Of a DNA stretch of 64,000 bases, positions 1 to 64,000 are shown in pieces. Location of the stretch: contig JAJDAQ010000059.1 of NCBI GenBank assembly GCA_029261815.1, positions 1 to 64,000 on the forward strand. Direction: 5' to 3'. The stretch is from Deltaproteobacteria bacterium. Lineage in GTDB: Bacteria > Myxococcota_A > UBA9160 > UBA6930. The notes beneath the pieces were generated by a model. It was not told the DNA's origin and did not search any database. It worked only from the letters and a program-made list of their open reading frames with translations. The position numbers were made by a program, and so were the translations under genes. How positions within the stretch are numbered: position 1 is the first letter of the stretch; each line of letters begins with the position of its first letter.

Positions 1-284
1 GGGAGGGGCGTGAATGACGAAGGGTCGCGACGCAGCAGCTTCAAGCCGTGACGCTCGAGCGCCAGTTCTCGGATCACGGCGGGACGCAGCAGTCCGGCCA
101 CGTAGGCCGCGCGAGACACCCGGTAGCCTGGCCAGAGTTCCTCGGTCACGCAGGCTCCGCCGATGAGCGAGCGCCGCTCGAGGACGACCACGCGCCGTCC
201 GGCGCGCGCCAGATACGCGGCGGTGGTCAGTCCGTTGTGACCCGCTCCGATCACGACCGCGTCGTAACGCACGCTGCCGTCCAT
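1..284 (-). CDS. FAD/NAD(P)-dependent oxidoreductase, phytoene-desaturase/PYROXD2-like (N-terminal part only)
   Basis: The reading frame begins with ATG at 284 and runs off the window edge, leaving about 94 residues. They show an N-terminal Rossmann dinucleotide-binding motif, [10 protein letters not shown], followed by VVVLERR, the usual acidic end of the second beta strand, and then [10 protein letters not shown]. This arrangement is typical of the amine-oxidase/phytoene-dehydrogenase flavoprotein superfamily, which binds FAD and oxidises lipophilic substrates. The substrate cannot be told from this piece. The gene is divergent from cvpA and has a -10-like TAGAGT 6 nt before its ATG with no room for a Shine-Dalgarno site. 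Confidence 0.8.
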
Positions 285-290
285 CCCGTG

Positions 291-296
291 ACTCTA
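291..296 (-). promoter_or_regulatory. -10-like box TAGAGT, 6 nt before the start codon
   Basis: On the minus strand TAGAGT is followed by six bases and then the ATG of the FAD oxidoreductase. If it is a -10 element, transcription would begin at or next to the A of the ATG, giving a leaderless mRNA. No convincing -35 hexamer is visible. Confidence 0.45.
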
Positions 297-341
297 GCTG
301 GCGCGCCAGACACAGGGGAAGCGACAGTGGGGCCCGGTGCC

Positions 342-347
342 TAGAAT
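342..347 (+). promoter_or_regulatory. -10-like box TAGAAT, 7 nt before cvpA
   Basis: TAGAAT lies seven bases upstream of the ATG at 355 and no purine-rich ribosome-binding site fits between them. It is the plus-strand counterpart of the box serving the divergent gene and belongs to the leaderless-type set described in the findings. Confidence 0.45.
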
Positions 348-354
348 CGACGAG

Positions 355-888
355 ATGGAGTGGCTCAGCTTCCTGCGTGACCTGCCCGGGCTCGACATCG
401 TGGCTCTCACCCTGCTGGCCCTCGCGATCGCACGGGGCGCATTTCGCGGTGTCGTCCGCGAGGCATTCTCCCTGGGCGCACTTGCCGCCGCCTTCATCGT
501 GGCAAGGTTCGCGACTTCGCCGGTTGCAGCGTGGTTGACCGAGAGCGCGCCGATGATTCTTCCGCCATGGGCGGCGACGGTGCTCGCTGGCATCGCCGTC
601 GTCACGGCTTCCCTCATCGGAGTCGGTCTCGTCGGACGCACCGTGAGAACCGGGCTCCATGCGGCCGGTCTCGGGTTGTTCGACCGTATCGCGGGCGCAG
701 GACTCGGAGCCGCTGAGGGCGCTCTCGTCATTGCCGTCGGAGTCGCCCTGGGCGCGACCGCGCTCGGCCCTGACCACGCAGCATTGCGCCAGACCCACAC
801 ACTCGCAGCCTATGACTCCGCCATGGACTGGATGGGCCGCGGCCGTCTGGCCGACGTCGCGGCGCCTCCGCTGGAAGTCCGCCGCTAG
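355..888 (+). CDS. cvpA: CvpA family inner-membrane protein
   Basis: A 177-residue protein with four strongly hydrophobic stretches, an early segment typical of the CvpA/colicin V production family (FRGVVREAF, then small and aromatic residues), and a hydrophilic C-terminus. The family are small integral membrane proteins linked to colicin V export and envelope homeostasis; their molecular role is not settled. I chose the ATG at 355 rather than the in-frame GTG at 337 because 337 lies upstream of the TAGAAT box. The gene ends 9 bp from the end of the convergent ispG. Confidence 0.75.
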   Translation: MEWLSFLRDLPGLDIVALTLLALAIARGAFRGVVREAFSLGALAAAFIVARFATSPVAAWLTESAPMILPPWAATVLAGIAVVTASLIGVGLVGRTVRTGLHAAGLGLFDRIAGAGLGAAEGALVIAVGVALGATALGPDHAALRQTHTLAAYDSAMDWMGRGRLADVAAPPLEVRR

Positions 889-897
889 TCGAAGCGG

Positions 898-2919
898 CTA
901 GGCCTCGCTCTTGGGATCTTCCCACGCCCCGTGGTCGCGAATCAGATCGACCAGGCGATCGGGCGCCACACCCTCAGCGACGTTTCGCACGACGCGCTCA
1001 TGTTTCACGTAGAGGTCGACCTTTCCCACGCCCGACCCGACGTAGCCGAAGTCGGCATCCGCCATCTCCCCGGGGCCGTTCACGACGCAACCCATGACCG
1101 CGATCTTCAGGCCAGGAAGGTGACTCGTCCGCTCCTTCACCCGTGCCGTCGTCTCTTCCAGATCGAATAGCGTTCGCCCGCACGAAGGACAGGAGATGAA
1201 CTCGGTCCACGACGTCCGAAGCCGAGCGCCCTGGAGGATGCGATACGCCAGCTGGACATCTTTGACCAGCGAGCCGAAACCGCCCAACGAGACGCGATCG
1301 CCGATCCCGTCGCAAAGCAGCCCACCCAGGTCCGTGGCCGCTCGAAGAATCGCCGCCTCGGCGCCTTCCAGCGGATCGCTGCGGTGACGCAGGACGATGG
1401 GCAACTCGCCGTGCCCAAGTCTGCGGAGGAGCGCGACCAACCGGCGATGCGCATGGGTCGGCAGCAGGTCGCTGATCGAGACCGCGTCCGGTGGTGGCGA
1501 GGCAAACGCTGCCACGATCGCGTCGGGATCCGGGGGGAGAACCCACTCGATCAAGCAGGAGCCATGATCGAGCCTCGGCGCTGCCGCGCCTGGCTCCAGC
1601 ACAATGGCAACGCGCGAAACATGCGGCATGACAGCGGCCGCCAGGGACGCAGGGACGACCGCGGCCAAAGGCAGCTCCCTGTCGAGTCGCGCGAGCGCAC
1701 CGGCGAATTCCGACAAGCGACCCACGTCGTCGGCCGTTTCCACGACCACTTCCACACCCTCGCAGATGAGGTCGCCAAGGGACGCCAGCGCGACGGCCAC
1801 CTGATCGGCGGCATCCTGTGGCGCAAAGGGCATCGGGCCAAGATGCGCTTCGACGCGAACCGGCTCTTCCCCCCCGAAATCACCCACGGTTGTCGTCGCG
1901 CGTCGGCGATGGATGTAGGGATCGTCAATGTAAGGCGCGTCGCCGAGGGTCTGCGGCGCCTCGTCATCCCGCGCGTCGTATCGCGCGGCCAGCGCCTGAG
2001 CGACGGGAATCTCCTTCACCGGGTCCTCGGTCAATGAGACGCGGATGGTGTCGCCGATCCCGTCTTCGAGCAGCGCGCCGATCCCGATCGCACTCTTGAC
2101 GCGCCCATCGTCGCCGTCTCCAGCCTCGGTCACACCGACATGAAAGGGGTACGACGGCGTCCCGAATCCATCGATGGCGACCGACGTCGGCTGGTCCGCG
2201 GAGACTCGCAGGACCGTTCGCTCGGCCAGGCGAGCGGCCAGCAGTCGATAGGCCGTGATTGCGACCTGCGGGTTGCTCGCCTTCATGCTGAAGATCACAT
2301 CGCGATACGACTCCGCCTCGCATACGTCGAGAAACTCAAGCGCGCTCTCGACCATCCCGAGCGGCGTATCCCCGAAGCGGTTGAGGATCCGGTCCGAGAG
2401 CGATCCGTGGTTCGTCCCGATGCGCATTGCGCGCCCCAACTCCTTGCACCGCAGCACCAGGGGGCGGAAGCGGTCGGACATCCGCTCCACTTCCTGGCGG
2501 TACTCGGCATCACCGTACTCCCGCACCTCGAACTTCTTGCGGTCCGCGTAGTTGCCCGGGTTGACCCGTACCTTCTCCACATGAAGCGCCGCTTCCATCG
2601 CCGCATTCGGCGTAAAGTGGATGTCCGCCACGAGCGGGACGTCAACGTTGCGGCGCAGGAGTTCGGCCTTGATCTCTCCGAGCGCTTCCGCGTCGCGGAT
2701 CGAGGGCGCCGTGATGCGAACGATCTCGCAGCCCGCGTCAGCCAGGCGCTCAGCCTGGTCCGCGGTCCCGACGACGTCCTGCGTGTCCGTCGTCGTCATC
2801 GACTGGATCCGGATCGGATTGCCACCGCCAACGCCGACGCCGCCCACATCGACCTCGAAGGTTCGTCGACGCCGGTATCGGTTCGGGTCCGGAACGTGCC
2901 AGCCCGGCAGGCGACTCAC
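898..2919 (-). CDS. ispG: 4-hydroxy-3-methylbut-2-enyl diphosphate synthase, long form
   Basis: IspG (GcpE) reduces methylerythritol cyclodiphosphate to HMBPP in the non-mevalonate isoprenoid pathway. The N-terminal TIM barrel is clear (IRIQSMTTTDT, VRVNPGN, IGTNHGSLSDR). The C-terminal iron-sulfur domain has SCPSCGR and GCVVNGPGE, which supply the three cluster cysteines, with the catalytic Glu in the last motif. At 673 residues it is far longer than the roughly 370-residue E. coli type. The extra middle domain, about residues 285-530, corresponds to the insertion seen in plant, Chlamydia and Bacteroidetes enzymes. The GTG start overlaps the alaS stop by 4 bp (GTGA), so translation is probably coupled to alaS. 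Confidence 0.93.
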   Translation of the reverse strand: MSRLPGWHVPDPNRYRRRRTFEVDVGGVGVGGGNPIRIQSMTTTDTQDVVGTADQAERLADAGCEIVRITAPSIRDAEALGEIKAELLRRNVDVPLVADIHFTPNAAMEAALHVEKVRVNPGNYADRKKFEVREYGDAEYRQEVERMSDRFRPLVLRCKELGRAMRIGTNHGSLSDRILNRFGDTPLGMVESALEFLDVCEAESYRDVIFSMKASNPQVAITAYRLLAARLAERTVLRVSADQPTSVAIDGFGTPSYPFHVGVTEAGDGDDGRVKSAIGIGALLEDGIGDTIRVSLTEDPVKEIPVAQALAARYDARDDEAPQTLGDAPYIDDPYIHRRRATTTVGDFGGEEPVRVEAHLGPMPFAPQDAADQVAVALASLGDLICEGVEVVVETADDVGRLSEFAGALARLDRELPLAAVVPASLAAAVMPHVSRVAIVLEPGAAAPRLDHGSCLIEWVLPPDPDAIVAAFASPPPDAVSISDLLPTHAHRRLVALLRRLGHGELPIVLRHRSDPLEGAEAAILRAATDLGGLLCDGIGDRVSLGGFGSLVKDVQLAYRILQGARLRTSWTEFISCPSCGRTLFDLEETTARVKERTSHLPGLKIAVMGCVVNGPGEMADADFGYVGSGVGKVDLYVKHERVVRNVAEGVAPDRLVDLIRDHGAWEDPKSEA

Positions 2920-5552
2920 GCCGAGGCTTCCTCGATCAGCGCATGGAGACGAGCCGTCGCGGCATCGAGCTGACTCGGATCGTTGCCCCCGGCTTGCGCG
3001 AAGTCTGGACGGCCACCGCCCTTGCCACCGACGACCTGCGCCACTTCCCTCACCAGGTCACCGGCTTTCAACCGCTTCGTGAGTTCCTTCGAAACGCCTA
3101 GCGCAAGCGCCACGCTGTCCCCGTCGACCGAGGTCACCATGACCACACCGCCGCCCTGCTTTCTGCGCAGATCATCGACGATCCCGCGAAGCTCCTTGCC
3201 CGCGATGCCGTCGACGCGACGAACGAGGACCTGCACGCCCGCGATCTCGTGGACTTCGTCTGCTGACGCACCCTGCCCGCCGGTCGCGGCCTGCCGCTTG
3301 AGGTCCGAAATCTCCTTCTCGGCGGCCTTCCGATCGGCCAGCAACTTCTCGACGCGAACCGGCGCGTCTTCGGCCGGCACGCGGAGGAGTTCGCTGACCG
3401 CGCGCAGCGCGTGTTGCTGTCGCCGGACATGATGCAGGGCGCCCATCCCGGTCAGCGCCTCGATCCTGCGGATCCCGGCGGCGATGCCACCTTCGGACAC
3501 GACCTTGAGCAGACCAATGTCGCCGGTTGCGCGGGCGTGCGTGCCGCCGCAAAGCTCGGTCGAGACCTCGCCAAACTGCACCACGCGCACCACGTCGCCA
3601 TATTTTTCTTCGAACATCGCGATGGCACCGGCAGCGATCGCGGCCTTGTAGCCCATCTGATCGACGCGTCCGGACGCATTGTCTTCGATCCAGGAGTTCA
3701 CCAGGTCCTCGATCCGTTCGATTTCTTCTTCGCTGACGGGCGCGTCGTGGGTGAAGTCGAAGCGCAATCGATCGGGGGAAACGAGCGACCCCTTCTGAAC
3801 GGCGTCGGGCCCGAGGACCTCCCGCAGTGCCGCGTGCAGCAGGTGGGTGCCGGTGTGGTTGCGCACGGTTGCTGCGCGCGCCTGAGCGTCGACATGGAGT
3901 GTGGCGGCTTCGCCATTCGCGACGCTGCCTTCTCGAACCGTTCCGCGGTGAACCACCAGCTGTCCCACCGGGCGTTGGGTATCGACGACATCGACGCATC
4001 CGCCCGCCGTGGTGATCGTGCCGCGGTCGCCGACCTGGCCCCCGCTTTCGGCGTAGAAGGGTGTGGTCCCGACGATCACGTCGACTTCGGTCCCCGCGCC
4101 CGCCGATTCCACCACCTCGCCTCCAACGATCAGCGCCTGGATGGCGGCCTCGCCCGCGAGTTCGTCGTACCCCGTGAATTCGGTTTCGATGTCGTTGGCG
4201 ATGCGCCCGTAGACGGCCGAAACGCCGGCATCGCCGCTGCCCTTCCAGGCCTCACGCGAGCGCGTGCGCTGCGATTGCATTGCCGCGTCGAAGCCTTCGT
4301 TGTCCGTCGTCAGGCCATGGCCGCGTAGGATGTCCTGGGTCAGGTCGACCGGGAAACCGAACGTGTCATAGAGACGAAAGACGACGGGACCCGGCAGCAC
4401 CGCTTCGCCGCGACCCTTCACTTCCTCGATTTCGCCTTCGAGCAGAGCGAGCCCCTTCGACAGGGTTTCGAGAAAGCGTTCTTCTTCGCGGCGCGTTCGG
4501 CCCGTGATGTAGTCACGCCGATCCACGAGTTCGGGGTAGGCCTCGCCCATTTCATCGATCACGCGGTCGACAACGTGGTGCAGGAAGGGCTCGTTCATCC
4601 CGAGCAGGACACCGTGGCGCGAAGCGCGCCGCAAAATCCGCCGGACGACATAACCACGACCCTCGTTCGAGGGCAGGACACCGTCGCTGATCAGGAACGA
4701 CACCGCGCGAGCATGGTCGGCGACGACCTTCAGGGAGACATCGCTCTCGACATCGGTGCCGAGGGCCACGCCGGACAGTTCTTGCGCGCGTTCGAGAAGC
4801 GGCATGAACAGGTCGGTTTCGTAGTTATTCGCCTTCCCCTGCAGGATCTGGGTCGTGCGCTCGAGCCCCAGGCCGGTATCGACCGAAGGCTTCGGCAACG
4901 GCTCCATCTTACCGTTGGCGTCCCGGTTGTACTGCATGAAGACGAGGTTCCAGAACTCGAGAAAGCGGCCGCTCTCGCTCGACGGATCGTCGTTATCGAC
5001 CCCTGCAATGGGCCCCCGGTCGAGGTGGATTTCGGTGCAGGGGCCGCACGGCCCGGTGTCGCCCATGCTCCAGAAGTTCTCCTCCTCATCGAGGCGGTAG
5101 ATCTTCTCCGGCGGCAACCCGATCTCGTTCTCCCAGATCAGTGCGGCTTCGTCGTCCTCTCGAAAGACCGAGACGACCAGGTCCTTCATTTCGAACCCGT
5201 AGTGCTGGGTCAAGAGTTCCCAGGCATACAGAATCGCGTCCTGCTTGAAGTAGTCGCCGAACGAGAAATTGCCCAGCATCTCGAAGAAGGTGTGGTGGCG
5301 AGCGCTGCGACCCACTTCCTCGAGGTCGTTGTGCTTGCCGGAGACCCGCATGACCTTCTGGCTGGAGGTCGCACGCGAATACGGCCGGGTCTCTTCTCCG
5401 GTGAAGACCCGCTTGAACGGCACCATCCCCGCGTTGACGAAGAGCAGGGTCGGGTCCTGGGGCACCAGGTGCGCAGACGCGACCCGCGAATGGCCCTTCG
5501 ACTCGAAGAACGAGAGGTAGGTCTCTCGAATGTCCCTGGCACTACGGCTCAC
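2916..5552 (-). CDS. alaS: Alanyl-tRNA synthetase
   Basis: Class II synthetase of about 878 residues, the family's usual length, charging tRNA-Ala. The N-terminal catalytic core contains FFESKGH, the motif around FVNAGMVPFK, and GLGLERT. The editing domain carries HTGTHLLHAALRE, and the C-Ala region ends the protein with GKGGGRPDFAQAGG. I chose the GTG at 5552 because AAGGAG lies 7 nt upstream and the protein then starts close to the conserved DIRETYLSFF block; an upstream in-frame start would add 15 unconserved residues. First gene of an alaS-ispG operon. Confidence 0.96.
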   Translation of the reverse strand: MSRSARDIRETYLSFFESKGHSRVASAHLVPQDPTLLFVNAGMVPFKRVFTGEETRPYSRATSSQKVMRVSGKHNDLEEVGRSARHHTFFEMLGNFSFGDYFKQDAILYAWELLTQHYGFEMKDLVVSVFREDDEAALIWENEIGLPPEKIYRLDEEENFWSMGDTGPCGPCTEIHLDRGPIAGVDNDDPSSESGRFLEFWNLVFMQYNRDANGKMEPLPKPSVDTGLGLERTTQILQGKANNYETDLFMPLLERAQELSGVALGTDVESDVSLKVVADHARAVSFLISDGVLPSNEGRGYVVRRILRRASRHGVLLGMNEPFLHHVVDRVIDEMGEAYPELVDRRDYITGRTRREEERFLETLSKGLALLEGEIEEVKGRGEAVLPGPVVFRLYDTFGFPVDLTQDILRGHGLTTDNEGFDAAMQSQRTRSREAWKGSGDAGVSAVYGRIANDIETEFTGYDELAGEAAIQALIVGGEVVESAGAGTEVDVIVGTTPFYAESGGQVGDRGTITTAGGCVDVVDTQRPVGQLVVHRGTVREGSVANGEAATLHVDAQARAATVRNHTGTHLLHAALREVLGPDAVQKGSLVSPDRLRFDFTHDAPVSEEEIERIEDLVNSWIEDNASGRVDQMGYKAAIAAGAIAMFEEKYGDVVRVVQFGEVSTELCGGTHARATGDIGLLKVVSEGGIAAGIRRIEALTGMGALHHVRRQQHALRAVSELLRVPAEDAPVRVEKLLADRKAAEKEISDLKRQAATGGQGASADEVHEIAGVQVLVRRVDGIAGKELRGIVDDLRRKQGGGVVMVTSVDGDSVALALGVSKELTKRLKAGDLVREVAQVVGGKGGGRPDFAQAGGNDPSQLDAATARLHALIEEASA

Positions 5553-5698
5553 GGCTTGACTCCTTGTCCGCTGCCGGCAGCCGGTAGCGGGATCCAAGCC
5601 GCGGAAGTTACCCGAGTCCGCCGGCCGCGCACCGGCGCAGGGTGCGACGAGCCAAGGGTCGCGGCATGCTGCGGGGGACCCCTCCGAGGAGACCGCAC

Positions 5699-6331
5699 GT
5701 GAATCGACGAACCCGCATGATCGGCCTGACCACTGTTGCCGTGGCCCTCACATTCGGCTGCGCCGGAAACACGCTCGAAGCGGAGCGGCCCCTGTTCGCC
5801 GAACTCCTGGCGCTGGCACCCGGAAGCGTCGTCGCCGATATCGGAGCCGGGAACGGCGCCTACGCGATCGCGCTGGCGCCCCTCGTAGCGCCCGGGGGGC
5901 GCATGATCGCGACCGAACTCGAAGCGGAGCAACGTGAGGCGATCCTGGCCGCCGCAGCAGAAGCCGGCGTTCCGGTCGAAGTCCGTCCGGCCGACCTCGG
6001 GGGCACGGGCCTTCCTCCAGAAAGCTGCGACGCGATTTTTCTGCGTGACGTCTACCACCACCTGACCGACCCGAAATCCTTCGTTGCAAGCCTCTACGAG
6101 ACACTCCGGCCCGGCGGCCGGCTGGTCCTGGTCGACTTCCCCCCCGCATGGTTGCTGGCATTCGCCACACCGGAAGGCATTCCCGGGGACCGTGGCGGCC
6201 ACGGCATCTCGCCGGACCTCATGATCGAGGAATTGGAGGCCGCGGGCTTTCGCACCCTCGAAACCATCGACCCGTGGCCCAGCGCGAACTTCGTGACGAA
6301 GACCTACGCCGTCGCCTTCGAGCGCCCGTGA
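5699..6331 (+). CDS. SAM-dependent methyltransferase-like protein with a lipoprotein signal
   Basis: A 210-residue protein. After a GTG start (GAGGAG 7 nt upstream) comes a short basic stretch, a hydrophobic segment and FGCAGN, a plausible lipobox with Cys as the first mature residue. Next is a class I methyltransferase fold: the SAM-binding VADIGAGNGAYA, an acidic strand end at ATELEAE, and the later DAIFLRDVYHHLTDP and LRPGGRLVLVDF blocks. A SAM-binding fold behind an export signal is odd because SAM is cytoplasmic. Either the signal is not used, or this is one of the uncharacterised exported methyltransferase-like lipoproteins. Substrate unknown. Confidence 0.75.
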   Translation: MNRRTRMIGLTTVAVALTFGCAGNTLEAERPLFAELLALAPGSVVADIGAGNGAYAIALAPLVAPGGRMIATELEAEQREAILAAAAEAGVPVEVRPADLGGTGLPPESCDAIFLRDVYHHLTDPKSFVASLYETLRPGGRLVLVDFPPAWLLAFATPEGIPGDRGGHGISPDLMIEELEAAGFRTLETIDPWPSANFVTKTYAVAFERP

Positions 6332-6379
6332 CCCCACGGACGAGTTCGGCGCGGGCGGGAAGGAACACGTGCGGCCGTT

Positions 6380-6416
6380 GTCGACCCGGGTCGACTTTCG
6401 CGAACGAACGTTCGCG
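6380..6416. terminator. Two adjacent hairpins between convergent genes
   Basis: A perfect 16-bp palindrome (6380-6395) is followed by a 7-bp stem with a 4-nt loop (6399-6416, CGCGAAC/GTTCGCG). They sit between the stops of the methyltransferase gene and pilT. Neither is followed by a convincing T-run, so they may act as a bidirectional transcription boundary or mRNA-end stabiliser rather than as classical intrinsic terminators. Confidence 0.45.
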
Positions 6417-6425
6417 CTCTGCCAG

Positions 6426-7610
6426 CTAGAAGCGTTCGATGAAGTCCGGTGAGCCGTCGCCTTCGACGTCGCTCTTCTCGTCGTCGATCACGGCCTCTTC
6501 ACCTTCGAAGTCGTCCCAGGTACCGTCCGATGTCGACGCGACGCCCTTGAAGCGCAGCACGAAGTCGTCGCGGTTGGTGCAGTGCTTCAGTGCTTCGTCG
6601 TACGAAACGAGGCCCTGCTTGACCAGGTGCATGAGGCTCTGGTCGAAGGTCTGCATGCCGTAGGTCGTGAAGCCCTTCGAGATCGCATCGTTGATCTCCT
6701 TCGTACGGTCCTTGTCCGAGATGCACTCGCGAATCAAACCGGTCGAAACCATGACCTCGAGCGCCGGAACCCGACCCTTGCCGTCAGCGCGCGGAACGAG
6801 ACGCTGCGAGATGACCGCCTTGATGATCGACGAGAGCTGGAGTCGGACCTGCTTCTGCTGGTACGGCGGAAAAACCGAGATGATCCGATTGATCGTCTCC
6901 GTGGCATCGAGCGTATGAAGCGTCGACATCACGAGGTGGCCGGTCTCCGCGGCCGTGATGGCGGTCTCGATCGTCTCGAAGTCGCGCATCTCACCGACGA
7001 GAATGACGTCGGGATCCTGACGCAGTGCCGCGCGAAGCGCGTTCGCGAAGCTCTGGGTATCGACGCCAATCTCCCGCTGATTCACCACGGAGCGACGGTC
7101 GCGGATCAAGAACTCGATCGGGTCCTCGATCGTCATGATGTGACACGTACGGTTCGAGTTGATGTGGTCGATCATCGCCGCCAATGTCGTCGACTTGCCT
7201 GAACCCGTCGTGCCGGTCACGAGCACCAGACCGCGATGCTCCATCGAGATCTTCTCGACGACCTTGGGCAAGAAGAGCTGGTCGATCGTCTTGACGCCGA
7301 ACGGGATGACGCGGAAGACGATGCCGACGGTGCCGCGCTGCTGGAACACGTTGACACGGAAGCGGCCGAGGCCCGGGATCCCGTATGCGAGGTCGGCCTC
7401 GCGGAATTCGTCGAAGCGCGCCTTCTGCACCTCGTTCATGATGCCGAGAGCGACCTGCTGCATGTCTTCGGGCAGGATCCGTTCGCCGTTTTTCAACGGA
7501 ACGAGCGCACCATCCACGCGAAACATCGGCGGCAGACCCGACTTGAGGTGGATGTCGGAAGCACCGCCCTTGAGGGCGACCTTCAGGATCTCGTCCAGCT
7601 GCAGGGCCAT
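6426..7610 (-). CDS. pilT: Twitching motility / pilus retraction ATPase
   Basis: A 394-residue type II/IV secretion ATPase of the PilT group, which depolymerises type IV pili at the inner-membrane base. The N-terminal part has GGASDIHLKSGLPP. The ATPase domain carries Walker A TGTTGSGKSTT, the Asp box IEDPIEF, Walker B DVILVGEMRD and the His box GHLVMSTLHT. The C-terminal MQTFDQSLMHLVKQG block is characteristic of PilT and PilU. It ends in an acidic tail longer than in E. coli PilT. GAGGAG lies 7 nt before the ATG. No other pilus genes are nearby. Confidence 0.93.
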   Translation of the reverse strand: MALQLDEILKVALKGGASDIHLKSGLPPMFRVDGALVPLKNGERILPEDMQQVALGIMNEVQKARFDEFREADLAYGIPGLGRFRVNVFQQRGTVGIVFRVIPFGVKTIDQLFLPKVVEKISMEHRGLVLVTGTTGSGKSTTLAAMIDHINSNRTCHIMTIEDPIEFLIRDRRSVVNQREIGVDTQSFANALRAALRQDPDVILVGEMRDFETIETAITAAETGHLVMSTLHTLDATETINRIISVFPPYQQKQVRLQLSSIIKAVISQRLVPRADGKGRVPALEVMVSTGLIRECISDKDRTKEINDAISKGFTTYGMQTFDQSLMHLVKQGLVSYDEALKHCTNRDDFVLRFKGVASTSDGTWDDFEGEEAVIDDEKSDVEGDGSPDFIERF

Positions 7611-7761
7611 CTCATCACTCCTCGAGCATGCGCACTCCGGTCGCGGAGCAGAGGCACGCTCAAGGCATCGTTTCGACTCACCCGTGCAGATTCTTGAGGC
7701 TCCTCACGGACGGGACCAGCACGGACAGGCCCTACCGGTCGTCCCAGGGCCCACCCGCGAC

Positions 7762-7795
7762 AGCCCCCACGGCGAGTCGATTCCCCGTGGGGGCT
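7762..7795 (-). terminator. Strong hairpin downstream of recA
   Basis: An 11-bp perfect stem (7762-7772 with 7785-7795) and a 12-nt loop, 13 bp beyond the recA stop. No T-run follows on the minus strand. The rest of the 198-bp recA-pilT gap shows nothing gene-like. Confidence 0.5.
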
Positions 7796-7808
7796 TTGCG
7801 GTGCTGGA

Positions 7809-8903
<1,095 letters not shown>

Positions 8904-8929
8904 ATCAATCTCTCTCCATTCCTGGGAAA

Positions 8930-9550
8930 TCAGGGGTGACTGGACGGAGCCGCCGCTGTGGCGGACCCGAGCGGGATCGTTTCGAGCACGCGATGGCGAG
9001 CACCATCGCGTGCGAGTTCACTTTGGAAGAGCACGACGCGGTCAATCCACCATTCGGCGGGGTCCGGTGCCGGCAATTCGAGTGCGGGAAGGCGGCGGCT
9101 TCGGAGCCTGCCCAGAGTCACGTGCGCACGGAACTTGCGGCGCTCCGGTGCGAAGCCTTGGGGTTCGATCGCGGACGCAATGCGCTCCGCGACCGCTGCG
9201 AGCGGCTCTTCTGGCGACGCTTCGAGTACGACGCCGCGCGGTCGTCGGGGAGCCGGAAAGGCCACAGGCGCTCCCAGCTTCACCGCGAATGCATCGACGT
9301 CGGCCAACGCTTCGCCCACCGCGGCAGTGAGGGCAGGCACATCGTCGACACCCACGTTGCCCAGGAAACGCAGCGTCAGGTGCAGCGCGTCTGCGCGCAC
9401 CCAGCGCACCGCATCGCCATCGGTCGCCGCATGTAGCGACGCGATCTGCTGGCTCACGCCCGCGCGCAGTGCCTCCGGCAACGGCACCGCAAAGAAGGCG
9501 CGGACCGCCTGCCCGTGTTTGCGGGCCGAGATGCCGAATGCGTCGCTCAT
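8930..9550 (-). CDS. thpR: RNA 2',3'-cyclic phosphodiesterase (LigT/ThpR family)
   Basis: A 206-residue 2H phosphoesterase. The two catalytic HxTx motifs are HLTLRFLGN and HVTLGRL, spaced as in ThpR. The N-terminal [13 protein letters not shown] is typical of the family, which opens 2',3'-cyclic phosphates on RNA ends. The ATG at 9550 overlaps the cinA stop in an ATGA arrangement, so the longer upstream reading frame is discarded. Confidence 0.9.
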
Positions 9551-10836
9551 CGTCGCCCCTGGTCGCGCTGGTTCAGCCAGCGCGGGACTTCGCGATCGAC
9601 ACCCAGCAACGTTCGCCGCAGCCAATCGAACGCCATCTGCACCGTGACCTGACGGTTGCGTTGCCGGTCGAACGGAAACAGGAACTCGTGCGCCTCGGTG
9701 CCATCGGGTCCGGCGCACGCAATCCACACCGTGCCGACGGGCTTGTCGTCGGTGCCGCCATCTGGACCCGAGATCCCCGTCGTGGAGAGCGCCCAGGTTG
9801 CTCCCAGACGTTCACGCGCTCCCTCGGCCATCGCGCGCGCCACGGGCTCCGAAACCGCGCCGTGCTGCTCCAGCATGTCTTTCGGGACGCCTAGCATTCC
9901 CTCCTTCACGGCGTTGGAATAGGCCTGGACACCGCCCAGAAACCAGGCCGAGGCACCTGGCACCGACGTCGCACGCTCGCCGATCATGCCACCGGTACAG
10001 CTTTCGGCGACCGCCAATGTCGCCCCGTGGGCGACCAGCAGCTTCCCGACCGTGGCTTCCATGCTGTCGTCGTCGCGCCCATAGAGGAGAGACCCCAGCT
10101 TCTCCTCGATGGCCTTGCAGGCCTCCTCGAGGTGCCGGTCCGCTTCCTCTTCGGTGACTCCGCGAGCCACTGGCCGCAAGAAATTGTCGGGGAAGGTGGT
10201 CCGAAATCCGAGCTGGACGTGTTCGCTGTGCGCGACACCGGTGAGTTCGTCCTCCAACGTCGATTCGCCGATGCCGAACGTCCGCAAGATCGCACTCCGA
10301 ACGACCATCGGCTGTCCGCCTGCCCGCTTGGCAACCCGTGGCATCACCTGCTCGACCATCATCTGGTAGAGCTCGCGCGGGACGCCGGGCATACAGAAGA
10401 ACGCGGTTCTCCCGGCTTCGAGCATGCAGCCGGGCGCCGTCCCAACGGGGTTCTCGAGGACGTCACTGCCCACCGGAAAATCTGCCTGCTTGGCGTTGCT
10501 TGGCGACATCTCGCGACCGAACCGCTCGAAGAAAGCCTCGAGTGCCGCCATGGATGGCGCGTGCCGCTCGAGCTGACGTCCGAAGGTCTCGGCCAGCACT
10601 TCGATCGTGATGTCGTCGCGGGTCGGCCCCAACCCTCCGGACACCAGCACGATCTCGGAGCGGTCGGCTGCGCGAAGGAACGCGTCCTTCATGTCTGCCG
10701 GGTCGTCGAGCACAGAGCAGTGGAAGCGTGTGTGCACGTCGATTTCGAGCAATCGCTCGGAGAGGTAGGACTTGTTCGAATCGATGATCTCCCCGCGCAG
10801 GAGTTCGTCGCCAATCGTGATGACCTCGGCGATCAC
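9547..10836 (-). CDS. cinA: CinA family protein, nicotinamide-nucleotide amidohydrolase type
   Basis: 429 residues with two domains. The N-terminal MoCF/COG1058 domain has ITIGDELLRGEIIDSN and SGGLGPTRDD (ADP-ribose pyrophosphatase-like). The C-terminal CinA domain has AVAESCTGGMIGERAT and STTGISGPDGG (NMN deamidase, pyridine nucleotide salvage). The GTG start overlaps the pgpA stop (GTGA) and the stop overlaps the thpR start (ATGA), so three genes are translationally linked just upstream of recA. Confidence 0.93.
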   Translation of the reverse strand: MIAEVITIGDELLRGEIIDSNKSYLSERLLEIDVHTRFHCSVLDDPADMKDAFLRAADRSEIVLVSGGLGPTRDDITIEVLAETFGRQLERHAPSMAALEAFFERFGREMSPSNAKQADFPVGSDVLENPVGTAPGCMLEAGRTAFFCMPGVPRELYQMMVEQVMPRVAKRAGGQPMVVRSAILRTFGIGESTLEDELTGVAHSEHVQLGFRTTFPDNFLRPVARGVTEEEADRHLEEACKAIEEKLGSLLYGRDDDSMEATVGKLLVAHGATLAVAESCTGGMIGERATSVPGASAWFLGGVQAYSNAVKEGMLGVPKDMLEQHGAVSEPVARAMAEGARERLGATWALSTTGISGPDGGTDDKPVGTVWIACAGPDGTEAHEFLFPFDRQRNRQVTVQMAFDWLRRTLLGVDREVPRWLNQRDQGRR

Positions 10837-11393
10837 AGCAGCCCCCCGGCCCACCCGGCAGCCAGCGCGAATGCCACTACGGTCACGACGACTGCGCCGA
10901 ATCCGCCTGCCACCACGTCGTCCATCATCACTCCCAGGCCTCCCTTGAAATTGCGCTCTGCCCAGCCCACCGGCCCCGGCTTGGCAATATCAAAGCAGCG
11001 GAACGCGACGAATCCGGTCACGAGGAGAACCAGCGAAGTCGATTCGCTCCAAGTCGCAGCGCTGATCCCAGCGCCGAGTGGAACGAGCGGCAGCAGTGTC
11101 AGCCATTGTCCGACCACTTCGTCGATCACGATGCGTCCGTCGTCCTCCACCCCGTAAACGGCCCCGGCCACGCCAGCGGCCCAGGTCCCCACCGCCCAGA
11201 GGCCCAGCCAGGTCACCCCCTGGATCCAGAACGGCAAAGGCGAAAATAACACGAAAATGGGAAAAGCGAGAGCCGAACCGAAAGTTCCGGGCGCTTTCGG
11301 CAGCAGACCGGCGCCCAGGCCGGTAGCCAGACCCAGTCCCACAGCACGCGAAACGGCGTCCGCCGGCTCGGGTGCCGGCGTTTCAGGGGGCAC
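10833..11393 (-). CDS. pgpA: Phosphatidylglycerophosphatase A
   Basis: 186 residues, an integral membrane phosphatase that converts PGP to phosphatidylglycerol. Family motifs are visible in order: LLPKAPGTFGS, the DDGRIVIDEVVGQ acidic box, AFRCFDIAKPGPV, and the C-terminal MMDDVVAG. Four hydrophobic segments alternate with these. The start is GTG at 11393 with GGGGAGAGG about 11 nt upstream. The roughly 200-bp gap upstream, to the divergent HEAT-repeat gene, holds only promoter-like sequence. Confidence 0.92.
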   Translation of the reverse strand: MPPETPAPEPADAVSRAVGLGLATGLGAGLLPKAPGTFGSALAFPIFVLFSPLPFWIQGVTWLGLWAVGTWAAGVAGAVYGVEDDGRIVIDEVVGQWLTLLPLVPLGAGISAATWSESTSLVLLVTGFVAFRCFDIAKPGPVGWAERNFKGGLGVMMDDVVAGGFGAVVVTVVAFALAAGWAGGLL

Positions 11394-11588
11394 GATGGCA
11401 GCATCCTCTCCCCTCCCGGTCGCGTCCGGCCTACGGGCGGCGCGGCGGCCATTCGGGGATGTCGAGGAGGGTGAGGGCCCGGTTGGGGGATCCGGACCTC
11501 ACCAGGGTCGCGCGACCACGGGGCGCGTCAAGGGCGTAAGGACGATTGGCTGCCGAACAGCGCTTTACCTTTCGACCGAACCGTTCGA

Positions 11589-11594
11589 TAGTCC
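11589..11594 (+). promoter_or_regulatory. -10-like box TAGTCC, 6 nt before the HEAT-repeat gene
   Basis: TAGTCC lies six bases before the ATG at 11601; a weak -35-like TTACCT is 18 bp further upstream. No Shine-Dalgarno site is possible in the six-base gap. It is the weakest member of the leaderless-type set. Confidence 0.3.
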
Positions 11595-11600
11595 TGTTCG

Positions 11601-13466
11601 ATGGATGACGCGCCCGGCACCGGGGCCCAAGGGGGGGACCGACGCACCGCGCCCGAGCTGGCAACGCTGTTGCTTGAGCTTGCGCGCGTGGTGAAGGCAC
11701 GTCGGTACTACAAAGCCGGCGACCCGCGCCTGGCCGACATCTTCAGCCGCTTCGTGCGGACCTGGCTGGGGGATCTTGGGCGCAAGGGCACGCTGATCCT
11801 CGAGGTCGGGCCGCAGGGCTTTCGTGAAGCCGGGCAGCGCGGCGTGCTGACCGATCCGCACCTGGCCGAGTTGCGGCGCGAGCTCGGAGAGCGCGGCGTG
11901 CACGAGCTGCGCTTCGAGCCCGAAGTCGATGCGGAGGCACTCGCCGGATTGGCCGAAGTGCTGGCGTCGGATGCCGGGCGTATCGCCGCGACCGGCGGAT
12001 TTGCGGTGATGCTGGAAGAACGGGTGCCGTTCGGCATCACGGTCGCCGGACCCGTCCCCGCGGTCGCCGTGGGCTTGCCGTCAGAAGATTCAGACGCCGA
12101 CCTTCCTCCGATCGTGCGCATCCCCGATCCGGTACCCGCTGTCGCGGCTCCGCTTGCCCCGGCTGCGGCGAGTGACGACGAGGCCCCAACGCTGGTCCCC
12201 GCACTCGCAGAGGATGAACCGGTACTCGAGATCGACCCACCCGAGTCGACCGAGCCCCTCACGATCATCGAGGAAGATGATCCCGCGATCGAAGCGCTGC
12301 CGCCCGATGACCCCACCGCCGAAACGGTCCCGGCCGAGGTGGCCACGGCCACAGACCTCGTGGCGCCCGAACGACCGGCGCCGGTAGACGTGGTCCCGGC
12401 CGTGCCCGACATCGAACCGCCCCCGCCGGAGACCCCGGCGAATCCTGCGGCAACAGACGAACTCACGGTCCGCCTCCGCGAACTCGGCCTCTGCACTTCG
12501 GTGGCCGACTACACCGACCTCGCGCGCAGGATCTGCACGATGGCGGAGCGTGCCTTCGACCAGGGCGACACGGACGCGTTCGTTCGAGCCGTGCGGGCCT
12601 TCGCGCGACACGTCGATGGGAAGGAAGAATCCCGGCTGGCCGAGACGGCGGCGAGCTTCCTCAGCCACCTGGCGGTCGGGCCGCGTCTCGACCACCTGAT
12701 CGAGCGTGCGGCCGAGGGGTCAGAAGACGGTGTGCACGCGAGTCGCGCGCTGCTGCTCCTCGACGACGACGCGATTCGTCATCTGGTCGATCGCGCCATC
12801 ACGGCAACCGACCGGATTCAACGCGAGCGGCTGCTCGCGGTCGTTCTGGCGGCGAGCGAACGTGCCCTACCTGCCCTGCTCGATCAACTCGGCGACGACC
12901 GGCCCGACGTGGTCCGGCACGCGATTCGGTTGATTGGCGACACGCAGCATCCAGCGGCCGTACCGCGCTTGGCGGACGGACTGCATCACCGGGATGCGGA
13001 GACGCGCGAGGAAACCGCACGTGCCCTCGTCCGGATCGGCAGCGACGAAGCGATCGCGATCCTCGCCCGAGCCTCACGCCACGAAGACGCCGGAATCGTC
13101 GCTCTGGCGCTGAACTCACTCGCATCGACGGGCAACGTTCGCGCGCTCCCTCCGATCGAGAACGCCCTCGAACGGGCGATCGAGGCAAAGGACGTCGCCC
13201 GAGCCAAGGAGATCATCAAGGCGCTGGGGCGCATGCAGGTACCCGAGGCCGCTCGGCCCCTCGCGGCGCTCCTACAGCGCCGTTCGCGGTTGCAGCGTTG
13301 GCTCCGCGACCTCAAGGTGGCAGCGATCGCTGCGCTCGGCGGGATCCCTGGCGACGAAGCCGTCGGCGCACTGGCCCAGGCCGCACACTACCGCGACGCC
13401 CAGATGCGCAAGACCGCGCAAACCGCGCTCGACCGGCGGGCCGGCGCCCTCACCCGGCGCTCCTAG
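11601..13466 (+). CDS. HEAT-repeat protein with acidic Pro-rich linker
   Basis: 621 residues in three parts. Residues 1-150 form an uncharacterised globular N-terminus with a helix-rich start and strands around LILEVGPQGF. Residues 150-290 are a low-complexity Asp/Glu/Pro/Ala/Val linker. From about residue 330 to the end are helical repeats with HEAT/PBS-lyase signatures such as VVRHAIRLIGDTQHPAAVPRLADGL and ALVRIGSDEAIAILARA. HEAT arrays are protein-binding scaffolds; no catalytic motif is present. The N-terminus and layout recall large HEAT proteins common in Myxococcota and relatives, whose roles are unknown. Confidence 0.8.
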   Translation: MDDAPGTGAQGGDRRTAPELATLLLELARVVKARRYYKAGDPRLADIFSRFVRTWLGDLGRKGTLILEVGPQGFREAGQRGVLTDPHLAELRRELGERGVHELRFEPEVDAEALAGLAEVLASDAGRIAATGGFAVMLEERVPFGITVAGPVPAVAVGLPSEDSDADLPPIVRIPDPVPAVAAPLAPAAASDDEAPTLVPALAEDEPVLEIDPPESTEPLTIIEEDDPAIEALPPDDPTAETVPAEVATATDLVAPERPAPVDVVPAVPDIEPPPPETPANPAATDELTVRLRELGLCTSVADYTDLARRICTMAERAFDQGDTDAFVRAVRAFARHVDGKEESRLAETAASFLSHLAVGPRLDHLIERAAEGSEDGVHASRALLLLDDDAIRHLVDRAITATDRIQRERLLAVVLAASERALPALLDQLGDDRPDVVRHAIRLIGDTQHPAAVPRLADGLHHRDAETREETARALVRIGSDEAIAILARASRHEDAGIVALALNSLASTGNVRALPPIENALERAIEAKDVARAKEIIKALGRMQVPEAARPLAALLQRRSRLQRWLRDLKVAAIAALGGIPGDEAVGALAQAAHYRDAQMRKTAQTALDRRAGALTRRS

Positions 13467-13500
13467 CCAAATCTCCGGCCCGAGACGGCGCCGCATTCAG

Positions 13501-13506
13501 TAGGTT
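13501..13506 (+). promoter_or_regulatory. -10-like box TAGGTT, 6 nt before ruvX
   Basis: TAGGTT is followed by TCGCGT and the ATG of ruvX. The 11-mer TAGGTTTCGCG recurs identically before lgt at 38280. Confidence 0.5.
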
Positions 13507-13512
13507 TCGCGT

Positions 13513-13944
13513 ATGGCCGTACTCGGTATCGACTGGGGGGAACGTCGGATCGGCCTCGCCGTTTCCGACCCCGACGGCGTGATCGCAACGCCCATCGGTG
13601 CTGTTCTCTCGACGGGTCGAAAGAAGGACATCGCCGCCATTCGGGCCATTGTCCTTGAGCGCGCCGTCGACGAAATCGTCGTGGGCCTGCCGATCCACAT
13701 GGACGGCCGACGCGGCGAAGCGGCGGAGGCCGCGACTCGTTTTGCGGCGGATCTGGCCAAGGCCTTGTCGCTCCCGGTCGAGACCCTGGACGAACGCTGG
13801 ACCACGGCCGAAGCCGACCGCGCTCTTCGCGAAGGGGGCCGAAGCGGCCGGAAGAAGCGCAAGCAAGCCATCGATTCGATGGCGGCCGCGATCCTGCTTC
13901 GCACCTACCTCGCGTTGCGCGAAAACCGGAAAGAGGCCAGATGA
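13513..13944 (+). CDS. ruvX: Putative pre-16S rRNA nuclease / Holliday junction resolvase (YqgF)
   Basis: 143 residues with the RNase H-like fold of YqgF. Asp in LGIDWGERRIGLAVSD, Glu/Asp near VDEIVVGLP, and the DERWTTAEA motif followed by KQAIDSMAAAILL are the family signatures. E. coli YqgF processes the 5' end of 16S rRNA. The stop overlaps the mltG start (ATGA), a very common ruvX-mltG pairing. Confidence 0.93.
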   Translation: MAVLGIDWGERRIGLAVSDPDGVIATPIGAVLSTGRKKDIAAIRAIVLERAVDEIVVGLPIHMDGRRGEAAEAATRFAADLAKALSLPVETLDERWTTAEADRALREGGRSGRKKRKQAIDSMAAAILLRTYLALRENRKEAR

Positions 13945-14957
13945 AGCGCTTCATCGTCACCCTCGCAGTCGCCGCGCTGATGACCGCCGCAGCCGGTGCC
14001 GCCGCGTGGCGCTGGTTCGAGCACCAACTCGAGCCGGTCTCCAGCAGCCAGGATGCCGTCGTTTTCCGCGTGGAGAACGGCGCCACCTTCCGCAGCGTCG
14101 CCAGCCGACTCGAGCAGGTGGGCCTGATTCGCCACTCCGACGCGTTCCGCCTTCACGCCCGCCTAACGAAGCGAGACGGACAGCTGAGAGCGGGCGAGTA
14201 TGAGTTCGCGCCCGCACTCGACGCGGATGCGATCCTCGAACGGCTCACACGCGGCAACGTCCGCACCCATGCCGTGTCCGTCCCGGAGGGGCTGCGGATG
14301 GAAGACGTCGCCACGCGCTTCGCCGACGCTGGGCTCGTCGACCGCGACGCGTTCCTGGCCATCACCCGGGACCCGGAGGCTGCGGCAAGCTTCGGTGTCG
14401 AGGGCCATTCGCTGGAGGGATACCTGTTTCCGGAGACGTATCGGCTCGCCCGCGGGCTCTCGGCCAGGGAAGTGGTCGCAGCTCAGGTCTCCCAGTTCCT
14501 CAAGGTCTGGCAGGAGATCGAGCCGGCGGCAACGGCACAGGGTCTGTCGATGCGCGACGTCGTGACCCTTGCTTCGATCGTGGAGAAGGAAACCGGCGCA
14601 CCTGAGGAACGGCCGCTCATCGCGGCCGTCTTCCTCAACCGGATGAAGCGCGGCATGCGGCTCGAGACCGACCCGACCGTGATCTACGGCATTCCCGATT
14701 TCGACGGCAACCTGCGACGGATCCATCTGGAGGACGCATCGAATCCGTACAACACGTACAAGATTCCGGGGCTCCCGCCGGGCCCCATCGCAAACCCGGG
14801 TGCAGCCGCACTCCGCGCCATCCTTTCACCAGCCGACACGCCGTTCCTGTTCTTCGTGGCGTACAGCGACGGCAGTGGTCGCCACGCGTTCTCGGTGACC
14901 TACCGCGAACATGCGGCCAAGGTCGACGAGTACCAACGCCGCCGACGCAAGCGCTAG
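13941..14957 (+). CDS. mltG: Endolytic peptidoglycan transglycosylase
   Basis: 338 residues: a cytoplasmic Met-Lys start, one N-terminal transmembrane helix and a periplasmic YceG/MltG domain. The LysM-like part is around VFRVENGATFRSVASRLEQ. The catalytic region has LASIVEKETG with the catalytic Glu, then NRMKRGMRLETDPTVIYG and NPYNTYKIPGLPPGPIANPG, all diagnostic. It cuts nascent glycan strands and sets their length. Translationally coupled to ruvX. Confidence 0.95.
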   Translation: MKRFIVTLAVAALMTAAAGAAAWRWFEHQLEPVSSSQDAVVFRVENGATFRSVASRLEQVGLIRHSDAFRLHARLTKRDGQLRAGEYEFAPALDADAILERLTRGNVRTHAVSVPEGLRMEDVATRFADAGLVDRDAFLAITRDPEAAASFGVEGHSLEGYLFPETYRLARGLSAREVVAAQVSQFLKVWQEIEPAATAQGLSMRDVVTLASIVEKETGAPEERPLIAAVFLNRMKRGMRLETDPTVIYGIPDFDGNLRRIHLEDASNPYNTYKIPGLPPGPIANPGAAALRAILSPADTPFLFFVAYSDGSGRHAFSVTYREHAAKVDEYQRRRRKR

Positions 14958-14960
14958 GAT
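14955..14960 (+). promoter_or_regulatory. -10-like box TAGGAT overlapping the mltG stop codon
   Basis: TAGGAT contains the mltG TAG stop and lies 7 nt before the ATG of the SCP2 gene. It would give that gene its own leaderless-type transcript despite being only 10 bp behind mltG. Confidence 0.45.
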
Positions 14961-14967
14961 CGCGCGC

Positions 14968-15579
14968 ATGACCGACCCCAAGGCGTTCTACACCGAACAA
15001 CTCCCGGCGCAGTGGAACCGCGGGCTTCGCGACCAGGCGCGCGCGGCCCAATCCGCGCAGCGAGTCCTCGAAGGTCTACGGGCTGCGGAAGGAACGATCC
15101 AGGTCGTCGTGAGCGGACGCGACGGCGGCACGTTCCATTTGAACATCGCCAACGGAGAGCTGGCACCCGGCGAGACGCCTGCGCACGAGCCGTTCCTGAC
15201 GCTCACTCAAGACCACGCGCACTTCGAACGCCTGGCGGCGGAAGCCGGTGATTCTGCGCTCGGCTTCCTCGGCGGCCTATCCGGACTGGCCGGCGACATG
15301 AAGTTCACAAAGGAGCGCATTGATGCGCTGGCAGCGACGCCGGGAACCGTGAAGTTTTGTCTCGCCGGAGAGCGCGGCTTCGACTTGATCGCGCACTTCG
15401 GTGCCGGCCCGCCGGCCCCCGAACCGGCCACCACGATCACCGTCGAGATGGACGCCTACCAATTGCTCAAGACCGGAGATCTGAACCCGCAAGACGCATT
15501 CCTGGGGGGCCAGATCCAGGTCGAAGGCGATATGCAGGCAGCCATGCAGCTCGCCCTCACCATGATGGCCCCCGACTAG
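14968..15579 (+). CDS. SCP2 sterol-binding domain protein
   Basis: 203 residues. The second half matches the SCP2 lipid-transfer fold: strands around TIQVVVSGRDGGTFHLNIANGE and TITVEMDAYQLLKTGDLNPQDAFLGGQIQ, then the helix GDMQAAMQLALTMM, which closes most bacterial SCP2 proteins. Such proteins bind sterol-like or acyl-CoA ligands; the ligand here is unknown. The ATG at 14968 was chosen because the protein then begins in a helical region and the TAGGAT box sits just upstream. Confidence 0.85.
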   Translation: MTDPKAFYTEQLPAQWNRGLRDQARAAQSAQRVLEGLRAAEGTIQVVVSGRDGGTFHLNIANGELAPGETPAHEPFLTLTQDHAHFERLAAEAGDSALGFLGGLSGLAGDMKFTKERIDALAATPGTVKFCLAGERGFDLIAHFGAGPPAPEPATTITVEMDAYQLLKTGDLNPQDAFLGGQIQVEGDMQAAMQLALTMMAPD

Positions 15580-15619
15580 GGCCGGGCGAAATCCGGCCCC
15601 CGACTAAGGCTGGGCGAAA
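15567..15619 (+). repeat. Imperfect 25-bp tandem duplication over the SCP2 gene end
   Basis: GGCCCCCGACTAG, the last codons and stop of the SCP2 gene, plus the 12 bases after it (15567-15591), are repeated with two changes at 15595-15619, a period of 28 bp. The second copy falls in the gap before the convergent OmpA lipoprotein gene. Confidence 0.75.
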
Positions 15620-15635
15620 CGGGCGGCGACTTGCG

Positions 15636-16151
15636 TCAGTCTCGCGGCGGGGGGCCCGCAGCGACGCCGCTGTGCATCACCACGATCTCGACGCGCCGGT
15701 TCAGCTCCCGGCCGGAGCGATCATCGTTCGATGCAGCCGGCTGGGTTTCGCCGAGTCCGAGCACGGTGATCTGATTCTCCGCCATTCCGGATCCGTGAAG
15801 GATTCCGGCCACGGTCGAGGCCCGGCGAATCGAGAGGTCGAGATTGTAGGACTCATCCCCGATCGCGTCGGTGTGCCCCTCAACCGCGAGCTCGCGATCC
15901 GGTGCCGTCTCGCGCAAGATGCGTGCGACATCGTCCAGGGTCGCGCGTCCAGACTCCGACAGGTTCGATTCATCGAACGCGAAGAGGACCTCGGGCAGGT
16001 AGATGGTGACCCCGCGCTCGGTCTGCGCGGCGGCCACACCCCGCGCCATCAGCTCTTCGACCAGCGTCACTTCGACAGGCTTCGTCGCGCAGCCCACCGT
16101 CATCCAGCTCAACATCGCGAGCGCGATGCCCGCCCTCTGCCATCCAGTCAT
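15636..16151 (-). CDS. OmpA-family outer-membrane lipoprotein
   Basis: 171 residues. The N-terminal signal ends in MTVGCATKP, a good lipobox. The rest is an OmpA/MotB peptidoglycan-binding domain: the VLFAFDESNLSESGRATLDDVA beginning, the VEGHTDAIGDESYNLDLSIRRA core with the Asp and Arg that bind diaminopimelate, and a final LNRRVEIVV. It should tether the outer membrane to peptidoglycan. The ATG at 16151 has GGGAGGA 5 nt upstream. Confidence 0.92.
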   Translation of the reverse strand: MTGWQRAGIALAMLSWMTVGCATKPVEVTLVEELMARGVAAAQTERGVTIYLPEVLFAFDESNLSESGRATLDDVARILRETAPDRELAVEGHTDAIGDESYNLDLSIRRASTVAGILHGSGMAENQITVLGLGETQPAASNDDRSGRELNRRVEIVVMHSGVAAGPPPRD

Positions 16152-16206
16152 GCTCGTCCTCCCAAGCCCCCACAGGGTGCCTGGAAAACGCCACATTATC
16201 CAGCGG

Positions 16207-17241
16207 CTACGAGATGGCGACGTCCTTGAGCAGGTCGAGGTTGTCGAGAGCCCGCCCTGCCCCGTGCACGACGGCCGTGTACGGGTCTTCGCTGCGCAGG
16301 ATCGGCAACTTCGTTTCCTGGCGCAGAATCGTATCGAGGTCGTTCAGCATCGAGCCACCACCCACCAGCATGATCCCGCGGTCGACGATGTCGGCCGCCA
16401 GTTCCGGCGGTGTGCGCTCAAGGGTCAGGTGCACCGTCTCGACGATCTGGCCGAGGGGCTCGATCAGGGCTTCGCGAATCTCCTCGCTCGTCGTGACAAC
16501 GACCTTCGGGATGCCAGCCACAAGGTCGCGACCCTTGATCTCCATCGTCTCGGTCTTCGCCGTCGACGATGCCGTCGCAATGCTCATCTTCACGTTCTCG
16601 GCGCTGCGTTCACCGATCAGCATGTTGTACTTGCGCTTGACGTAGTTGATGATCGCTTCGTCCATCGCGTCACCGCCACAGCGGATCGAACGCGAGGTGA
16701 CGATGCCCGACAGCGAGATCACCGCGACATCGGTCGTTCCGCCCCCGATATCGACGACCATGTTCCCCGTCGGCGCGGTCACATCGAGGCCTGCGCCGAT
16801 CGCGGCCGCCATCGGCTCTTCGATCAGGTAGACCTCGCGCGCGCCCGCAGAGAGCGCGCTCTCACGGACCGCGCGCTTTTCGACGCTGGTGATGCACGGC
16901 GGCACACAGATGACGATCCGCGGACGAACCAGCTTTCGCCGGTTGTGCGCCCGCAGGATGAAATGGCGAAGCATCGCCTCGGTGATCTCGAAGTCGGCGA
17001 TGACGCCGTCCTTGATCGGTCGGATCGCGCGGATGCCACTGGGCGTACGGCCTAACATCTCTTTGGCTTCATGACCCACGGCCATGACGCGTTCGCCGCG
17101 TCCATTGGCATCGGTTGCCACGGCGACCACCGAAGGCTCGGAGCAGATCAGCCCCTTGCCCTTCACGTACACAAGGGTGTTCGCGGTACCGAGGTCGATC
17201 GCGAGATCGCTGGAGAAGAGACCGACGAGGGCGTCGAGCAT
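16207..17241 (-). CDS. mreB: Rod shape-determining actin homologue
   Basis: 344 residues with the actin-fold signatures of MreB: LAIDLGTANTLVYVKGKG (phosphate 1), VVDIGGGTTDVAVISL (phosphate 2), CGGDAMDEAI and LVGGGSMLNDLD (adenosine). It polymerises on the inner membrane and guides elongasome peptidoglycan synthesis. The ATG at 17241 has GGAAGG upstream and gives the usual family length. mreC and mreD are not adjacent on the available side; the gene seems monocistronic, with a 170-bp upstream gap that also holds the terminator of the preceding operon. Confidence 0.97.
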   Translation of the reverse strand: MLDALVGLFSSDLAIDLGTANTLVYVKGKGLICSEPSVVAVATDANGRGERVMAVGHEAKEMLGRTPSGIRAIRPIKDGVIADFEITEAMLRHFILRAHNRRKLVRPRIVICVPPCITSVEKRAVRESALSAGAREVYLIEEPMAAAIGAGLDVTAPTGNMVVDIGGGTTDVAVISLSGIVTSRSIRCGGDAMDEAIINYVKRKYNMLIGERSAENVKMSIATASSTAKTETMEIKGRDLVAGIPKVVVTTSEEIREALIEPLGQIVETVHLTLERTPPELAADIVDRGIMLVGGGSMLNDLDTILRQETKLPILRSEDPYTAVVHGAGRALDNLDLLKDVAIS

Positions 17242-17368
17242 GAGGCGTGCCTTCCACGGGATGCGGGTCGAACAGTCGACTCCGTCCGTATCGGCGCACA
17301 CCGTCCGGGAATTGAGGGATTCCGCGGACATCGGGGTGAAACCCGCCGGCTCGGGAGGCGGAAAGTGA

Positions 17369-17401
17369 GCGGCATCACAGGAGTGATGTCGAGGATGCCG
17401 C
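17369..17401 (-). terminator. Hairpin ending the Pup-proteasome operon
   Basis: GCGGCAT (17369-17375) pairs with ATGCCGC (17395-17401), enclosing a smaller CATCAC/GTGATG stem. It starts 12 bp after the stop of the last gene of the operon. Only a short pyrimidine tract follows, so intrinsic termination is plausible, not certain. Confidence 0.5.
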
Positions 17402-17412
17402 CTGGCCGTCGC

Positions 17413-17814
17413 TCAGTCCTGGCCGGGAGAGACCTCGGAGGTCGGAGCCTCGGAAACGGGTGCCTGCTGTGCGCGATCGGCGACAACGCGCGCTTCGAGC
17501 GCGATCGCTTCGACGCGACCTGCCAGAGCGTCGCTCTGCACACGCACGTCGTCTAGATGCACCTGGTGCGCGGTCAGGTCGGCCTGGGTCGCAGCCAATT
17601 CGGCCTGGGTGTCGGCCAGCGTCTGTCCCAGGGCGAGGCCCTCGCGATGCGAGACACCCCATCCGACGGCGCAAATCAGGAAGCCAACGAGTGCCAACCA
17701 CGCCCAGGTCGGGGTGGTCTGATCTTCCTCGACGACCGTCACCTCAGCCGACGGCGCCGCAGACGGCTCCTTTGACGGAGGAACGGCGCGAAGATGCGGA
17801 GGCGCTTCCTGCAT
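17413..17814 (-). CDS. Unknown membrane-anchored coiled-coil protein, last gene of the Pup operon
   Basis: 133 residues. An N-terminal cytoplasmic stretch of about 35 residues is Pro/Glu rich. One transmembrane helix follows (WAWLALVGFLICAVGWGV), then about 60 residues of heptad-like coiled coil (LADTQAELAATQADLTAHQ) and an acidic tail. I recognise no family. It starts 5 bp after the pafA stop, so it is almost certainly co-transcribed and perhaps translationally coupled. By position it could tether or tune the pupylation machinery, but that is inference from context only. Confidence 0.7.
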   Translation of the reverse strand: MQEAPPHLRAVPPSKEPSAAPSAEVTVVEEDQTTPTWAWLALVGFLICAVGWGVSHREGLALGQTLADTQAELAATQADLTAHQVHLDDVRVQSDALAGRVEAIALEARVVADRAQQAPVSEAPTSEVSPGQD

Positions 17815-17819
17815 GGTGC

Positions 17820-19226
17820 CTACGACTGGATGACGAGCTTCGACAGACTCGTCTTGCGCAGATTCGTCTTCTGGATCGTGCGGACCAGCTCGGCGACCTT
17901 CTCGGTGTCGGTTTCGAACGGGTTGTTGCAGATCACGCGGACGTTGAGCAGGTTGCCGAGACGAATGTTCGACCAGTCCAGGTCGTACTGGATGCCATTC
18001 TGGCGCGCGAGCTTGATGAACTCACCGCGCATCCGGGCACGCGTGTTATGCGGCGGCTCGGTCTTGGCCTTGATGATCTCTTCGTCATTCAAGATGCGGT
18101 CGGCCTGACCGTTGCGCTCCAGCAGGTAGTAGAGCCCGCGGTTCAGCCGGATATCGTGGTACTGCAGGTCGAGCATGAAGACCCGCGGATCGCTCCACTT
18201 GGCGTCGTGCTTGTCGATGAAGCGCTCGATCAGCTTTCGCTTGATGATCCAGTCGATCTTGGTGTCGAGCTTGTTCGGGTCTTCCTCGAGCGAATCGAGC
18301 ACGTACTGCCACATCCCGACGGCGTCCTTGAGCTCGTCGGAGACCGGATAGTGCTCCATGTACTTCTGCGCCATCTCGCAGTACTCGCGCTGGATCTCGA
18401 TCGGCGAGTACTCTCGCCCGTTGTCCAGGCGGAGCTTGCGTTTGCAGGTCGCGTCGTAGGAGATGTCCTTGATGGCCTTCACGGGGTTCCGCAGCGTGAA
18501 GTCCTTGTTGATGTAGTTGTCCTCGATCATCTGGAGGACGATCGCGCACGCACCCACCTTCAGGAAGTTGGTGTACTCGCTCATGTTCGAGTCGCCAACG
18601 ATGACGTGGAGTCGCCGGTACTTCTCGCGGTCCGCGTGGGGCTCGTCACGCGTGTTGATGATCGAGCGGTCGTTCGTCGTGGTGCCCGAGATCTTCTGGT
18701 AGATGTGCTGCGCGCGCTGCGACACACAGTAGTGTACGCCGTCCTGCGTCTGGAAGACCTTGCCCGCGCCGGCGTAGATCTGCCGCGTCACCAGGAAAGG
18801 GATCAGCTGCTCGGCCAGGTAATAGAAATCCACGTCACGATCGACGAGGTAGTTCTCGTGGCAGCCGTAGCTGTTGCCGACGAAGTCGGTGTTGTTCTTG
18901 AAGATCGAGAGCTTCCCAGGGATGCGCTCTTCCCGGATCTTCTCTTCCGCGTAGTCCTGGAGGTCTTCCAGCACACGCTCTCCGGCCTTGTCATAGACCA
19001 GGAGCTGACGCGGCGACGCGCACTCGGGTGTCGCGTATTCCGGGTGGCAGCCCGTGTCCTGATAGAACCGCGCACCGTTCTCAAGGAACACATTCAGGAA
19101 GTGTTCCGTCGTGATGAGCTTCTCGAAGAGAAAGCGGATGGCTTTCTCGACCGGCAACGTCTTCCGCCCTTCAGGCGTGAAGATGATCCCGTACTCGGTT
19201 TCGACCCCGTAGATGCGCTTCTGCAC
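17820..19226 (-). CDS. pafA: Pup-protein ligase
   Basis: 468 residues of the carboxylate-amine ligase family. PafA phosphorylates the C-terminal Glu of Pup and joins it to substrate lysines. Visible: the nucleotide/metal motif YGVETEYGI, the catalytic Asp (residue 57) in YQDTGCHPEYATPE, FKNNTDFVGNSYGCHENYL, and INTRDEPHADREKYRRLHVI. It lacks the roughly 40-residue loop near the N-terminus that marks Dop, which separates the two paralogues here. GTG start with AGAGG upstream. A gap of 135 bp separates it from the GGDEF gene and contains promoter-like sequence, so pafA may also be expressed separately. Confidence 0.96.
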   Translation of the reverse strand: MQKRIYGVETEYGIIFTPEGRKTLPVEKAIRFLFEKLITTEHFLNVFLENGARFYQDTGCHPEYATPECASPRQLLVYDKAGERVLEDLQDYAEEKIREERIPGKLSIFKNNTDFVGNSYGCHENYLVDRDVDFYYLAEQLIPFLVTRQIYAGAGKVFQTQDGVHYCVSQRAQHIYQKISGTTTNDRSIINTRDEPHADREKYRRLHVIVGDSNMSEYTNFLKVGACAIVLQMIEDNYINKDFTLRNPVKAIKDISYDATCKRKLRLDNGREYSPIEIQREYCEMAQKYMEHYPVSDELKDAVGMWQYVLDSLEEDPNKLDTKIDWIIKRKLIERFIDKHDAKWSDPRVFMLDLQYHDIRLNRGLYYLLERNGQADRILNDEEIIKAKTEPPHNTRARMRGEFIKLARQNGIQYDLDWSNIRLGNLLNVRVICNNPFETDTEKVAELVRTIQKTNLRKTSLSKLVIQS

Positions 19227-19361
19227 AGCCTCTTCGCCCCGATCCGTTTGGCTAGGGTAGCCGTTCTCCCCTCTTCTATCGGCAGGGGCACTACGGAACT
19301 TGCGGAAGGATCAAACTATTTCGCGTCGCAGCCGAGGGAAAATCCCTTCGATTCCAAGGAT

Positions 19362-20300
19362 CTAGGAGGCGGAGCGCACCTCAGTGTGGCGTGAACGCTT
19401 TGCCACGTAGAGAGAACGATCCGCTTCGGCATAGAGCGTACGCGGATCCTCCGTGCGACGTTGCGCCGCACCGATCGACACCGAGACCGAGCCCTGGTCA
19501 AGTGGAGCCGCCTCGAGGGCTGCCTCGATCCGGTTGGCGACGATCGCCGCGCTCGCCAGATCGGCACGCGGGAGGAGCACGGCAAACTCATCCCCTCCGA
19601 TCCGACCAATGACGTCACAGCCACGAGTCGCGCTTTTGAGGGCGTTTCCCAGGTGTGTGATGGCTTCGTCGCCAGCCGGATGCCCATGGTCGTCGTTGCG
19701 CTGCTTCAGCCGGTCAATGTCGCAGACCAACATCGAGAGCGGCTCCTCATACCGAACGGACCGCCCCACCTCATGCGCGAGGTGGAGGTCGAACGCGGCC
19801 CGCGTCAGGACGCCGCTGAGGCCATCGGTCATCGCTTGTTCCTGGATGCGCAGGTGCATCTCCCGCGCGGAGCGCGAGACTCGCGTCAGCAGCATGCTAT
19901 GCGCGGCCATCACGCCGATGAGTACGACGAAGCCGAGCTGGATTCCAGGCGGCGCTTGACGCACAACGACCAACAAACCCAGGGCGAGCGAGAATACCGC
20001 GAGGCAGGTCATCCACTGGATGGGACGAAGGACAGCGGGCACGAAGAAGAGCGGAAGCAGCAGAACCAGAAAAGCGGCCGACCAGGTCTCGACCGCCAGG
20101 ATCGCCGTTGTCGCAATCACAGCGGTCGCGACGAACAATGCGGTGAACGGCCAACCGCGCTTGGATCCTTCGAGCCACCAGCGAAGAAAGAGACCACCGT
20201 CGGTCGAACCGCCGGGCATCCCTTCGTCGAAGTCACGCGTCAAGAGTCGCTCCCCGTCCTGGATGGTCGGTGAATCTCCTCTTCTACCGGAGATCCCCAC
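19362..20300 (-). CDS. Membrane diguanylate cyclase within the Pup-proteasome operon
   Basis: Up to 312 residues (start uncertain; TTG or ATG codons about 60-80 nt downstream are possible). About three to four hydrophobic segments occupy residues 45-140, followed by a GGDEF domain: MTDGLSGVLTRAAFD, DIDRLKQRNDDHGHPAGDEA, the intact active site RIGGDEFAVLLPRAD, and the inhibitory I-site RGCD exactly five residues before GGDEF. It should synthesise cyclic di-GMP at the inner membrane with product inhibition. It lies between the 220-aa unknown gene and pafA on the same strand, spacings 57 and 135 bp. Confidence 0.9.
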   Translation of the reverse strand: MGISGRRGDSPTIQDGERLLTRDFDEGMPGGSTDGGLFLRWWLEGSKRGWPFTALFVATAVIATTAILAVETWSAAFLVLLLPLFFVPAVLRPIQWMTCLAVFSLALGLLVVVRQAPPGIQLGFVVLIGVMAAHSMLLTRVSRSAREMHLRIQEQAMTDGLSGVLTRAAFDLHLAHEVGRSVRYEEPLSMLVCDIDRLKQRNDDHGHPAGDEAITHLGNALKSATRGCDVIGRIGGDEFAVLLPRADLASAAIVANRIEAALEAAPLDQGSVSVSIGAAQRRTEDPRTLYAEADRSLYVAKRSRHTEVRSAS

Positions 20301-20357
20301 GAATAGGGGCGTCGCTGTGACGAATGCGAATCAGAACTGAGACGGAAAAGAAAACCC

Positions 20358-21020
20358 TTAGGGGTAGCCCTTATGCGCCGGGTGCATGCCCTCGATATCC
20401 ATCGACATCTTGAAGCGGAAGGCTCGCGCATCATCGAGATGGCCAATGAACAACGCTGGGCGCGAACCATCGCGCGGACGCGCACATTCATTCAGAAAGC
20501 CGAGCGCGGCCCATCGCATGGGCGCCGAATAGTCGCCCGCATCGGTGACCGCAACGACGAGCCGACCATCGTTGTCCGGGTCCGGCTCAACGGACCAGAC
20601 ACCGCCCTGGTAGATGCTCGACGACAGCGTCAGCACGAGCCGGAGGTTACGCCCAAAGGCCGCGACTGCATCCGACCCGCTGCGTCCTTCCGTCGCGTCC
20701 TCGGCCCAGCGGTCGACGAACGACAACTGCTGGTACAGGCCCGCCTCGAAGAGACGCTGCGCGTTCTTCTCGCCACGACCCTCGAAATAGCGTTGCCGAT
20801 CCTGGCCGTCGGCTTCGACGGCATACAGCAGCTCGAGGAGACGCGTGTAGCTGGCCATCGGATACCAGGCTGAGGGGGTCGCCTTGTCTTCGATCAGCTT
20901 CACGTCAGCGGCATCAAGGCTGGCCCCGATCAGATCATCTGACAGAGCTCCTGTTCGCTTGAGCGCGAGGAGGTCTTCCACCACTCCGGCAATGATCGAA
21001 CCCTTGACTGAACCGCTCAC
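20358..21020 (-). CDS. Unknown 220-aa protein between prcA and the diguanylate cyclase
   Basis: A soluble alpha/beta protein without signal or membrane segments. The opening VKGSIIAGVVEDLL, then WYPMASYTRLLELLYAVE and the RLFEAGLYQQLSFVDRW block, faintly resemble the DUF2378/Mxa family of Myxococcota (a heme-NO-binding-like fold). I could not confirm this by eye. A beta-rich C-terminal half follows (LRLVLTLSSSIYQGGVWSVE). GTG start with AAGGGGAT a few bases upstream; 72 bp separate it from prcA, including a short GC hairpin. Its function within the proteasome operon is unknown. Confidence 0.65.
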   Translation of the reverse strand: MSGSVKGSIIAGVVEDLLALKRTGALSDDLIGASLDAADVKLIEDKATPSAWYPMASYTRLLELLYAVEADGQDRQRYFEGRGEKNAQRLFEAGLYQQLSFVDRWAEDATEGRSGSDAVAAFGRNLRLVLTLSSSIYQGGVWSVEPDPDNDGRLVVAVTDAGDYSAPMRWAALGFLNECARPRDGSRPALFIGHLDDARAFRFKMSMDIEGMHPAHKGYP

Positions 21021-21051
21021 GCCATCCCCTTCTCGCTGAAGCGACAGGTCT

Positions 21052-21064
21052 CCCCGTATCGGGG
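21052..21064 (-). terminator. Short GC hairpin after prcA
   Basis: CCCCG-TAT-CGGGG followed by GCC on the plus strand. A near copy (CCCCGTGTCGGGGCC) lies before prcB at 22616. No T-run. It may protect mRNA ends or partially terminate between prcA and the next gene. Confidence 0.35.
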
Positions 21065-21092
21065 CCGGCGCGGAGCGACTTGAGGCTGCGGG

Positions 21093-21788
21093 TTAGCCGA
21101 GGTGGCTGGCCATCTCTTCGTGGGAGAGCCGGCGGAACCGGCGGCCTCGGCCCGAACGATCGAGGATCGCGACTTCGAGGCTCTCGGGCGGAAGGTCGGA
21201 CGTGCCGTTCTCCGCCCGCTGCAAGGTCTCGCGACCGAGCCGCAACGTGGCCCCCAGGTCGAGACCATCGCTGTAGTTGGACTCGAGATGATTGGTGAGG
21301 CTATCGACGCTGCCGCCGATCGCACAGAAGCCCTTCTGATCCTGGATCGTGCCATCGAAACCAACCTTGTAGATCGCGTTGTTCTCGTGGCCCGAAAGGC
21401 TGTCGTCACCGCACTCGGCGATCACGATTTCGACTTCGAAGGGCTTGGGAGAGCGTGTGAACTCCTCCCCCAGAAGCTGCGAATAGACGTTGGCCAATGC
21501 CTTGCCGCGAACGTCGTCGCGGCTAAAGCGGTATCCCTCGGTGTCGGCCCACTGCACACCGATCTTCCGCAGCCGATCGAATTCGCTGAACTTGCCAACA
21601 CCGGCGAACGCGACGCGGTCGTAGATCTCGCCCAGCTTCTGCAGTTGCAGCGGGTTCTCGGCGATCATCAATACGCCACCCGCGAACTCGAGCGTAACGA
21701 TGGACTTCCCTCGCGCGATGCCCTTCCGAGCGAACTCGGCCTTGTCCTGGGTCATCTGCTCCGGGTTGACGTAGAACGGGAATGACAT
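21093..21788 (-). CDS. prcA: 20S proteasome alpha subunit
   Basis: 231 residues; non-catalytic subunit forming the gated outer rings of the 20S core. The start MSFPFYVNPEQMTQDKAEFARKG matches the bacterial alpha N-terminal gate and H0 helix (YVSPEQ...ARKGIARG type). The body carries LEFAGGVLMIAENP, GVGKFSEFDRLR and DGLDLGATLRLG. It starts 3 bp after the prcB stop, the usual prcB-prcA order. An unusual His-Leu-Gly ends the protein. Confidence 0.96.
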   Translation of the reverse strand: MSFPFYVNPEQMTQDKAEFARKGIARGKSIVTLEFAGGVLMIAENPLQLQKLGEIYDRVAFAGVGKFSEFDRLRKIGVQWADTEGYRFSRDDVRGKALANVYSQLLGEEFTRSPKPFEVEIVIAECGDDSLSGHENNAIYKVGFDGTIQDQKGFCAIGGSVDSLTNHLESNYSDGLDLGATLRLGRETLQRAENGTSDLPPESLEVAILDRSGRGRRFRRLSHEEMASHLG

Positions 21789-21791
21789 CGA

Positions 21792-22586
21792 CTACTCCCC
21801 GGGATGCCGGCGGTTGGACATGATGGTCTGATAGACCTGGGCGATCTCTTCGTCGCCGACCTCTTCGATTCCGTCGGCCTTGCACATCTTGACGCGCGGA
21901 TAGATCCCGCGGTGCAGGTCGACGCCTCCGGTTGCCCGGTCTTCGTCGGCCGCATCGGTGAGCGCCTCGATGGCGATGGCAATGGCTTCTTCCCGCGTGG
22001 CGTTCGTCTTGAAGCTCTTCTTCAACGACTCACGCGCGAAGATCGATCCCGATCCGACACTGTCGAACTCGGCTTCCTCGTAGCGGCCGCCGGTGATCTC
22101 GTATTTCCACACCCGACCAATTCGACGTCGCAGGTCGAACCCGGCGAAGAGCGGCACGACCGCAAGTCCCTGCATCGCGGCGGGCAGGTTCTGACGGATC
22201 ATCTGCCCAAGCGTGTTGGCCTTGCCCTCGAGTTCGAGAGGTTCGCCTTCGATCTTCTCGCGGTGTTCGAACTGGACACCGATCAGGCGCGCCATCTCGA
22301 TGGCGGGCCCGGCCGCGCCAGCAATCGCCATCAGCGAATGCGCGTCAGTCGCGTAGACCTTCTCGATTTCGCGCGATGCCACCTGGTGGCCCATCGTCGC
22401 GAGCCGATCTGCAGCGACCAGCGCACCATCAGAAAAGATCATCGAAACACAGGTCGTGCCGTGAGCGGTCTCGGGCAGTTGCCCGACCTCGGCGAACCAG
22501 TGGTGGATGTTCGGCCGGAGCGACGGACACTCCGCGTCGAGGAGCTCCATGAAGCTCGAGCCTTTGTAGCCGTCCCAGAACCGCAC
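21792..22586 (-). CDS. prcB: 20S proteasome beta subunit (catalytic)
   Basis: 264 residues with a propeptide of 43 residues that ends in AHG before TTCVSM, the autocleavage site that frees the catalytic Thr1. In mature numbering Asp17 (AADRLA) and Lys33 (EIEKVY) are in place, so the peptidase should be active. GSGSIFARE supplies the later conserved region. GTG start preceded by a G-rich Shine-Dalgarno (GGGGGG) 5 nt away. It shares an operon with prcA; a stable hairpin lies between pup and prcB. Confidence 0.97.
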   Translation of the reverse strand: MRFWDGYKGSSFMELLDAECPSLRPNIHHWFAEVGQLPETAHGTTCVSMIFSDGALVAADRLATMGHQVASREIEKVYATDAHSLMAIAGAAGPAIEMARLIGVQFEHREKIEGEPLELEGKANTLGQMIRQNLPAAMQGLAVVPLFAGFDLRRRIGRVWKYEITGGRYEEAEFDSVGSGSIFARESLKKSFKTNATREEAIAIAIEALTDAADEDRATGGVDLHRGIYPRVKMCKADGIEEVGDEEIAQVYQTIMSNRRHPGE

Positions 22587-22615
22587 GAATTCCCCCCGGA
22601 TCGTTGCGGCGCGGT

Positions 22616-22630
22616 GCCCCGTGTCGGGGC
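22616..22630 (-). terminator. GC hairpin between pup and prcB
   Basis: GCCCCG-TGT-CGGGGC, a 6-bp stem with a 3-nt loop in the 73-bp gap. Its sequence is nearly the same as the hairpin after prcA (21052), so the two bracket prcBA. Confidence 0.4.
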
Positions 22631-22659
22631 CATCGCGCGTTATCTGTCCCTGCGTGGCC

Positions 22660-22923
22660 CTACTGACCGCCTCGCTGGACGTAGTTCTTCACGAACTCTT
22701 CTGCGTTCTCTTCGAGAACCTCGTCGATCTCGTCGAGCAGGGAGTCCATGTCTTCCTTCAGGGCTTCGCCCTTCTTGGCCATCTTCTTGCCGCCCTCGCC
22801 GCTTTTGGCCTCGCCGCCGGAGTCTCCTCCGTCGCCGGACTTCTGCTTCTGGGTGGACTCGGCCGCCATCGCGACCCCAAAAGTCGCGGTGTCAGCATCA
22901 TTCCCGAAGATTCGCTTTCGCAT
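22660..22923 (-). CDS. pup: Prokaryotic ubiquitin-like protein, GGQ-terminated
   Basis: 87 residues, disordered and acidic, ending in Gly-Gly-Gln. The Gln form needs Dop deamidation before PafA can use it. The C-terminal half, DSLLDEIDEVLEENAEEFVKNYVQRGGQ in sense, matches the ARC-binding helical region of known Pups. The protein is longer than the 60-70-residue norm because of an N-terminal leader (MRKRIFGNDADTATFG). AGAGGAGA 5 nt before the ATG at 22923 supports this start; the internal Met19 has no comparable site. Gly/Ser/Lys-rich middle. Eighteen bases separate it from dop. Confidence 0.95.
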   Translation of the reverse strand: MRKRIFGNDADTATFGVAMAAESTQKQKSGDGGDSGGEAKSGEGGKKMAKKGEALKEDMDSLLDEIDEVLEENAEEFVKNYVQRGGQ

Positions 22924-22941
22924 ATCGTTCTCCTCTGGACG

Positions 22942-24426
22942 CTAGGCGCGCAGGTTTTTTACGAGCTCGGCCGCGGTCTTTGACCGCTCGAGCAACTCTT
23001 CCACGTGCTCTTTCGTCCCCTTCAACGGTTCGGCCATCAGGATCCGCTTGATCGGCTCGTCGCCGATTCCGAACGAGATTGAATCCCAATTGACTCCGAA
23101 CACGTTTTCACCGTATCGCTTCAGACACTGACCGCGGAAGTATGCCCTTGTATCGGTCGGCGGCTCCGTGATCGCTCTGTTGATTTCTTCGTCGGTGGTA
23201 ATCCGTCTCACCTTGCCCTGGCGTTCCAGAAGATAGTACAGACCCTTGTCTGGCCGGATGTCGTGGAACTGAAGATCCATCATCGCCACCTGGGGCGCTT
23301 GCCAGTCGAGGCCCTTCCGAGCCATGAATCCCTCGATGAGCGCCTTCTTGGCGACCCAATCGATACGATCGGACAGCTCGTACGGGTCCCGCTCCAACGT
23401 ATCCAGTACGACGCCCCACTCGACCAGGATCTCGTCCGCCCAATCCGGCAAGTCGTGCGCATCTCGGTACTTCAGCGCCATCTCGAGATAGTCGCGCTGC
23501 ATCTGCACCGCGGTGAGCTTTCGGCCGCTGTTCAGCTCGAGCTCTCGGCGAAGGGACACGTCATGACTGACATCCCGGATACCCTTGACCGGGTCTCGCA
23601 GGGTCATGTCGAGCGTGATCGCGCCGTCTTCGATCATCGAGAGAACGATGGCGGTCGTCCCCTGCCGCAGCCAGATCGTGTACTCCAGCATGTTGGAGTC
23701 GCCCACGATCACATGAAGCCTGCGGTACTTCTCGCGATCCGCATGCGGTTCGTCGCGCGTGTTGATGATCGGGCGCTTCACCATCGTGTCGAGCGCGACC
23801 TCGGTCTCGAAGAAATCGGATCGCTGCGCCAGCTGGTAGTCGCACGGCATCGCGCGATTCTCGCTCCCGACCTTGCCTGCGCCCGAATAGACCTGACGCG
23901 ACACGAAGAACGGAATCAAATGCTCGACGATCTGCTTGAAGGACGTGCGTCGGTCCATCAAGTAGTTCTCGTGCGAGCCGTAGCTATTGCCCTTGTGATC
24001 GCTGTTGTTCTTGTGGATGAGCATCTGCGTGCCTTCCGGCAGCAGCGTGCAGGCCTCACGGCGCGAGATCTCGACGACGCGCTCCCCGGCTCGCTCATGC
24101 ACGACGAGGTCGTACGGATTCGTGACCTCGGGGCACGAGTATTCCGGATGCGCGTGATCGACGTAGTAACGCGCACCATTCGACAGCGTCTTGTTGCGCG
24201 CAATGTTCTCTTGCTGGTTAGGCGTGTACTTCTCGCCGTCCACCTGAAAACCGCGCGCGTCTGCAAGCGGGTTCTCCTGGTCGTAGTCCCAGAGGATCGA
24301 CGCAGCCGCCTCTTCCCGATAGGCGTTCACAAGGAGCACACAACTCGAGATCGGATCGAAGTCTCGATCGTTCTTGACCGTGATCCCGAATTCGATCTCG
24401 GTCCCCATGACCTTGGGAATCGCCAT
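22942..24426 (-). CDS. dop: Deamidase/depupylase of Pup
   Basis: 494 residues, paralogue of PafA. Dop converts Pup-Gln to Pup-Glu and removes Pup from substrates. The start MAIPKVMGTEIEFGI is typical. The nucleophilic or key Asp is residue 90 in YYVDHAHPEYSCPE. The Dop-specific insertion loop is present at roughly residues 40-75 (AASILWDYDQENPL). Downstream are HKNNSDHKGNSYGSHENYL and INTRDEPHADREKYRRL, as in PafA. The ATG at 24426 has AGAGGT 5 nt upstream. It lies between arc and pup, as in Actinobacteria. Confidence 0.96.
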   Translation of the reverse strand: MAIPKVMGTEIEFGITVKNDRDFDPISSCVLLVNAYREEAAASILWDYDQENPLADARGFQVDGEKYTPNQQENIARNKTLSNGARYYVDHAHPEYSCPEVTNPYDLVVHERAGERVVEISRREACTLLPEGTQMLIHKNNSDHKGNSYGSHENYLMDRRTSFKQIVEHLIPFFVSRQVYSGAGKVGSENRAMPCDYQLAQRSDFFETEVALDTMVKRPIINTRDEPHADREKYRRLHVIVGDSNMLEYTIWLRQGTTAIVLSMIEDGAITLDMTLRDPVKGIRDVSHDVSLRRELELNSGRKLTAVQMQRDYLEMALKYRDAHDLPDWADEILVEWGVVLDTLERDPYELSDRIDWVAKKALIEGFMARKGLDWQAPQVAMMDLQFHDIRPDKGLYYLLERQGKVRRITTDEEINRAITEPPTDTRAYFRGQCLKRYGENVFGVNWDSISFGIGDEPIKRILMAEPLKGTKEHVEELLERSKTAAELVKNLRA

Positions 24427-24490
24427 CAAGTACCTCTAACGGCGCTGGGGCGAGTTCCGCCCCTGCGTTCAGCCGTCACTGCGTCGGAAC

Positions 24491-26338
24491 CTAGACGTAC
24501 TGGCCGCCCGAGTCGACGTTCTCGATGGAGACCTCTTTGCGACTGATGCCGGTAATGAGCGTCCGCACGTTGATGATGCGTTCGCCCTTTCGGCCGGAGA
24601 TCCGGGCCCAGTCGTCCGGGTTGGTCGTGTTCGGGAGATCTTCGTTCTCCTTGAACTCGTTCCGGTACGCGTCCTCGAGGTCCTGCGGCTTGATGCCGCG
24701 CTCGCCATGCTCGATGAGTCGCTTGACCGCCATCTTCTTGGCCCGAGCCACGATGTTCTCGATCATGGCGCCAGACAGGAAGTCCTTGAAGAAGAAGATC
24801 TCGCGTTCGCCCTTGGCGTACGTCACTTCGAGGAACTTGTTCTCGTCGCCGGTCGAGTACATCTTGTCGATCGTGTCGCGGATGATCCCGTCGACGATCT
24901 TGGCGCCATCGCTCCCGTACTGCTGTTCAGCGTCCGGGTGATAGGGCAGCCCCTCGATCAGGTACTTGGTGAAGATCTCATAGGCCGCGTCGCGATCCGG
25001 GCGCTGCACCTTGACCTTGAGGTCGAGGCGTCCCGGACGCAGCACGGCGGGGTCGATGAGGTCCTGGCGGTTCGAGGCACCGATCACGATCACGTTCTTC
25101 AGCGCTTCGACACCATCGATCTCGGACAGGAACTGCGCCACCACGGTGGCTTCCATGTCCGAGGAGATGCCGCTTCCGCGCATGCGGAACAGCGAGTCCA
25201 TCTCGTCGAAGAAGATCACGACCGGAACGTTGTCGTTCGCCTTCTCGCGCGCGCGCTTGAAGACTTCGCGGATCTTGTGCTCCGTCTCGCCCACGTACTT
25301 GTTGAGAAGCTCCGGGCCCTTCACGTTGAGGAAGTACGCCGCGGTCTCGCGACCCGTCTTCTCCTCGATGCGCTTGGCCAGGCTGTTCGCGACCGCTTTC
25401 GCGATGAGCGTCTTGCCGCAGCCCGGAGGTCCGTAGAGCAGGATTCCCTTCGGCGGTGAGAGCTGGTGTTCGGCGAAGACGTCCGCGTGCAGGTAGGGCA
25501 GCTCGATCGCGTCGCGCAGCATCTCCACCTGTTCGCCGAGGCCGCCAATCTGGTCGTAGGTCACGTCGGGCACTTCCTCGAGTGCCACTTCCTCGACCGC
25601 CGACTTCGGCATCTTCTCGAACGCGTACTGGGTACGCGGATCCATCATCAAGTGATCGCCGGCCTTGATCGTCTCACGGCGGAGCGGATCCGACAGCGTG
25701 ACGACGCGCTCGTCGTCGGTGTGGCCCAGCACGATGGCGCGGCCATCTTCGAGCAACTCGACAACCGCTGCGATCTCGCCGCGGCTCGTGAACCCGGCGC
25801 CCTCGACGACGTTGTACGCCTCGTTGAGAACGAGGAGCTGTCCCTCTTCGAAGTGGGTGGTATCGACGTTCGGATGGACGTTGACGCGCATCTGCTTGCC
25901 ATCGACCACGATTTCGACCGTGCCGTCCTTGTTCGGACGGATGTAGACGCCGTAGGAGTTCGGCGGCGCGCAGAGCTTGTCGACTTCTTCCTTTAGAAGT
26001 TCGATCTGCTGCTTCGCTTCCTGGAGCATCGCCACGAGCTTCTCGTTCTGGCGCTCCGAGTCCGACTGCTGCTCGCGGCTCAGGTGATAGCGACGCCGCA
26101 GCGCTTCGTATTCGGCCAACACGCGGTCGAGGCGGCGGCGGAACTCGGCGGAGTCGCCGCCGAAGAAGCGCATGGCTTCCCTGAGGTCTTCGATTTCGTC
26201 CTGGAGTGTTCGTCCCATGCCGTTTTCGCGCTCCGAGCTTCGTTCGGTGTCTTCCGTGCCTTCAGGTGTGATTCGCCGCATGACGTCGCGGACGAAGCCC
26301 CTGCGTCCTCCGGGGGAATCGGAATCGAACTCGCTCAT
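24491..26338 (-). CDS. arc: Proteasome-associated ATPase ARC/Mpa
   Basis: 615 residues. Order: a disordered, charged N-terminus; a coiled coil at about 44-122 that would bind Pup; a double OB domain to about 240; and an AAA+ module with Walker A GPPGCGKT (about 303-310) and Walker B VVIFFDEMDS (about 375-382). The protein ends in GGQYV, matching the GQYL-type C-terminal tail that docks into PrcA and opens the gate. The ATG at 26338 has CGAGGAGA 7 nt upstream. First gene of the operon, with a long leader. Confidence 0.96.
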   Translation of the reverse strand: MSEFDSDSPGGRRGFVRDVMRRITPEGTEDTERSSERENGMGRTLQDEIEDLREAMRFFGGDSAEFRRRLDRVLAEYEALRRRYHLSREQQSDSERQNEKLVAMLQEAKQQIELLKEEVDKLCAPPNSYGVYIRPNKDGTVEIVVDGKQMRVNVHPNVDTTHFEEGQLLVLNEAYNVVEGAGFTSRGEIAAVVELLEDGRAIVLGHTDDERVVTLSDPLRRETIKAGDHLMMDPRTQYAFEKMPKSAVEEVALEEVPDVTYDQIGGLGEQVEMLRDAIELPYLHADVFAEHQLSPPKGILLYGPPGCGKTLIAKAVANSLAKRIEEKTGRETAAYFLNVKGPELLNKYVGETEHKIREVFKRAREKANDNVPVVIFFDEMDSLFRMRGSGISSDMEATVVAQFLSEIDGVEALKNVIVIGASNRQDLIDPAVLRPGRLDLKVKVQRPDRDAAYEIFTKYLIEGLPYHPDAEQQYGSDGAKIVDGIIRDTIDKMYSTGDENKFLEVTYAKGEREIFFFKDFLSGAMIENIVARAKKMAVKRLIEHGERGIKPQDLEDAYRNEFKENEDLPNTTNPDDWARISGRKGERIINVRTLITGISRKEVSIENVDSGGQYV

Positions 26339-26631
26339 TGCGCTGTCTCCTCGCGCTGGTCTCCGCAATCAGTGCGGATCCACTGAGCTTTTTTGCAAAG
26401 GGCGTGCCGACTCGTCCACGACGGGTCTCGAGCCGGTCGCAACCGCTCCGCAGCGAAGTGGCATCGCAGGGTCGCCCGGGTGCGCGGCCGCTGCGCACGC
26501 CGCGCTGGCCGGGTGCGGATTCCCGCGCTCCGACATCGAGCCAAGAGCCGACCGGGCACGGCGTTAGGTGCCCCTCGATGCTGGCCAGATGCTGCCAAGC
26601 CCCCGTCTTTGCGAAGCTTTTCGATCTAGCG
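26339..26631 (-). promoter_or_regulatory. Structured 5' leader of the Pup-proteasome operon
   Basis: About 290 nt lie between the promoter and the arc start with no reading frame I would call a gene. The RNA can form a composite hairpin (26574-26580 with 26534-26540, then 26568-26573 with 26554-26559, 8-nt loop), a GTGCGC/GCGCAC stem at 26480-26498, and a 6-bp stem with a 5-nt loop at 26362-26378 just before the Shine-Dalgarno. This suggests post-transcriptional control, but I recognise no known riboswitch class. Confidence 0.5.
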
Positions 26632-26660
26632 AGGGTAGGCAGGGCCATTCGGGGTGTCAA
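26632..26660 (-). promoter_or_regulatory. Sigma-70-type promoter of the Pup-proteasome operon
   Basis: On the minus strand a perfect TTGACA (26655-26660) is followed by 17 bp and TACCCT (26632-26637). Expected start near 26625. It is the best -35/-10 pair seen upstream of arc and predicts a leader of roughly 290 nt. Confidence 0.65.
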
Positions 26661-26937
26661 CGCTTCACCGACTCGCAAGCACTCCCGCAACTGGCCGAAA
26701 TCGCACCTGATCTGGCCACTGGGGAACGCCTGCGCGGGACCTGCGTGCATTTCTGGCACGCGCCGTGAAAGTTGCCGGTGGGGTGCCGCCTCGTGGTGCG
26801 AAGCTGCCTGGAAGCTGCCGGAAATCTGACACGGTGTCGGCGATACGGCGGCCCCGATCGTGCCAAGGCCGCTATGCGGCAGATTGCGCGGCATGCAAGT
26901 CATGGAAGCCGGCTTCACCTATCCGCCCCTTCGCCCC
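26661..26937. other. Non-coding gap between lolA and the arc promoter
   Basis: About 280 bp without a supportable gene. It holds an 11-bp tandem repeat (GAAGCTGCCTG at 26800-26810 and GAAGCTGCCGG after it) and a perfect 12-bp palindrome GAAGCCGGCTTC (26905-26916) about 21 bp past the lolA stop. The palindrome could help end the lolA transcript. Confidence 0.5.
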
Positions 26938-27654
26938 TCATTGACCGAGCCTCAGAACGCGTTCATCGGGCCCCGGCACGTAGGTGAACTGCTCATGAGA
27001 CGGACCCTGGTTCGTCAGCAGCGAATCCAGGCGAACCTCGGTGCGGTTGCCCAGCAGATCCTCAAGTACGGTCGCTCGCAGGTCGCCGGTCGCCGCATCG
27101 GTCTCGAGTTCGACGTAGACGTAGGTCGCATCTTCCTTGGGGCGCAGCCGCAGGTGGACGACTGGAGAACCACAATCTCGCGCCGTCACCTCGAAGCTGT
27201 CGGCGAGACGCCCCTCGCCCAGCAGGAAGTGGATCGCAGAGCCCGAGAGAAAGCCTGCGTCGACCTGGAGCACCTGCACTTCCTTGAACTCCGGATCGAC
27301 CATCCAGAGTGTCGAGCCATCACTGACGACAATCGAAGGCTCGGGCGATTCGTAGGTCCAACGCATCTTGCCCGGCTTGGCGAACACCACCGTGCCCGAA
27401 GAGAGCTGGGGCGTCCCCAACGCCGCACTCTCGGAGCGCTGCGTGAAATTCGCGGCGAGGTCCTGGACCCCGTCATATCGCGCTTGGACGCGCGCCGTCA
27501 TCTCCGCCGCACACGACGTTTCGGCACTGGCCTCAGGCACCAGCACCGGGACTTCGCCCGTACCCCCGGCTGCAGCATGCGCAGCCAGCGTCCACGCGAA
27601 CCCAAGGGCCGCAGCCACGCTGGCCGTGCGACTAGACACTTCCGATGTCGCCAT
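26938..27654 (-). CDS. lolA: Outer-membrane lipoprotein carrier protein
   Basis: About 238 residues: a signal peptide (SVAAALGFAWTLAAHAAA), then the LolA half-barrel. Family features: the N-terminal helix with DLAANFTQ, FAKPGKMRWTYESPEPSIVVSDGSTLW in sense, and the C-terminal GNRTEVRLDSL strand. It ferries lipoproteins from the inner membrane to LolB. The start overlaps the ftsK 3' end by 23 bp; GTG at 27639 is an alternative. ftsK-lolA adjacency is common in proteobacteria. Confidence 0.88.
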   Translation of the reverse strand: MATSEVSSRTASVAAALGFAWTLAAHAAAGGTGEVPVLVPEASAETSCAAEMTARVQARYDGVQDLAANFTQRSESAALGTPQLSSGTVVFAKPGKMRWTYESPEPSIVVSDGSTLWMVDPEFKEVQVLQVDAGFLSGSAIHFLLGEGRLADSFEVTARDCGSPVVHLRLRPKEDATYVYVELETDAATGDLRATVLEDLLGNRTEVRLDSLLTNQGPSHEQFTYVPGPDERVLRLGQ

Positions 27655-30100
27655 CCGCGTGCACCGCCTGCACAAAGACTTCGCGCTGCTTCGATCCGAT
27701 CTGGGGGCCGACGATGCCCTCGTTCTCCATCTGCTCGATCATGCGCGCCGCTCGGTTGTAGCCGACCTTGAGCCTCCGTTGGATGTAGGAGATCGACGCA
27801 TTGCGTGTCTCTGCCACGATCTGCACGGCGAGGTCGTAGTGCTCGTCCGTATCCTCGGGGCGCAGTTCGTGCGCCTCTCCTTCCTCTCGCAGTCGCGTCA
27901 GTTCTTCGTCGAACTGGGGCTTGCCTTGCGTGCGCAGGTACTCGACGAGCGTCGCCACTTCGCGCTCGGTCACGAAGGAGCCGTGTGCGCGCTGCAACTT
28001 CGAAGTGCCCGGCGGTAGGAACAGCATGTCGCCCATGCCAAGCAACGTATCGGCGCCGCCTTGATCGAGGATCGTCCGGGAGTCTGTGCGGGACGAGACC
28101 TGAAACGAAATTCGCGCCGGAAAATTCGCCTTGATGATGCCCGTCAGGACATCGACGGAAGGTCGCTGTGTCGCCAGGACGAGGTGGATTCCCGCTGCAC
28201 GCGCCATCTGCGCGAGCCGTTGGAGACTCTCTTCCACGTCGCGTGCGGAAACCAGCATCAAGTCCGCGAGTTCGTCGATGACCACGACGATGTAGGGGAT
28301 GCGCTGGAACTCGACCTCTTCACCTTGCGCTTCGCCCGGCTTCGGCTTGAGGAAGAACGTCTTGTCCCCTTCCGCAAGCGCCTCGTCGACCCGGGTGTTG
28401 TACTGCGAGATGTTCCGCACACCGAGCGCGGCCATTCGCTGGTAGCGCTCTTCCATCTTGATCACGATTCCCTGAAGCGCTGCGGCCGCTCGTTTGGGAT
28501 TCGTCACGACGTCGGCAATCAGGTGCGGAACGCCTTCGTAGATCGACAGCTCGAGCAGCTTGGGATCCACCAGCAGGAGCTTCACTTCGTCCGGCGTCGC
28601 ACGGCATAGGATCGAGCACAAGAGCGAGTTCAGGAACACGCTCTTGCCCGTCCCGGTCGCGCCGGCCACGAGCAGGTGCGGCATTGTCGTGAGATCCGCT
28701 TCGAGCGGATTGCCAAAGATGTCCTTACCGAGTGCCAAGGTCAGCTTGGACGCACTGGCGCGGAAATTCTTCGATTCGAGCAGATCGCGGATATAGACGA
28801 CTTCTCGATCCGGGTTCGGCACTTCGATGCCGACCACGCTCTTTCCCGGGATCGGTGCAATGATGCGGATCGACAACGCGCGCAATGCCAACGCCAGGTC
28901 GTCCGACAGATTCGTGATCTTGTTGACCTTGACGCCGGGCGCAGGCTCGAACTCGTACATCGTGATGACCGGACCGGGGTGGACGGTCACGACACGGCCG
29001 GCGACTCCGAAGTCGGCCAGCTTCTTCTCCAGGATGCGAGAGTTCATGATGAGGCTCTCGCGGTCGTACTTGCGGGCACCCTCGGGCGCCGGCTGGAAGA
29101 TCGCACCGACGTCGGGAGGCGTATACGGCCCGGTCGACGTGTTCTCGCTGAACAGGAAGGTCTCCTGCTCAGGCTCGGGCGCACGCTCGGTCGAATGGTC
29201 GACGATGTCGGGCGCTCCACCCTTTCGCAGCTTTGGCAGGACCTTGGCGACCTTGGTCTTCATGGTCTTCTCAGCGGGCTCTCCAGCGATCGCGACGGGC
29301 TCGACCTGGACGTCCTCGTCTTCCTGCCGAGTGGCTGCCGCGACTCGGCGACGGCGAGCGCGCTGCTCGCGCCAGACCGTGAAAGATGCCGTCGATTGTT
29401 CGAACTGCTCGCGGAGGCTGACCGCCGCGCCGCGTAGTGCGTCCCACCCTTGAGTGACCACACGCCCGACGGCGCGACTGGCCGCAGCGACGCCACCAGC
29501 GAGTACGCCAAGAGCCGTTCCCGGCGCCACGCCGAAGAGGCCAAGCACGCCGACCCCGAGTGCCAGCGCATTCAACAGGAGCGCGCCGGGGCCGGACACG
29601 AGCATCTGCTCGACGCCAGCGAGCGACGTCCCGAGACGGCCCCCGTGCGCCCACGCGAAGCGACCGGGCGCCAGCGACTCGAGAAGCGCCGGCATCGTGG
29701 AAAGACTCAAGAGGACGAGGACAACGCCGACCCAGAAGCGCGGCGGGAATGTCAGTCGACCGCGCGCAAGGAGCTGCGCTCCCAGAAAGACCGCGCCCCC
29801 TGCCGGCACCAGAGCGCCGAACCCGCCAACCGTGCGGACGAGGGACGAAGCAATGGAAGCGCCTGCGACACCGGCCGCATTGGAGACCGGCTCCCAGACC
29901 CACGCGGGGTCCTCGGGCGCGTAGCTCCACAGGGCGAGCCCCGAAAGCAATCCGAGCGCGATCAGTACGAGGCCCGCGACTTCCTGAGCCGCCGCCCCCG
30001 GCCCATGGTCGAACCACGACGCTCCGCCCGCGTTTTTCGCGCGTGCACCGCCCCGCTGCCCACTCACAGTGGAGCGGGCCTTTCCCTGCTTCTTGGCCAT
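27632..30100 (-). CDS. ftsK: DNA translocase FtsK/SpoIIIE
   Basis: 822 residues. Four N-terminal membrane segments (to about residue 185), a short acidic linker and the motor domain: Walker A LVAGATGTGKSVFLNSLL, Walker B YIVVVIDELADLML, and the RPSVDVLTGIIKANFPARI region. The C-terminal winged-helix gamma domain (YDLAVQIVAETRNASISYIQRR, then GYNRAARMIEQME) reads KOPS-type sites. It pumps chromosome ends across the septum and activates XerCD. The ATG at 30100 has GAGGGA 9 nt upstream and gives the MAKKQGK start. Confidence 0.95.
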   Translation of the reverse strand: MAKKQGKARSTVSGQRGGARAKNAGGASWFDHGPGAAAQEVAGLVLIALGLLSGLALWSYAPEDPAWVWEPVSNAAGVAGASIASSLVRTVGGFGALVPAGGAVFLGAQLLARGRLTFPPRFWVGVVLVLLSLSTMPALLESLAPGRFAWAHGGRLGTSLAGVEQMLVSGPGALLLNALALGVGVLGLFGVAPGTALGVLAGGVAAASRAVGRVVTQGWDALRGAAVSLREQFEQSTASFTVWREQRARRRRVAAATRQEDEDVQVEPVAIAGEPAEKTMKTKVAKVLPKLRKGGAPDIVDHSTERAPEPEQETFLFSENTSTGPYTPPDVGAIFQPAPEGARKYDRESLIMNSRILEKKLADFGVAGRVVTVHPGPVITMYEFEPAPGVKVNKITNLSDDLALALRALSIRIIAPIPGKSVVGIEVPNPDREVVYIRDLLESKNFRASASKLTLALGKDIFGNPLEADLTTMPHLLVAGATGTGKSVFLNSLLCSILCRATPDEVKLLLVDPKLLELSIYEGVPHLIADVVTNPKRAAAALQGIVIKMEERYQRMAALGVRNISQYNTRVDEALAEGDKTFFLKPKPGEAQGEEVEFQRIPYIVVVIDELADLMLVSARDVEESLQRLAQMARAAGIHLVLATQRPSVDVLTGIIKANFPARISFQVSSRTDSRTILDQGGADTLLGMGDMLFLPPGTSKLQRAHGSFVTEREVATLVEYLRTQGKPQFDEELTRLREEGEAHELRPEDTDEHYDLAVQIVAETRNASISYIQRRLKVGYNRAARMIEQMENEGIVGPQIGSKQREVFVQAVHADGDIGSV

Positions 30101-30194
30101 GTGGCTGCGTCCCTCACCCCTGAGCGACAGGCAATAGAGCGAGCGTACCGGGCCGGGCTTCCGCCCGTCAACTTCAGAACGCAGCCGAGAAGCG

Positions 30195-30953
30195 CTAGCT
30201 CGCCGATCCCGGAGCCGAAGAACGGGACCGTTCTTGTGTGGCTTCCGGCCGATCCTGGTAGGTCCAGTCAAATCCGGCCTCGATCGCGACCCGGACCTGG
30301 TCCTTGAGGGTCTGGCGATCGGCCACGGTCAGACCCGCGGTCAGGATCGGCTCGCCGAAAGTGACCTTCATGCGGCCGCTTTCGACCCGGAGCGAGTGTT
30401 TCGGCGTGAGCCGCATGCTGCCCGAGACGGTGGCCGGGATGATGGGCACACCGGCCTCGATGGCGAGATGGAAGCCCCCGCTCTTGAACTCCTTGAGGTG
30501 ACCGTCCTGGCTCCGCGTGCCTTCCGGGAAAATGATCACGTTCACGCCGTTGCGGACCCGCTCAGCAGCCGCCCTGAGGCTCGCCACCGACTTCGTCCGG
30601 TTGCCTCGGTCGATCATGATCTGGTCCGATAGCGCCAGTACCCAGCCGAAGAATGGCACCCACTGAAGCTCTCGCTTGGCCACGAAACGCCAGGAATGGG
30701 GGAAGGCCAGGATGATGGCGCCGATATCCAGCGTGCTCTGGTGGTTGGCCATCAGCACGATGGGCTGATCAGGGTCGAGGTTCTCGAGGCCCTCGATGTC
30801 GATCTCCAGACCGCACGTCTTGTAGATCCAGCCGACCCACTGGCGCCCGACCCAGACGACGAGCTCGCCGTCGTACAGCGCAAGGATGCACCCGACGACC
30901 CCCCAGAAGATCGTGTAGAGCACGATGAACATGTACCGGATGACGTAGATCAT
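30195..30953 (-). CDS. plsC: 1-acyl-sn-glycerol-3-phosphate acyltransferase
   Basis: 252 residues with one or two N-terminal membrane helices. The acyltransferase block I NHQSTLD (HX4D), block II region VPFFGWVLALSDQIMIDR, block III FPEGTRSQDG and block IV VPIIPATVSGS are all present. It makes phosphatidic acid at the inner membrane. A TAGGAT box lies 12 nt before the ATG, so a very short leader is possible. Divergent from ssb and followed by ftsK and lolA. Confidence 0.92.
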   Translation of the reverse strand: MIYVIRYMFIVLYTIFWGVVGCILALYDGELVVWVGRQWVGWIYKTCGLEIDIEGLENLDPDQPIVLMANHQSTLDIGAIILAFPHSWRFVAKRELQWVPFFGWVLALSDQIMIDRGNRTKSVASLRAAAERVRNGVNVIIFPEGTRSQDGHLKEFKSGGFHLAIEAGVPIIPATVSGSMRLTPKHSLRVESGRMKVTFGEPILTAGLTVADRQTLKDQVRVAIEAGFDWTYQDRPEATQERSRSSAPGSAS

Positions 30954-31002
30954 GCGCTTCGGGGAATCCTAGCTTGACGCGTGCATTCAGGCCCCCGACC
31001 AT

Positions 31003-31019
31003 GGAGGGACTCACCCTCC
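31003..31019 (+). promoter_or_regulatory. Hairpin in the ssb leader
   Basis: GGAGGG-ACTCA-CCCTCC sits just before GGAGTG, the likely ribosome-binding site of ssb. It could limit access to the site. A TTGACG at 30974 may be the -35 of the ssb promoter; the -10 is unclear. Confidence 0.35.
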
Positions 31020-31040
31020 ACCGACGGAGTGACCCCCATC

Positions 31041-31502
31041 ATGGCAGGCGTCAACAAGGCAATTCTCATCGGAAATCTGGGGCGTGACCCCGAGCTTCGG
31101 TACACGGCGAGCGGACAGCCCGTAGCCAACTTCTCGATCGCGACGACCGAGAGTTGGAACAAGAAGGACGGCACAGGCCGCGAGGAAAAGACCGAGTGGC
31201 ATCGCATCGTCGCATGGGGACGGACCGCGGAGCTGTGCGCCCAGTACCTGGCGAAGGGTCGCACGGTCTACGTCGAAGGCCGGCTCCAGACCCGCGAGTG
31301 GGAGAACCGCGACGGGCAGAAACAGCGCACAACCGAGGTCGTAGCGAACACCGTGCAGTTCATCGGTGGGCGCGGCGGCTCGGGAGGTGGCGGTGGCGAC
31401 CACGCCGGCGGCAGCTCGAGCGGTGGCGGCGGTGGCAGCGAACCGAGCGGCGGATTCGATCCCGGCGCCCAGGAACCGCCGCCGGACGACATCCCCTTCT
31501 AG
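31041..31502 (+). CDS. ssb: Single-stranded DNA-binding protein
   Basis: 153 residues. The N-terminal OB fold has [30 protein letters not shown] and [13 protein letters not shown] Gly/Ser-rich linker follows from about residue 113, and the acidic tip DDIPF binds partner proteins. I chose the ATG because the OB fold begins there; the in-frame GTG 12 nt upstream is an alternative. Divergent from plsC. Confidence 0.95.
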
Positions 31503-31520
31503 CGGACGTCGGACGCGACC

Positions 31521-31892
31521 CTACTCGTCCGTGGCCTGCTTCATTCGCAGGTCGCGCACGAGCGCGTCGATGGCCTGACGTGCAGAAGCGTCGAGCTTCT
31601 CGAACTCGATCCCCATCCCCCCCACCGAATCGGCGGTGGCGGGTTCGATCCGAACGACGCGACCGCGCGCCTGGACCGGGGTCTCGCTTTCCGGCAGCGA
31701 GAACTGCAGCACCACGACCTCGTCGAGGTCGAGCACATTCTCGGTCTCCACGAACAAGCCGCCCTCGTTGACGTTGCGAGTGAACTCGGAGAAGAGCGCA
31801 TCGACGGTTCCGTAGTGGATCCGTACGCGCGCGGGTGCACGGAGACTGCGGCGTCGCTCGACCGACGTTTCGATTTCGGGCGCATGGGCCAT
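31521..31892 (-). CDS. Single-domain PilZ cyclic-di-GMP receptor
   Basis: 123 residues comprising one PilZ domain. The RxxxR-type motif RRRSLRAPAR opens it and NVNEGGLFVET supplies the (D/N)xSxxG-like second motif. GMGIEFEKLDASARQAIDALV ends the fold as in the PilZ subgroup common in Deltaproteobacteria. It probably responds to cyclic di-GMP made by GGDEF proteins such as those in this window; its target is unknown. Separated from radC by 43 bp on the same strand. Confidence 0.85.
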   Translation of the reverse strand: MAHAPEIETSVERRRSLRAPARVRIHYGTVDALFSEFTRNVNEGGLFVETENVLDLDEVVVLQFSLPESETPVQARGRVVRIEPATADSVGGMGIEFEKLDASARQAIDALVRDLRMKQATDE

Positions 31893-31935
31893 GGAGGATC
31901 CATCGGATGCCGTGGCCTTGGACTTGAATCTGCGC

Positions 31936-32628
31936 TCAATGCCCCCAGTCGCCCGCCTCGCGCAGGCTTACAAACCCTCCATCGGCGACGATGACATGAT
32001 CCAGGATGGGGATTCCGAGGAGCTCGCCCGCTTCGATCAATCGCTTCGTCAACGCCCGGTCCTCGTCACTTGGGCTCGGATCGCCACTCGGGTGGTTGTG
32101 CACCACGACGAGCGCGGCCGCCGATTCCCGCAGCGCCGGCGCAAAGACCTCACGCGGGTGAACCAGACTGGCAGTGAGTGTGCCACGCGAAAGCAGCACG
32201 CAGCGTCGCACCCGATGCCGCGCGTCCAACAGGATCGCGTGAAACTCCTCCACCCGGGCGTGCGCCAGCCGGGGCCGGAAGTGCGCTTCCACATCGGCCG
32301 GATGCCGGATCGCGACGCCGGGCTCGAGTCGCCGGTAAGCGCTGCGCCGGCCCAACTCGAGGGCGGCACAAACGCGCGCGGCTTTCGCGGGTCCGATCCC
32401 AGCGCGACCACTGAGTTCGTCGGGGGACGCTTGGGACAGTGCATGGATGCCGCCCCCCAGGAGCGTCTTTGCCAGCGCGCGGACGGGCTGGCCACGCACC
32501 CCAGCACCGAGAACAACGGCGAGCAACGCTTCGTCGCTCAACGCCTCGGCCCCGACGGCGCGCAAACGCTCCCGCGGACCATCAGCGACGACGACCTTCG
32601 ACAGAGGGATCCGTGCCAACGAGCACAC
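31936..32628 (-). CDS. radC: RadC family JAB/MPN protein
   Basis: 230 residues. An N-terminal helix-hairpin-helix region (GRAGIGPAKAARV) is followed by a JAMM metal-binding domain with VVHNHPSGDPSPSDED, the family signature, and a preceding Glu in VEEFHAILLD. The name comes from an old repair phenotype; the true role is uncertain. GTG start at 32628, with a TTG 9 nt on also possible. Confidence 0.9.
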   Translation of the reverse strand: MCSLARIPLSKVVVADGPRERLRAVGAEALSDEALLAVVLGAGVRGQPVRALAKTLLGGGIHALSQASPDELSGRAGIGPAKAARVCAALELGRRSAYRRLEPGVAIRHPADVEAHFRPRLAHARVEEFHAILLDARHRVRRCVLLSRGTLTASLVHPREVFAPALRESAAALVVVHNHPSGDPSPSDEDRALTKRLIEAGELLGIPILDHVIVADGGFVSLREAGDWGH

Positions 32629-32692
32629 CTGTTCGGGACCGTGGGGCGGGGATCCAGACTACCGGAAGCGAGAAGGCCGCGCAGGTGCGGGC

Positions 32693-33484
32693 CTAACGTT
32701 GGACCTGGACGGCGACCTGCTCGAAATGGGGGGCGAGCTGTTGTGCGCGTGGGTCGCGGTTTCGGCGCAGCCCGTCTGCCACCTGGGCCGCAGAACCACT
32801 ATGGACGGCGAAGCGGGACAGATCTCCCAGCCAACGCGGGCGCGCTGCGACCGGCACTTGATCGGCCTCGAGCACGAATGCCGGCGGATCGGCCACGGCC
32901 AGACCCAACAACCAGGAGTGCCAGGCCGCACAAGCCTCCGAACCGGGCTGGCGCAGACAGCGCGTACGCAACGAAGTACCAGCACCCACGGTTGTCGGAG
33001 CGGACGGTACGTTGGCCGCGATCGAGCGAAGCGGCAAGGGCACCGCCGCACGGCCCGGATCCGCATCCGCTTCACGCGGCTGAAGTTCGGCGAGTTGGGC
33101 CGACGCCGCCAACGGCGCGTCAGCGGCCCATGGCGCCCGGACCTCGATCTCGACCGATTGAACCACCAGCACGAGTACTGCGGCGGCCGCCGCAGTCGCG
33201 AGCGGCGCAGCCCAGGCAACGCTCGAAGCGGCCCGAAGGCGCGCAGGCCAGGGAGAACGACCCTCGCCCGCTTCGATCCGCCGCATCACGTTCGCTGCGA
33301 GATCCGAGGGCGGTTCGTCCACGTCGAGGTTGCGTAACACGAGCACGGTGCGCTCGAGGGCTGCGAGTTCCTCGCGACAAGCGGGGCACCGGTCGAGGTG
33401 ACCTTCGACGCGCTTCAGGGTCCGCACCGGTAAGCGGTCTTCCATGAATGCGGTGAGCTGGCGGCGCACGGAATCGTGGTTCAT
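32693..33484 (-). CDS. Zinc-finger anti-sigma factor
   Basis: 263 residues. The N-terminal cytoplasmic domain has the ZAS motif HLDRCPACREEL (Hx3Cx2C) that binds and restrains an ECF sigma factor. A transmembrane helix follows (SVAWAAPLATAAAAAVLVLVV), then a periplasmic region of about 150 residues without a recognised sensor. The ATG at 33484 overlaps the stop of the sigma gene (ATGA), so the pair is made in balance. Confidence 0.88.
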   Translation of the reverse strand: MNHDSVRRQLTAFMEDRLPVRTLKRVEGHLDRCPACREELAALERTVLVLRNLDVDEPPSDLAANVMRRIEAGEGRSPWPARLRAASSVAWAAPLATAAAAAVLVLVVQSVEIEVRAPWAADAPLAASAQLAELQPREADADPGRAAVPLPLRSIAANVPSAPTTVGAGTSLRTRCLRQPGSEACAAWHSWLLGLAVADPPAFVLEADQVPVAARPRWLGDLSRFAVHSGSAAQVADGLRRNRDPRAQQLAPHFEQVAVQVQR

Positions 33485-34134
33485 GCCAGGCCCTCGCCAC
33501 GTTGCACGAGGTCCGCGAGCTGCTCGCGCAAAGCCCGCCGCGCACGGTGGATACGCGATTTCACGGTGCCCTCGGCGACCTGAAGCACGTCGGCAATCTC
33601 GGAGTAGGCCAGACCCTCGAGGTCGTAGAGGATGATCGGAGCCCGCAGGTTCTTGGGGAGTGCCAGGATCTCGCGCTGGACGCGCTGGCGGATCTCGTCT
33701 CCGGCGGTCACCTGCTCCGGTCCAACGGGTCCTTGAGGCGTCGCCTCGCCGACGGCCTGCTGGAGGGCGAGGGCTTCCATATGGGCGCGACGGCGCCCGA
33801 GGGTACGGCGCCGATTCAGCGCCGCATTCACGGCGACGCGGTAGACGAAGGTCGAGAAGCGGGCCTCCCGGCGAAAGCGGTGGCCGTGGCGATGCAGGTT
33901 CAGAAAGGTGTCCTGCGCCGCATCCTCGGCTTCCTCTCGGCTCCCGAGCATGCGCAGCAGCAAGCCGAAGACCCGCCGCTCGTGGCGCTTCACGAGCTGG
34001 GCGAATGCATCGGCATCGCCGTCCCGCCAACGATCAACCAGTTCGAGGTCGGGATCGAGGGTGGGCGCATCCGGTGTTACGTCGGTGCGGGAGAGAGAAT
34101 GAGTCGGAATGAGCGGTTGGGTCACGAATGCCAC
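33481..34134 (-). CDS. RpoE-type ECF sigma factor
   Basis: About 217 residues from a GTG at 34134; the exact start is uncertain because no good Shine-Dalgarno is visible, and GTG at 34125 is an alternative. Sigma region 2 spans FAQLVKRHERRVFGLLLRML to ARFSTFVYRVAVNAALNRRR; region 4 spans LRAPIILYDLEGLAYSEIADVLQVAEGTVKSRIHRARR in sense. Region 3 is absent, as in all ECF factors. A GAACC-(16 bp)-CGTAC sequence about 80 bp upstream resembles an ECF-dependent promoter and may mean autoregulation. Regulon unknown. Confidence 0.88.
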   Translation of the reverse strand: MAFVTQPLIPTHSLSRTDVTPDAPTLDPDLELVDRWRDGDADAFAQLVKRHERRVFGLLLRMLGSREEAEDAAQDTFLNLHRHGHRFRREARFSTFVYRVAVNAALNRRRTLGRRRAHMEALALQQAVGEATPQGPVGPEQVTAGDEIRQRVQREILALPKNLRAPIILYDLEGLAYSEIADVLQVAEGTVKSRIHRARRALREQLADLVQRGEGLA

Positions 34135-34290
34135 GCCGGAAAGGACACCGGCTCTCCCGTTCGGTTCCCAGGGCGGCGGGATCCGGATGATTTTTCTGGT
34201 CCAGGGTACGTGGCGGAGCCACGATCGGTTCGCCGCACGTGGAGCGCGGACGGGCTCCAATTGGACGCCAGCCGGGCCCAAAAACTTCGA

Positions 34291-34797
34291 TCAGCCCGTT
34301 TCACCCGGGCGCTCCCAGACTCCGCTCTTCCCCCCTGTCTTGCTCACGAGTCGCACGTCCGAGACGGTCATGCCGCGATCGATCGCCTTGCACATGTCGT
34401 AGATCGTCAGGCCGGCCGCTGCGACGGCCACGAGCGCCTCCATTTCGACGCCCGTCCGCGCGTGTGCCCGGACGATCCCTTCGACCTTCACGCAAGGACC
34501 CTCCGGATCTGGCTCGAGGACGACCTCGATCGACTCTACCGGGAGCGGATGGCAGAGGGGGATCCACTGATCCGTTCGCTTCGAAGCCTGGATCCCCGCG
34601 ATTCGGGCGGTTCCGAAGACATCGCCTTTCGGGGTCCGGCCTTGGGTGATCGCGGCCAGGGTCTCAGCCGCCATATGGACCTCGCAACGCGCGACGCAGA
34701 TCCGCTCGGTGACGGCTTTCTGGCCGACGTCGACCATTCGCGCTCGGCCCTGGGCATCGAGATGGGTCAGGCCGTCAGGATCGGGAGCATTGGTCAT
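34291..34797 (-). CDS. moaC: Cyclic pyranopterin monophosphate synthase
   Basis: 168 residues; second step of molybdopterin synthesis. MoaC motifs: LDAQGRARMVDVGQK, the active-site IQASKRTDQWIPLCHPLP, and GVEMEALVAVAAAGLTIYDMCKAIDR. The ATG at 34797 overlaps the stop of the hydrolase gene (ATGA). No other moa genes are in view. Confidence 0.95.
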   Translation of the reverse strand: MTNAPDPDGLTHLDAQGRARMVDVGQKAVTERICVARCEVHMAAETLAAITQGRTPKGDVFGTARIAGIQASKRTDQWIPLCHPLPVESIEVVLEPDPEGPCVKVEGIVRAHARTGVEMEALVAVAAAGLTIYDMCKAIDRGMTVSDVRLVSKTGGKSGVWERPGETG

Positions 34798-35636
34798 GCG
34801 GAGAGTTCCTTCCACCAGGCGAGAATTTCATCGCGCACCTGGCCGCCTTCGGGTTCGTTGAGAACTTCGTGCCGGAGTTCGGGATACACCTTGTAGCGAC
34901 TCCCGACCGCGGTCACGCCTGCCATGTAGGCCTCTGTCGCCGCGGCCGAACAGATCGGATCGGCTCCGCCGTGCAGTGCCAGTAGCGGTACGGAGACCCG
35001 GCCCGGGCACGCTGCGGTGCGGGCGATGGCATCTACCATCGCGCCCCCGAGGCCCGCGGTCACATTGGCCTCGACGAGCGGATCCTCCGCGTAACGGCGC
35101 ACGACTTCCGGGTCGCGAGAAAGACCGTCTTGGGGCAGGCCCATCGGCATCGACAGCGTCGGAACGATGCGCTGACCGAGGCGACCGAGCCAGACCTTCC
35201 ATGCGGGCTGACCTTCCGTCGCGAGCGGCGGTCCAGTGACGACGGCGCTGACGACCCGAACAGGGCGCTCGACCAGGTGGGTGATCGTGATCAGTCCCCC
35301 CATGCTGTGACCGAGGAGATGGATGGGGAGGCCCGCGGTGGCGTCGCGGGTCCAATCGAGCACATGGTCGAGATCATCGAGATACTCGTCGAACGATTGC
35401 ACGTGACAGCGCGCGCCATCACTGCGCCCGTGCCCGCGCAAGTCAAACGACTCGACCGCATAGCCCGCCTCCGCCAGCGCGACGCCGGTCTCGTCGTACC
35501 GCCCGCTGTGCTCGCCGAAGCCATGGACGAGCACCACCGCGTGATGCGGAGCGGTCGGAAGCCAGGCGCGGCGAAACAGGCGAAGGCCATCGGCCACCCG
35601 ATGATGCGACTCGATCCGCTGGACCCGTGCGGTCAT
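34794..35636 (-). CDS. Alpha/beta hydrolase, monoacylglycerol lipase-like
   Basis: 280 residues of the serine aminopeptidase/Hydrolase_4 group. VVLVHGFGEHSGRY gives the oxyanion hole, HLLGHSMGGLI the nucleophile elbow, LHGGADPIC the acid and ELRHEVLNEPE the histidine. The pattern is that of monoacylglycerol lipases and lysophospholipases, acting on acyl glycerols. Cytoplasmic, no signal. Coupled to moaC, probably by chance of packing. Confidence 0.87.
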   Translation of the reverse strand: MTARVQRIESHHRVADGLRLFRRAWLPTAPHHAVVLVHGFGEHSGRYDETGVALAEAGYAVESFDLRGHGRSDGARCHVQSFDEYLDDLDHVLDWTRDATAGLPIHLLGHSMGGLITITHLVERPVRVVSAVVTGPPLATEGQPAWKVWLGRLGQRIVPTLSMPMGLPQDGLSRDPEVVRRYAEDPLVEANVTAGLGGAMVDAIARTAACPGRVSVPLLALHGGADPICSAAATEAYMAGVTAVGSRYKVYPELRHEVLNEPEGGQVRDEILAWWKELSA

Positions 35637-35651
35637 ATCGACCGCCCCAGG

Positions 35652-36209
35652 CTACGAGCGAACGTCGCGGCCGAGGGAGTCCTGTGCCGCGCGGACCTTG
35701 TCGAGGTAGGCCGTCCCACGGATCCGCGAGCCCCAGAAGTAGGTCGAGATGCCATCATCCTCGCCGAGCCTACGGATGTTGCCGGCAAGAATCACGCAGC
35801 CGGCCTCGATGTTGGCTTCGATCGTCGATGGGTTCCCGGCGAGATCCATCGGCCCGATCATGTACGTCATCACCTGCATCAATCCGAGAGCGCCCAGCGG
35901 ACTGCGTGCCTCGGGCCGGCCGGTGCTCTCGACCTTCATGATCGACATCACGAGCAGCGGGTCGAGCCCGTGCCGCGCGCTGGAACCGCGCACGGCCGCC
36001 CGGATTCGTTCCACCTGACTCGCAAGCAGATGCGGGTTGAGTTCGGCCAGTTCGGCCCGAATCAATCCATCCACCGGATCCTCGGCGAGTCGATCAGCCA
36101 CGGGAGGCGGGGTCGCCTCGTTCGGCGCGGTATCGGCGGTTCCAGAGAGGCACGCGAACGCCAGGAACACCACGACAAGCACTCGCATTGCGCTCGGATT
36201 CTGGCTCAT
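35652..36209 (-). CDS. Lytic transglycosylase (SLT domain)
   Basis: 185 residues: a signal peptide (MRVLVVVFLAFACLSGTADT), a short linker and an SLT/goose-lysozyme domain with the catalytic Glu in MSIMKVESTGRPEA followed by SPLGALGLMQVM, then AGCVILAGNIRRLG. It cleaves peptidoglycan in the periplasm. GGAG 10 nt before the ATG at 36209; an internal Met at 36188 is an alternative. Confidence 0.85.
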   Translation of the reverse strand: MSQNPSAMRVLVVVFLAFACLSGTADTAPNEATPPPVADRLAEDPVDGLIRAELAELNPHLLASQVERIRAAVRGSSARHGLDPLLVMSIMKVESTGRPEARSPLGALGLMQVMTYMIGPMDLAGNPSTIEANIEAGCVILAGNIRRLGEDDGISTYFWGSRIRGTAYLDKVRAAQDSLGRDVRS

Positions 36210-36569
36210 GGCACGTGTCTCCTGATCCCGCCGAACCACATCGCTCACCCACGAGCGTGACTCGGCGCCGGTCGATCCCCATTTCGGGTCGTCTTCGGAT
36301 CAGAAGGACGAATCCGGCAGCGAGCCGAACGGGGGGCGTCCGTTGCAAACAACCCCCAGCGCGGACGCCGGGGGTCCAAGGGAACGTATCGTACCCACGA
36401 ACCCGATGCCAAAGACCTCAGCGACCGGCAGGCCCCCTGGGGCATCTCGCAAGCCGCGAGGGTCGATGGCCATTTTTGTGTTCCCGGACACCGCCTCCGG
36501 GTCACTCATTCAGGCAGACTCGACCCCATCAACGGTCGCCGGCGACTGGACGCGTCGATGCTTCATTCG
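36210..36569. other. Non-coding stretch upstream of the transglycosylase gene
   Basis: About 360 bp with no gene I can support. It contains GCGTCCG/CGGACGC inverted arms flanked by G- and C-runs near 36330-36380. On the minus strand a 69-codon frame (36300-36509) exists but has no ribosome-binding site or recognisable family. Confidence 0.5.
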
Positions 36570-36653
36570 TTGACCCAGGATTTTAAGCGGTGATAGGATT
36601 GCTTCCCACCGTGGGGAAATTGGTGCAAGCTGGCCGTCAGTAAGAGTTTCCCC
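36570..36653 (+). promoter_or_regulatory. Promoter and leader hairpin of the orphan histidine kinase
   Basis: TTGACC (36570-36575), an 18-bp spacer and TAGGAT (36594-36599) make a good sigma-70 promoter. The predicted leader begins near 36606 and runs about 200 nt. It contains a 7-bp stem GGGGAAA (36613-36619) with TTTCCCC (36647-36653) around a 27-nt loop. Confidence 0.55.
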
Positions 36654-36806
36654 TCAACGATCCTGGCTTTGTTCTGATCATTCGTTCCGTACTTCTGGAG
36701 CCCCCCCATCGCCACCGCGCCGCCCTCACTCGACTTCGACGCACAGCCGGTCGGCCACGCCGACCTGTCGGCGCCCGGCCTAGCGATCGTTCGAGGCCTC
36801 GCCCAG

Positions 36807-38183
36807 GTGCACGAATGGATGTTGGCCGCCGATCAAGACGGCAACATCCTCTGGGTCTCGGACGCGCTCGCCTCGCACTGGGGCAGCGGACGCTCGATGA
36901 AGGGTAAACCCTGGTTAGGCGACCTGGTGACGGCCGAGAACCCTCAGCGCCTCGAAGCTGGCCTCGCCCGCGCGGGCCGGGTCGGCAATGAACCGGTCAG
37001 CGTCCAAGGCGCGACGGGATGCGTCCGCGCCACCGTGTCCGCGGCCCATCTCCCTAGTGGCGCCCCCCCTTGCTTCACGGTCGCGATCTTCCGGGTTGCC
37101 CAGCCGGGCGATCAAGAAGTGGAGCGCAACCTCGCCTTCACGCGCGCGATCCTTGACTGCGCCCCTGAGGGCGTGGTCGTGATCGACGGAAGCCGCTTCA
37201 TCACCTACGCGAATCCTGCCATGAGCAAGATGACAGGTTATGCGGTGGACGAACTCGTCGACCGGCCGCTCGCGATGTTCCTGCCGTCCCACGTCGATCA
37301 TGACCGGATCGCGCAGGCGTTGACGGAGGCACCGGCGGCGACCCACGGCGTCGCGCTCGACGTTCGTCGTCAGGACGACAGCTCCCTCCATGTCAGCGTG
37401 TCGTTGAAACTACTGAGCCTGGGCGACGGCACGAAGGTGGGCGCGGTGGCCTACGTTCGAGACGTCACGGAAGTCCAGCGCTTCCAGCGAGAGCTCGAGC
37501 GCAAGAATGCCGAACTCGAGCACACCGTCCACGCGGTCTCGCATGACCTGCGATCGCCGCTGGCCGCGATCCTGGGGTTCTCCCGTCTCCTCAGAGAGGA
37601 TTACGCGGACACCCTCAACGACAAAGGCCTGCATTTCGTGCGCCGGATCGAAGAGGCCGGGCGGACCATGGAGGCGCTCATCCACGACCTTCTCGAGTTG
37701 TCGCGGATCGGAACGAGTGAGCCGCATCGCTCGGCGGTCGATCCCGAAAGTGTTCTCCAGCAGCTCGAGGCGGAGTTGAAACCGCGACTCGATGCATCGC
37801 AGATCAAGCTGCGCCTGCCTGCGAATCCGCCTCCGCTCTACTGCGATCCGACCCAGCTCTACCAGGTCCTCTCGAATCTGCTCGGCAACGCGATCGACCA
37901 TATGGGCGCGAGTGCGCACGGTGAAGTCGCCGTATCGATCCATGACGACGAGGACTGCCAGCGCATCACGGTGCGCGACAATGGCGTGGGGATCGACCCC
38001 GATCAACACGAGCGAATCTTCGAGATGTTCCACAGCGTGGCGCCAGCCGGCGGCCGCGCGGGAACCGGCATCGGGCTGGCCATCGTCGACAAGATCGCGA
38101 AAGCCCATGGCGGAAGGGCCTGGGTCGACAGCGTGCCCGGCGAAGGGGCGACCTTCCACGTGACGCTGGCGCGCCGTCGCTAG
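36807..38183 (+). CDS. PAS-domain sensor histidine kinase, orphan
   Basis: 458 residues. A PAS-like domain (1-100), a second PAS domain (about 110-222, FITYANPAMSKMTGYAVDEL), and a HisKA domain with phospho-acceptor His246 in AVSHDLRSPLAAIL. The HATPase domain has N-box NLLGNAIDHMG, G1 DNGVGIDP and G2 GTGIGLAIVDKIAKAHGG. No membrane segment, so it senses a cytoplasmic cue or works with a partner. No response regulator is adjacent. The frame stays open for about 130 nt above the GTG at 36807, which has GAGG 10 nt upstream, but no standard start codon lies there. Confidence 0.88.
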   Translation: MHEWMLAADQDGNILWVSDALASHWGSGRSMKGKPWLGDLVTAENPQRLEAGLARAGRVGNEPVSVQGATGCVRATVSAAHLPSGAPPCFTVAIFRVAQPGDQEVERNLAFTRAILDCAPEGVVVIDGSRFITYANPAMSKMTGYAVDELVDRPLAMFLPSHVDHDRIAQALTEAPAATHGVALDVRRQDDSSLHVSVSLKLLSLGDGTKVGAVAYVRDVTEVQRFQRELERKNAELEHTVHAVSHDLRSPLAAILGFSRLLREDYADTLNDKGLHFVRRIEEAGRTMEALIHDLLELSRIGTSEPHRSAVDPESVLQQLEAELKPRLDASQIKLRLPANPPPLYCDPTQLYQVLSNLLGNAIDHMGASAHGEVAVSIHDDEDCQRITVRDNGVGIDPDQHERIFEMFHSVAPAGGRAGTGIGLAIVDKIAKAHGGRAWVDSVPGEGATFHVTLARRR

Positions 38184-38279
38184 GTGCCCTCGGCGCACGT
38201 CGCGCGCCGTGAAGGGCCCTCTCCTCGACCCGCCCCCCGCTCGCTGACGTTCCGACTGGCCCGACCCTGCGCGTTCCCG

Positions 38280-38285
38280 TAGGTT
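38280..38285 (+). promoter_or_regulatory. -10-like box TAGGTT, 9 nt before lgt
   Basis: The same TAGGTTTCGCG 11-mer as before ruvX, here 9 nt from the ATG. No Shine-Dalgarno is visible, so a leader of at most a few bases is likely. Confidence 0.45.
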
Positions 38286-38294
38286 TCGCGCCCG

Positions 38295-39077
38295 ATGTAC
38301 CCCGTTCTATTTACGATCCCGTTCGTCGATTTCCCGATCAGCTCTTTCGGCGTGATGATGGCCCTGGGCTTCATTGCTTCGTGGTGGATCGTTTCCCGCC
38401 GCCTCGAAGAGCACGGAATGGACCCCGAACTCTCTTCGACCATCGTGCTCTATGCAGCCATCGGTGGAATCCTGGGCTCGAAGCTCTACTTCGCCATCGA
38501 TGTCGGCCTGATCCGCGGAGAGGGGCCATTCCTTGACCTCCTCTTCGATCGGGGCGGCATCACGTGGTACGGCGGGCTCCTCGGTGGAATCATCGCGACT
38601 ACGGTAGGGACCCGAATCCACCAGATTCCGACCCGACTGGTCGCGAGTGCCGTCGCTGCGGCTGCGCCCTTCGGACAGGCCCTTGGCCGCGTCGGCTGCT
38701 TCCTGGTTGGCGACGACTATGGCCGGAGAACCGAAGGATGGTGGGCGGTCGCATTTCCCGCCGGCGCCCCGCCGACGATCAACCGGGTCACCGGGGAAGT
38801 GTTCTCGGTCCACGCGACCCAGCTCTACGAAGTGGCGTGGCTGATTCCCGTTGGCCTGCTGCTGTGGTCGCGTCGAAAGAAGAGCAACTGCCTTTTCGGG
38901 GAATACCTGATCTTCGCTGGAATCGGCCGCTTCTTTGTCGAATTCCTGCGCGTCAATCCCGAAGTCGGACTCGGCTTGACTTCAGCCCAGTGGATCGCGG
39001 TCGGCCTCGTCACCGCCGGCACGGGCCTCTGCCTGTACTATCGCGACAAGCCTGAGCCTGCTCCGACTGGCGCTTGA
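38295..39077 (+). CDS. lgt: Prolipoprotein diacylglyceryl transferase
   Basis: 260 residues with about seven membrane segments. It adds diacylglycerol to lipobox cysteines. Family motifs: GGLLGGI with the nearby periplasmic loop, the signature GQALGRVGCFLVGDDYGR (containing the key Arg, with Cys for the usual Asn), and the catalytic-region HATQLYE. It serves the lipoproteins encoded here (OmpA-like, SppA-like and methyltransferase-like). The stop overlaps a TTG-initiated extension of tetR. Confidence 0.95.
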   Translation: MYPVLFTIPFVDFPISSFGVMMALGFIASWWIVSRRLEEHGMDPELSSTIVLYAAIGGILGSKLYFAIDVGLIRGEGPFLDLLFDRGGITWYGGLLGGIIATTVGTRIHQIPTRLVASAVAAAAPFGQALGRVGCFLVGDDYGRRTEGWWAVAFPAGAPPTINRVTGEVFSVHATQLYEVAWLIPVGLLLWSRRKKSNCLFGEYLIFAGIGRFFVEFLRVNPEVGLGLTSAQWIAVGLVTAGTGLCLYYRDKPEPAPTGA

Positions 39078-39094
39078 AGGGCACGGGGAACGCG

Positions 39095-39724
39095 GTGAAC
39101 GATCGACGCAGCGCCGACACGCGAGAGAAGATCCTCGAGGTCGCTGAGGCAGAGTTCGCCCGCGAAGGCTACGAGGGTGCGCACCTCCAGCAGATCGCGG
39201 GGCAAGTCGGCGTGCAGAAGACGGCGCTGTACTACTACTTCCCGAGCAAGGCTGCGCTGTACGAGGCCGTCCTCGAGCGGATCCTCAAAGCGCTGGATGA
39301 GACCATCCGCTCGGTCACCGAGTCGGAGGCTCCGCCGGCCGCACGCCTTCACCGCTTGCTCGACGTGATCAACGATCTGCTCGCTGAACAGCGCAACTAC
39401 TCGCGTATCGTGATGCGGATCTTCGTCGACCGCCCCGATATCCAGACGTCCCGGATCGCGCCGCTCGTCGAACAGCTGGTGGGCCGACTCATGACCTTCT
39501 TCAAGGAGGGAATGGATGCCGGCGCGTTCCGCCGGGTTTCAGCTCGCCATCTCTTCCAGACCGCCATGGGCACGCTGATCTTCCACTACGCCACCGGTGG
39601 ACTTGGCGCGGCGGTGTTAGGCATCGAAGACATCTTCTCGGCCGATGCTGTCGCCTGGCGACGCGAGGAGGTACGGCGATCCCTGATCCGGGCACTTCTC
39701 GCCGACCCCGCCGAGAACGCCTAG
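39095..39724 (+). CDS. TetR/AcrR family transcriptional regulator
   Basis: 209 residues. The N-terminal helix-turn-helix is TREKILEVAEAEFAREGYEGAHLQQIAGQVGVQKTALYYYFPSK in sense, a textbook TetR DNA-binding domain; the C-terminal ligand domain is unassigned. GTG at 39095 preferred, with GGGGA upstream. Its last bases and those of the convergent gene share one CTAG, so both stop codons lie in the same palindrome. A possible target is the nearby MFS transporter; untested. Confidence 0.88.
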   Translation: MNDRRSADTREKILEVAEAEFAREGYEGAHLQQIAGQVGVQKTALYYYFPSKAALYEAVLERILKALDETIRSVTESEAPPAARLHRLLDVINDLLAEQRNYSRIVMRIFVDRPDIQTSRIAPLVEQLVGRLMTFFKEGMDAGAFRRVSARHLFQTAMGTLIFHYATGGLGAAVLGIEDIFSADAVAWRREEVRRSLIRALLADPAENA

Positions 39725-40635
39725 CGACTCTCGAGCAGCGCCCGGAGGCCCTTCGTCAAGTCTGCGGCACCGGGAAGGCCGTCCCCGGATTCCGCCAGCA
39801 TCTCCGCGCGCCCGACCGCCGACATCGCCAATTCGGCCAGCCCCGGGTCAGGGTCTCCGGCCTCGAGCCAGCGCACGAGGGATGCGACGCAGCCGTCGTA
39901 GTCGCGATCGAGGTAGGCGACCATCCCGTCTGCATAGTCGATCAGGGCCCGGCCCTCAGCCGTGTCCACACCCTGGAGAGCGCCGCGCGATTCCGCAAAG
40001 AAGCCGCTCTCCAGGTACGACTGGGCCGCAGTCATCCGTGCAGCCGCCGTGGATCCGTAGAGGTGGGACAGCAACGCATCGCTCGTAGACCCGATCCTCT
40101 CCGCGACCTCATCTCCGCGTTCGATCAGGAACCGAGCAAGCGACCCCTCCCCGACGTGAGCACGCAACAGCGCGCGGAGCTGTTTCGAGATTCGGGCCAG
40201 GAGCTGACCGGTCTCCTCGAGCGACTCACGGATACGAGGTTCGGCATCGGCCAGGATCCGCTCGAAGCGCGGAAGCAATGCCTGCGCTTCCTCGAGTTCG
40301 GAACGCCGGAGATCATCAAGCTTCGGCCCGTACGTCGCTCGCTGGTAGAAGCTCTCCCGAAATGCCATGGCCTCGTGAAAAAGCGACCCGACCGTGAGGT
40401 CGAACAGTTCTCCAGGACCGATTTCCGTCGGCTCCGCCGCCTTTCGGCGGTAGAGATCATGACAGCGCTCCTTGAGGCGGTAGAGCACGGACCGGTCGCT
40501 CTCTCCAACGAGGCTCCGTACTTCCTCGAATTCGAGAACGCCGTCACGGTAATGCGACGCGACGGACTCGAAGCGGGAATGGGCTTCGAGGAAGTCGCGG
40601 ACGAGATCGACGACATGGGTGTCGGGCGCGGGCAC
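39721..40635 (-). CDS. Unknown 304-aa helical protein
   Basis: No family recognised. The sequence is almost entirely predicted helix, rich in Glu, Arg, Leu and Ala. Two parts can be told apart: an N-terminal half with VVDLVRDFLEAHSRFESV and VLYRLKERCHDLYRR, and a C-terminal half with TPR-like spacing (AAQSYLESGFFAESRGALQG, then LIDYADGMVAYLDRDYDGCVASLVRWLEAGD). No signal or membrane segment. The GTG at 40635 was chosen because a TACCCT box lies 7 nt upstream, fitting the leaderless pattern. Divergent from the MFS gene. Confidence 0.65.
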   Translation of the reverse strand: MPAPDTHVVDLVRDFLEAHSRFESVASHYRDGVLEFEEVRSLVGESDRSVLYRLKERCHDLYRRKAAEPTEIGPGELFDLTVGSLFHEAMAFRESFYQRATYGPKLDDLRRSELEEAQALLPRFERILADAEPRIRESLEETGQLLARISKQLRALLRAHVGEGSLARFLIERGDEVAERIGSTSDALLSHLYGSTAAARMTAAQSYLESGFFAESRGALQGVDTAEGRALIDYADGMVAYLDRDYDGCVASLVRWLEAGDPDPGLAELAMSAVGRAEMLAESGDGLPGAADLTKGLRALLESR

Positions 40636-40642
40636 GCGTTGC

Positions 40643-40648
40643 AGGGTA
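40643..40648 (-). promoter_or_regulatory. -10-like box TACCCT, 7 nt before the 304-aa gene
   Basis: TACCCT on the minus strand is followed by seven bases and a GTG. TACCCT is also the -10 of the arc promoter, so this hexamer appears functional in the genome. Confidence 0.4.
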
Positions 40649-40765
40649 GCGGTCCTTCGCCGAGAGAGCGGCCGATCGTCGGGTGCAACGGGCTGACGGT
40701 GGTTACCCTCCCACTCGCATGTCGTCCGCGCACTCGGGCACCCGGAGAGAGAGGTAACGCGAGCG

Positions 40766-41989
40766 GTGAGCTCCGGAGCACCCGACCCCCAATCAGGCGG
40801 CGCTAGCCGCACCACGCTCGTGGTCGTCTTCGCCACGATCTTGATCGACTTCATCGGCTTCAGCGTCCTGATCCCGGTGCTCCCGCTCTTCGCCGAACGA
40901 CTCGGGGCATCGCCGATCCAGGTCGGCTTGATCCTCTCGCTGTACGCGCTCGCCCAGCTCCTGTTCCTGCCGATGTGGGGTTGGGTTTCAGACCGCATCG
41001 GAAGACGACCGGTGCTGTTGTTCTCGCTGGCCGGGACCACGGGCTCGTTCATCCTGCTGTCGGTCGCGCCAACGCTCGAGTGGGTGTACGCCGCCCGCGT
41101 GGCAGCCGGCTTCTTCGCCGCCAGCATCGGCACTGCGCAGGCCGTCGTTACCGACGTGACCGACGCCAGCGAACGAGCGAGCGGGATGGGCGTGATCGGA
41201 GCCGCCTTCGGGGCGGGCATGATCGTGGGCCCGATCCTGGGTGGCACCCTCGCGACGGTTTCTCCTCACGCGCCGTTCATCGGCGTGGCCGGACTCGCAG
41301 GCGCGAGCTTCATCCTGGCTTGGTTCGCGCTGCCAGAAACCCGCCCCGCGGACGCCGACCCGCCCCGCTGGAATGAACTCGGCCGCGCCCTGGTTCCCGC
41401 CCCGCTCCTGGTCTTCTTCCAGGTGCACGATCGCCGAATCGCCACCTATCTCGGTCTGTTCTTCATCTTCTTCACATCGATCGCGGTACTCGAAGCGATG
41501 GCCACGTTATTCATGGCGCGCCGCTTCGGCAAGGACGAAGTCGATGCTGCGTTCTTCTTCGCCTGGATCGGATTGTTCCTGGTCCTCACACAGGGTGTCT
41601 TTCTCAGGAGGCTGGTCGATATGGCTGGAGAGGCGCGACTGCTGATGATTGGCATCGCGCTCATGTCGATCGGGATCGCCGCCATCTCGGTCGTACCGAA
41701 CTACCCAACGTTCTTTGTACTGGGCGCCGTCATCGCGATCGGACAGGGCATCTCCTTCCCCCCATTCGCGAGCCTGTTCAGCAAGGCGTGCCGCACGGAA
41801 CAGGCCGGTGAGCTGCTTGGCCAGAGCAATGCGATGGCGACGTTCGGCCGGGTCGTCGGATCCGTGGCCGGCGGATGGGCACTCGAGGAACACGTGGGGC
41901 TGCCATTCCTGGCCTCGGGACTCCTCATGGCCGTCGGTCTCGCGGTCTTCCTGCTCTTCCGTCGCAGCCTGGTCGACGGGCTCGAGTAG
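40766..41989 (+). CDS. MFS transporter, TetA-like 12-TM drug/metabolite exporter
   Basis: 407 residues with twelve hydrophobic segments. The MFS loop 2-3 motif is WGWVSDRIGRRPVLL and motif C is GAAFGAGMIVGPILGG, the latter diagnostic of antiporters in the DHA1/TetA group. Substrate unknown. GTG start with GAGAGAGG about 11 nt upstream. The preceding tetR lies on the same strand 1 kb away; the unknown helical gene is in between on the other strand. Confidence 0.88.
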   Translation: MSSGAPDPQSGGASRTTLVVVFATILIDFIGFSVLIPVLPLFAERLGASPIQVGLILSLYALAQLLFLPMWGWVSDRIGRRPVLLFSLAGTTGSFILLSVAPTLEWVYAARVAAGFFAASIGTAQAVVTDVTDASERASGMGVIGAAFGAGMIVGPILGGTLATVSPHAPFIGVAGLAGASFILAWFALPETRPADADPPRWNELGRALVPAPLLVFFQVHDRRIATYLGLFFIFFTSIAVLEAMATLFMARRFGKDEVDAAFFFAWIGLFLVLTQGVFLRRLVDMAGEARLLMIGIALMSIGIAAISVVPNYPTFFVLGAVIAIGQGISFPPFASLFSKACRTEQAGELLGQSNAMATFGRVVGSVAGGWALEEHVGLPFLASGLLMAVGLAVFLLFRRSLVDGLE

Positions 41990-42008
41990 GAGCGCCCGCG
42001 AAGACGGC

Positions 42009-42452
<444 letters not shown>

Positions 42453-42458
42453 TCACGG

Positions 42459-42486
42459 TTGACCCAGGCCCCCCCTCCCCTAAATT
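42459..42486 (+). promoter_or_regulatory. Sigma-70-type promoter of ETF-QO
   Basis: TTGACC (42459-42464), 16 bp, TAAATT (42481-42486). GGAG follows 7-10 nt before the ATG at 42514, so this gene has an ordinary leader, unlike the TAGNNT set. Confidence 0.6.
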
Positions 42487-42513
42487 CCGACCTCTGGAAC
42501 CAGGAGATCCCGC

Positions 42514-44181
42514 ATGAATGCCCCCGTCGAACGCGAGGAAATGGAAGTTGACGTGCTCTACGTCGGTGCCGGCCCCGCGACGCTTGCCTCCGCCTACCAC
42601 CTCGTGCAGACCTGCGAAGCGCAGGGTCTCGAACCGCCCGCCATCCTGGTGATCGAAAAGGGTGCCGAGGTCGGCGACCACATGCTCTCGGGCGCGGTCA
42701 TGAACCCGCGTGCGATCCGCGAGCTCATCCCCGATTTCATGGAGCAGGGATTCCCCACCGAGTACGTCTGCGACAACGACATGACGTACCTGTTCATGGG
42801 CGACAAGCACGTACGTCTGCCCGCCAATCCGCCCTTCTTCAAGAAGCGCGGCTACCACATCGCATCCCTGAACAAGATCGCGAAGTGGCTGGCCGAGAAA
42901 TGCGAAGCCAAGGGCATCGAGATCTACTCAGGATTCGCCGGTGACAAGATCCTGACCGAAGACGGCAAGGTCGTGGGCGTCCGCCTAGGAGACATGGGCG
43001 TCGACAAGGACGGCAACCAGAAGCCCACCTATCAAGCCGGCATGGACATCAAGGCCCGGGTCACGGTCCTGGGTGAAGGCGTGCGCGGCAGCATGACGAA
43101 GCAGCTCATCGCCGAGTTCGGACTCGAAGGCAAGAACCCGCAGGTCTTCGAGACCGGCATCAAGGAGATCTGGCGCGTCAAGCCGGAGAAGCACAAGCCC
43201 GGCCGCGTGATCCACGGAATGATCCCGGGCAACCTGCCCAAGTATTTCGGCGGCATGTGGCTCTACGACATGCAGGACAACCTCGTGTCGTACGGCATGG
43301 TGTGCGCTCTTGATGCCGAGAGCCCCTTCCATGACCCCCACCTGGAAGCGCAGAAGTTCAAGAATCATCCGTTCATGCGCGACCTGCTCGATGGGGCCGA
43401 GCTCGTGCGATATGGCGCGAAGACGATTCCGATCGGCGGCATGGACTCCATGCCCAAGCTCTACGTCGACGGCGCGATGATCGTGGGCGATGCCGCCGGC
43501 TTCTGTAACGCCGAACGCCTCGCTGGCATCCACATGGCGATGAAATCGGGAATGATGGCGGCCGAAGCCATCGTCGACGCCATCCAAGCAGATGATTTCT
43601 CGACCGTAACGCTAGGCGGCTACGCGGAGCGCTACCGGAACAGCTGGTGCTGGGACGAACACCGGCAGGCCCGCAACTTCCATGGCGCGTTCGACCAGGG
43701 CCTCGATTTCTTCATGCTGAACGAGCCCGTGCGGCTGTTCCTTTCAGGCGGCCGCGGGCTGATCGACAACATCTCGTTCAAGGCCGGCCACACGCACATG
43801 AAGAAGCTCTCCGAGCTTCCGCCGGAGAAGCGGAAGAAGGAAGAGTTCGAATTCGACGGCGTGCTCACGTTCTCGAAGGAACATCTCGTCGGATTCTCCG
43901 GCACCGCCCATGAAGCAGACCAGCCGTCCCACCTCGTCGTGGCTGACCGCGAGCTGTGCGCCACGCAATGCGCTGAGGAATACGGAAACCCGTGCGAGAG
44001 CTTCTGTCCGGCCGCCGTCTACGAGATGGTGGACGACACGGAAAAGCCCGGAAGGCAGAAGCTCTTCATCCACCACGAGAACTGCGTCCACTGCAAGACG
44101 TGCGACATCGCCGACCCGTACCAGGTCATCACCTGGACGACGCCGGAAGGTGGCGAAGGGCCCGACTACACCCAGATGTAG
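42514..44181 (+). CDS. Electron transfer flavoprotein:quinone oxidoreductase
   Basis: 555 residues. It passes electrons from acyl-CoA dehydrogenases through ETF to membrane quinone. The FAD-binding start is VDVLYVGAGPATLASAYHL; the quinone/FAD region includes IPIGGMDSMPKLYVDGAMIVGDAAGF. The C-terminal 4Fe-4S cluster uses CATQCAEEY, CESFCP and CVHCKTCDIADP. Full length for the family. Good promoter and Shine-Dalgarno. It indicates fatty-acid or amino-acid beta-oxidation. Confidence 0.95.
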   Translation: MNAPVEREEMEVDVLYVGAGPATLASAYHLVQTCEAQGLEPPAILVIEKGAEVGDHMLSGAVMNPRAIRELIPDFMEQGFPTEYVCDNDMTYLFMGDKHVRLPANPPFFKKRGYHIASLNKIAKWLAEKCEAKGIEIYSGFAGDKILTEDGKVVGVRLGDMGVDKDGNQKPTYQAGMDIKARVTVLGEGVRGSMTKQLIAEFGLEGKNPQVFETGIKEIWRVKPEKHKPGRVIHGMIPGNLPKYFGGMWLYDMQDNLVSYGMVCALDAESPFHDPHLEAQKFKNHPFMRDLLDGAELVRYGAKTIPIGGMDSMPKLYVDGAMIVGDAAGFCNAERLAGIHMAMKSGMMAAEAIVDAIQADDFSTVTLGGYAERYRNSWCWDEHRQARNFHGAFDQGLDFFMLNEPVRLFLSGGRGLIDNISFKAGHTHMKKLSELPPEKRKKEEFEFDGVLTFSKEHLVGFSGTAHEADQPSHLVVADRELCATQCAEEYGNPCESFCPAAVYEMVDDTEKPGRQKLFIHHENCVHCKTCDIADPYQVITWTTPEGGEGPDYTQM

Positions 44182-44232
44182 ACGGGGCGCTTTCCAAGAG
44201 ACGTTTCTTCCGGCTGAAGGGCGGAAACCGCT

Positions 44233-45072
44233 CTAGAAAGCGAGCTGCACGGCTTCGCGCAACGCTCGATGGTCCTCGTCGCCAACGGCGAGGACCAATC
44301 CCCGTGCCGGCTCGTCCAGCCCAAGCGGAAAAGGGGCGCCGGTCTCGGTCGTCACGACCGCACCGCCCTCCCGCGCAATCAAGAGTCCGACCCGACCGCG
44401 AATGCTGATCGTCTCGGGCGCAATTCGGAGCCCGCCGCAGAAGCCGTTCATCATCGGCGCGATCGAAACCGCGCCGCCGCAGCCGTAGACGACTTCGTAG
44501 CCCTTCTCGCGCAACGCGTTCGTCACGATGTCGGGCATCTCGTGGTGGACGAGCACGCGCGCTCCGTTGCGCTCCGCGGTCCATTGCTTTCGTTGGGCTC
44601 GCGCCCGCGCACGAAACACGCCGCCGCCGCGCGTCGCATCGAAGAAGATGCCCTCTCGCGGCAACGCAACGATCGACGCCTGGTATCCGCGATCGTCCGC
44701 GAGCCCGATGATCGTCGCGTAGGGGCCGCGGCCCTCCAAGAACGAGTGAAGCGTGCCATCGATCGGATCGATGACGACACGGCCCGGTCCGTTTCCCTCG
44801 AAGAGATCGACCGAAGGCGTCTCTTCTTCTGCCGACAACACGACGTTGGGGAACGTCTGTAGCAGGGTGACCAACAGGGCTTCCTGTACCGCCGTGTCCG
44901 CGATCGTCAGTGCCGCTTTTACGGCGCTCGGCTCTCCGGTCTTGGGCTCGTTCGCGACCTGCCCCTCGAGCGCACGCGCAATGGCTGCGGCCTGCCGGAC
45001 CGAGGGCGAGAGCGCCTCGATAAACCTGCCGGATGCGACCGCTTCGGGCATCAACGCTTCGCCCATCTCCAT
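44233..45072 (-). CDS. Inositol monophosphatase-like protein with altered metal motif
   Basis: About 279 residues. SAEEET and DPIDGTLHSFLEGRG are the first two lithium-sensitive phosphatase motifs, which bind two Mg ions. The third motif, normally WDxAAG, reads RGRVGLLIAREGG here, so the metal-ligand Asp is missing. The enzyme may be inactive or altered in specificity. It follows phoU closely at the end of the pst operon, pointing to a phosphate-related job. The start could also be at 45066 or 45051. Confidence 0.8.
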   Translation of the reverse strand: MEMGEALMPEAVASGRFIEALSPSVRQAAAIARALEGQVANEPKTGEPSAVKAALTIADTAVQEALLVTLLQTFPNVVLSAEEETPSVDLFEGNGPGRVVIDPIDGTLHSFLEGRGPYATIIGLADDRGYQASIVALPREGIFFDATRGGGVFRARARAQRKQWTAERNGARVLVHHEMPDIVTNALREKGYEVVYGCGGAVSIAPMMNGFCGGLRIAPETISIRGRVGLLIAREGGAVVTTETGAPFPLGLDEPARGLVLAVGDEDHRALREAVQLAF

Positions 45073-45076
45073 CGCC

Positions 45077-45739
45077 CTAGCCCGCAAGCTTGTCGGCGTG
45101 CTTCACGATCCGGGCCTGGGTCGCCAGGATCACCGCCTCGGCAATGTTCGTTGCATGGTCAGCGACGCGCTCGAGGTTCTTGGCGATCAGGATGTAATCG
45201 AGCTCCTGTGACGCGAACTCGGGGTGGGCCCGGATCTCGTTGATCGCATCGAGAATCACGCGGTCCTGGTCTTCGTCGACCTGATCGTCCTCGCCCAGGA
45301 CCTCGGCGGCACGCGCCGGATCACGCTCCGCGAATGCATCGAGTGAGTGGCGCAAGATCCGCTGGCTCTCGTCGGCCAACGTCCGTAGCAGCGGCGGCGT
45401 CCCACCGCTTCGTTCCGAGAGCCGCACCGCACTCTTGGCCACATTGCGTGCCAGGTCACCGACTCGCTCGAGGTCTACCGCGATCATCTTCGCCGCAATG
45501 ACCTCCCGGAGGTCATCAGCGACCGGCGCGTGTGTGGCGAGCAACCGCAAGACGCCCTCATCGATCTCGACGTCGATCCGGTCGATTTCGAGATCATCCG
45601 CCTGCACTTCGCGCGCGCTCGCCACATCGGAGTTCCAGATCGCTTGCAGCGATTTCTCCAGGATGGCCTCGGACAGACTGGCCATTCGGAGCATTTGCTG
45701 ACGAAGGTCTTCGAGCGGAGATTCAAGGAGTCGCGACAT
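45077..45739 (-). CDS. phoU: Phosphate signalling protein PhoU
   Basis: 220 residues forming two three-helix PhoU repeats with the acidic metal-binding motifs EIDRIDVEIDEG, AVDLERVGDLARN and KNLERVADHATNIAE. PhoU links the Pst transporter to PhoR and shuts the Pho response when phosphate is ample. It begins 3 bp after the pstB stop. Confidence 0.95.
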   Translation of the reverse strand: MSRLLESPLEDLRQQMLRMASLSEAILEKSLQAIWNSDVASAREVQADDLEIDRIDVEIDEGVLRLLATHAPVADDLREVIAAKMIAVDLERVGDLARNVAKSAVRLSERSGGTPPLLRTLADESQRILRHSLDAFAERDPARAAEVLGEDDQVDEDQDRVILDAINEIRAHPEFASQELDYILIAKNLERVADHATNIAEAVILATQARIVKHADKLAG

Positions 45740-45742
45740 GGC

Positions 45743-46507
45743 CTAACCAAAACGCCCGGTGATGTAGTCCCGGGTCCTTTCATCCGTGGGGTCGGTGAAG
45801 ATCCGCGCGGTGTCACCCTCCTCCACGACGTACCCCATGTGGAAGAATGCCGTCCGGGCGCTCACCCGAGCCGCTTGTTGCATGGAGTGTGTAACGATCA
45901 CGATGGCGTAATTCTCGACAAGCTCGCCCATCAGTTCTTCGATCTTGGCAGTCGCGATCGGATCCAAGGCCGAGCAGGGTTCGTCCATCAAGATCACTTC
46001 CGGACTCACGGCGATCGCGCGCGCGATACAGAGCCGCTGCTGCTGCCCCCCCGAAAGCCCCGTCCCCGGATCAGCCAGGCGATCCTCGACTTCTGCCAGG
46101 AGACCCGCTCGCTCGAGGCTGGTCATCACGATCTCATCGAGCTCGGTCGGGTCCTTGGCCAGGCCGTGAATCCGTGCACCGTACGCCACGTTGTCATAGA
46201 TCGACTTGGGAAACGGATTCGGCTTCTGGAAGACCATGCCGATGCGCGCGCGCAACTGCACGACATCGATGTCATCGCCATACACGTCCACACCGTCGAG
46301 CGTGATCTTTCCGTCCACACGGCAGGTCGGAATGACATCGTTCATCCGATTGATGCAGCGGAGAAATGTCGACTTTCCACAGCCCGACGGTCCGATCAGC
46401 GAAGTCACCTGGTTCTTGCGAATGTCCAGGTTCACGTTGAACAGCGCCTGTTTCTCGCCATAGTGCACGTTGAGATCGCGCGCGGTGATTTTGGTCAAGT
46501 ACTGCAA
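45743..46507 (-). CDS. pstB: Phosphate ABC transporter ATP-binding protein
   Basis: 254 residues. Walker [11 protein letters not shown], the PstB-specific [16 protein letters not shown]-loop FQKPNPFP, signature [14 protein letters not shown], Walker [14 protein letters not shown] and the H-loop VTHSMQQA are present. TTG start with GAAGAGAG about 9 nt upstream, so expression may be modest. Part of pstSCAB-phoU. Confidence 0.96.
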
Positions 46508-46548
46508 CCCCAGAACTCTCTTCCGTTATCGGCTAGCCGTGCGACCAA

Positions 46549-47838
46549 CTACCAGCGTCGCTCGAACCGATTGCGAAGAAGCACCGCCGTCAGGTTCATC
46601 GCTATCAGGAACGTTAGCAACACGAGAATCGCCGCCGAGGTCTTGTAGACCCATGCACGCTCGGGCGCATCCGCCCAGAGATACACCTGGACCGGAAGGA
46701 CGGCAGAAGGATCGGTCGGTCCGCCAGGAATATCGACGATGAAGGCGACCATTCCGATCATCAAGAGCGGCGCGGTCTCGCCGAGCGCACGCGCCATCCC
46801 GATGATCGTTCCCGTCATGATGCCGGGCATGGCCAATGGCAGGACGTGATGGGCCACGACCTGCAAGGGAGATGCGCCGACCCCAAGTGCCGCCTCGCGA
46901 ATCGAGGGAGGCACGGCCTGCACCGCGGAACGGCTCGCGATGATGACGGTCGGGAGTGTCATCAAGGCAAGGACCACACCCCCCACAAGCGGTGCGGAGC
47001 GCGGCATCCCGAAGAAATTCAGGAAGACTGCGAGGCCCAGGAGCCCGAATACGATCGAGGGCACGGCAGCCAGGTTGTTGATGTTGACTTCGATGAAGTC
47101 CGTCGCGCGATTGCGGGGCGCGAACTCCTCAAGATAGATGGCGGCGGAGACGCCGAGCGGAAAGGAGAGCAGGAGGGTGACAAGGAGCGTCCAGAAGGTC
47201 CCGACCATCGCGCCCCAGATCCCGGCAAGCTCCGGTTCTCGACTGTCTCCGCTGGTGAAGAACCGCGTCCAGAACACGCGCTCGACCCTGCCGGCGGCCA
47301 CCCATTGATCGAGCCACGCAACCTGACGGTCCGATACGCGACGATCTCCCTCAGGAACATCTCGATCGATCTCGCCTTTCAACAGTAGGTCGGCGTCGTC
47401 CGACATCGGCACGGCTAGCGACAGGCGCGATCCGATGAGCGATGGGTCGGCGAGGACGGCATCTCGGAGGTCATAGGCTGCACCCGTGCTGACGAGCCGC
47501 TGGAGTTGGCGGCGCTCTCGGCGATCGCGCACATCGGGAAACTCCTCTCGAAGGGAGACCTTCACGAGGCGAGAGAAGTCTGCGCGCCCGATTTCCGCAG
47601 GGTCCCGGGTCCCGGCCGGGTCCAGCTTCGTCGCGTCGAGGTCGAAGTCGAGCGTCACGACATGATGCGTGAAGCCCGGGATCGCCTGGAGCACGGTCGA
47701 GCCCAGTAGGAAGACGAGCGAGAGGAGCGCAACCGCGATCGCGCTGGCCCCATACAGGCGGAAGCGGCGCTCCGCCGCATAACGTTTCGCGAGCCGGCGC
47801 TTCGCGGTGGCGTCCGCTTGTCCGTTCAAGTCACTCAT
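46549..47838 (-). CDS. pstA: Phosphate ABC transporter permease PstA
   Basis: 429 residues, longer than the 280-300 norm. An N-terminal membrane helix is followed by about 150 periplasmic residues (an extension seen in a subgroup of PstA proteins), then the permease domain with five or six helices, the EAA-like loop REAALGVGASPLQVVAHHVLPLAMPG and ARALGETAPLL. It overlaps the end of pstC by 8 bp. Confidence 0.93.
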   Translation of the reverse strand: MSDLNGQADATAKRRLAKRYAAERRFRLYGASAIAVALLSLVFLLGSTVLQAIPGFTHHVVTLDFDLDATKLDPAGTRDPAEIGRADFSRLVKVSLREEFPDVRDRRERRQLQRLVSTGAAYDLRDAVLADPSLIGSRLSLAVPMSDDADLLLKGEIDRDVPEGDRRVSDRQVAWLDQWVAAGRVERVFWTRFFTSGDSREPELAGIWGAMVGTFWTLLVTLLLSFPLGVSAAIYLEEFAPRNRATDFIEVNINNLAAVPSIVFGLLGLAVFLNFFGMPRSAPLVGGVVLALMTLPTVIIASRSAVQAVPPSIREAALGVGASPLQVVAHHVLPLAMPGIMTGTIIGMARALGETAPLLMIGMVAFIVDIPGGPTDPSAVLPVQVYLWADAPERAWVYKTSAAILVLLTFLIAMNLTAVLLRNRFERRW

Positions 47839-49210
47839 ACTGCTCTCGATATCGACGTACCATGACCTGGGCGATCACGTTGAGAACCAACGTCACGAGG
47901 AACAGAATCAGGCCCAAGGCGAACGCGGCGAGCGTCTTCGCGCTGTCGAATTCCTGGTCACCGGTCAGCAGCGCGGTGATCTGGACGGTGACCGTCGTGA
48001 CCGCTTCGAGCGGATTGATCGTGAGCTTCGCGGCCATTCCGGCCGCCATCACGACGATCATCGTCTCACCGATCGCGCGGGACATCGCCAGCAGCACCGC
48101 GCCAGCGATCCCGGGGAGCGCGGCTGGCAGGACGACGGAGCGGATGGTCTCCGATGACGTCGCGCCGAGCCCAAGCGAAGCCTCGCGGAGCGACTGGGGC
48201 ACCGCATTGATCACGTCGTCCGAGAGTGAGGAAACGAAGGGGATGATCATCACGCCCATGATCAGACCCGCCGCCAGCGCGCTCTCCGACGCGACGTCCA
48301 GGCCCACGGACTCGCCAGCGCCACGGATCATCGGCCCCACGGTCAGCGCTGCGAAGAAGCCGTAGACCACCGTGGGAATGCCGGCGAGGATCTCGAGGAG
48401 TGGCTTCGCCCAGGTACGAACCATCGGCGACGCATACTCGGACAGATAGATCGCAGAGAAGAGGCCCACGGGAACGGCGATCGACATGGCGACCGCCGTG
48501 ATCAGCAACGTGCCGGCGAAGACCGGGACTGCGCCGAACGCGCCCGAAGATCCGACCTGATCGGAGCGAATCGCCGTCTGCGGACTCCAGTGCGTATCGA
48601 ACAGGAACTCGCTGATCGGCACCAGGGCAAAGAAGCGGGCCGCTTCGAAGACCAGGGAAAGCACGATTCCGACGGTGACAAGAATCGCGACGACCGATGA
48701 CGCCGCGAGCAGTCCCTCGACAGCGCGCTCGACGGCGTTTCGCGCGCGCAGCTCTGGAGAAAGCTGACCGCGCGACCACACGAGCCCGGCGGCACCAACA
48801 GCCAGGACTGCCGAGATCAGGACCGCTCGGGTCACCCCTTCGAGCCGCGCCCAATCCGACGCAGCCATCCTCAACGCGTCCGAGGGCTCCGGGCCGACGA
48901 AGCTCCCGGAAGCCAGCGCCGCCGCGTTGGCAAGGAACGTGTGGACCTCCACGGTAGGAAGTCCGCGGATCGCCTCGGGGAGGCCCCCCTCGACAAGGGC
49001 AGAGACGATTCGCGGCTCGGCCCAGATCGCGATCAGCAGCACGACGATCGCGGGCCCTGCGCACCAGAACGCCACATAGGCCCCGTGATAGGCGGGCCGC
49101 GAATGGAGGACCGCTCCAGGTCCGTCTGCCAACAACAACGAACGCCGCCGACCCATCCAATGGGCCGTGGCGGTCAGAACCAGAAGCAGGAGCGTGGCGA
49201 GGCCAACCAA
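47831..49210 (-). CDS. pstC: Phosphate ABC transporter permease PstC
   Basis: 459 residues with an N-terminal extension of about 180 residues containing two or three extra hydrophobic segments, mirroring the enlarged PstA. The permease core has FGAVPVFAGTLLITAVAM, the EAA loop REASLGLGATSSETIRSVVLPAALPG and AIGETMIVVMAAG. The TTG start at 49210 is the first usable codon. A TACCCT box lies some 25 nt upstream, so weak internal initiation is possible. Confidence 0.92.
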   Translation of the reverse strand: MVGLATLLLLVLTATAHWMGRRRSLLLADGPGAVLHSRPAYHGAYVAFWCAGPAIVVLLIAIWAEPRIVSALVEGGLPEAIRGLPTVEVHTFLANAAALASGSFVGPEPSDALRMAASDWARLEGVTRAVLISAVLAVGAAGLVWSRGQLSPELRARNAVERAVEGLLAASSVVAILVTVGIVLSLVFEAARFFALVPISEFLFDTHWSPQTAIRSDQVGSSGAFGAVPVFAGTLLITAVAMSIAVPVGLFSAIYLSEYASPMVRTWAKPLLEILAGIPTVVYGFFAALTVGPMIRGAGESVGLDVASESALAAGLIMGVMIIPFVSSLSDDVINAVPQSLREASLGLGATSSETIRSVVLPAALPGIAGAVLLAMSRAIGETMIVVMAAGMAAKLTINPLEAVTTVTVQITALLTGDQEFDSAKTLAAFALGLILFLVTLVLNVIAQVMVRRYREQYE

Positions 49211-49262
49211 GGGATCGCGTCGTCCGGGTCTGTTGGAGGGTAAGGGGGAGAGCGGATCGACA

Positions 49263-49293
49263 GCAGCGGGGCTCCCGAAGAGAGCCCCGCTGC
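49263..49293 (-). terminator. Strong intercistronic hairpin between pstS and pstC
   Basis: A 12-bp perfect stem (GCAGCGGGGCTC with GAGCCCCGCTGC) and a 7-nt loop, 9 bp after the pstS stop. No T-run. Such hairpins usually stabilise the pstS part of the transcript and reduce read-through, giving more binding protein than permease. Confidence 0.7.
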
Positions 49294-49302
49294 GACGGGC
49301 TC

Positions 49303-50325
49303 TTACTCTAGGGAAAGTAGCGACAATCCGAGCGTGGCCGTACGAACCGCGGCCCTTTCTTCGTCGCCGAGCGGGATCAATCCCTTGTCGGACAAGTAGC
49401 CGTCTTCGCCGGTTGCGGCGTCTCCGGTGAACTCATCGAGGTAACCTTCAATCCCGGCGACGTTGCCAACGTGGGCCTTCTTCACATAGAAGTAGAGGCT
49501 CCGTGAGATGCCGTACGCGCCGTCCGCGATGTTCTCGAACGTGGGCTCGACACCTTCCACCAGGCTGCCCTGGATACGGTCGGCATTCTGGTCGAGGAAC
49601 GAGAAACCGAAGACTCCCAGGGCGGCCGGGTTGGCCTCCAGCTTGCTGACGATCAGGTTGTCGTTCTCACCTGCCTCGACATAGACGCCGTCTTCCCGAA
49701 TCGCATGGGCGACCGCCTTGAACTGGTTCTTGTCCTCCTTGCGGAGGGCGGCCAGCATTGGAACTGCCTTGGCTCCGCCTTCCATGGCCAGTTCGACGAA
49801 GGCGTCTCGCGTTCCGGAGGTCGGGGGCGGTCCGAGCACTTCGATCTTGGTGGTGGGCAGGGAGGGATCGATCTCGGCCCAGGTGGTGTACGGGTTATCG
49901 ACGAGCTTTCCCCCGATCGGAACCTGCTTCGCAAGGGCGCGGAAGATCTGCTCCTTGGTCAGGTCAAAGCGACCCGTGCGCTTCGAGTTCGCGATGACGA
50001 TCCCGTCGAAGCCGAGCTTGACCTCGACGATCTCGGTCACGCCGTTGCTTGCGCAGGACTCGACCTCGCTCGCTTTGATCCGGCGCGAGGCGTTGGTGAT
50101 GCTGGGCGTATCGAGCCCAGCACCGGAACAAAACAGCTTGAGGCCGCCGCCGGACCCGGTGCTCTCGATGACCGGGGTCTTGTAGTCGGTCGTTCGACCG
50201 AACTGCTCGGCCACCGCGGTGGCGAACGGAAAGACCGTGGACGAGCCGACGATTCTGATCGCGTCCTGAGCCTGTGCGGGCGCGGCCAGCAGCAGGGCCG
50301 CGAGGATGAAGGGGATGCGTCGCAT
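49303..50325 (-). CDS. pstS: Periplasmic phosphate-binding protein
   Basis: 340 residues. A signal peptide (PFILAALLLAAPAQA) is followed by IRIVGSSTVFPFA and ESTGSGGGLKLFC, the phosphate-contact loops, and PPPTSGTRDAF. The cleavage site has no lipobox, so it is soluble in the periplasm. A PhoB box lies about 70 bp upstream. Confidence 0.95.
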   Translation of the reverse strand: MRRIPFILAALLLAAPAQAQDAIRIVGSSTVFPFATAVAEQFGRTTDYKTPVIESTGSGGGLKLFCSGAGLDTPSITNASRRIKASEVESCASNGVTEIVEVKLGFDGIVIANSKRTGRFDLTKEQIFRALAKQVPIGGKLVDNPYTTWAEIDPSLPTTKIEVLGPPPTSGTRDAFVELAMEGGAKAVPMLAALRKEDKNQFKAVAHAIREDGVYVEAGENDNLIVSKLEANPAALGVFGFSFLDQNADRIQGSLVEGVEPTFENIADGAYGISRSLYFYVKKAHVGNVAGIEGYLDEFTGDAATGEDGYLSDKGLIPLGDEERAAVRTATLGLSLLSLE

Positions 50326-50392
50326 CTTTTCTGGTTCTCCTGTTTGGGTACGTCCAAGCTAGGAACAGCCCGGGGCGGCAAGGTGAGCCGCT

Positions 50393-50410
50393 TGTGACAT
50401 TTGTGTGACG
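50393..50410 (-). promoter_or_regulatory. PhoB box upstream of pstS
   Basis: On the minus strand, CGTCACACAAATGTCACA holds two GTCACA half-sites spaced 11 bp, the PhoB direct-repeat pattern. A weaker third repeat (GCTCACC) follows in phase. TAGCTT further downstream may be the -10. Confidence 0.75.
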
Positions 50411-50521
50411 AAGGCGTCCGAGTGAGAAGCCCCGCCCCCTTTTGACGAGAGGCGGGGCCAGGAGGGGACGAACTTCGCCCCGGATGGATTCGGTGTTCGC
50501 TCACGAACGCGAAACGAGGGA

Positions 50522-51790
50522 CTAGAACTTGACCACGATGTCGGTCTGGAGGCGCATCCGATCCGCCTCGACGGTCGAGTTCACGAAGCCGATGCCGTCC
50601 TCGATCTCGTCGCCCATGAAGAACGTGACGTTGAGGTCCGTGTTCTTCCAGATCTGCTTCGAACCGTAGACGGTGAATCCCTCGCGGTTCGTGAACCCGT
50701 CGAAGAGATCCGAGTCGGTGAACTGGGCGGGGAAGAAGTTCGCCTCGAGTTCGTAGTAGCCGAACCCGAGCTTCGCGATCTTCTTCTTGTCGCCGACCTC
50801 GATCCCGACGCCCCAACCGGTGTCCTCCTCGTCGCCAGTGGTGGCGTCGTCGGCGTCGGTGTTCTGCGCGTAATGGAAGTACGCGAGGACCGGCCAGGTC
50901 TCGCTGCACCCGCACGCAACGTATCCGGCGAGCTCGAAGACATTGATGCCGTCGTCCAGGCGTTCGGTCAGGGCCAGATTGCCGACCCCATTGCCACGTC
51001 CGATGACGCCCATGTCGAGCGAGTTGAAGCTGTACCAGCTCACCCGGCCGCCGACGCTCACGGTTTCAGAGATCGACGCATGGACGCCTCCCTGGATCGC
51101 GAACATCGAGGGGTCCTTCCGGCTCGAGTTCTCGTCGAGCACCATGTAGCCGGTGTTGGCGAAGACGGACACGTCGTCAGACACGTCTGTCTTCCACTTG
51201 ACGGCGATGCCTTCGGGATTCACGTCGCCGTCCCAGAGCATGTAGTCCTTGCCCTTCTTCCAGCGGAAGGGGTTCGACTGCTTCCCGATGACGACCTTCA
51301 GGTTCTTGTCGAGATGCGGGCGCAGTTCGATATAGGCGCGATCGATGAAGATGCTGTCGGGAGCGAAGTCGAGGCCACCGCCGCCCAGCGTCTGGTTCGT
51401 GCTTCGGCGGTCGCCGCCCGAGGCGAGCCGGAAACCGGCCGTCACGTGATCGTTGACCTTGGCCTTGCCCTGGATGCGAACGCGGTAGCGACCGCGCGTC
51501 CGATCGGACTCTTCGAAGCCTGTCGCGTCTTCGTCGAACCAGAAGTTCTCGAGGCGACCGCGAATGTCGCCGGACAGTTCGATGCGACCGAGCAATGAGG
51601 CCTGCTTGGCCTGGTGGGCCTCACTCTTGGCGACGAGCTCGGTGTACTTGGCTTGATCGATGTCCCCGCGGTCCAGCAGGATCCCCAGGACTTCACCGAT
51701 GACAGGATCTTCCCCGGCCCAGCCGGGCTGGGGGTTGGTAGCGAGCAGTGCGAAAGCGGCCGCACAGACCAGAATCAATGAACGCTTCAC
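50522..51790 (-). CDS. Putative phosphate-regulated porin (paralogue 1)
   Basis: 422 residues: a signal peptide (SLILVCAAAFALLATNPQPGWA), a short coiled-coil-like stretch (about residues 30-70) and a beta-barrel with alternating aromatic strands ending in VVKF, as outer-membrane proteins require. No family named by eye; it resembles putative porins of the short-coil plus barrel type. It is clearly homologous to the next gene, upstream in the transcription direction (GRIELSGDIRGRLENFWFDED versus DRIELSGDFRGRLENFWFDED). GTG start, GGAGGG 5 nt upstream. PhoB box upstream. Confidence 0.82.
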   Translation of the reverse strand: MKRSLILVCAAAFALLATNPQPGWAGEDPVIGEVLGILLDRGDIDQAKYTELVAKSEAHQAKQASLLGRIELSGDIRGRLENFWFDEDATGFEESDRTRGRYRVRIQGKAKVNDHVTAGFRLASGGDRRSTNQTLGGGGLDFAPDSIFIDRAYIELRPHLDKNLKVVIGKQSNPFRWKKGKDYMLWDGDVNPEGIAVKWKTDVSDDVSVFANTGYMVLDENSSRKDPSMFAIQGGVHASISETVSVGGRVSWYSFNSLDMGVIGRGNGVGNLALTERLDDGINVFELAGYVACGCSETWPVLAYFHYAQNTDADDATTGDEEDTGWGVGIEVGDKKKIAKLGFGYYELEANFFPAQFTDSDLFDGFTNREGFTVYGSKQIWKNTDLNVTFFMGDEIEDGIGFVNSTVEADRMRLQTDIVVKF

Positions 51791-51827
51791 GGAATCCCTC
51801 CTTCAATGGCTCTTCAGTGAGCCGACG

Positions 51828-51843
51828 TGAGCCATGTGGCTCA
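51828..51843 (-). repeat. Short inverted repeat in the porin 1 leader
   Basis: TGAGCC-ATGT-GGCTCA, a 6-bp stem between the PhoB box and the porin 1 start. It may form in the mRNA leader. Confidence 0.4.
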
Positions 51844-51899
51844 GTTCCGAGTCGCGCCGCGCACGGTACGAACGGAATGAGGGAGATCCGTGTCCTTCG

Positions 51900-51917
51900 C
51901 GTGACGAACTGGTGACA
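51900..51917 (-). promoter_or_regulatory. PhoB box upstream of porin 1
   Basis: TGTCACCAGTTCGTCACG on the minus strand carries two GTCAC half-sites spaced 11 bp, the same geometry as at pstS. It lies in the roughly 220-bp gap between the two porin genes. Confidence 0.7.
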
Positions 51918-52008
51918 CCTGCCCATGGCGGGCGCACACACCGGGGCTGCTGCGAGGCGGCCTGGATCCTGACCGCGCCGAGTTCACGTTCTCCGCGCGA
52001 ATGCGCTC

Positions 52009-53304
52009 CTAGAAGCTCACGACGATGTCGGTCCGGAGTCTCATCCGGTCGCTCCCGGCGACCGATAGCGCGTGAAGAGCGTCCGCGCGGACCTCGTCGC
52101 CCACGAAGAATGAGAAGCGGAGGTCCGTGTTTCGCAGGATCTCGCGCGCGCCGTAGGCCGTGAAGCCCTTCCGATTGGTGCGAAAGTCGGTGATGTCGCT
52201 GTCGATCGTGAGCGCGGGAAAGTAGTCGGCTTCGAGGCGGTAGTAGCCGACGCCGAGTTTTCCGTGGCGGCGCTTGTCGCCGACTTCGACCGCGACGAGG
52301 AAGCCCAGGTCTTCTTCGCGACCGGTGACCCGGTCGCTGGCGCTGAGGTTCTGCGCCACGTGTCCGAACAGCAGAACGGGCCAGTCCTCCCAGCACGCAC
52401 AGCGGACCCAGGCCGCGAGTTCGATCACGTCGATTCCGTCGCCGGGACGGTCCGCCGGGGCAAGGTTGCCGAACGCGGCCCCGCGCTGGAAAGCATCCGG
52501 GACGAGATCGGCATCGTTTCCATCGGATCCCAGCGACCCGAACGCGTACCAGGTCGCCCGGCCCCCGAATGAGAGCGTCTCCGAAACGACCTTCTTGAAT
52601 GCGCCTTGTAATGCGAAGACATGGGCGTCCTGCGCCGACGAGTCCTCGTCGAGAATGAAGTACGCGGCCGTGCTCTCGAGTTCCATGCCGACACTCTCAC
52701 CGCGCCACTGCACGCTAACCCCTTCGGGATTGATATCCGGGTCCCACAACAAGTAGTCCGTCCCCTGCTTCCAGCGGAGCGGGTTGGCCATCCGTCCCAC
52801 GCGGAAGCGCACGTCCTGTTCGAGTGGAGCGCGCAGTTCGATATAGGCCCGATCGAGAAACAGGTTGTCGGGCTGGAAATCGTCGGTGTCCCCGAAGCTG
52901 GTATTGGTACTTCGTGAAAGCCCCTGCCCCGATGCTAGGCGAAAAACCGCGGTGACGTGGTCATTCACGCGGGCCTTTCCCTGGATGCGGAGCCGGTAAC
53001 GGCCCCGATGACGGTTGTCGCGCTCGCCACCGAGCGCATCCTCGTCGAACCAGAAATTCTCCAGGCGCCCGCGAAAGTCGCCGGAGAGTTCGATGCGATC
53101 GAGGAGAGAGCCTTGCGTCGCCTCGTAGCGCTCGTTCTTTGCGATCAGTTCGCGGTAGCGCCCCTCGTCTACGATCCCGCGGTCGCGAAGGATCTCGAGA
53201 ACCTCACCGATCACGGCTTCGTCGCTCTCCGCGCCGCCTGGAACTGGAACTCCGATGACGGAGACGAAAAGGAGCCCGGCGATCCAACGGCTTCGCGTTC
53301 CCAA
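52009..53304 (-). CDS. Putative phosphate-associated porin (paralogue 2)
   Basis: 431 residues, the same architecture as porin 1: signal peptide (RWIAGLLFVSVIGVPVPGGA), short coiled stretch and beta-barrel ending in VVSF. Identity to its neighbour is high through the first barrel strands and the FIDRAYIELR/FLDRAYIELR region, then falls in the loops, which suggests altered selectivity. TTG start. It lies 65 bp after phoR with no clear PhoB box of its own, so it is probably read from the phoBR transcript. Confidence 0.8.
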   Translation of the reverse strand: MGTRSRWIAGLLFVSVIGVPVPGGAESDEAVIGEVLEILRDRGIVDEGRYRELIAKNERYEATQGSLLDRIELSGDFRGRLENFWFDEDALGGERDNRHRGRYRLRIQGKARVNDHVTAVFRLASGQGLSRSTNTSFGDTDDFQPDNLFLDRAYIELRAPLEQDVRFRVGRMANPLRWKQGTDYLLWDPDINPEGVSVQWRGESVGMELESTAAYFILDEDSSAQDAHVFALQGAFKKVVSETLSFGGRATWYAFGSLGSDGNDADLVPDAFQRGAAFGNLAPADRPGDGIDVIELAAWVRCACWEDWPVLLFGHVAQNLSASDRVTGREEDLGFLVAVEVGDKRRHGKLGVGYYRLEADYFPALTIDSDITDFRTNRKGFTAYGAREILRNTDLRFSFFVGDEVRADALHALSVAGSDRMRLRTDIVVSF

Positions 53305-53369
53305 GTCCTGACCCTCCCTCGGCGATCGGGGAGCGGGACCCTAGGGCATCCGGCCGCGACGGGAAATGT

Positions 53370-54704
53370 CTACCCGGTCGACGTCGGGGCATTCTCCAGC
53401 GGGAGGCGAACGCGCACGGTTGTTCCCTCTCCGTCGGCCGACTCCACGCGAACGTCGCCGCCCATCGCCTGGACCAGGTGCTTGACGATCGCGAGGCCAA
53501 GCCCGGTCCCACCGTGATCCCGCGAGCGCGCCTTCTCGACCCGGTAGAACCGCTCGAAGACCCGCCCAAGGTCCTCGGGAGGGATCCCGATTCCGGTGTC
53601 GATGACTTCGATCTGGATCTTGCCGCCGCTTTCCGACACGTGGATCCGGATCTCGTCGCCAGGCTCCGTGTACTTCAGGGCGTTGTCGAGCAGGTTGAGC
53701 AGCACACGCTCGAGCGAGCGCCGATCGGCCAGCGCCGGCGCTGCGGTGGTCGCATCCAGCGTGTGCGAGATCGCGTGATCCTCGAAGCGAGGCTTCAGGT
53801 CATGGAGGACCGTGCGACAAAGTGCCACGACATCGACGGGGTGCGCCTCGACGCGCGCATGTTGTCCTTCGATCCGCGACAGCTCCAACAAGTCTTCGAT
53901 CAGGTCGGCGAGTCGCTCCGAATGGCGCAAGATCACCCCGAGTTGTCGGTCCCGTTGGTCCTTGGGCACATCCGAGAGCATCAACGTCTCGGCGAACCCG
54001 CGGATTGCGGTCAGCGGCGTGCGCAACTCGTGCGACACGTTCGCGACAAAGTCCTTTCGCATTCGTTCGAGCTGACGAATCTCGGTGATGTCGTGGAAGA
54101 CGGCGACGGTGCCAAGGGGCTCTCCCGATGCTGGAAAACGCACCGCATGCATCTCGACGAAGCGGCCGCCGACTTCGATCTCGATCCCGACCGATGAACC
54201 GCCAAATGCTGTCCGAATCGCGTCGTGAACCTCATTGCGCCGGATCACTTCGAGCGCCGTGCGTCCTTCGACGTCGCCCCAGATGTCGAAGAGTTCTCGC
54301 AACCGGCGGTTCGCGAGCAATGTGCGACCGTCGGCGTCGAGGACCAGGACGCCCTCGACCATGCTGTTCAACACGGCCCGTAGTCGTTCCTGTTCCCCGA
54401 CGGATCCACGCAGGCGCTCCGACATCTGGCGCGAGAGATCGTTGATGGCGCCCGCGACCCTGGCGAGCGACTTGGGACGCTGCCACGCAAGCCAGCCGGC
54501 CTCTCGTCCCGCACCGATGTCGCGAAGCGCGGCCGCGATCTGCTCGGCACGCTCGTCGTGGGCACGAGCGATCCACCAGGCCAGTGCCAGTCCGATTGGG
54601 AGCGCGATTGCGAACGCGGCGCTCTCACCGAACACGCTCGCCGTCGTCACGGCCAACGCCACGACGAAGCCGAAGGCCAGCAGGAGCCGCACCCGCACGA
54701 TCAC
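53370..54704 (-). CDS. phoR: Phosphate regulon sensor histidine kinase
   Basis: 444 residues. Two N-terminal hydrophobic segments, a HAMP-like linker, a PAS domain (VLNSMVEGVLVLDADGR), HisKA with the acceptor His in FVANVSHELRTPLTAIRGF, and HATPase (NLLDNALKYT, DTGIGIPPED, GGTGLGLAIVKHL). The lack of a large periplasmic domain and the immediate phoB neighbour (3-bp gap) identify PhoR rather than another kinase. Confidence 0.94.
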   Translation of the reverse strand: MIVRVRLLLAFGFVVALAVTTASVFGESAAFAIALPIGLALAWWIARAHDERAEQIAAALRDIGAGREAGWLAWQRPKSLARVAGAINDLSRQMSERLRGSVGEQERLRAVLNSMVEGVLVLDADGRTLLANRRLRELFDIWGDVEGRTALEVIRRNEVHDAIRTAFGGSSVGIEIEVGGRFVEMHAVRFPASGEPLGTVAVFHDITEIRQLERMRKDFVANVSHELRTPLTAIRGFAETLMLSDVPKDQRDRQLGVILRHSERLADLIEDLLELSRIEGQHARVEAHPVDVVALCRTVLHDLKPRFEDHAISHTLDATTAAPALADRRSLERVLLNLLDNALKYTEPGDEIRIHVSESGGKIQIEVIDTGIGIPPEDLGRVFERFYRVEKARSRDHGGTGLGLAIVKHLVQAMGGDVRVESADGEGTTVRVRLPLENAPTSTG

Positions 54705-54707
54705 CGG

Positions 54708-55391
54708 CTACTCCTTGAAGCGGTAGCCAACGCCCCGAACGGTCTCGATCAGATCACCGGCCGCGCCGAGCTTCTCGCGCAGGCGCTTGAGGTGGGTGTC
54801 GATGGTGCGTTCGGTCACGGTGATCTCGCTTCCCCAGACATCGCCCAGGAGCCGCTGACGCGACATCACACGGCCGGGCCGGGTCATCAGCTGCTCGAGC
54901 AACCGGAATTCCTTGGCCGTGAGATCGACGGGCTCACCGTCAACGGTACAGCTATGGCGATCCCGGTCCAGTTCGAGCAGATCGTGCCGGAGCCGATGCG
55001 GTGCGGCCTCCGGTGTGGAGCGACTTCGGCGCAGGATGGCCTGCACGCGGAGCAGCAGTTCCCGCGGGCTGAATGGCTTGGTGACGTAGTCGTCGGCACC
55101 GAGTTCGAAGCCCACGACACGGTCCACTTCTTCACCCTTCGCGGTCAGCATGAGGATCGGGAGCTCCTGGTGCGCGGGGTCGGCGCGCAGCCGCCGACAG
55201 ACTTCGGTCCCCGATACGTCGGGCAGCATGAGGTCAAGGACCACGAGGTCAGGCTCGGCACGACGCACGGCGTCAAGGCCCTCCTGACCCGTGGTCGCGG
55301 TCAGGACGTCGTGACCCGCCTGGGCCAGGTTGAACCGGACGAGTTCGAGCAGGTCCGGTTCATCGTCGACGACGAGAATGCGTGCGCTCAT
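54708..55391 (-). CDS. phoB: Phosphate regulon response regulator
   Basis: 227 residues. The receiver domain has the acidic pocket VVDDEPD, phospho-acceptor Asp53 in VVLDLMLPDVSG, and Lys in DYVTKPFSPREL. The winged-helix output domain ends EVRGVGYRFKE-like (ETVRGVGYRFKE). It should bind the Pho boxes found in this window. Its ATG is overlapped by a 4-codon upstream frame with a strong ribosome site. Confidence 0.95.
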   Translation of the reverse strand: MSARILVVDDEPDLLELVRFNLAQAGHDVLTATTGQEGLDAVRRAEPDLVVLDLMLPDVSGTEVCRRLRADPAHQELPILMLTAKGEEVDRVVGFELGADDYVTKPFSPRELLLRVQAILRRSRSTPEAAPHRLRHDLLELDRDRHSCTVDGEPVDLTAKEFRLLEQLMTRPGRVMSRQRLLGDVWGSEITVTERTIDTHLKRLREKLGAAGDLIETVRGVGYRFKE

Positions 55392-55402
55392 GCCCCAAGC
55401 AT
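55388..55402 (-). CDS. Four-codon upstream open reading frame overlapping phoB
   Basis: GAGGAG (55409-55414) stands 6 nt before an ATG at 55402 that encodes Met-Leu-Gly-Ala and stops with a TGA overlapping the phoB ATG (ATGA). The ideal ribosome site belongs to this mini-frame, not to phoB, whose own site is only GGGG. Translational coupling is plausible; the peptide itself is unlikely to act. Confidence 0.4.
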   Translation of the reverse strand: MLGA

Positions 55403-55449
55403 AAGCAACTCCTCTCGCCGGCGGCCGTCTCGCGGCTCGTGCGTGGGGC

Positions 55450-55466
55450 GCGTTTCACCGAAACGC
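55450..55466. promoter_or_regulatory. Inverted repeat in the phoB promoter region
   Basis: GCGTTTC-ACC-GAAACGC, a 7-bp inverted repeat with a 3-bp spacer, about 60 bp before phoB and between it and the divergent small gene. It could be an operator. A lone TGTCATT half-site is close by, so a weak PhoB site is also possible. Confidence 0.4.
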
Positions 55467-55603
55467 CATGTGAATGACATCGCGTCGCCGTCCCGGAACC
55501 TCGGATTTCGTGGCCCGCATCACAGGTTCCCGAACCGACGCCGCCGATGGAAAGGAGTCGCGCGTCAGCCCCCTGTCGCCCGCGTTGCTCAGAGGACCCG
55601 ATC

Positions 55604-56017
55604 ATGACTACCCTCCCCCACTTGTTGACTCCCTTCCTCCGAAGCCTTGCCGGCTTCACGTGTTTGGTTGCGCTCTCGCTGCCGGCCTACGCGGACCCGG
55701 CGGCGATTCCGCCGTCGAGTTCGGGCACTTTGAAGGCCAAGGCGAGCGCCGCATTCGAACGATTCTCGGAAGGCTGGCTCTCCGATCTTCGGGCCCGCGG
55801 CAAGCAAGCGCGCCGGGCCGGACAGAACCACTCCGGGCCGGGCGAGGACTACCAGGTGGAACTCCGACCCACCGGCAAGGCGCGTGCACCCTACGTGGGC
55901 ATCCTGCGCTACAGCGAACATCGCGTCCGGTGCCAGGGTGCTGGGAACTGCCAGCGTGTGGCCACGCAGCGCGTTTCCGAGATCTTCCGCTTCCAGAACG
56001 GGAAGTGGGTGTACTAG
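55604..56017 (+). CDS. Small secreted protein of unknown function
   Basis: 137 residues. A signal peptide (LAGFTCLVALSLPAYA) is cleaved before DPAAIPP. The mature part is basic (SDLRARGKQARRAG), with a beta-rich end containing two Cys (VRCQGAGNCQRV) that may form a disulfide, then EIFRFQNGKWVY. No family recognised. Divergent from phoB, so it might share its control region. Confidence 0.65.
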   Translation: MTTLPHLLTPFLRSLAGFTCLVALSLPAYADPAAIPPSSSGTLKAKASAAFERFSEGWLSDLRARGKQARRAGQNHSGPGEDYQVELRPTGKARAPYVGILRYSEHRVRCQGAGNCQRVATQRVSEIFRFQNGKWVY

Positions 56018-56026
56018 CGCACCAGC

Positions 56027-57034
56027 TCAGGGCCGCGGCGGACCGACGCCGGGGTTCCAGAGGTAGAAGAAGCCGGGCGCCGGGAGCAGCGCGCTGAAGC
56101 CGTCGGCCTGCGGCAGGGTCGGCGACGGTGTTGCGGCCGAGAAGAGATTCTCGGGCGGCGGACCGCCGCGGTGATACACCACGACCCGTACGGGCCCCGA
56201 GACACCGGCGGCCATGCGCGCGGACTCGACCGCCGCGTCGAGATCCCCGATCGCGTCGATCAAACCGTGGGCCTTCGCCTGCCGAGCGCTGTAGATCCGC
56301 CCGTCCGCGAGTTCCCGGACCCGGTCGCGATCAAGCCCCGGTCGTCCACGGTCCACGACATCGACGAACTGCTGATACATGTCGTCGATGACGCTGCCGA
56401 GTTGCTCACGCTCTTCAGGACGCACGGGACGAAACGGAGATCCTGCGTCCTTGAAGGGACCGCTCGTGATCGTCTCGTCGCTCACGCCGACCTTCTCGAA
56501 GAGGCCCGAGAGGTTGAGATCCATGAAGATCACGCCGATCGAGCCCGTGATGGTGCTCGGGTAGGCGCGGACTTCGCTGGCCGCCATCGCGACGTAGTAC
56601 CCGCCCGATGCCGCGGTCCCCATCATCTGGGCGATGACGGGACGGCCGGTCGTCTCGCGGAAGCGCTGCACCTCGTCGTAGAGCACTTCGCTGGCGATCA
56701 CGGTTCCGCCCGGCGAGTCGATCCGTAGCAGCAACGCCGCGACCTCGGGGTCTTCGGCCGCGATCTCGAGTTCCTGGCGAACCCGCGCGGGCATTCCCTC
56801 CGCGCCGCCGAAACCCAGGACGCCACTCTGGCCCGACATCGCAATCGGCCCGGTGATGTCGACCATGGCGATCTTCGGCCCCTCGGTGCCGTAGACGGTG
56901 GTCTCGCTGAGCGGGCCGCCACCGCCAAAGGGCAATTCGATCGTCACACACGCCGTCCCGAAGGACAGCATGACTGCGGACAGCAGGGCGAGCCGGAAGC
57001 CCGCGGCCGAAACACGTCGATGGATGGCATTCAT
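56027..57034 (-). CDS. sppA: Signal peptide peptidase SppA, short lipoprotein form
   Basis: 335 residues of the 36-kDa SppA/S49 family. A lipobox-like FGTACV ends the leader. IDSPGGTVIASEVLYDEV and MMGTAASGGYYVAMAA surround the Ser, and VSDETITSGPFKDAGSPFRP is typical. It cleaves leftover signal peptides in or at the membrane. AAGGAG 6 nt before the ATG at 57034. It ends 10 bp from the convergent small secreted gene. Confidence 0.92.
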   Translation of the reverse strand: MNAIHRRVSAAGFRLALLSAVMLSFGTACVTIELPFGGGGPLSETTVYGTEGPKIAMVDITGPIAMSGQSGVLGFGGAEGMPARVRQELEIAAEDPEVAALLLRIDSPGGTVIASEVLYDEVQRFRETTGRPVIAQMMGTAASGGYYVAMAASEVRAYPSTITGSIGVIFMDLNLSGLFEKVGVSDETITSGPFKDAGSPFRPVRPEEREQLGSVIDDMYQQFVDVVDRGRPGLDRDRVRELADGRIYSARQAKAHGLIDAIGDLDAAVESARMAAGVSGPVRVVVYHRGGPPPENLFSAATPSPTLPQADGFSALLPAPGFFYLWNPGVGPPRP

Positions 57035-57102
57035 GACAGACTCCTTGGATGCGGCGCGGACGTGATCGTGACAGAATTTTCCACAGCCAGCTGAAAGTAG
57101 AA

Positions 57103-57132
57103 GCGCGGGACCCGGCAAGCCGGATCCCGCGC
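57103..57132 (-). terminator. Terminator of nrdJ
   Basis: GCGCGGGA-C-CCGG-CAAG-CCGG-A-TCCCGCGC, a 12-bp stem with one mismatch and a 4-nt loop, followed on the minus strand by TTCTACTTTC. It lies about 50 bp after the nrdJ stop and before sppA. Confidence 0.75.
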
Positions 57133-57184
57133 ATCTTTGACGCCTCTCACCCCCCCAGTTCGAGACGTCACTGAATCCACATCA

Positions 57185-59977
57185 TCAGCTGCAGCCGCTG
57201 GAGACTCCGCAGTTCGGGCACTTGTAACAAGCGCCGTTTCGAACCGTGATGCTCCCGCACTCCATGCAGGCCGGGGCGTCCGCCTGGTTGACGAACGTCT
57301 GGTGCTCCCCCGCAGAGCGGTCGGCAGAACCGCCGGCCACCGCGACGCGGGGTTGCACCTGGGACAGTCCCGTCACCTCGGCATCCGTCTCCTGCTCATC
57401 TGCCGGCAGTTCGTCTTCGATGAACCGGCTTCCCAGGTAGCGGAAGATGTAGTCGGTGATGGACTTGGCCATCGGGATCTCGGGGTTGTTCGTGAAGCCC
57501 GACGGTTCGAACCGGGTGTGACTGAACTTGTCGACCAGCGCCTTCAGCGGCACACCGTACTGGAGCGCAATCGAGGTCATCGTCGCGATCGTGTCCATCA
57601 GGCCCGAAATCGTCGAACCTTCCTTCGCCATCCTCAGGAAGATCTCGCCGGGCGAGCCGTCGGGGTAGCGACCGACGTGCAGGTAGCCGTCGTGTCCGGC
57701 GATGGAGAACTTGTGCGTCACGCTCTCGCGTTCGTCCGGGAGCTTGATCCGGATTGCACGGCGTTCATGCAGGTCGATGATGTCGGCGCCCTTCTCCTCG
57801 ACGTCCTTGCCCGCGTTGAGCGGCTGCGTCCGCTTGGAACCATCGCGGTAGACGGCAAGCGCCTTGAGGCCCTGCTTCCAGCCTTCCACGTAGGCAGCGG
57901 TGAGGTCCTCGACCGTGGCATCGGTCGGCAGGTTCACGGTCTTGCTGATCGCTCCCGACAGGAACGGCTGTGCCGCGCCCATCATCCGGATGTGACCCAT
58001 CCAGTCGATCGAACGCACACCGTTCGCGGGCCGGAAGGCGCAGTCGAAGACCGGCAGATGCTCATCCTTCAGCCCCGGTGCCCCTTCGATCGTCTCGTTC
58101 TCGTCGATGTAGGCCACGATGTCGTCGATGGCATCGCGGTCGTAGCCGAGCTTCGTGAGCGCGATCGGAACCGTGCCGTTCACGATCTTCAGCAGGCCGC
58201 CGCCGACCAGCTTCTTGTACTTCACGAGAGCGATGTCGGGTTCGACGCCCGTCGTATCGCAGTCCATCATGAACGCGATCGTGCCGGTCGGGGCCAGCAC
58301 CGTCACCTGGCCGTTCTTGTAGCCGTGCTTCTCGCCGAGCTCGAGCGCTTCCGCCCAGACCTCGCGCTGCGTCTCGAGGAGGTCCGCCTGCACGCCGTTC
58401 TCCGGAACCGTGCTCGCGGCGTCCTTGTGCATCGCGATGACTTCGAGGAAGTCCTTCCTGTTCTTGCGGTAGTGCGGGAACGGCCCCATCGCGGCCGCGA
58501 CCTCGGCACTCGTCCGGTAGGCCTCGCCGCACATCAGCGACGTGATGGCACCTGAGAGGTTCCGGCCCTCGTCGCTGTCGTAGGGCAGACCCTGGCTCAT
58601 GAGCAAGGCGCCGAGGTTGGCGTAGCCGAGACCCAGGGGGCGGTAGAGATGGCTGTTCTTGCCAATCGCCGCTGTCGGATAGTCGGCGAAGTCGACCAGG
58701 ATCTCCTGGGCCAGGATCGTGATCGAAGCCGCGCGGCGGAAGTCGTCGACGCGGAAATCATCCTTCTCGTCCAGGAATTGCATCAGGTTCAGGCTGGCCA
58801 GGTTGCAGGCCGTGTCGTCCAGGAACATGTACTCGGAGCACGGGTTGCTCGAGTTGATCCGGCCCGACGTCTTCACCGGGTTCCACTTGTTGATCGTGGT
58901 GTCGTACTGCATGCCCGGGTCGCCACAGACGTGAGCGGCTTCCGAGATCTCGTTCAGGAGTTCCTTGGCGTTGTACGTATCGACCGCATCGCCGCTGACG
59001 ACGGCGCGGGTCTGGAAGTCCCGACCGTCCTCGGCCGCGCGCATGAACTCGTCGGTCACGCGGACCGAGTGGTTCGCGTTCTGGAAGAAGACCGAGTCGT
59101 AGGCACCGCCAGGGACGTTGAAGCCACCGTCGTAACCGGCATCGATCAACGACCAGGCCTTCTTCTCTTCGCTCGCCTTGCTGTTGATGAACTCCTTGAT
59201 GTCGGGGTGGTCGACATTGAGGATCACCATCTTCGCGGCGCGGCGCGTCTTGCCGCCGCTCTTGACGACGCCGGCGAACGAGTCGAAGCCCTTCATGAAG
59301 GACACGGGACCCGAAGCCGTGCCGCCGCCCTTCAGGTCTTCGCGTGAAGAGCGGATCTTCGAGAGGTTCGAACCCGTGCCCGAGCCTCCCTTGAACAGCA
59401 TGGCCTCGGTCTTGGCCAGATCCATGATCGACTCCATCGTGTCATCGACGGAGTTGATGAAACAGGCGCTCGCCTGCTGCTTGGTGTCCGGCACGCCCAG
59501 GTTGAACCAGACGGGGCTGTTGAAGGCCATCTTCTGGTTGACGAGGAGATGCGCGAGTTCCTCACGGAAACGCTCGCCATCAGCCGGCGTGCGGAAATAG
59601 CCGCCCTCGTCGCCCCATTCGTGGATCCGGTCGACGACGCGTCCGATCAGCTGCTTGACGCTGCGCTCGCGGCCCGGCGTGCCCAGATGCCCACGGAAGT
59701 ACTTGGACACGACCACGTTGGTGGCGAGCTGCGACCAGGTCGCCGGCATCTCGCAGTCGTTCTGCTCAAAGATGACCTCGCCACGCTCGTTGGCGATCGT
59801 GGCCGAACGAATCTCCCAGTCGACTTCGTCAAAGGGATGCGTTCCTTCGCGGGTAAAGTGGCGCGGAATCTCAACGCCTTGAACGGCCTTGCCCTTTCGG
59901 CTGCGGGCCGCCTTCGCGCGCGTCTTGCCGACCTCTGTCTCCGTCGTCGTCTGCCCCGTGTTGGCCATTTCACCCAC
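57185..59977 (-). CDS. nrdJ: Adenosylcobalamin-dependent (class II) ribonucleotide reductase
   Basis: 930 residues. It makes deoxyribonucleotides with or without oxygen, using B12. RNR motifs: ACFINSVDDTMESIMDL, GGSGTGSNLSKIRS, active-site NPCSEYMFLDDTACNLASLNL in sense, and ALAPTGTIAFMMDCDTTGVEP-like VLAPTGTIAFMMDCD. The C-terminus carries the redox pair and a zinc-type CMECGSITVRNGACYKCPNCG motif. GTG at 59977 is preferred, since AGAGGG lies 8 nt before it; ATG at 59968 is an alternative. Preceded by a long structured leader and NrdR-like boxes. Confidence 0.95.
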   Translation of the reverse strand: MGEMANTGQTTTETEVGKTRAKAARSRKGKAVQGVEIPRHFTREGTHPFDEVDWEIRSATIANERGEVIFEQNDCEMPATWSQLATNVVVSKYFRGHLGTPGRERSVKQLIGRVVDRIHEWGDEGGYFRTPADGERFREELAHLLVNQKMAFNSPVWFNLGVPDTKQQASACFINSVDDTMESIMDLAKTEAMLFKGGSGTGSNLSKIRSSREDLKGGGTASGPVSFMKGFDSFAGVVKSGGKTRRAAKMVILNVDHPDIKEFINSKASEEKKAWSLIDAGYDGGFNVPGGAYDSVFFQNANHSVRVTDEFMRAAEDGRDFQTRAVVSGDAVDTYNAKELLNEISEAAHVCGDPGMQYDTTINKWNPVKTSGRINSSNPCSEYMFLDDTACNLASLNLMQFLDEKDDFRVDDFRRAASITILAQEILVDFADYPTAAIGKNSHLYRPLGLGYANLGALLMSQGLPYDSDEGRNLSGAITSLMCGEAYRTSAEVAAAMGPFPHYRKNRKDFLEVIAMHKDAASTVPENGVQADLLETQREVWAEALELGEKHGYKNGQVTVLAPTGTIAFMMDCDTTGVEPDIALVKYKKLVGGGLLKIVNGTVPIALTKLGYDRDAIDDIVAYIDENETIEGAPGLKDEHLPVFDCAFRPANGVRSIDWMGHIRMMGAAQPFLSGAISKTVNLPTDATVEDLTAAYVEGWKQGLKALAVYRDGSKRTQPLNAGKDVEEKGADIIDLHERRAIRIKLPDERESVTHKFSIAGHDGYLHVGRYPDGSPGEIFLRMAKEGSTISGLMDTIATMTSIALQYGVPLKALVDKFSHTRFEPSGFTNNPEIPMAKSITDYIFRYLGSRFIEDELPADEQETDAEVTGLSQVQPRVAVAGGSADRSAGEHQTFVNQADAPACMECGSITVRNGACYKCPNCGVSSGCS

Positions 59978-60455
59978 GCTGTCGTCCCTCTTTGATTTTC
60001 GCTGTTCGCCGGTGGCGGTTGGTTGATCGCGCGATGTCTGCGACTGACCGGGAGGTCCTGCGGACTGCGCTGTGTTTCTATGTGACGGCCCGGCCTACCG
60101 GGGCGTTCGATCGGCCCCGCTGAAGGGGGCCCGCGGCTCTGTGGCTACCTGCCGGGTTCCGTGCCCGGCGTCCTGCTGCTGGAGTGTTTCCCGAGTGGCG
60201 GTTCCAAAGCGGCTTCGGGTTCTACCGCGTCCCGATGAGGAGCGCCGAGTACCGCTGTTTGGCCTGGCAACCGACGCTGGAAGTCCCTGTTTTGGTTCTA
60301 TTTTCTGGAGAAGTGCAGAGACGAGAGGGGCCCCGGGTTTCCCCGGGGCCCCACGAGCCAGGGCAGGTCCTCCTTCCCGCCGCAAGCTCATCCCTCTCGG
60401 TAACCGCCTGTTCAAAGAACCCCCCAGGCCACCGAGAGGAAAATCTTCCCCGCAA
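59978..60455 (-). ncRNA. Structured nrdJ leader RNA, possible cis-regulator
   Basis: About 478 nt between the predicted transcription start and nrdJ without a gene. The minus-strand RNA folds into a 9-bp stem CCTCTCGGT/ACCGAGAGG (60431-60439 with 60393-60401) and an 11-bp GGGGCCCCGGG/CCCGGGGCCCC stem (60327-60337 with 60342-60352). The latter is capped by GAAA, a GNRA tetraloop that only this strand would have. Further GC-rich hairpins lie at about 60121-60175. A B12 riboswitch would suit the gene, but I could not find its conserved core. A published nrdJ leader motif also exists; I cannot test the match. Confidence 0.5.
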
Positions 60456-60461
60456 GAATGT

Positions 60462-60491
60462 TTTCTACCGTCATGCTCCCAAGCGAGTCAA
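60462..60491 (-). promoter_or_regulatory. Promoter of nrdJ
   Basis: TTGACT (60486-60491), an 18-bp spacer, TAGAAA (60462-60467) on the minus strand. Expected start near 60455. Confidence 0.6.
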
Positions 60492-60499
60492 CGAAAAAA

Positions 60500-60547
60500 G
60501 CACAAGATCTTGCGCAAGACAGGGGACCCTAGCACAAGCCCTCGTAG
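60500..60547 (-). promoter_or_regulatory. Tandem NrdR-like boxes upstream of nrdJ
   Basis: GCACAAGATCTTGCGC (60500-60515) is a near-perfect palindrome of the NrdR-box type. A second copy starting GCACAAG (60532-60547) begins exactly 32 bp away, the three-turn spacing reported for tandem NrdR sites; its right half is degenerate. Both lie just above the -35 box. Confidence 0.6.
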
Positions 60548-60707
60548 TGCAAGGGTTTTTCGGTGCACCCGGAACCCCCTACTCGCTGGGGGGAAGCCCC
60601 TTGAAAGCGGCTGGGAACGCACTGGGGACCCGCAGCCCCGAGCGTAACCCCTTGAAACAAAAGGGATGACGCGCAGCGTTGTCGGACCCGCTGGCGGCTG
60701 ATCGCGA
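60548..60707. other. Gap after the GGDEF-EAL gene, with hairpins and a direct repeat
   Basis: 160 bp holding a CCCCC/GGGGG stem (60575-60579 with 60588-60592) and the 10-mer CCCCTTGAAA twice (60597 and 60648). Probably the 3' end of the GGDEF-EAL transcript; no gene seen. Confidence 0.4.
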
Positions 60708-62831
60708 TCAGTCGGAGGTCTCGAGCCCCGAATCCGCGGCCGCGCGAAGCATCTGCTCGATTTCAGCCGGCGGAACCGGAGGGCTGAACAGGTAACCCTG
60801 CATCACCCGGCAGCCGATCGCGTCGAGGTGGGAGCGCTGCTTCTCGGTCTCCACGCCTTCGGCCACCACTTGTAGCCGTAGCGCCCGCGCCATCGACACG
60901 ATCGCCTCGGTGATTGCTGCATCATCGGCATCGAGCACCACGTCGCGCACGAAGGAGCGGTCGATCTTCAGGATGTCGACCGGGAAGCGCTTCAAGTAGG
61001 AAAGCGACGAGTAGCCGGTCCCGAAGTCGTCGAGCGCGACCTGGATCCCGAGGCGCTTGAGTTCGCGGAGCGTGCGGCGCACAGCATCCGGGTCGGCCGA
61101 GAACACGTTCTCGGTGATTTCGACGACCAGGTGGTTCGGCGGCATGCCGGTGTCGAACAGCACCTGCCCCACCTGTTCCAGCAAGGCATCGCTCTCGAAG
61201 TGCTGGGGCGAGATATTCACCGCCATATGGAGGGGCGGCATGCCCTGCGCCAGCCACGCGGCAGACTGGCTGCACGCTTCCTCGAGGACCCATTCGCCGA
61301 TCGGATTGATCAGGCCGCAGGACTCCGCCACCGGAATGAACTCGGCCGGCGGAACCGGGCCGAGGTCGGCGTCCGTCCAGCGAATCAAGGCTTCGACGCC
61401 AAGGATCCTCCCCGTCCGGATCTCCACCTGGGGCTGGTAGAAGAGTTCGAAGTCGCGGCGTTCGATCGCACCGCGAAGCCGATCTTCGAGGGCCACGCGA
61501 CGCGTTTCGGAATTGCCGATCTCCTGGGAGAAGAACTGGAAGTTGTTGCGTCCACGCGCCTTGGCTTCGTACATCGCGACGTCGGCGTTGCGCAGCAACG
61601 TCTCCACGTCGTCGCCGTCTCCGGGGAACAGGGTAATGCCGATCGACACCCCGACCACGAGTTCGTGGGGGCCGACCGGGAATGGCTCGCGAAGCGCGTC
61701 GAGGACACGGGAGGCGATGCCGCCGGCGTCCGCCGCGTTGTGGATCTCCGGGAGCACCACGGTGAACTCATCCCCTCCCAGGCGCGAGATCGGCCCGCGG
61801 CCGCCGCCTCTCCACGTCACGAGATCGCTCGTCCGCAAGCACTGCTCGAGGCGACGCGCGACCGCACGCAACAGCTCATCTCCGACGGAGTGGCCGAGCG
61901 TGTCGTTCACTCGCTTGAAGTTGTCGAGGTCGAGGAACAAGAGCCCCAGGCTGCGTCCGTGACGCCGCGCGATCTCGAGTGTCTCCTGGAGACGTTCCAT
62001 GAAGGCGTTTCGATTCGCGAGCCCGGTCAAACCATCGTGATAGGCCAGGAACCGCATCTGCTCGGCGGCGCGCATCCGCTCGGTGACGTCCTGCACGCTG
62101 CCGGTGATCCGACTCGGTTGACCGCGCTCATCCGAGAGCACCTCCGCTTCCCACGAAACGAAGCGTGACTCCCCGTCGGGCAAGGCGATCTCGCACTCTG
62201 CACTCCACGCCTCACCGGTCTCGGCCGCGTGCTGGAAGTTCTCGGCCAATCGCATCCGGTCATCCGGCAGACAGGCATCGAGCAGCCTGGTGATCGTGAT
62301 GGGACCGCCTTCGCCAACGCCTAACAAGTCGAGCAGGCCATCGGAGACCTCGAATTCTCCACCTGCCGTATCGACTTCCCATGTCGCAACGGAAGCCAGG
62401 CGGCGCAGCAGGTCGCGGTTGCGCGCAAGTTCGCTCTCGCGCTGGCGCAGGCGGACCCAGGTGCCGATGCGACGCGCGAGCAGGCGACCATGGAGCGGGC
62501 GCCGCAGCAGGTCACTCGCGCCGGCGTCGACCGCGCGCAAGATTGCGTCCTCGTTCCCGGCGGAAACGAGCAGCAGGATCGGCGTATGCCGGGTGTCAGC
62601 GCGCCGCCGCAGCACCTGGCAAAGGGCGGAGCCCGAGATGCCCGCGAGGCCGTCGTCGAGCACGATGCCACCGGGGCGGCGGGATTGGACCGCCTGGAGC
62701 ACAGCGTTCGCGTCGTCGACCACGTCGACACGAATCCCTTCCGCGCCGAGGGCCGCGGAAGCCGATGCCGCTTCCAAGGGTCTCAGCCCGGCGAGCAGGA
62801 CCCGGTTCTCGGGCTTTGTGACCTGCCGCAT
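60708..62831 (-). CDS. REC-PAS-GGDEF-EAL cyclic-di-GMP enzyme
   Basis: 707 residues. Domains: a receiver-like domain (about 10-125; Asp in VLDDGL kept, but the usual Lys replaced by Arg in LLRRP), a PAS domain (about 145-255), GGDEF (about 265-440, RLGGDEFTVVLPE intact) and EAL (about 450-700). The EAL residues are present: VEALIRW, the DDFGTGYSSLSYL loop, LKIDRSFV and EGVE. Both activities are therefore possible. About ten extra residues (TWRGGGRGPI) separate the RTSD I-site from GGDEF. ATG with GGAAAGG upstream. Confidence 0.92.
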   Translation of the reverse strand: MRQVTKPENRVLLAGLRPLEAASASAALGAEGIRVDVVDDANAVLQAVQSRRPGGIVLDDGLAGISGSALCQVLRRRADTRHTPILLLVSAGNEDAILRAVDAGASDLLRRPLHGRLLARRIGTWVRLRQRESELARNRDLLRRLASVATWEVDTAGGEFEVSDGLLDLLGVGEGGPITITRLLDACLPDDRMRLAENFQHAAETGEAWSAECEIALPDGESRFVSWEAEVLSDERGQPSRITGSVQDVTERMRAAEQMRFLAYHDGLTGLANRNAFMERLQETLEIARRHGRSLGLLFLDLDNFKRVNDTLGHSVGDELLRAVARRLEQCLRTSDLVTWRGGGRGPISRLGGDEFTVVLPEIHNAADAGGIASRVLDALREPFPVGPHELVVGVSIGITLFPGDGDDVETLLRNADVAMYEAKARGRNNFQFFSQEIGNSETRRVALEDRLRGAIERRDFELFYQPQVEIRTGRILGVEALIRWTDADLGPVPPAEFIPVAESCGLINPIGEWVLEEACSQSAAWLAQGMPPLHMAVNISPQHFESDALLEQVGQVLFDTGMPPNHLVVEITENVFSADPDAVRRTLRELKRLGIQVALDDFGTGYSSLSYLKRFPVDILKIDRSFVRDVVLDADDAAITEAIVSMARALRLQVVAEGVETEKQRSHLDAIGCRVMQGYLFSPPVPPAEIEQMLRAAADSGLETSD

Positions 62832-62895
62832 GCGCGCCTTTCCGCCCGGAAAGATCCGGGCTGTGGAACGGATCGGTGATCCGGCGCACAGACTT

Positions 62896-62911
62896 GAGGG
62901 GATAAGCCCTC
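62896..62911 (-). terminator. Weak hairpin after the IMP cyclohydrolase-like gene
   Basis: GAGGG-GATAAG-CCCTC, 5-bp stem, in the 105-bp gap before the GGDEF-EAL gene. No T-run on the minus strand. Confidence 0.3.
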
Positions 62912-62936
62912 GACATTACCCAAAGAGACCCGCCAC

Positions 62937-63671
62937 TTAGGAGTGACGGTTGCGCACCAGCACTTCGCCAGGGCGGTCTCCTGCGGCCGGAATCCACTTC
63001 ACGGCGAGCGAGACCCGGTTGTCTCCGTTCAGCGCGCTCCAGTACCGCTCCAGCAGGCCCTCGGGGCCATCGTCGAGCGGCAACCACAGGGGCTCCCCCT
63101 CGAATGGCGGGAGCGGCGATCCGTCCCCGACGTAGGTGGTGAGCCCGCGGCCCAGGCCGGCCGGGGGCGCATTCGTGCGGTAGGTGAAGCGGTCGGTCAG
63201 GGCCGGGTCCGCCGGGTTCGCCTTGAGGATCGACAACGCCAACTCGGGCGCCGATCCGCGGAAGTCTATAAGGCCACTGATCCGCGGCGTGAAGTTGGGT
63301 GCGTCGTGCTCCCGCTCGCGCGTCGCGAGTGCCTGCTCGAACGTGCCGCCGCCGGCCAACCCATCCGCCGCGGTGCGTGTCTGGTCACCGTTGGTGACCA
63401 GGTAGATGCCCGGAAGCTCCAGCATCGCCTCATACAGGGTCAGCGTGCGGTCCCCAACCCCAGCGCCGCCGTCCCAGGGTGCGGTTCGAAGCTCCGCGCC
63501 CTCTGCCGCAAAGACGCGGTTCCGGCTGCCATCGCTGCGACCCATGATCCAATAGACCTGGATGAAGTCGCCGTTCGGGGCTCGCCCCACCACGAGTCCG
63601 CGACCCGGGTATGCGTTCTGCTCGATTCGCTCGGAAAAGGTCGCCTTCGACAGCGCTTGCAGATCGCTCAT
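62937..63671 (-). CDS. IMP cyclohydrolase-like protein (PF07826/COG3363 type)
   Basis: 244 residues. AYPGRGLVVGRAPNGDFIQV and YWIMGRSDGSRNRVF match the non-PurH IMP cyclohydrolase family first described in archaea (PurO) and also found in bacteria, where it often lacks experimental proof. The reaction would close the last ring of IMP. The start overlaps the stop of the F420 gene (ATGA), so the two are translated together. Function in IMP synthesis is inferred from the family only. Confidence 0.75.
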   Translation of the reverse strand: MSDLQALSKATFSERIEQNAYPGRGLVVGRAPNGDFIQVYWIMGRSDGSRNRVFAAEGAELRTAPWDGGAGVGDRTLTLYEAMLELPGIYLVTNGDQTRTAADGLAGGGTFEQALATREREHDAPNFTPRISGLIDFRGSAPELALSILKANPADPALTDRFTYRTNAPPAGLGRGLTTYVGDGSPLPPFEGEPLWLPLDDGPEGLLERYWSALNGDNRVSLAVKWIPAAGDRPGEVLVRNRHS

Positions 63672-64000
63672 GCGCCAGGCTCAGGCAGCTTGCCGTCGTC
63701 CATCGTCAAGCGAAAGCAGAGGCCCTCGGGCAGCTTGTATCGGATGTTCAAGCCGATCAGCAGCGCCGTCCATTCCTCGACATAACGTGCGTTGTAGAGC
63801 GGTCCGCCATTCACGGCGCGCATGCCCGGGATGAGGGGACAGAGCGCCATGACGGCTTCGCGCGGAGCCTTGGCCCCTGAAACGATCACGTCACATTCGA
63901 CTGGATCCGCGAGATGCTGCAGCCGATGAGCCGGGACGTTCTGGAAAGCCGAGACGACGTCGACGCCGTCGGGAACGAGGCTCGCGACGAGTTCAGAGCA
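63668..64000 (-). CDS. npdG: F420:NADP oxidoreductase-like protein (C-terminal part only)
   Basis: The frame enters from beyond the window edge and gives 110 residues: VVSAFQNVPAHRLQHL, CDVIVSGAKAPREAVMAL, MRAVNGGPLYNARYVEE and LTALLIGLN-like TALLIGLNIRYK. This series is that of the C-terminal domain of NADPH-dependent F420 reductases. The NADP-binding N-terminus lies outside. Similar C-termini occur in related 6-phosphogluconate-type reductases, so F420 use is likely but not proven. Confidence 0.7.
   Translation of the reverse strand, partial: CSELVASLVPDGVDVVSAFQNVPAHRLQHLADPVECDVIVSGAKAPREAVMALCPLIPGMRAVNGGPLYNARYVEEWTALLIGLNIRYKLPEGLCFRLTMDDGKLPEPGA

Follow-up and report, generated by a model that had tools for sequence, protein, structure and literature searches.

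A probable new structured RNA family at the predicted 5′ end of nrdJ mRNAs

The window, that is, the whole 64,000-nucleotide stretch of DNA analyzed in this study, is part of a metagenome-assembled genome and carries an nrdJ gene with a long leader on its minus strand. The closest relatives bearing a name, from which its placement is taken, are uncultured Deltaproteobacteria/Myxococcota, among them the isolates UBA9160, UBA6930 and UBA4427. The following features were assigned, P1 to P4 being the helices of a consensus RNA structure.

57185-59977 (minus): nrdJ, B12-dependent class II ribonucleotide reductase (RNR) (NF005122, 1411 bits; TIGR02504, 579 bits)
59978-60314 (minus): variable linker of 337 nt, unstructured (fold z +0.5 against shuffles) and conserved among close relatives only
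60315-60453 (minus): structured RNA element, a four-way junction, presumed to form the 5′ end of the nrdJ mRNA (from fold z, conservation and consensus structure)
60317-60323 (minus): 3′ strand of P1, in a pyrimidine-rich tail
60327-60352 (minus): P4, an 11-bp GC-rich hairpin with a GAAA loop
60354-60390 (minus): P3 hairpin, with the loop AAGGAGGA at 60368-60375
60392-60405 (minus): 3′ strand of P2
60417-60427 (minus): start of the P2 loop with a conserved GGGGGG run (from the alignment)
60427-60440 (minus): 5′ strand of P2, pairing with 60392-60405
60445-60451 (minus): 5′ strand of P1, pairing with 60317-60323
60462-60467 (minus): putative -10 hexamer TAGAAA, after an 18-bp spacer
60486-60491 (minus): -35 hexamer TTGACT
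60500-60515 (minus): NrdR-type box 2, GCGCAAGATCTTGTGC (consensus of 72 loci, nCnCnAnATtTTGTGg)
60532-60547 (minus): NrdR-type box 1, CTACGAGGGCTTGTGC, its distal half weak in the window's genome (consensus of 72 loci, cnCaAgggnTTGTGg)

The product of the next gene upstream (60708-62831, minus strand) is a GGDEF protein of c-di-GMP signalling, which also has matches of the phosphodiesterase type.

RNRs set the supply of DNA precursors. No class III RNR was found in the 41 relatives searched, and class I was essentially lacking, with one of the 41 marginally above the PF00268 cutoff. Thus, nrdJ appears to be the sole RNR gene in these bacteria. The window's genome also encodes NrdR (TIGR00244, 154.7 bits against a cutoff of 124.65), a protein that senses dATP/ATP. 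The only cobalamin riboswitch found in this genome is a canonical one (RF00174, 84.2 bits; L142, G000:C46:292-483), located upstream of a TonB-dependent receptor gene.

The preliminary description of this locus, made from the sequence, reported two NrdR-like palindromes 32 bp apart above a TTGACT/TAGAAA promoter of nrdJ. Both palindromes (60547-60532 and 60515-60500) and both hexamers were found at their places. In 69 of 72 distinct homologous loci, two NrdR-type boxes are separated by 30-31 bp. TTGAC is present in all 72, in 71 of them 33-40 nt above the RNA element, although a simple promoter scan called no promoter. Palindromic boxes paired at the promoter, together with an NrdR gene in the genome, are what is expected of an NrdR regulon, and they support control of nrdJ by NrdR through these boxes. 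The RNA element begins nine bases past the -10 hexamer. From the conserved promoter spacing, transcription would be expected to begin close to the first nucleotide of the element, which should therefore be about +1 of the nrdJ transcript (predicted start at ~60453). Together with the T-run that follows, box 2 was also picked up as a terminator in a scan.

A structured RNA of 480 nt had been proposed for the leader. Structure was indeed found, confined to the first 139 nt: the segment 60453-60315 folds far better than shuffles (z -5.9 and -5.8 in two runs), while the whole 493-nt leader hardly does (z -1.3). In a DNA search of 60 relatives, it was mainly this segment that was matched, at ~69-92% identity, and it is the only part of the leader conserved beyond close relatives. 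The 11-bp stem capped by GAAA, also described previously, was recovered at 60352-60327 as P4.

A consensus structure was predicted from an alignment of 26 members of the order. Three hairpins are enclosed by helix P1, so that a four-way junction results; two of them have GGGGGG and GGAGGA in their loops, and the third is GC-rich. Run against named nrdJ contigs, the covariance model built from the 26 members detected 34 loci at E < 1e-5. In 52 distinct sequences, standard pairs occupy 95.5% of the pair cells (48-60% in slid controls) and two-sided changes occur at 35 of the 41 pairs, this alignment having been fitted to the covariance model. In alignment A1, made by MAFFT without structure, 95.7% of the cells are paired and 20 of the 41 pairs have two-sided changes, the consensus structure having itself been predicted from A1. 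The conserved structure among relatives on which the earlier proposal had been staked is thus present. G-U cells far outnumber A-C cells (362 vs 9), and hence the RNA is read in the nrdJ sense.

The G-run loop of P2 is invariant, whereas two clades have lost the P3 loop or carry an insertion in its place. Besides the G-rich loops, few unpaired positions are strongly conserved. The conserved GGGGGG and GGAGGA loops suggest binding or a tertiary contact. A contact of GGAGG in the P3 loop with CCUCU before P1 is possible in 51 of 56 sequences bearing GGAGGA and in 2 of 16 others; as the NrdJ tree shows only two or three changes that are independent, this is suggestive and not significant. A leader peptide inside the element was also considered and rejected, since in the alignment, read by eye, the window lacks the ATG of GGGGATGA and indels disrupt the frame.

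How widespread is the element? The window's class yielded matches in 78 of 91 genomes (40 of 43 high-quality genomes); the 288 genomes searched from the rest of the phylum yielded none. In one of the 78 (G061) the listed match is a chance one, but a true element was then found before nrdJ. Strong matches lie 5′ of nrdJ on the same strand in 28 of 29 cases of a first set, the remaining contig having no nrdJ, in 36 of 36 further matches fetched, and in all 11 of a third set with nrdJ in the stretch. Thus, wherever the contig reaches far enough, every strong match examined is 5′ of nrdJ, and on this sampling the link to nrdJ is exclusive. Genome G024 carries two copies of nrdJ, and a separate element precedes each of them (L145 and L146). 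The weak matches off nrdJ (L147, L149, L151, L168) have no nrdJ nearby and were set aside as chance or terminator-like hairpins. The core pattern of the element was not found in viral contigs.

In most of the 13 unmatched genomes, nrdJ either was not assembled or lies at the end of a contig. Three have a readable nrdJ leader and no recognizable element (G021, G028 and G069). In G021 and G028, which belong to family f9, the NrdR-type box and the TTGAC promoter are kept and the RNA is absent (L189 and L190). Judged from these two leaders, family f9 is a natural deletion of the RNA, and the element behaves as a module that can be separated from the promoter. In G069, any element present is very diverged. 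In a second order of the class, the same fold is found with a rewritten P1. In genus g35 (L155-L160), the GGAGGA loop of P3 gives way to ~100 inserted nucleotides that split the match to the model; what looked like tandem copies in this genus is actually a single element with a long P3 insertion.

Is the element a known RNA? No Rfam family exceeds its threshold there. The preliminary description had offered the nrdJ motif, which is RF03034 in Rfam and was reportedly described by Weinberg et al. in 2017, as a possible identity. This has to be abandoned: the RF03034 model (80 positions, gathering cutoff 40.3 bits) scored above its cutoff in 0 of 40 genomes, gave no listed match at the element, and was not among the matches listed in permissive Rfam scans of the window region and 17 homologues. 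The earlier remark that the standard B12 riboswitch core is not visible in the leader was borne out, since RF00174 (threshold 31.5 bits) has no match at the element even in a permissive search, and the alignment of the element contains no cobalamin riboswitch core. At P4, the BjrC68 family (RF02353) gave 30.7 bits, below its gathering score of 39. The other option in the preliminary description, that the RNA is new, is the better supported one. The best reading is that the element represents a new cis-regulatory RNA family dedicated to nrdJ, its newness being judged against Rfam.

The linker between the element and nrdJ ranges from tens of nucleotides to about 1.7 kb across loci. In L050, L057, L060, L061 and L172, it measures ~1.3-1.7 kb and contains no clear gene; the L050, L057 and L172 loci also gave no match to Rfam. 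Neither a terminator, nor an overlap with the ribosome-binding site (RBS), nor a conserved expression platform was recognized in the linkers examined. An intrinsic terminator was disfavoured because T-runs are few in them, and a C-rich Rho-type linker because C does not exceed G in most of them; these counts cover all but the last loci of the set. Given the variable linker and the lack of a terminator or RBS overlap, classical attenuation is less likely than an effect on mRNA survival or on translation over a long range. With T-runs so few, the variable linker also argues against direct masking of the RBS, so that the candidates left are mRNA survival, translational control at a distance and a protein partner.

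Taken together, I propose, with a probability of about 0.62, that the first ~140 nt of the nrdJ transcript are a new structured RNA family acting in cis on the nrdJ mRNA. NrdR, responding to dATP/ATP, would set initiation via the paired boxes. After initiation, the RNA would fold at the 5′ end of the transcript, with P1 closing P2, P3 and P4. The folded RNA would most likely answer a second signal, either a metabolite such as adenosylcobalamin or a nucleotide, or a bound protein, and the response would change the translation or survival of the nrdJ mRNA. On the sequence evidence, the RNA is probably a cis-acting, post-initiation regulator of nrdJ that complements NrdR, with its sensing and output step put forward as a model.

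What the RNA senses, if anything, may be considered in two ways. It is possible, if somewhat improbable, that no small molecule is involved and that a 5′-terminal element shields the message from decay or binds a regulator, possibly NrdJ itself. P1 would start about two nucleotides from the predicted 5′ end, the linker is variable, and the module is absent in family f9 while the promoter stays; however, the loops and the junction in its entirety are conserved more strongly than mere 5′ shielding would require, and no protein partner is known. A narrower form of the proposal, a riboswitch with a new fold, is likewise somewhat improbable. In that case, the junction would be an aptamer dedicated to the class II RNR gene, binding adenosylcobalamin, another cobamide or a (deoxy)nucleotide and working alongside NrdR, and the stability of P1 would decide nrdJ expression. 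As in riboswitch classes, a conserved structure supported by covariation lies in the 5′ leader; this strongly constrained multi-helix junction precedes a B12-dependent and apparently sole RNR, and its G-run loop is invariant. On the other hand, no conserved expression platform was found, the order already has NrdR for nucleotides, the genome has an ordinary cobalamin riboswitch for uptake, and the conservation of unpaired positions beyond the G-rich loops is modest for a ligand pocket.

The remaining explanations depart from the proposed cis-acting family or its mode of action. The nrdJ promoter might produce a separate trans-acting small RNA ending near P4, with nrdJ expressed from another promoter or by read-through. 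P4 resembles a terminator stem, as the BjrC68-like match indicates, and in one genus linkers of up to ~1.7 kb contain no clear gene. This is nevertheless quite unlikely, as P1 closes over P4 and its 3′ strand is conserved by pairing, no U-run follows, and nrdJ adjoins the element in every strong match checked. Regulation of the CsrA type is very improbable. CsrA prefers GGA loops, which the P3 loop A(U/A)GGAGGA resembles, but CsrA is encoded in only 27 of 91 genomes and is absent from the window's genome, and across the 91 genomes its presence and the GGA loop do not go together.

The cis-acting RNA proposed here is of interest because one B12-dependent enzyme seems to carry the whole RNR load in these bacteria, and the supply of DNA precursors probably comes under a second layer of control through the RNA that heads the mRNA of this enzyme. 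For direct tests of a nucleotide or cobamide sensor, the 139-nt element, with its alignment, is a well-defined construct. That a dedicated RNA in this position has no detectable likeness to the nrdJ motif of Actinobacteria points to more than one origin of RNA-level control over class II RNRs.

Cobalamin riboswitches often precede B12-related genes, as the element does, and the window's genome has one elsewhere; the element differs in giving no match to that family and in lacking its core. The BjrC68 sRNA has a GC-rich 3′ hairpin resembling P4, but the match is below the gathering score and depends on this stem. A counterpart in genomic position is the nrdJ motif, also a structured RNA upstream of nrdJ and a presumed cis-regulator, which has been listed in Streptomyces lividans (PMC8079986) and was also found in S. 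ambofaciens (PMC8388888); its lineage is the Actinobacteria, and its model finds nothing at the element. The promoter, in turn, resembles those of NrdR regulons. As in Streptomyces, whose NrdR tetramer suits two boxes about three helix turns apart (PMC9110341), two boxes with such a spacing lie over the promoter; here, however, box 1 is degenerate on its distal side, and a structured RNA follows from the inferred start.
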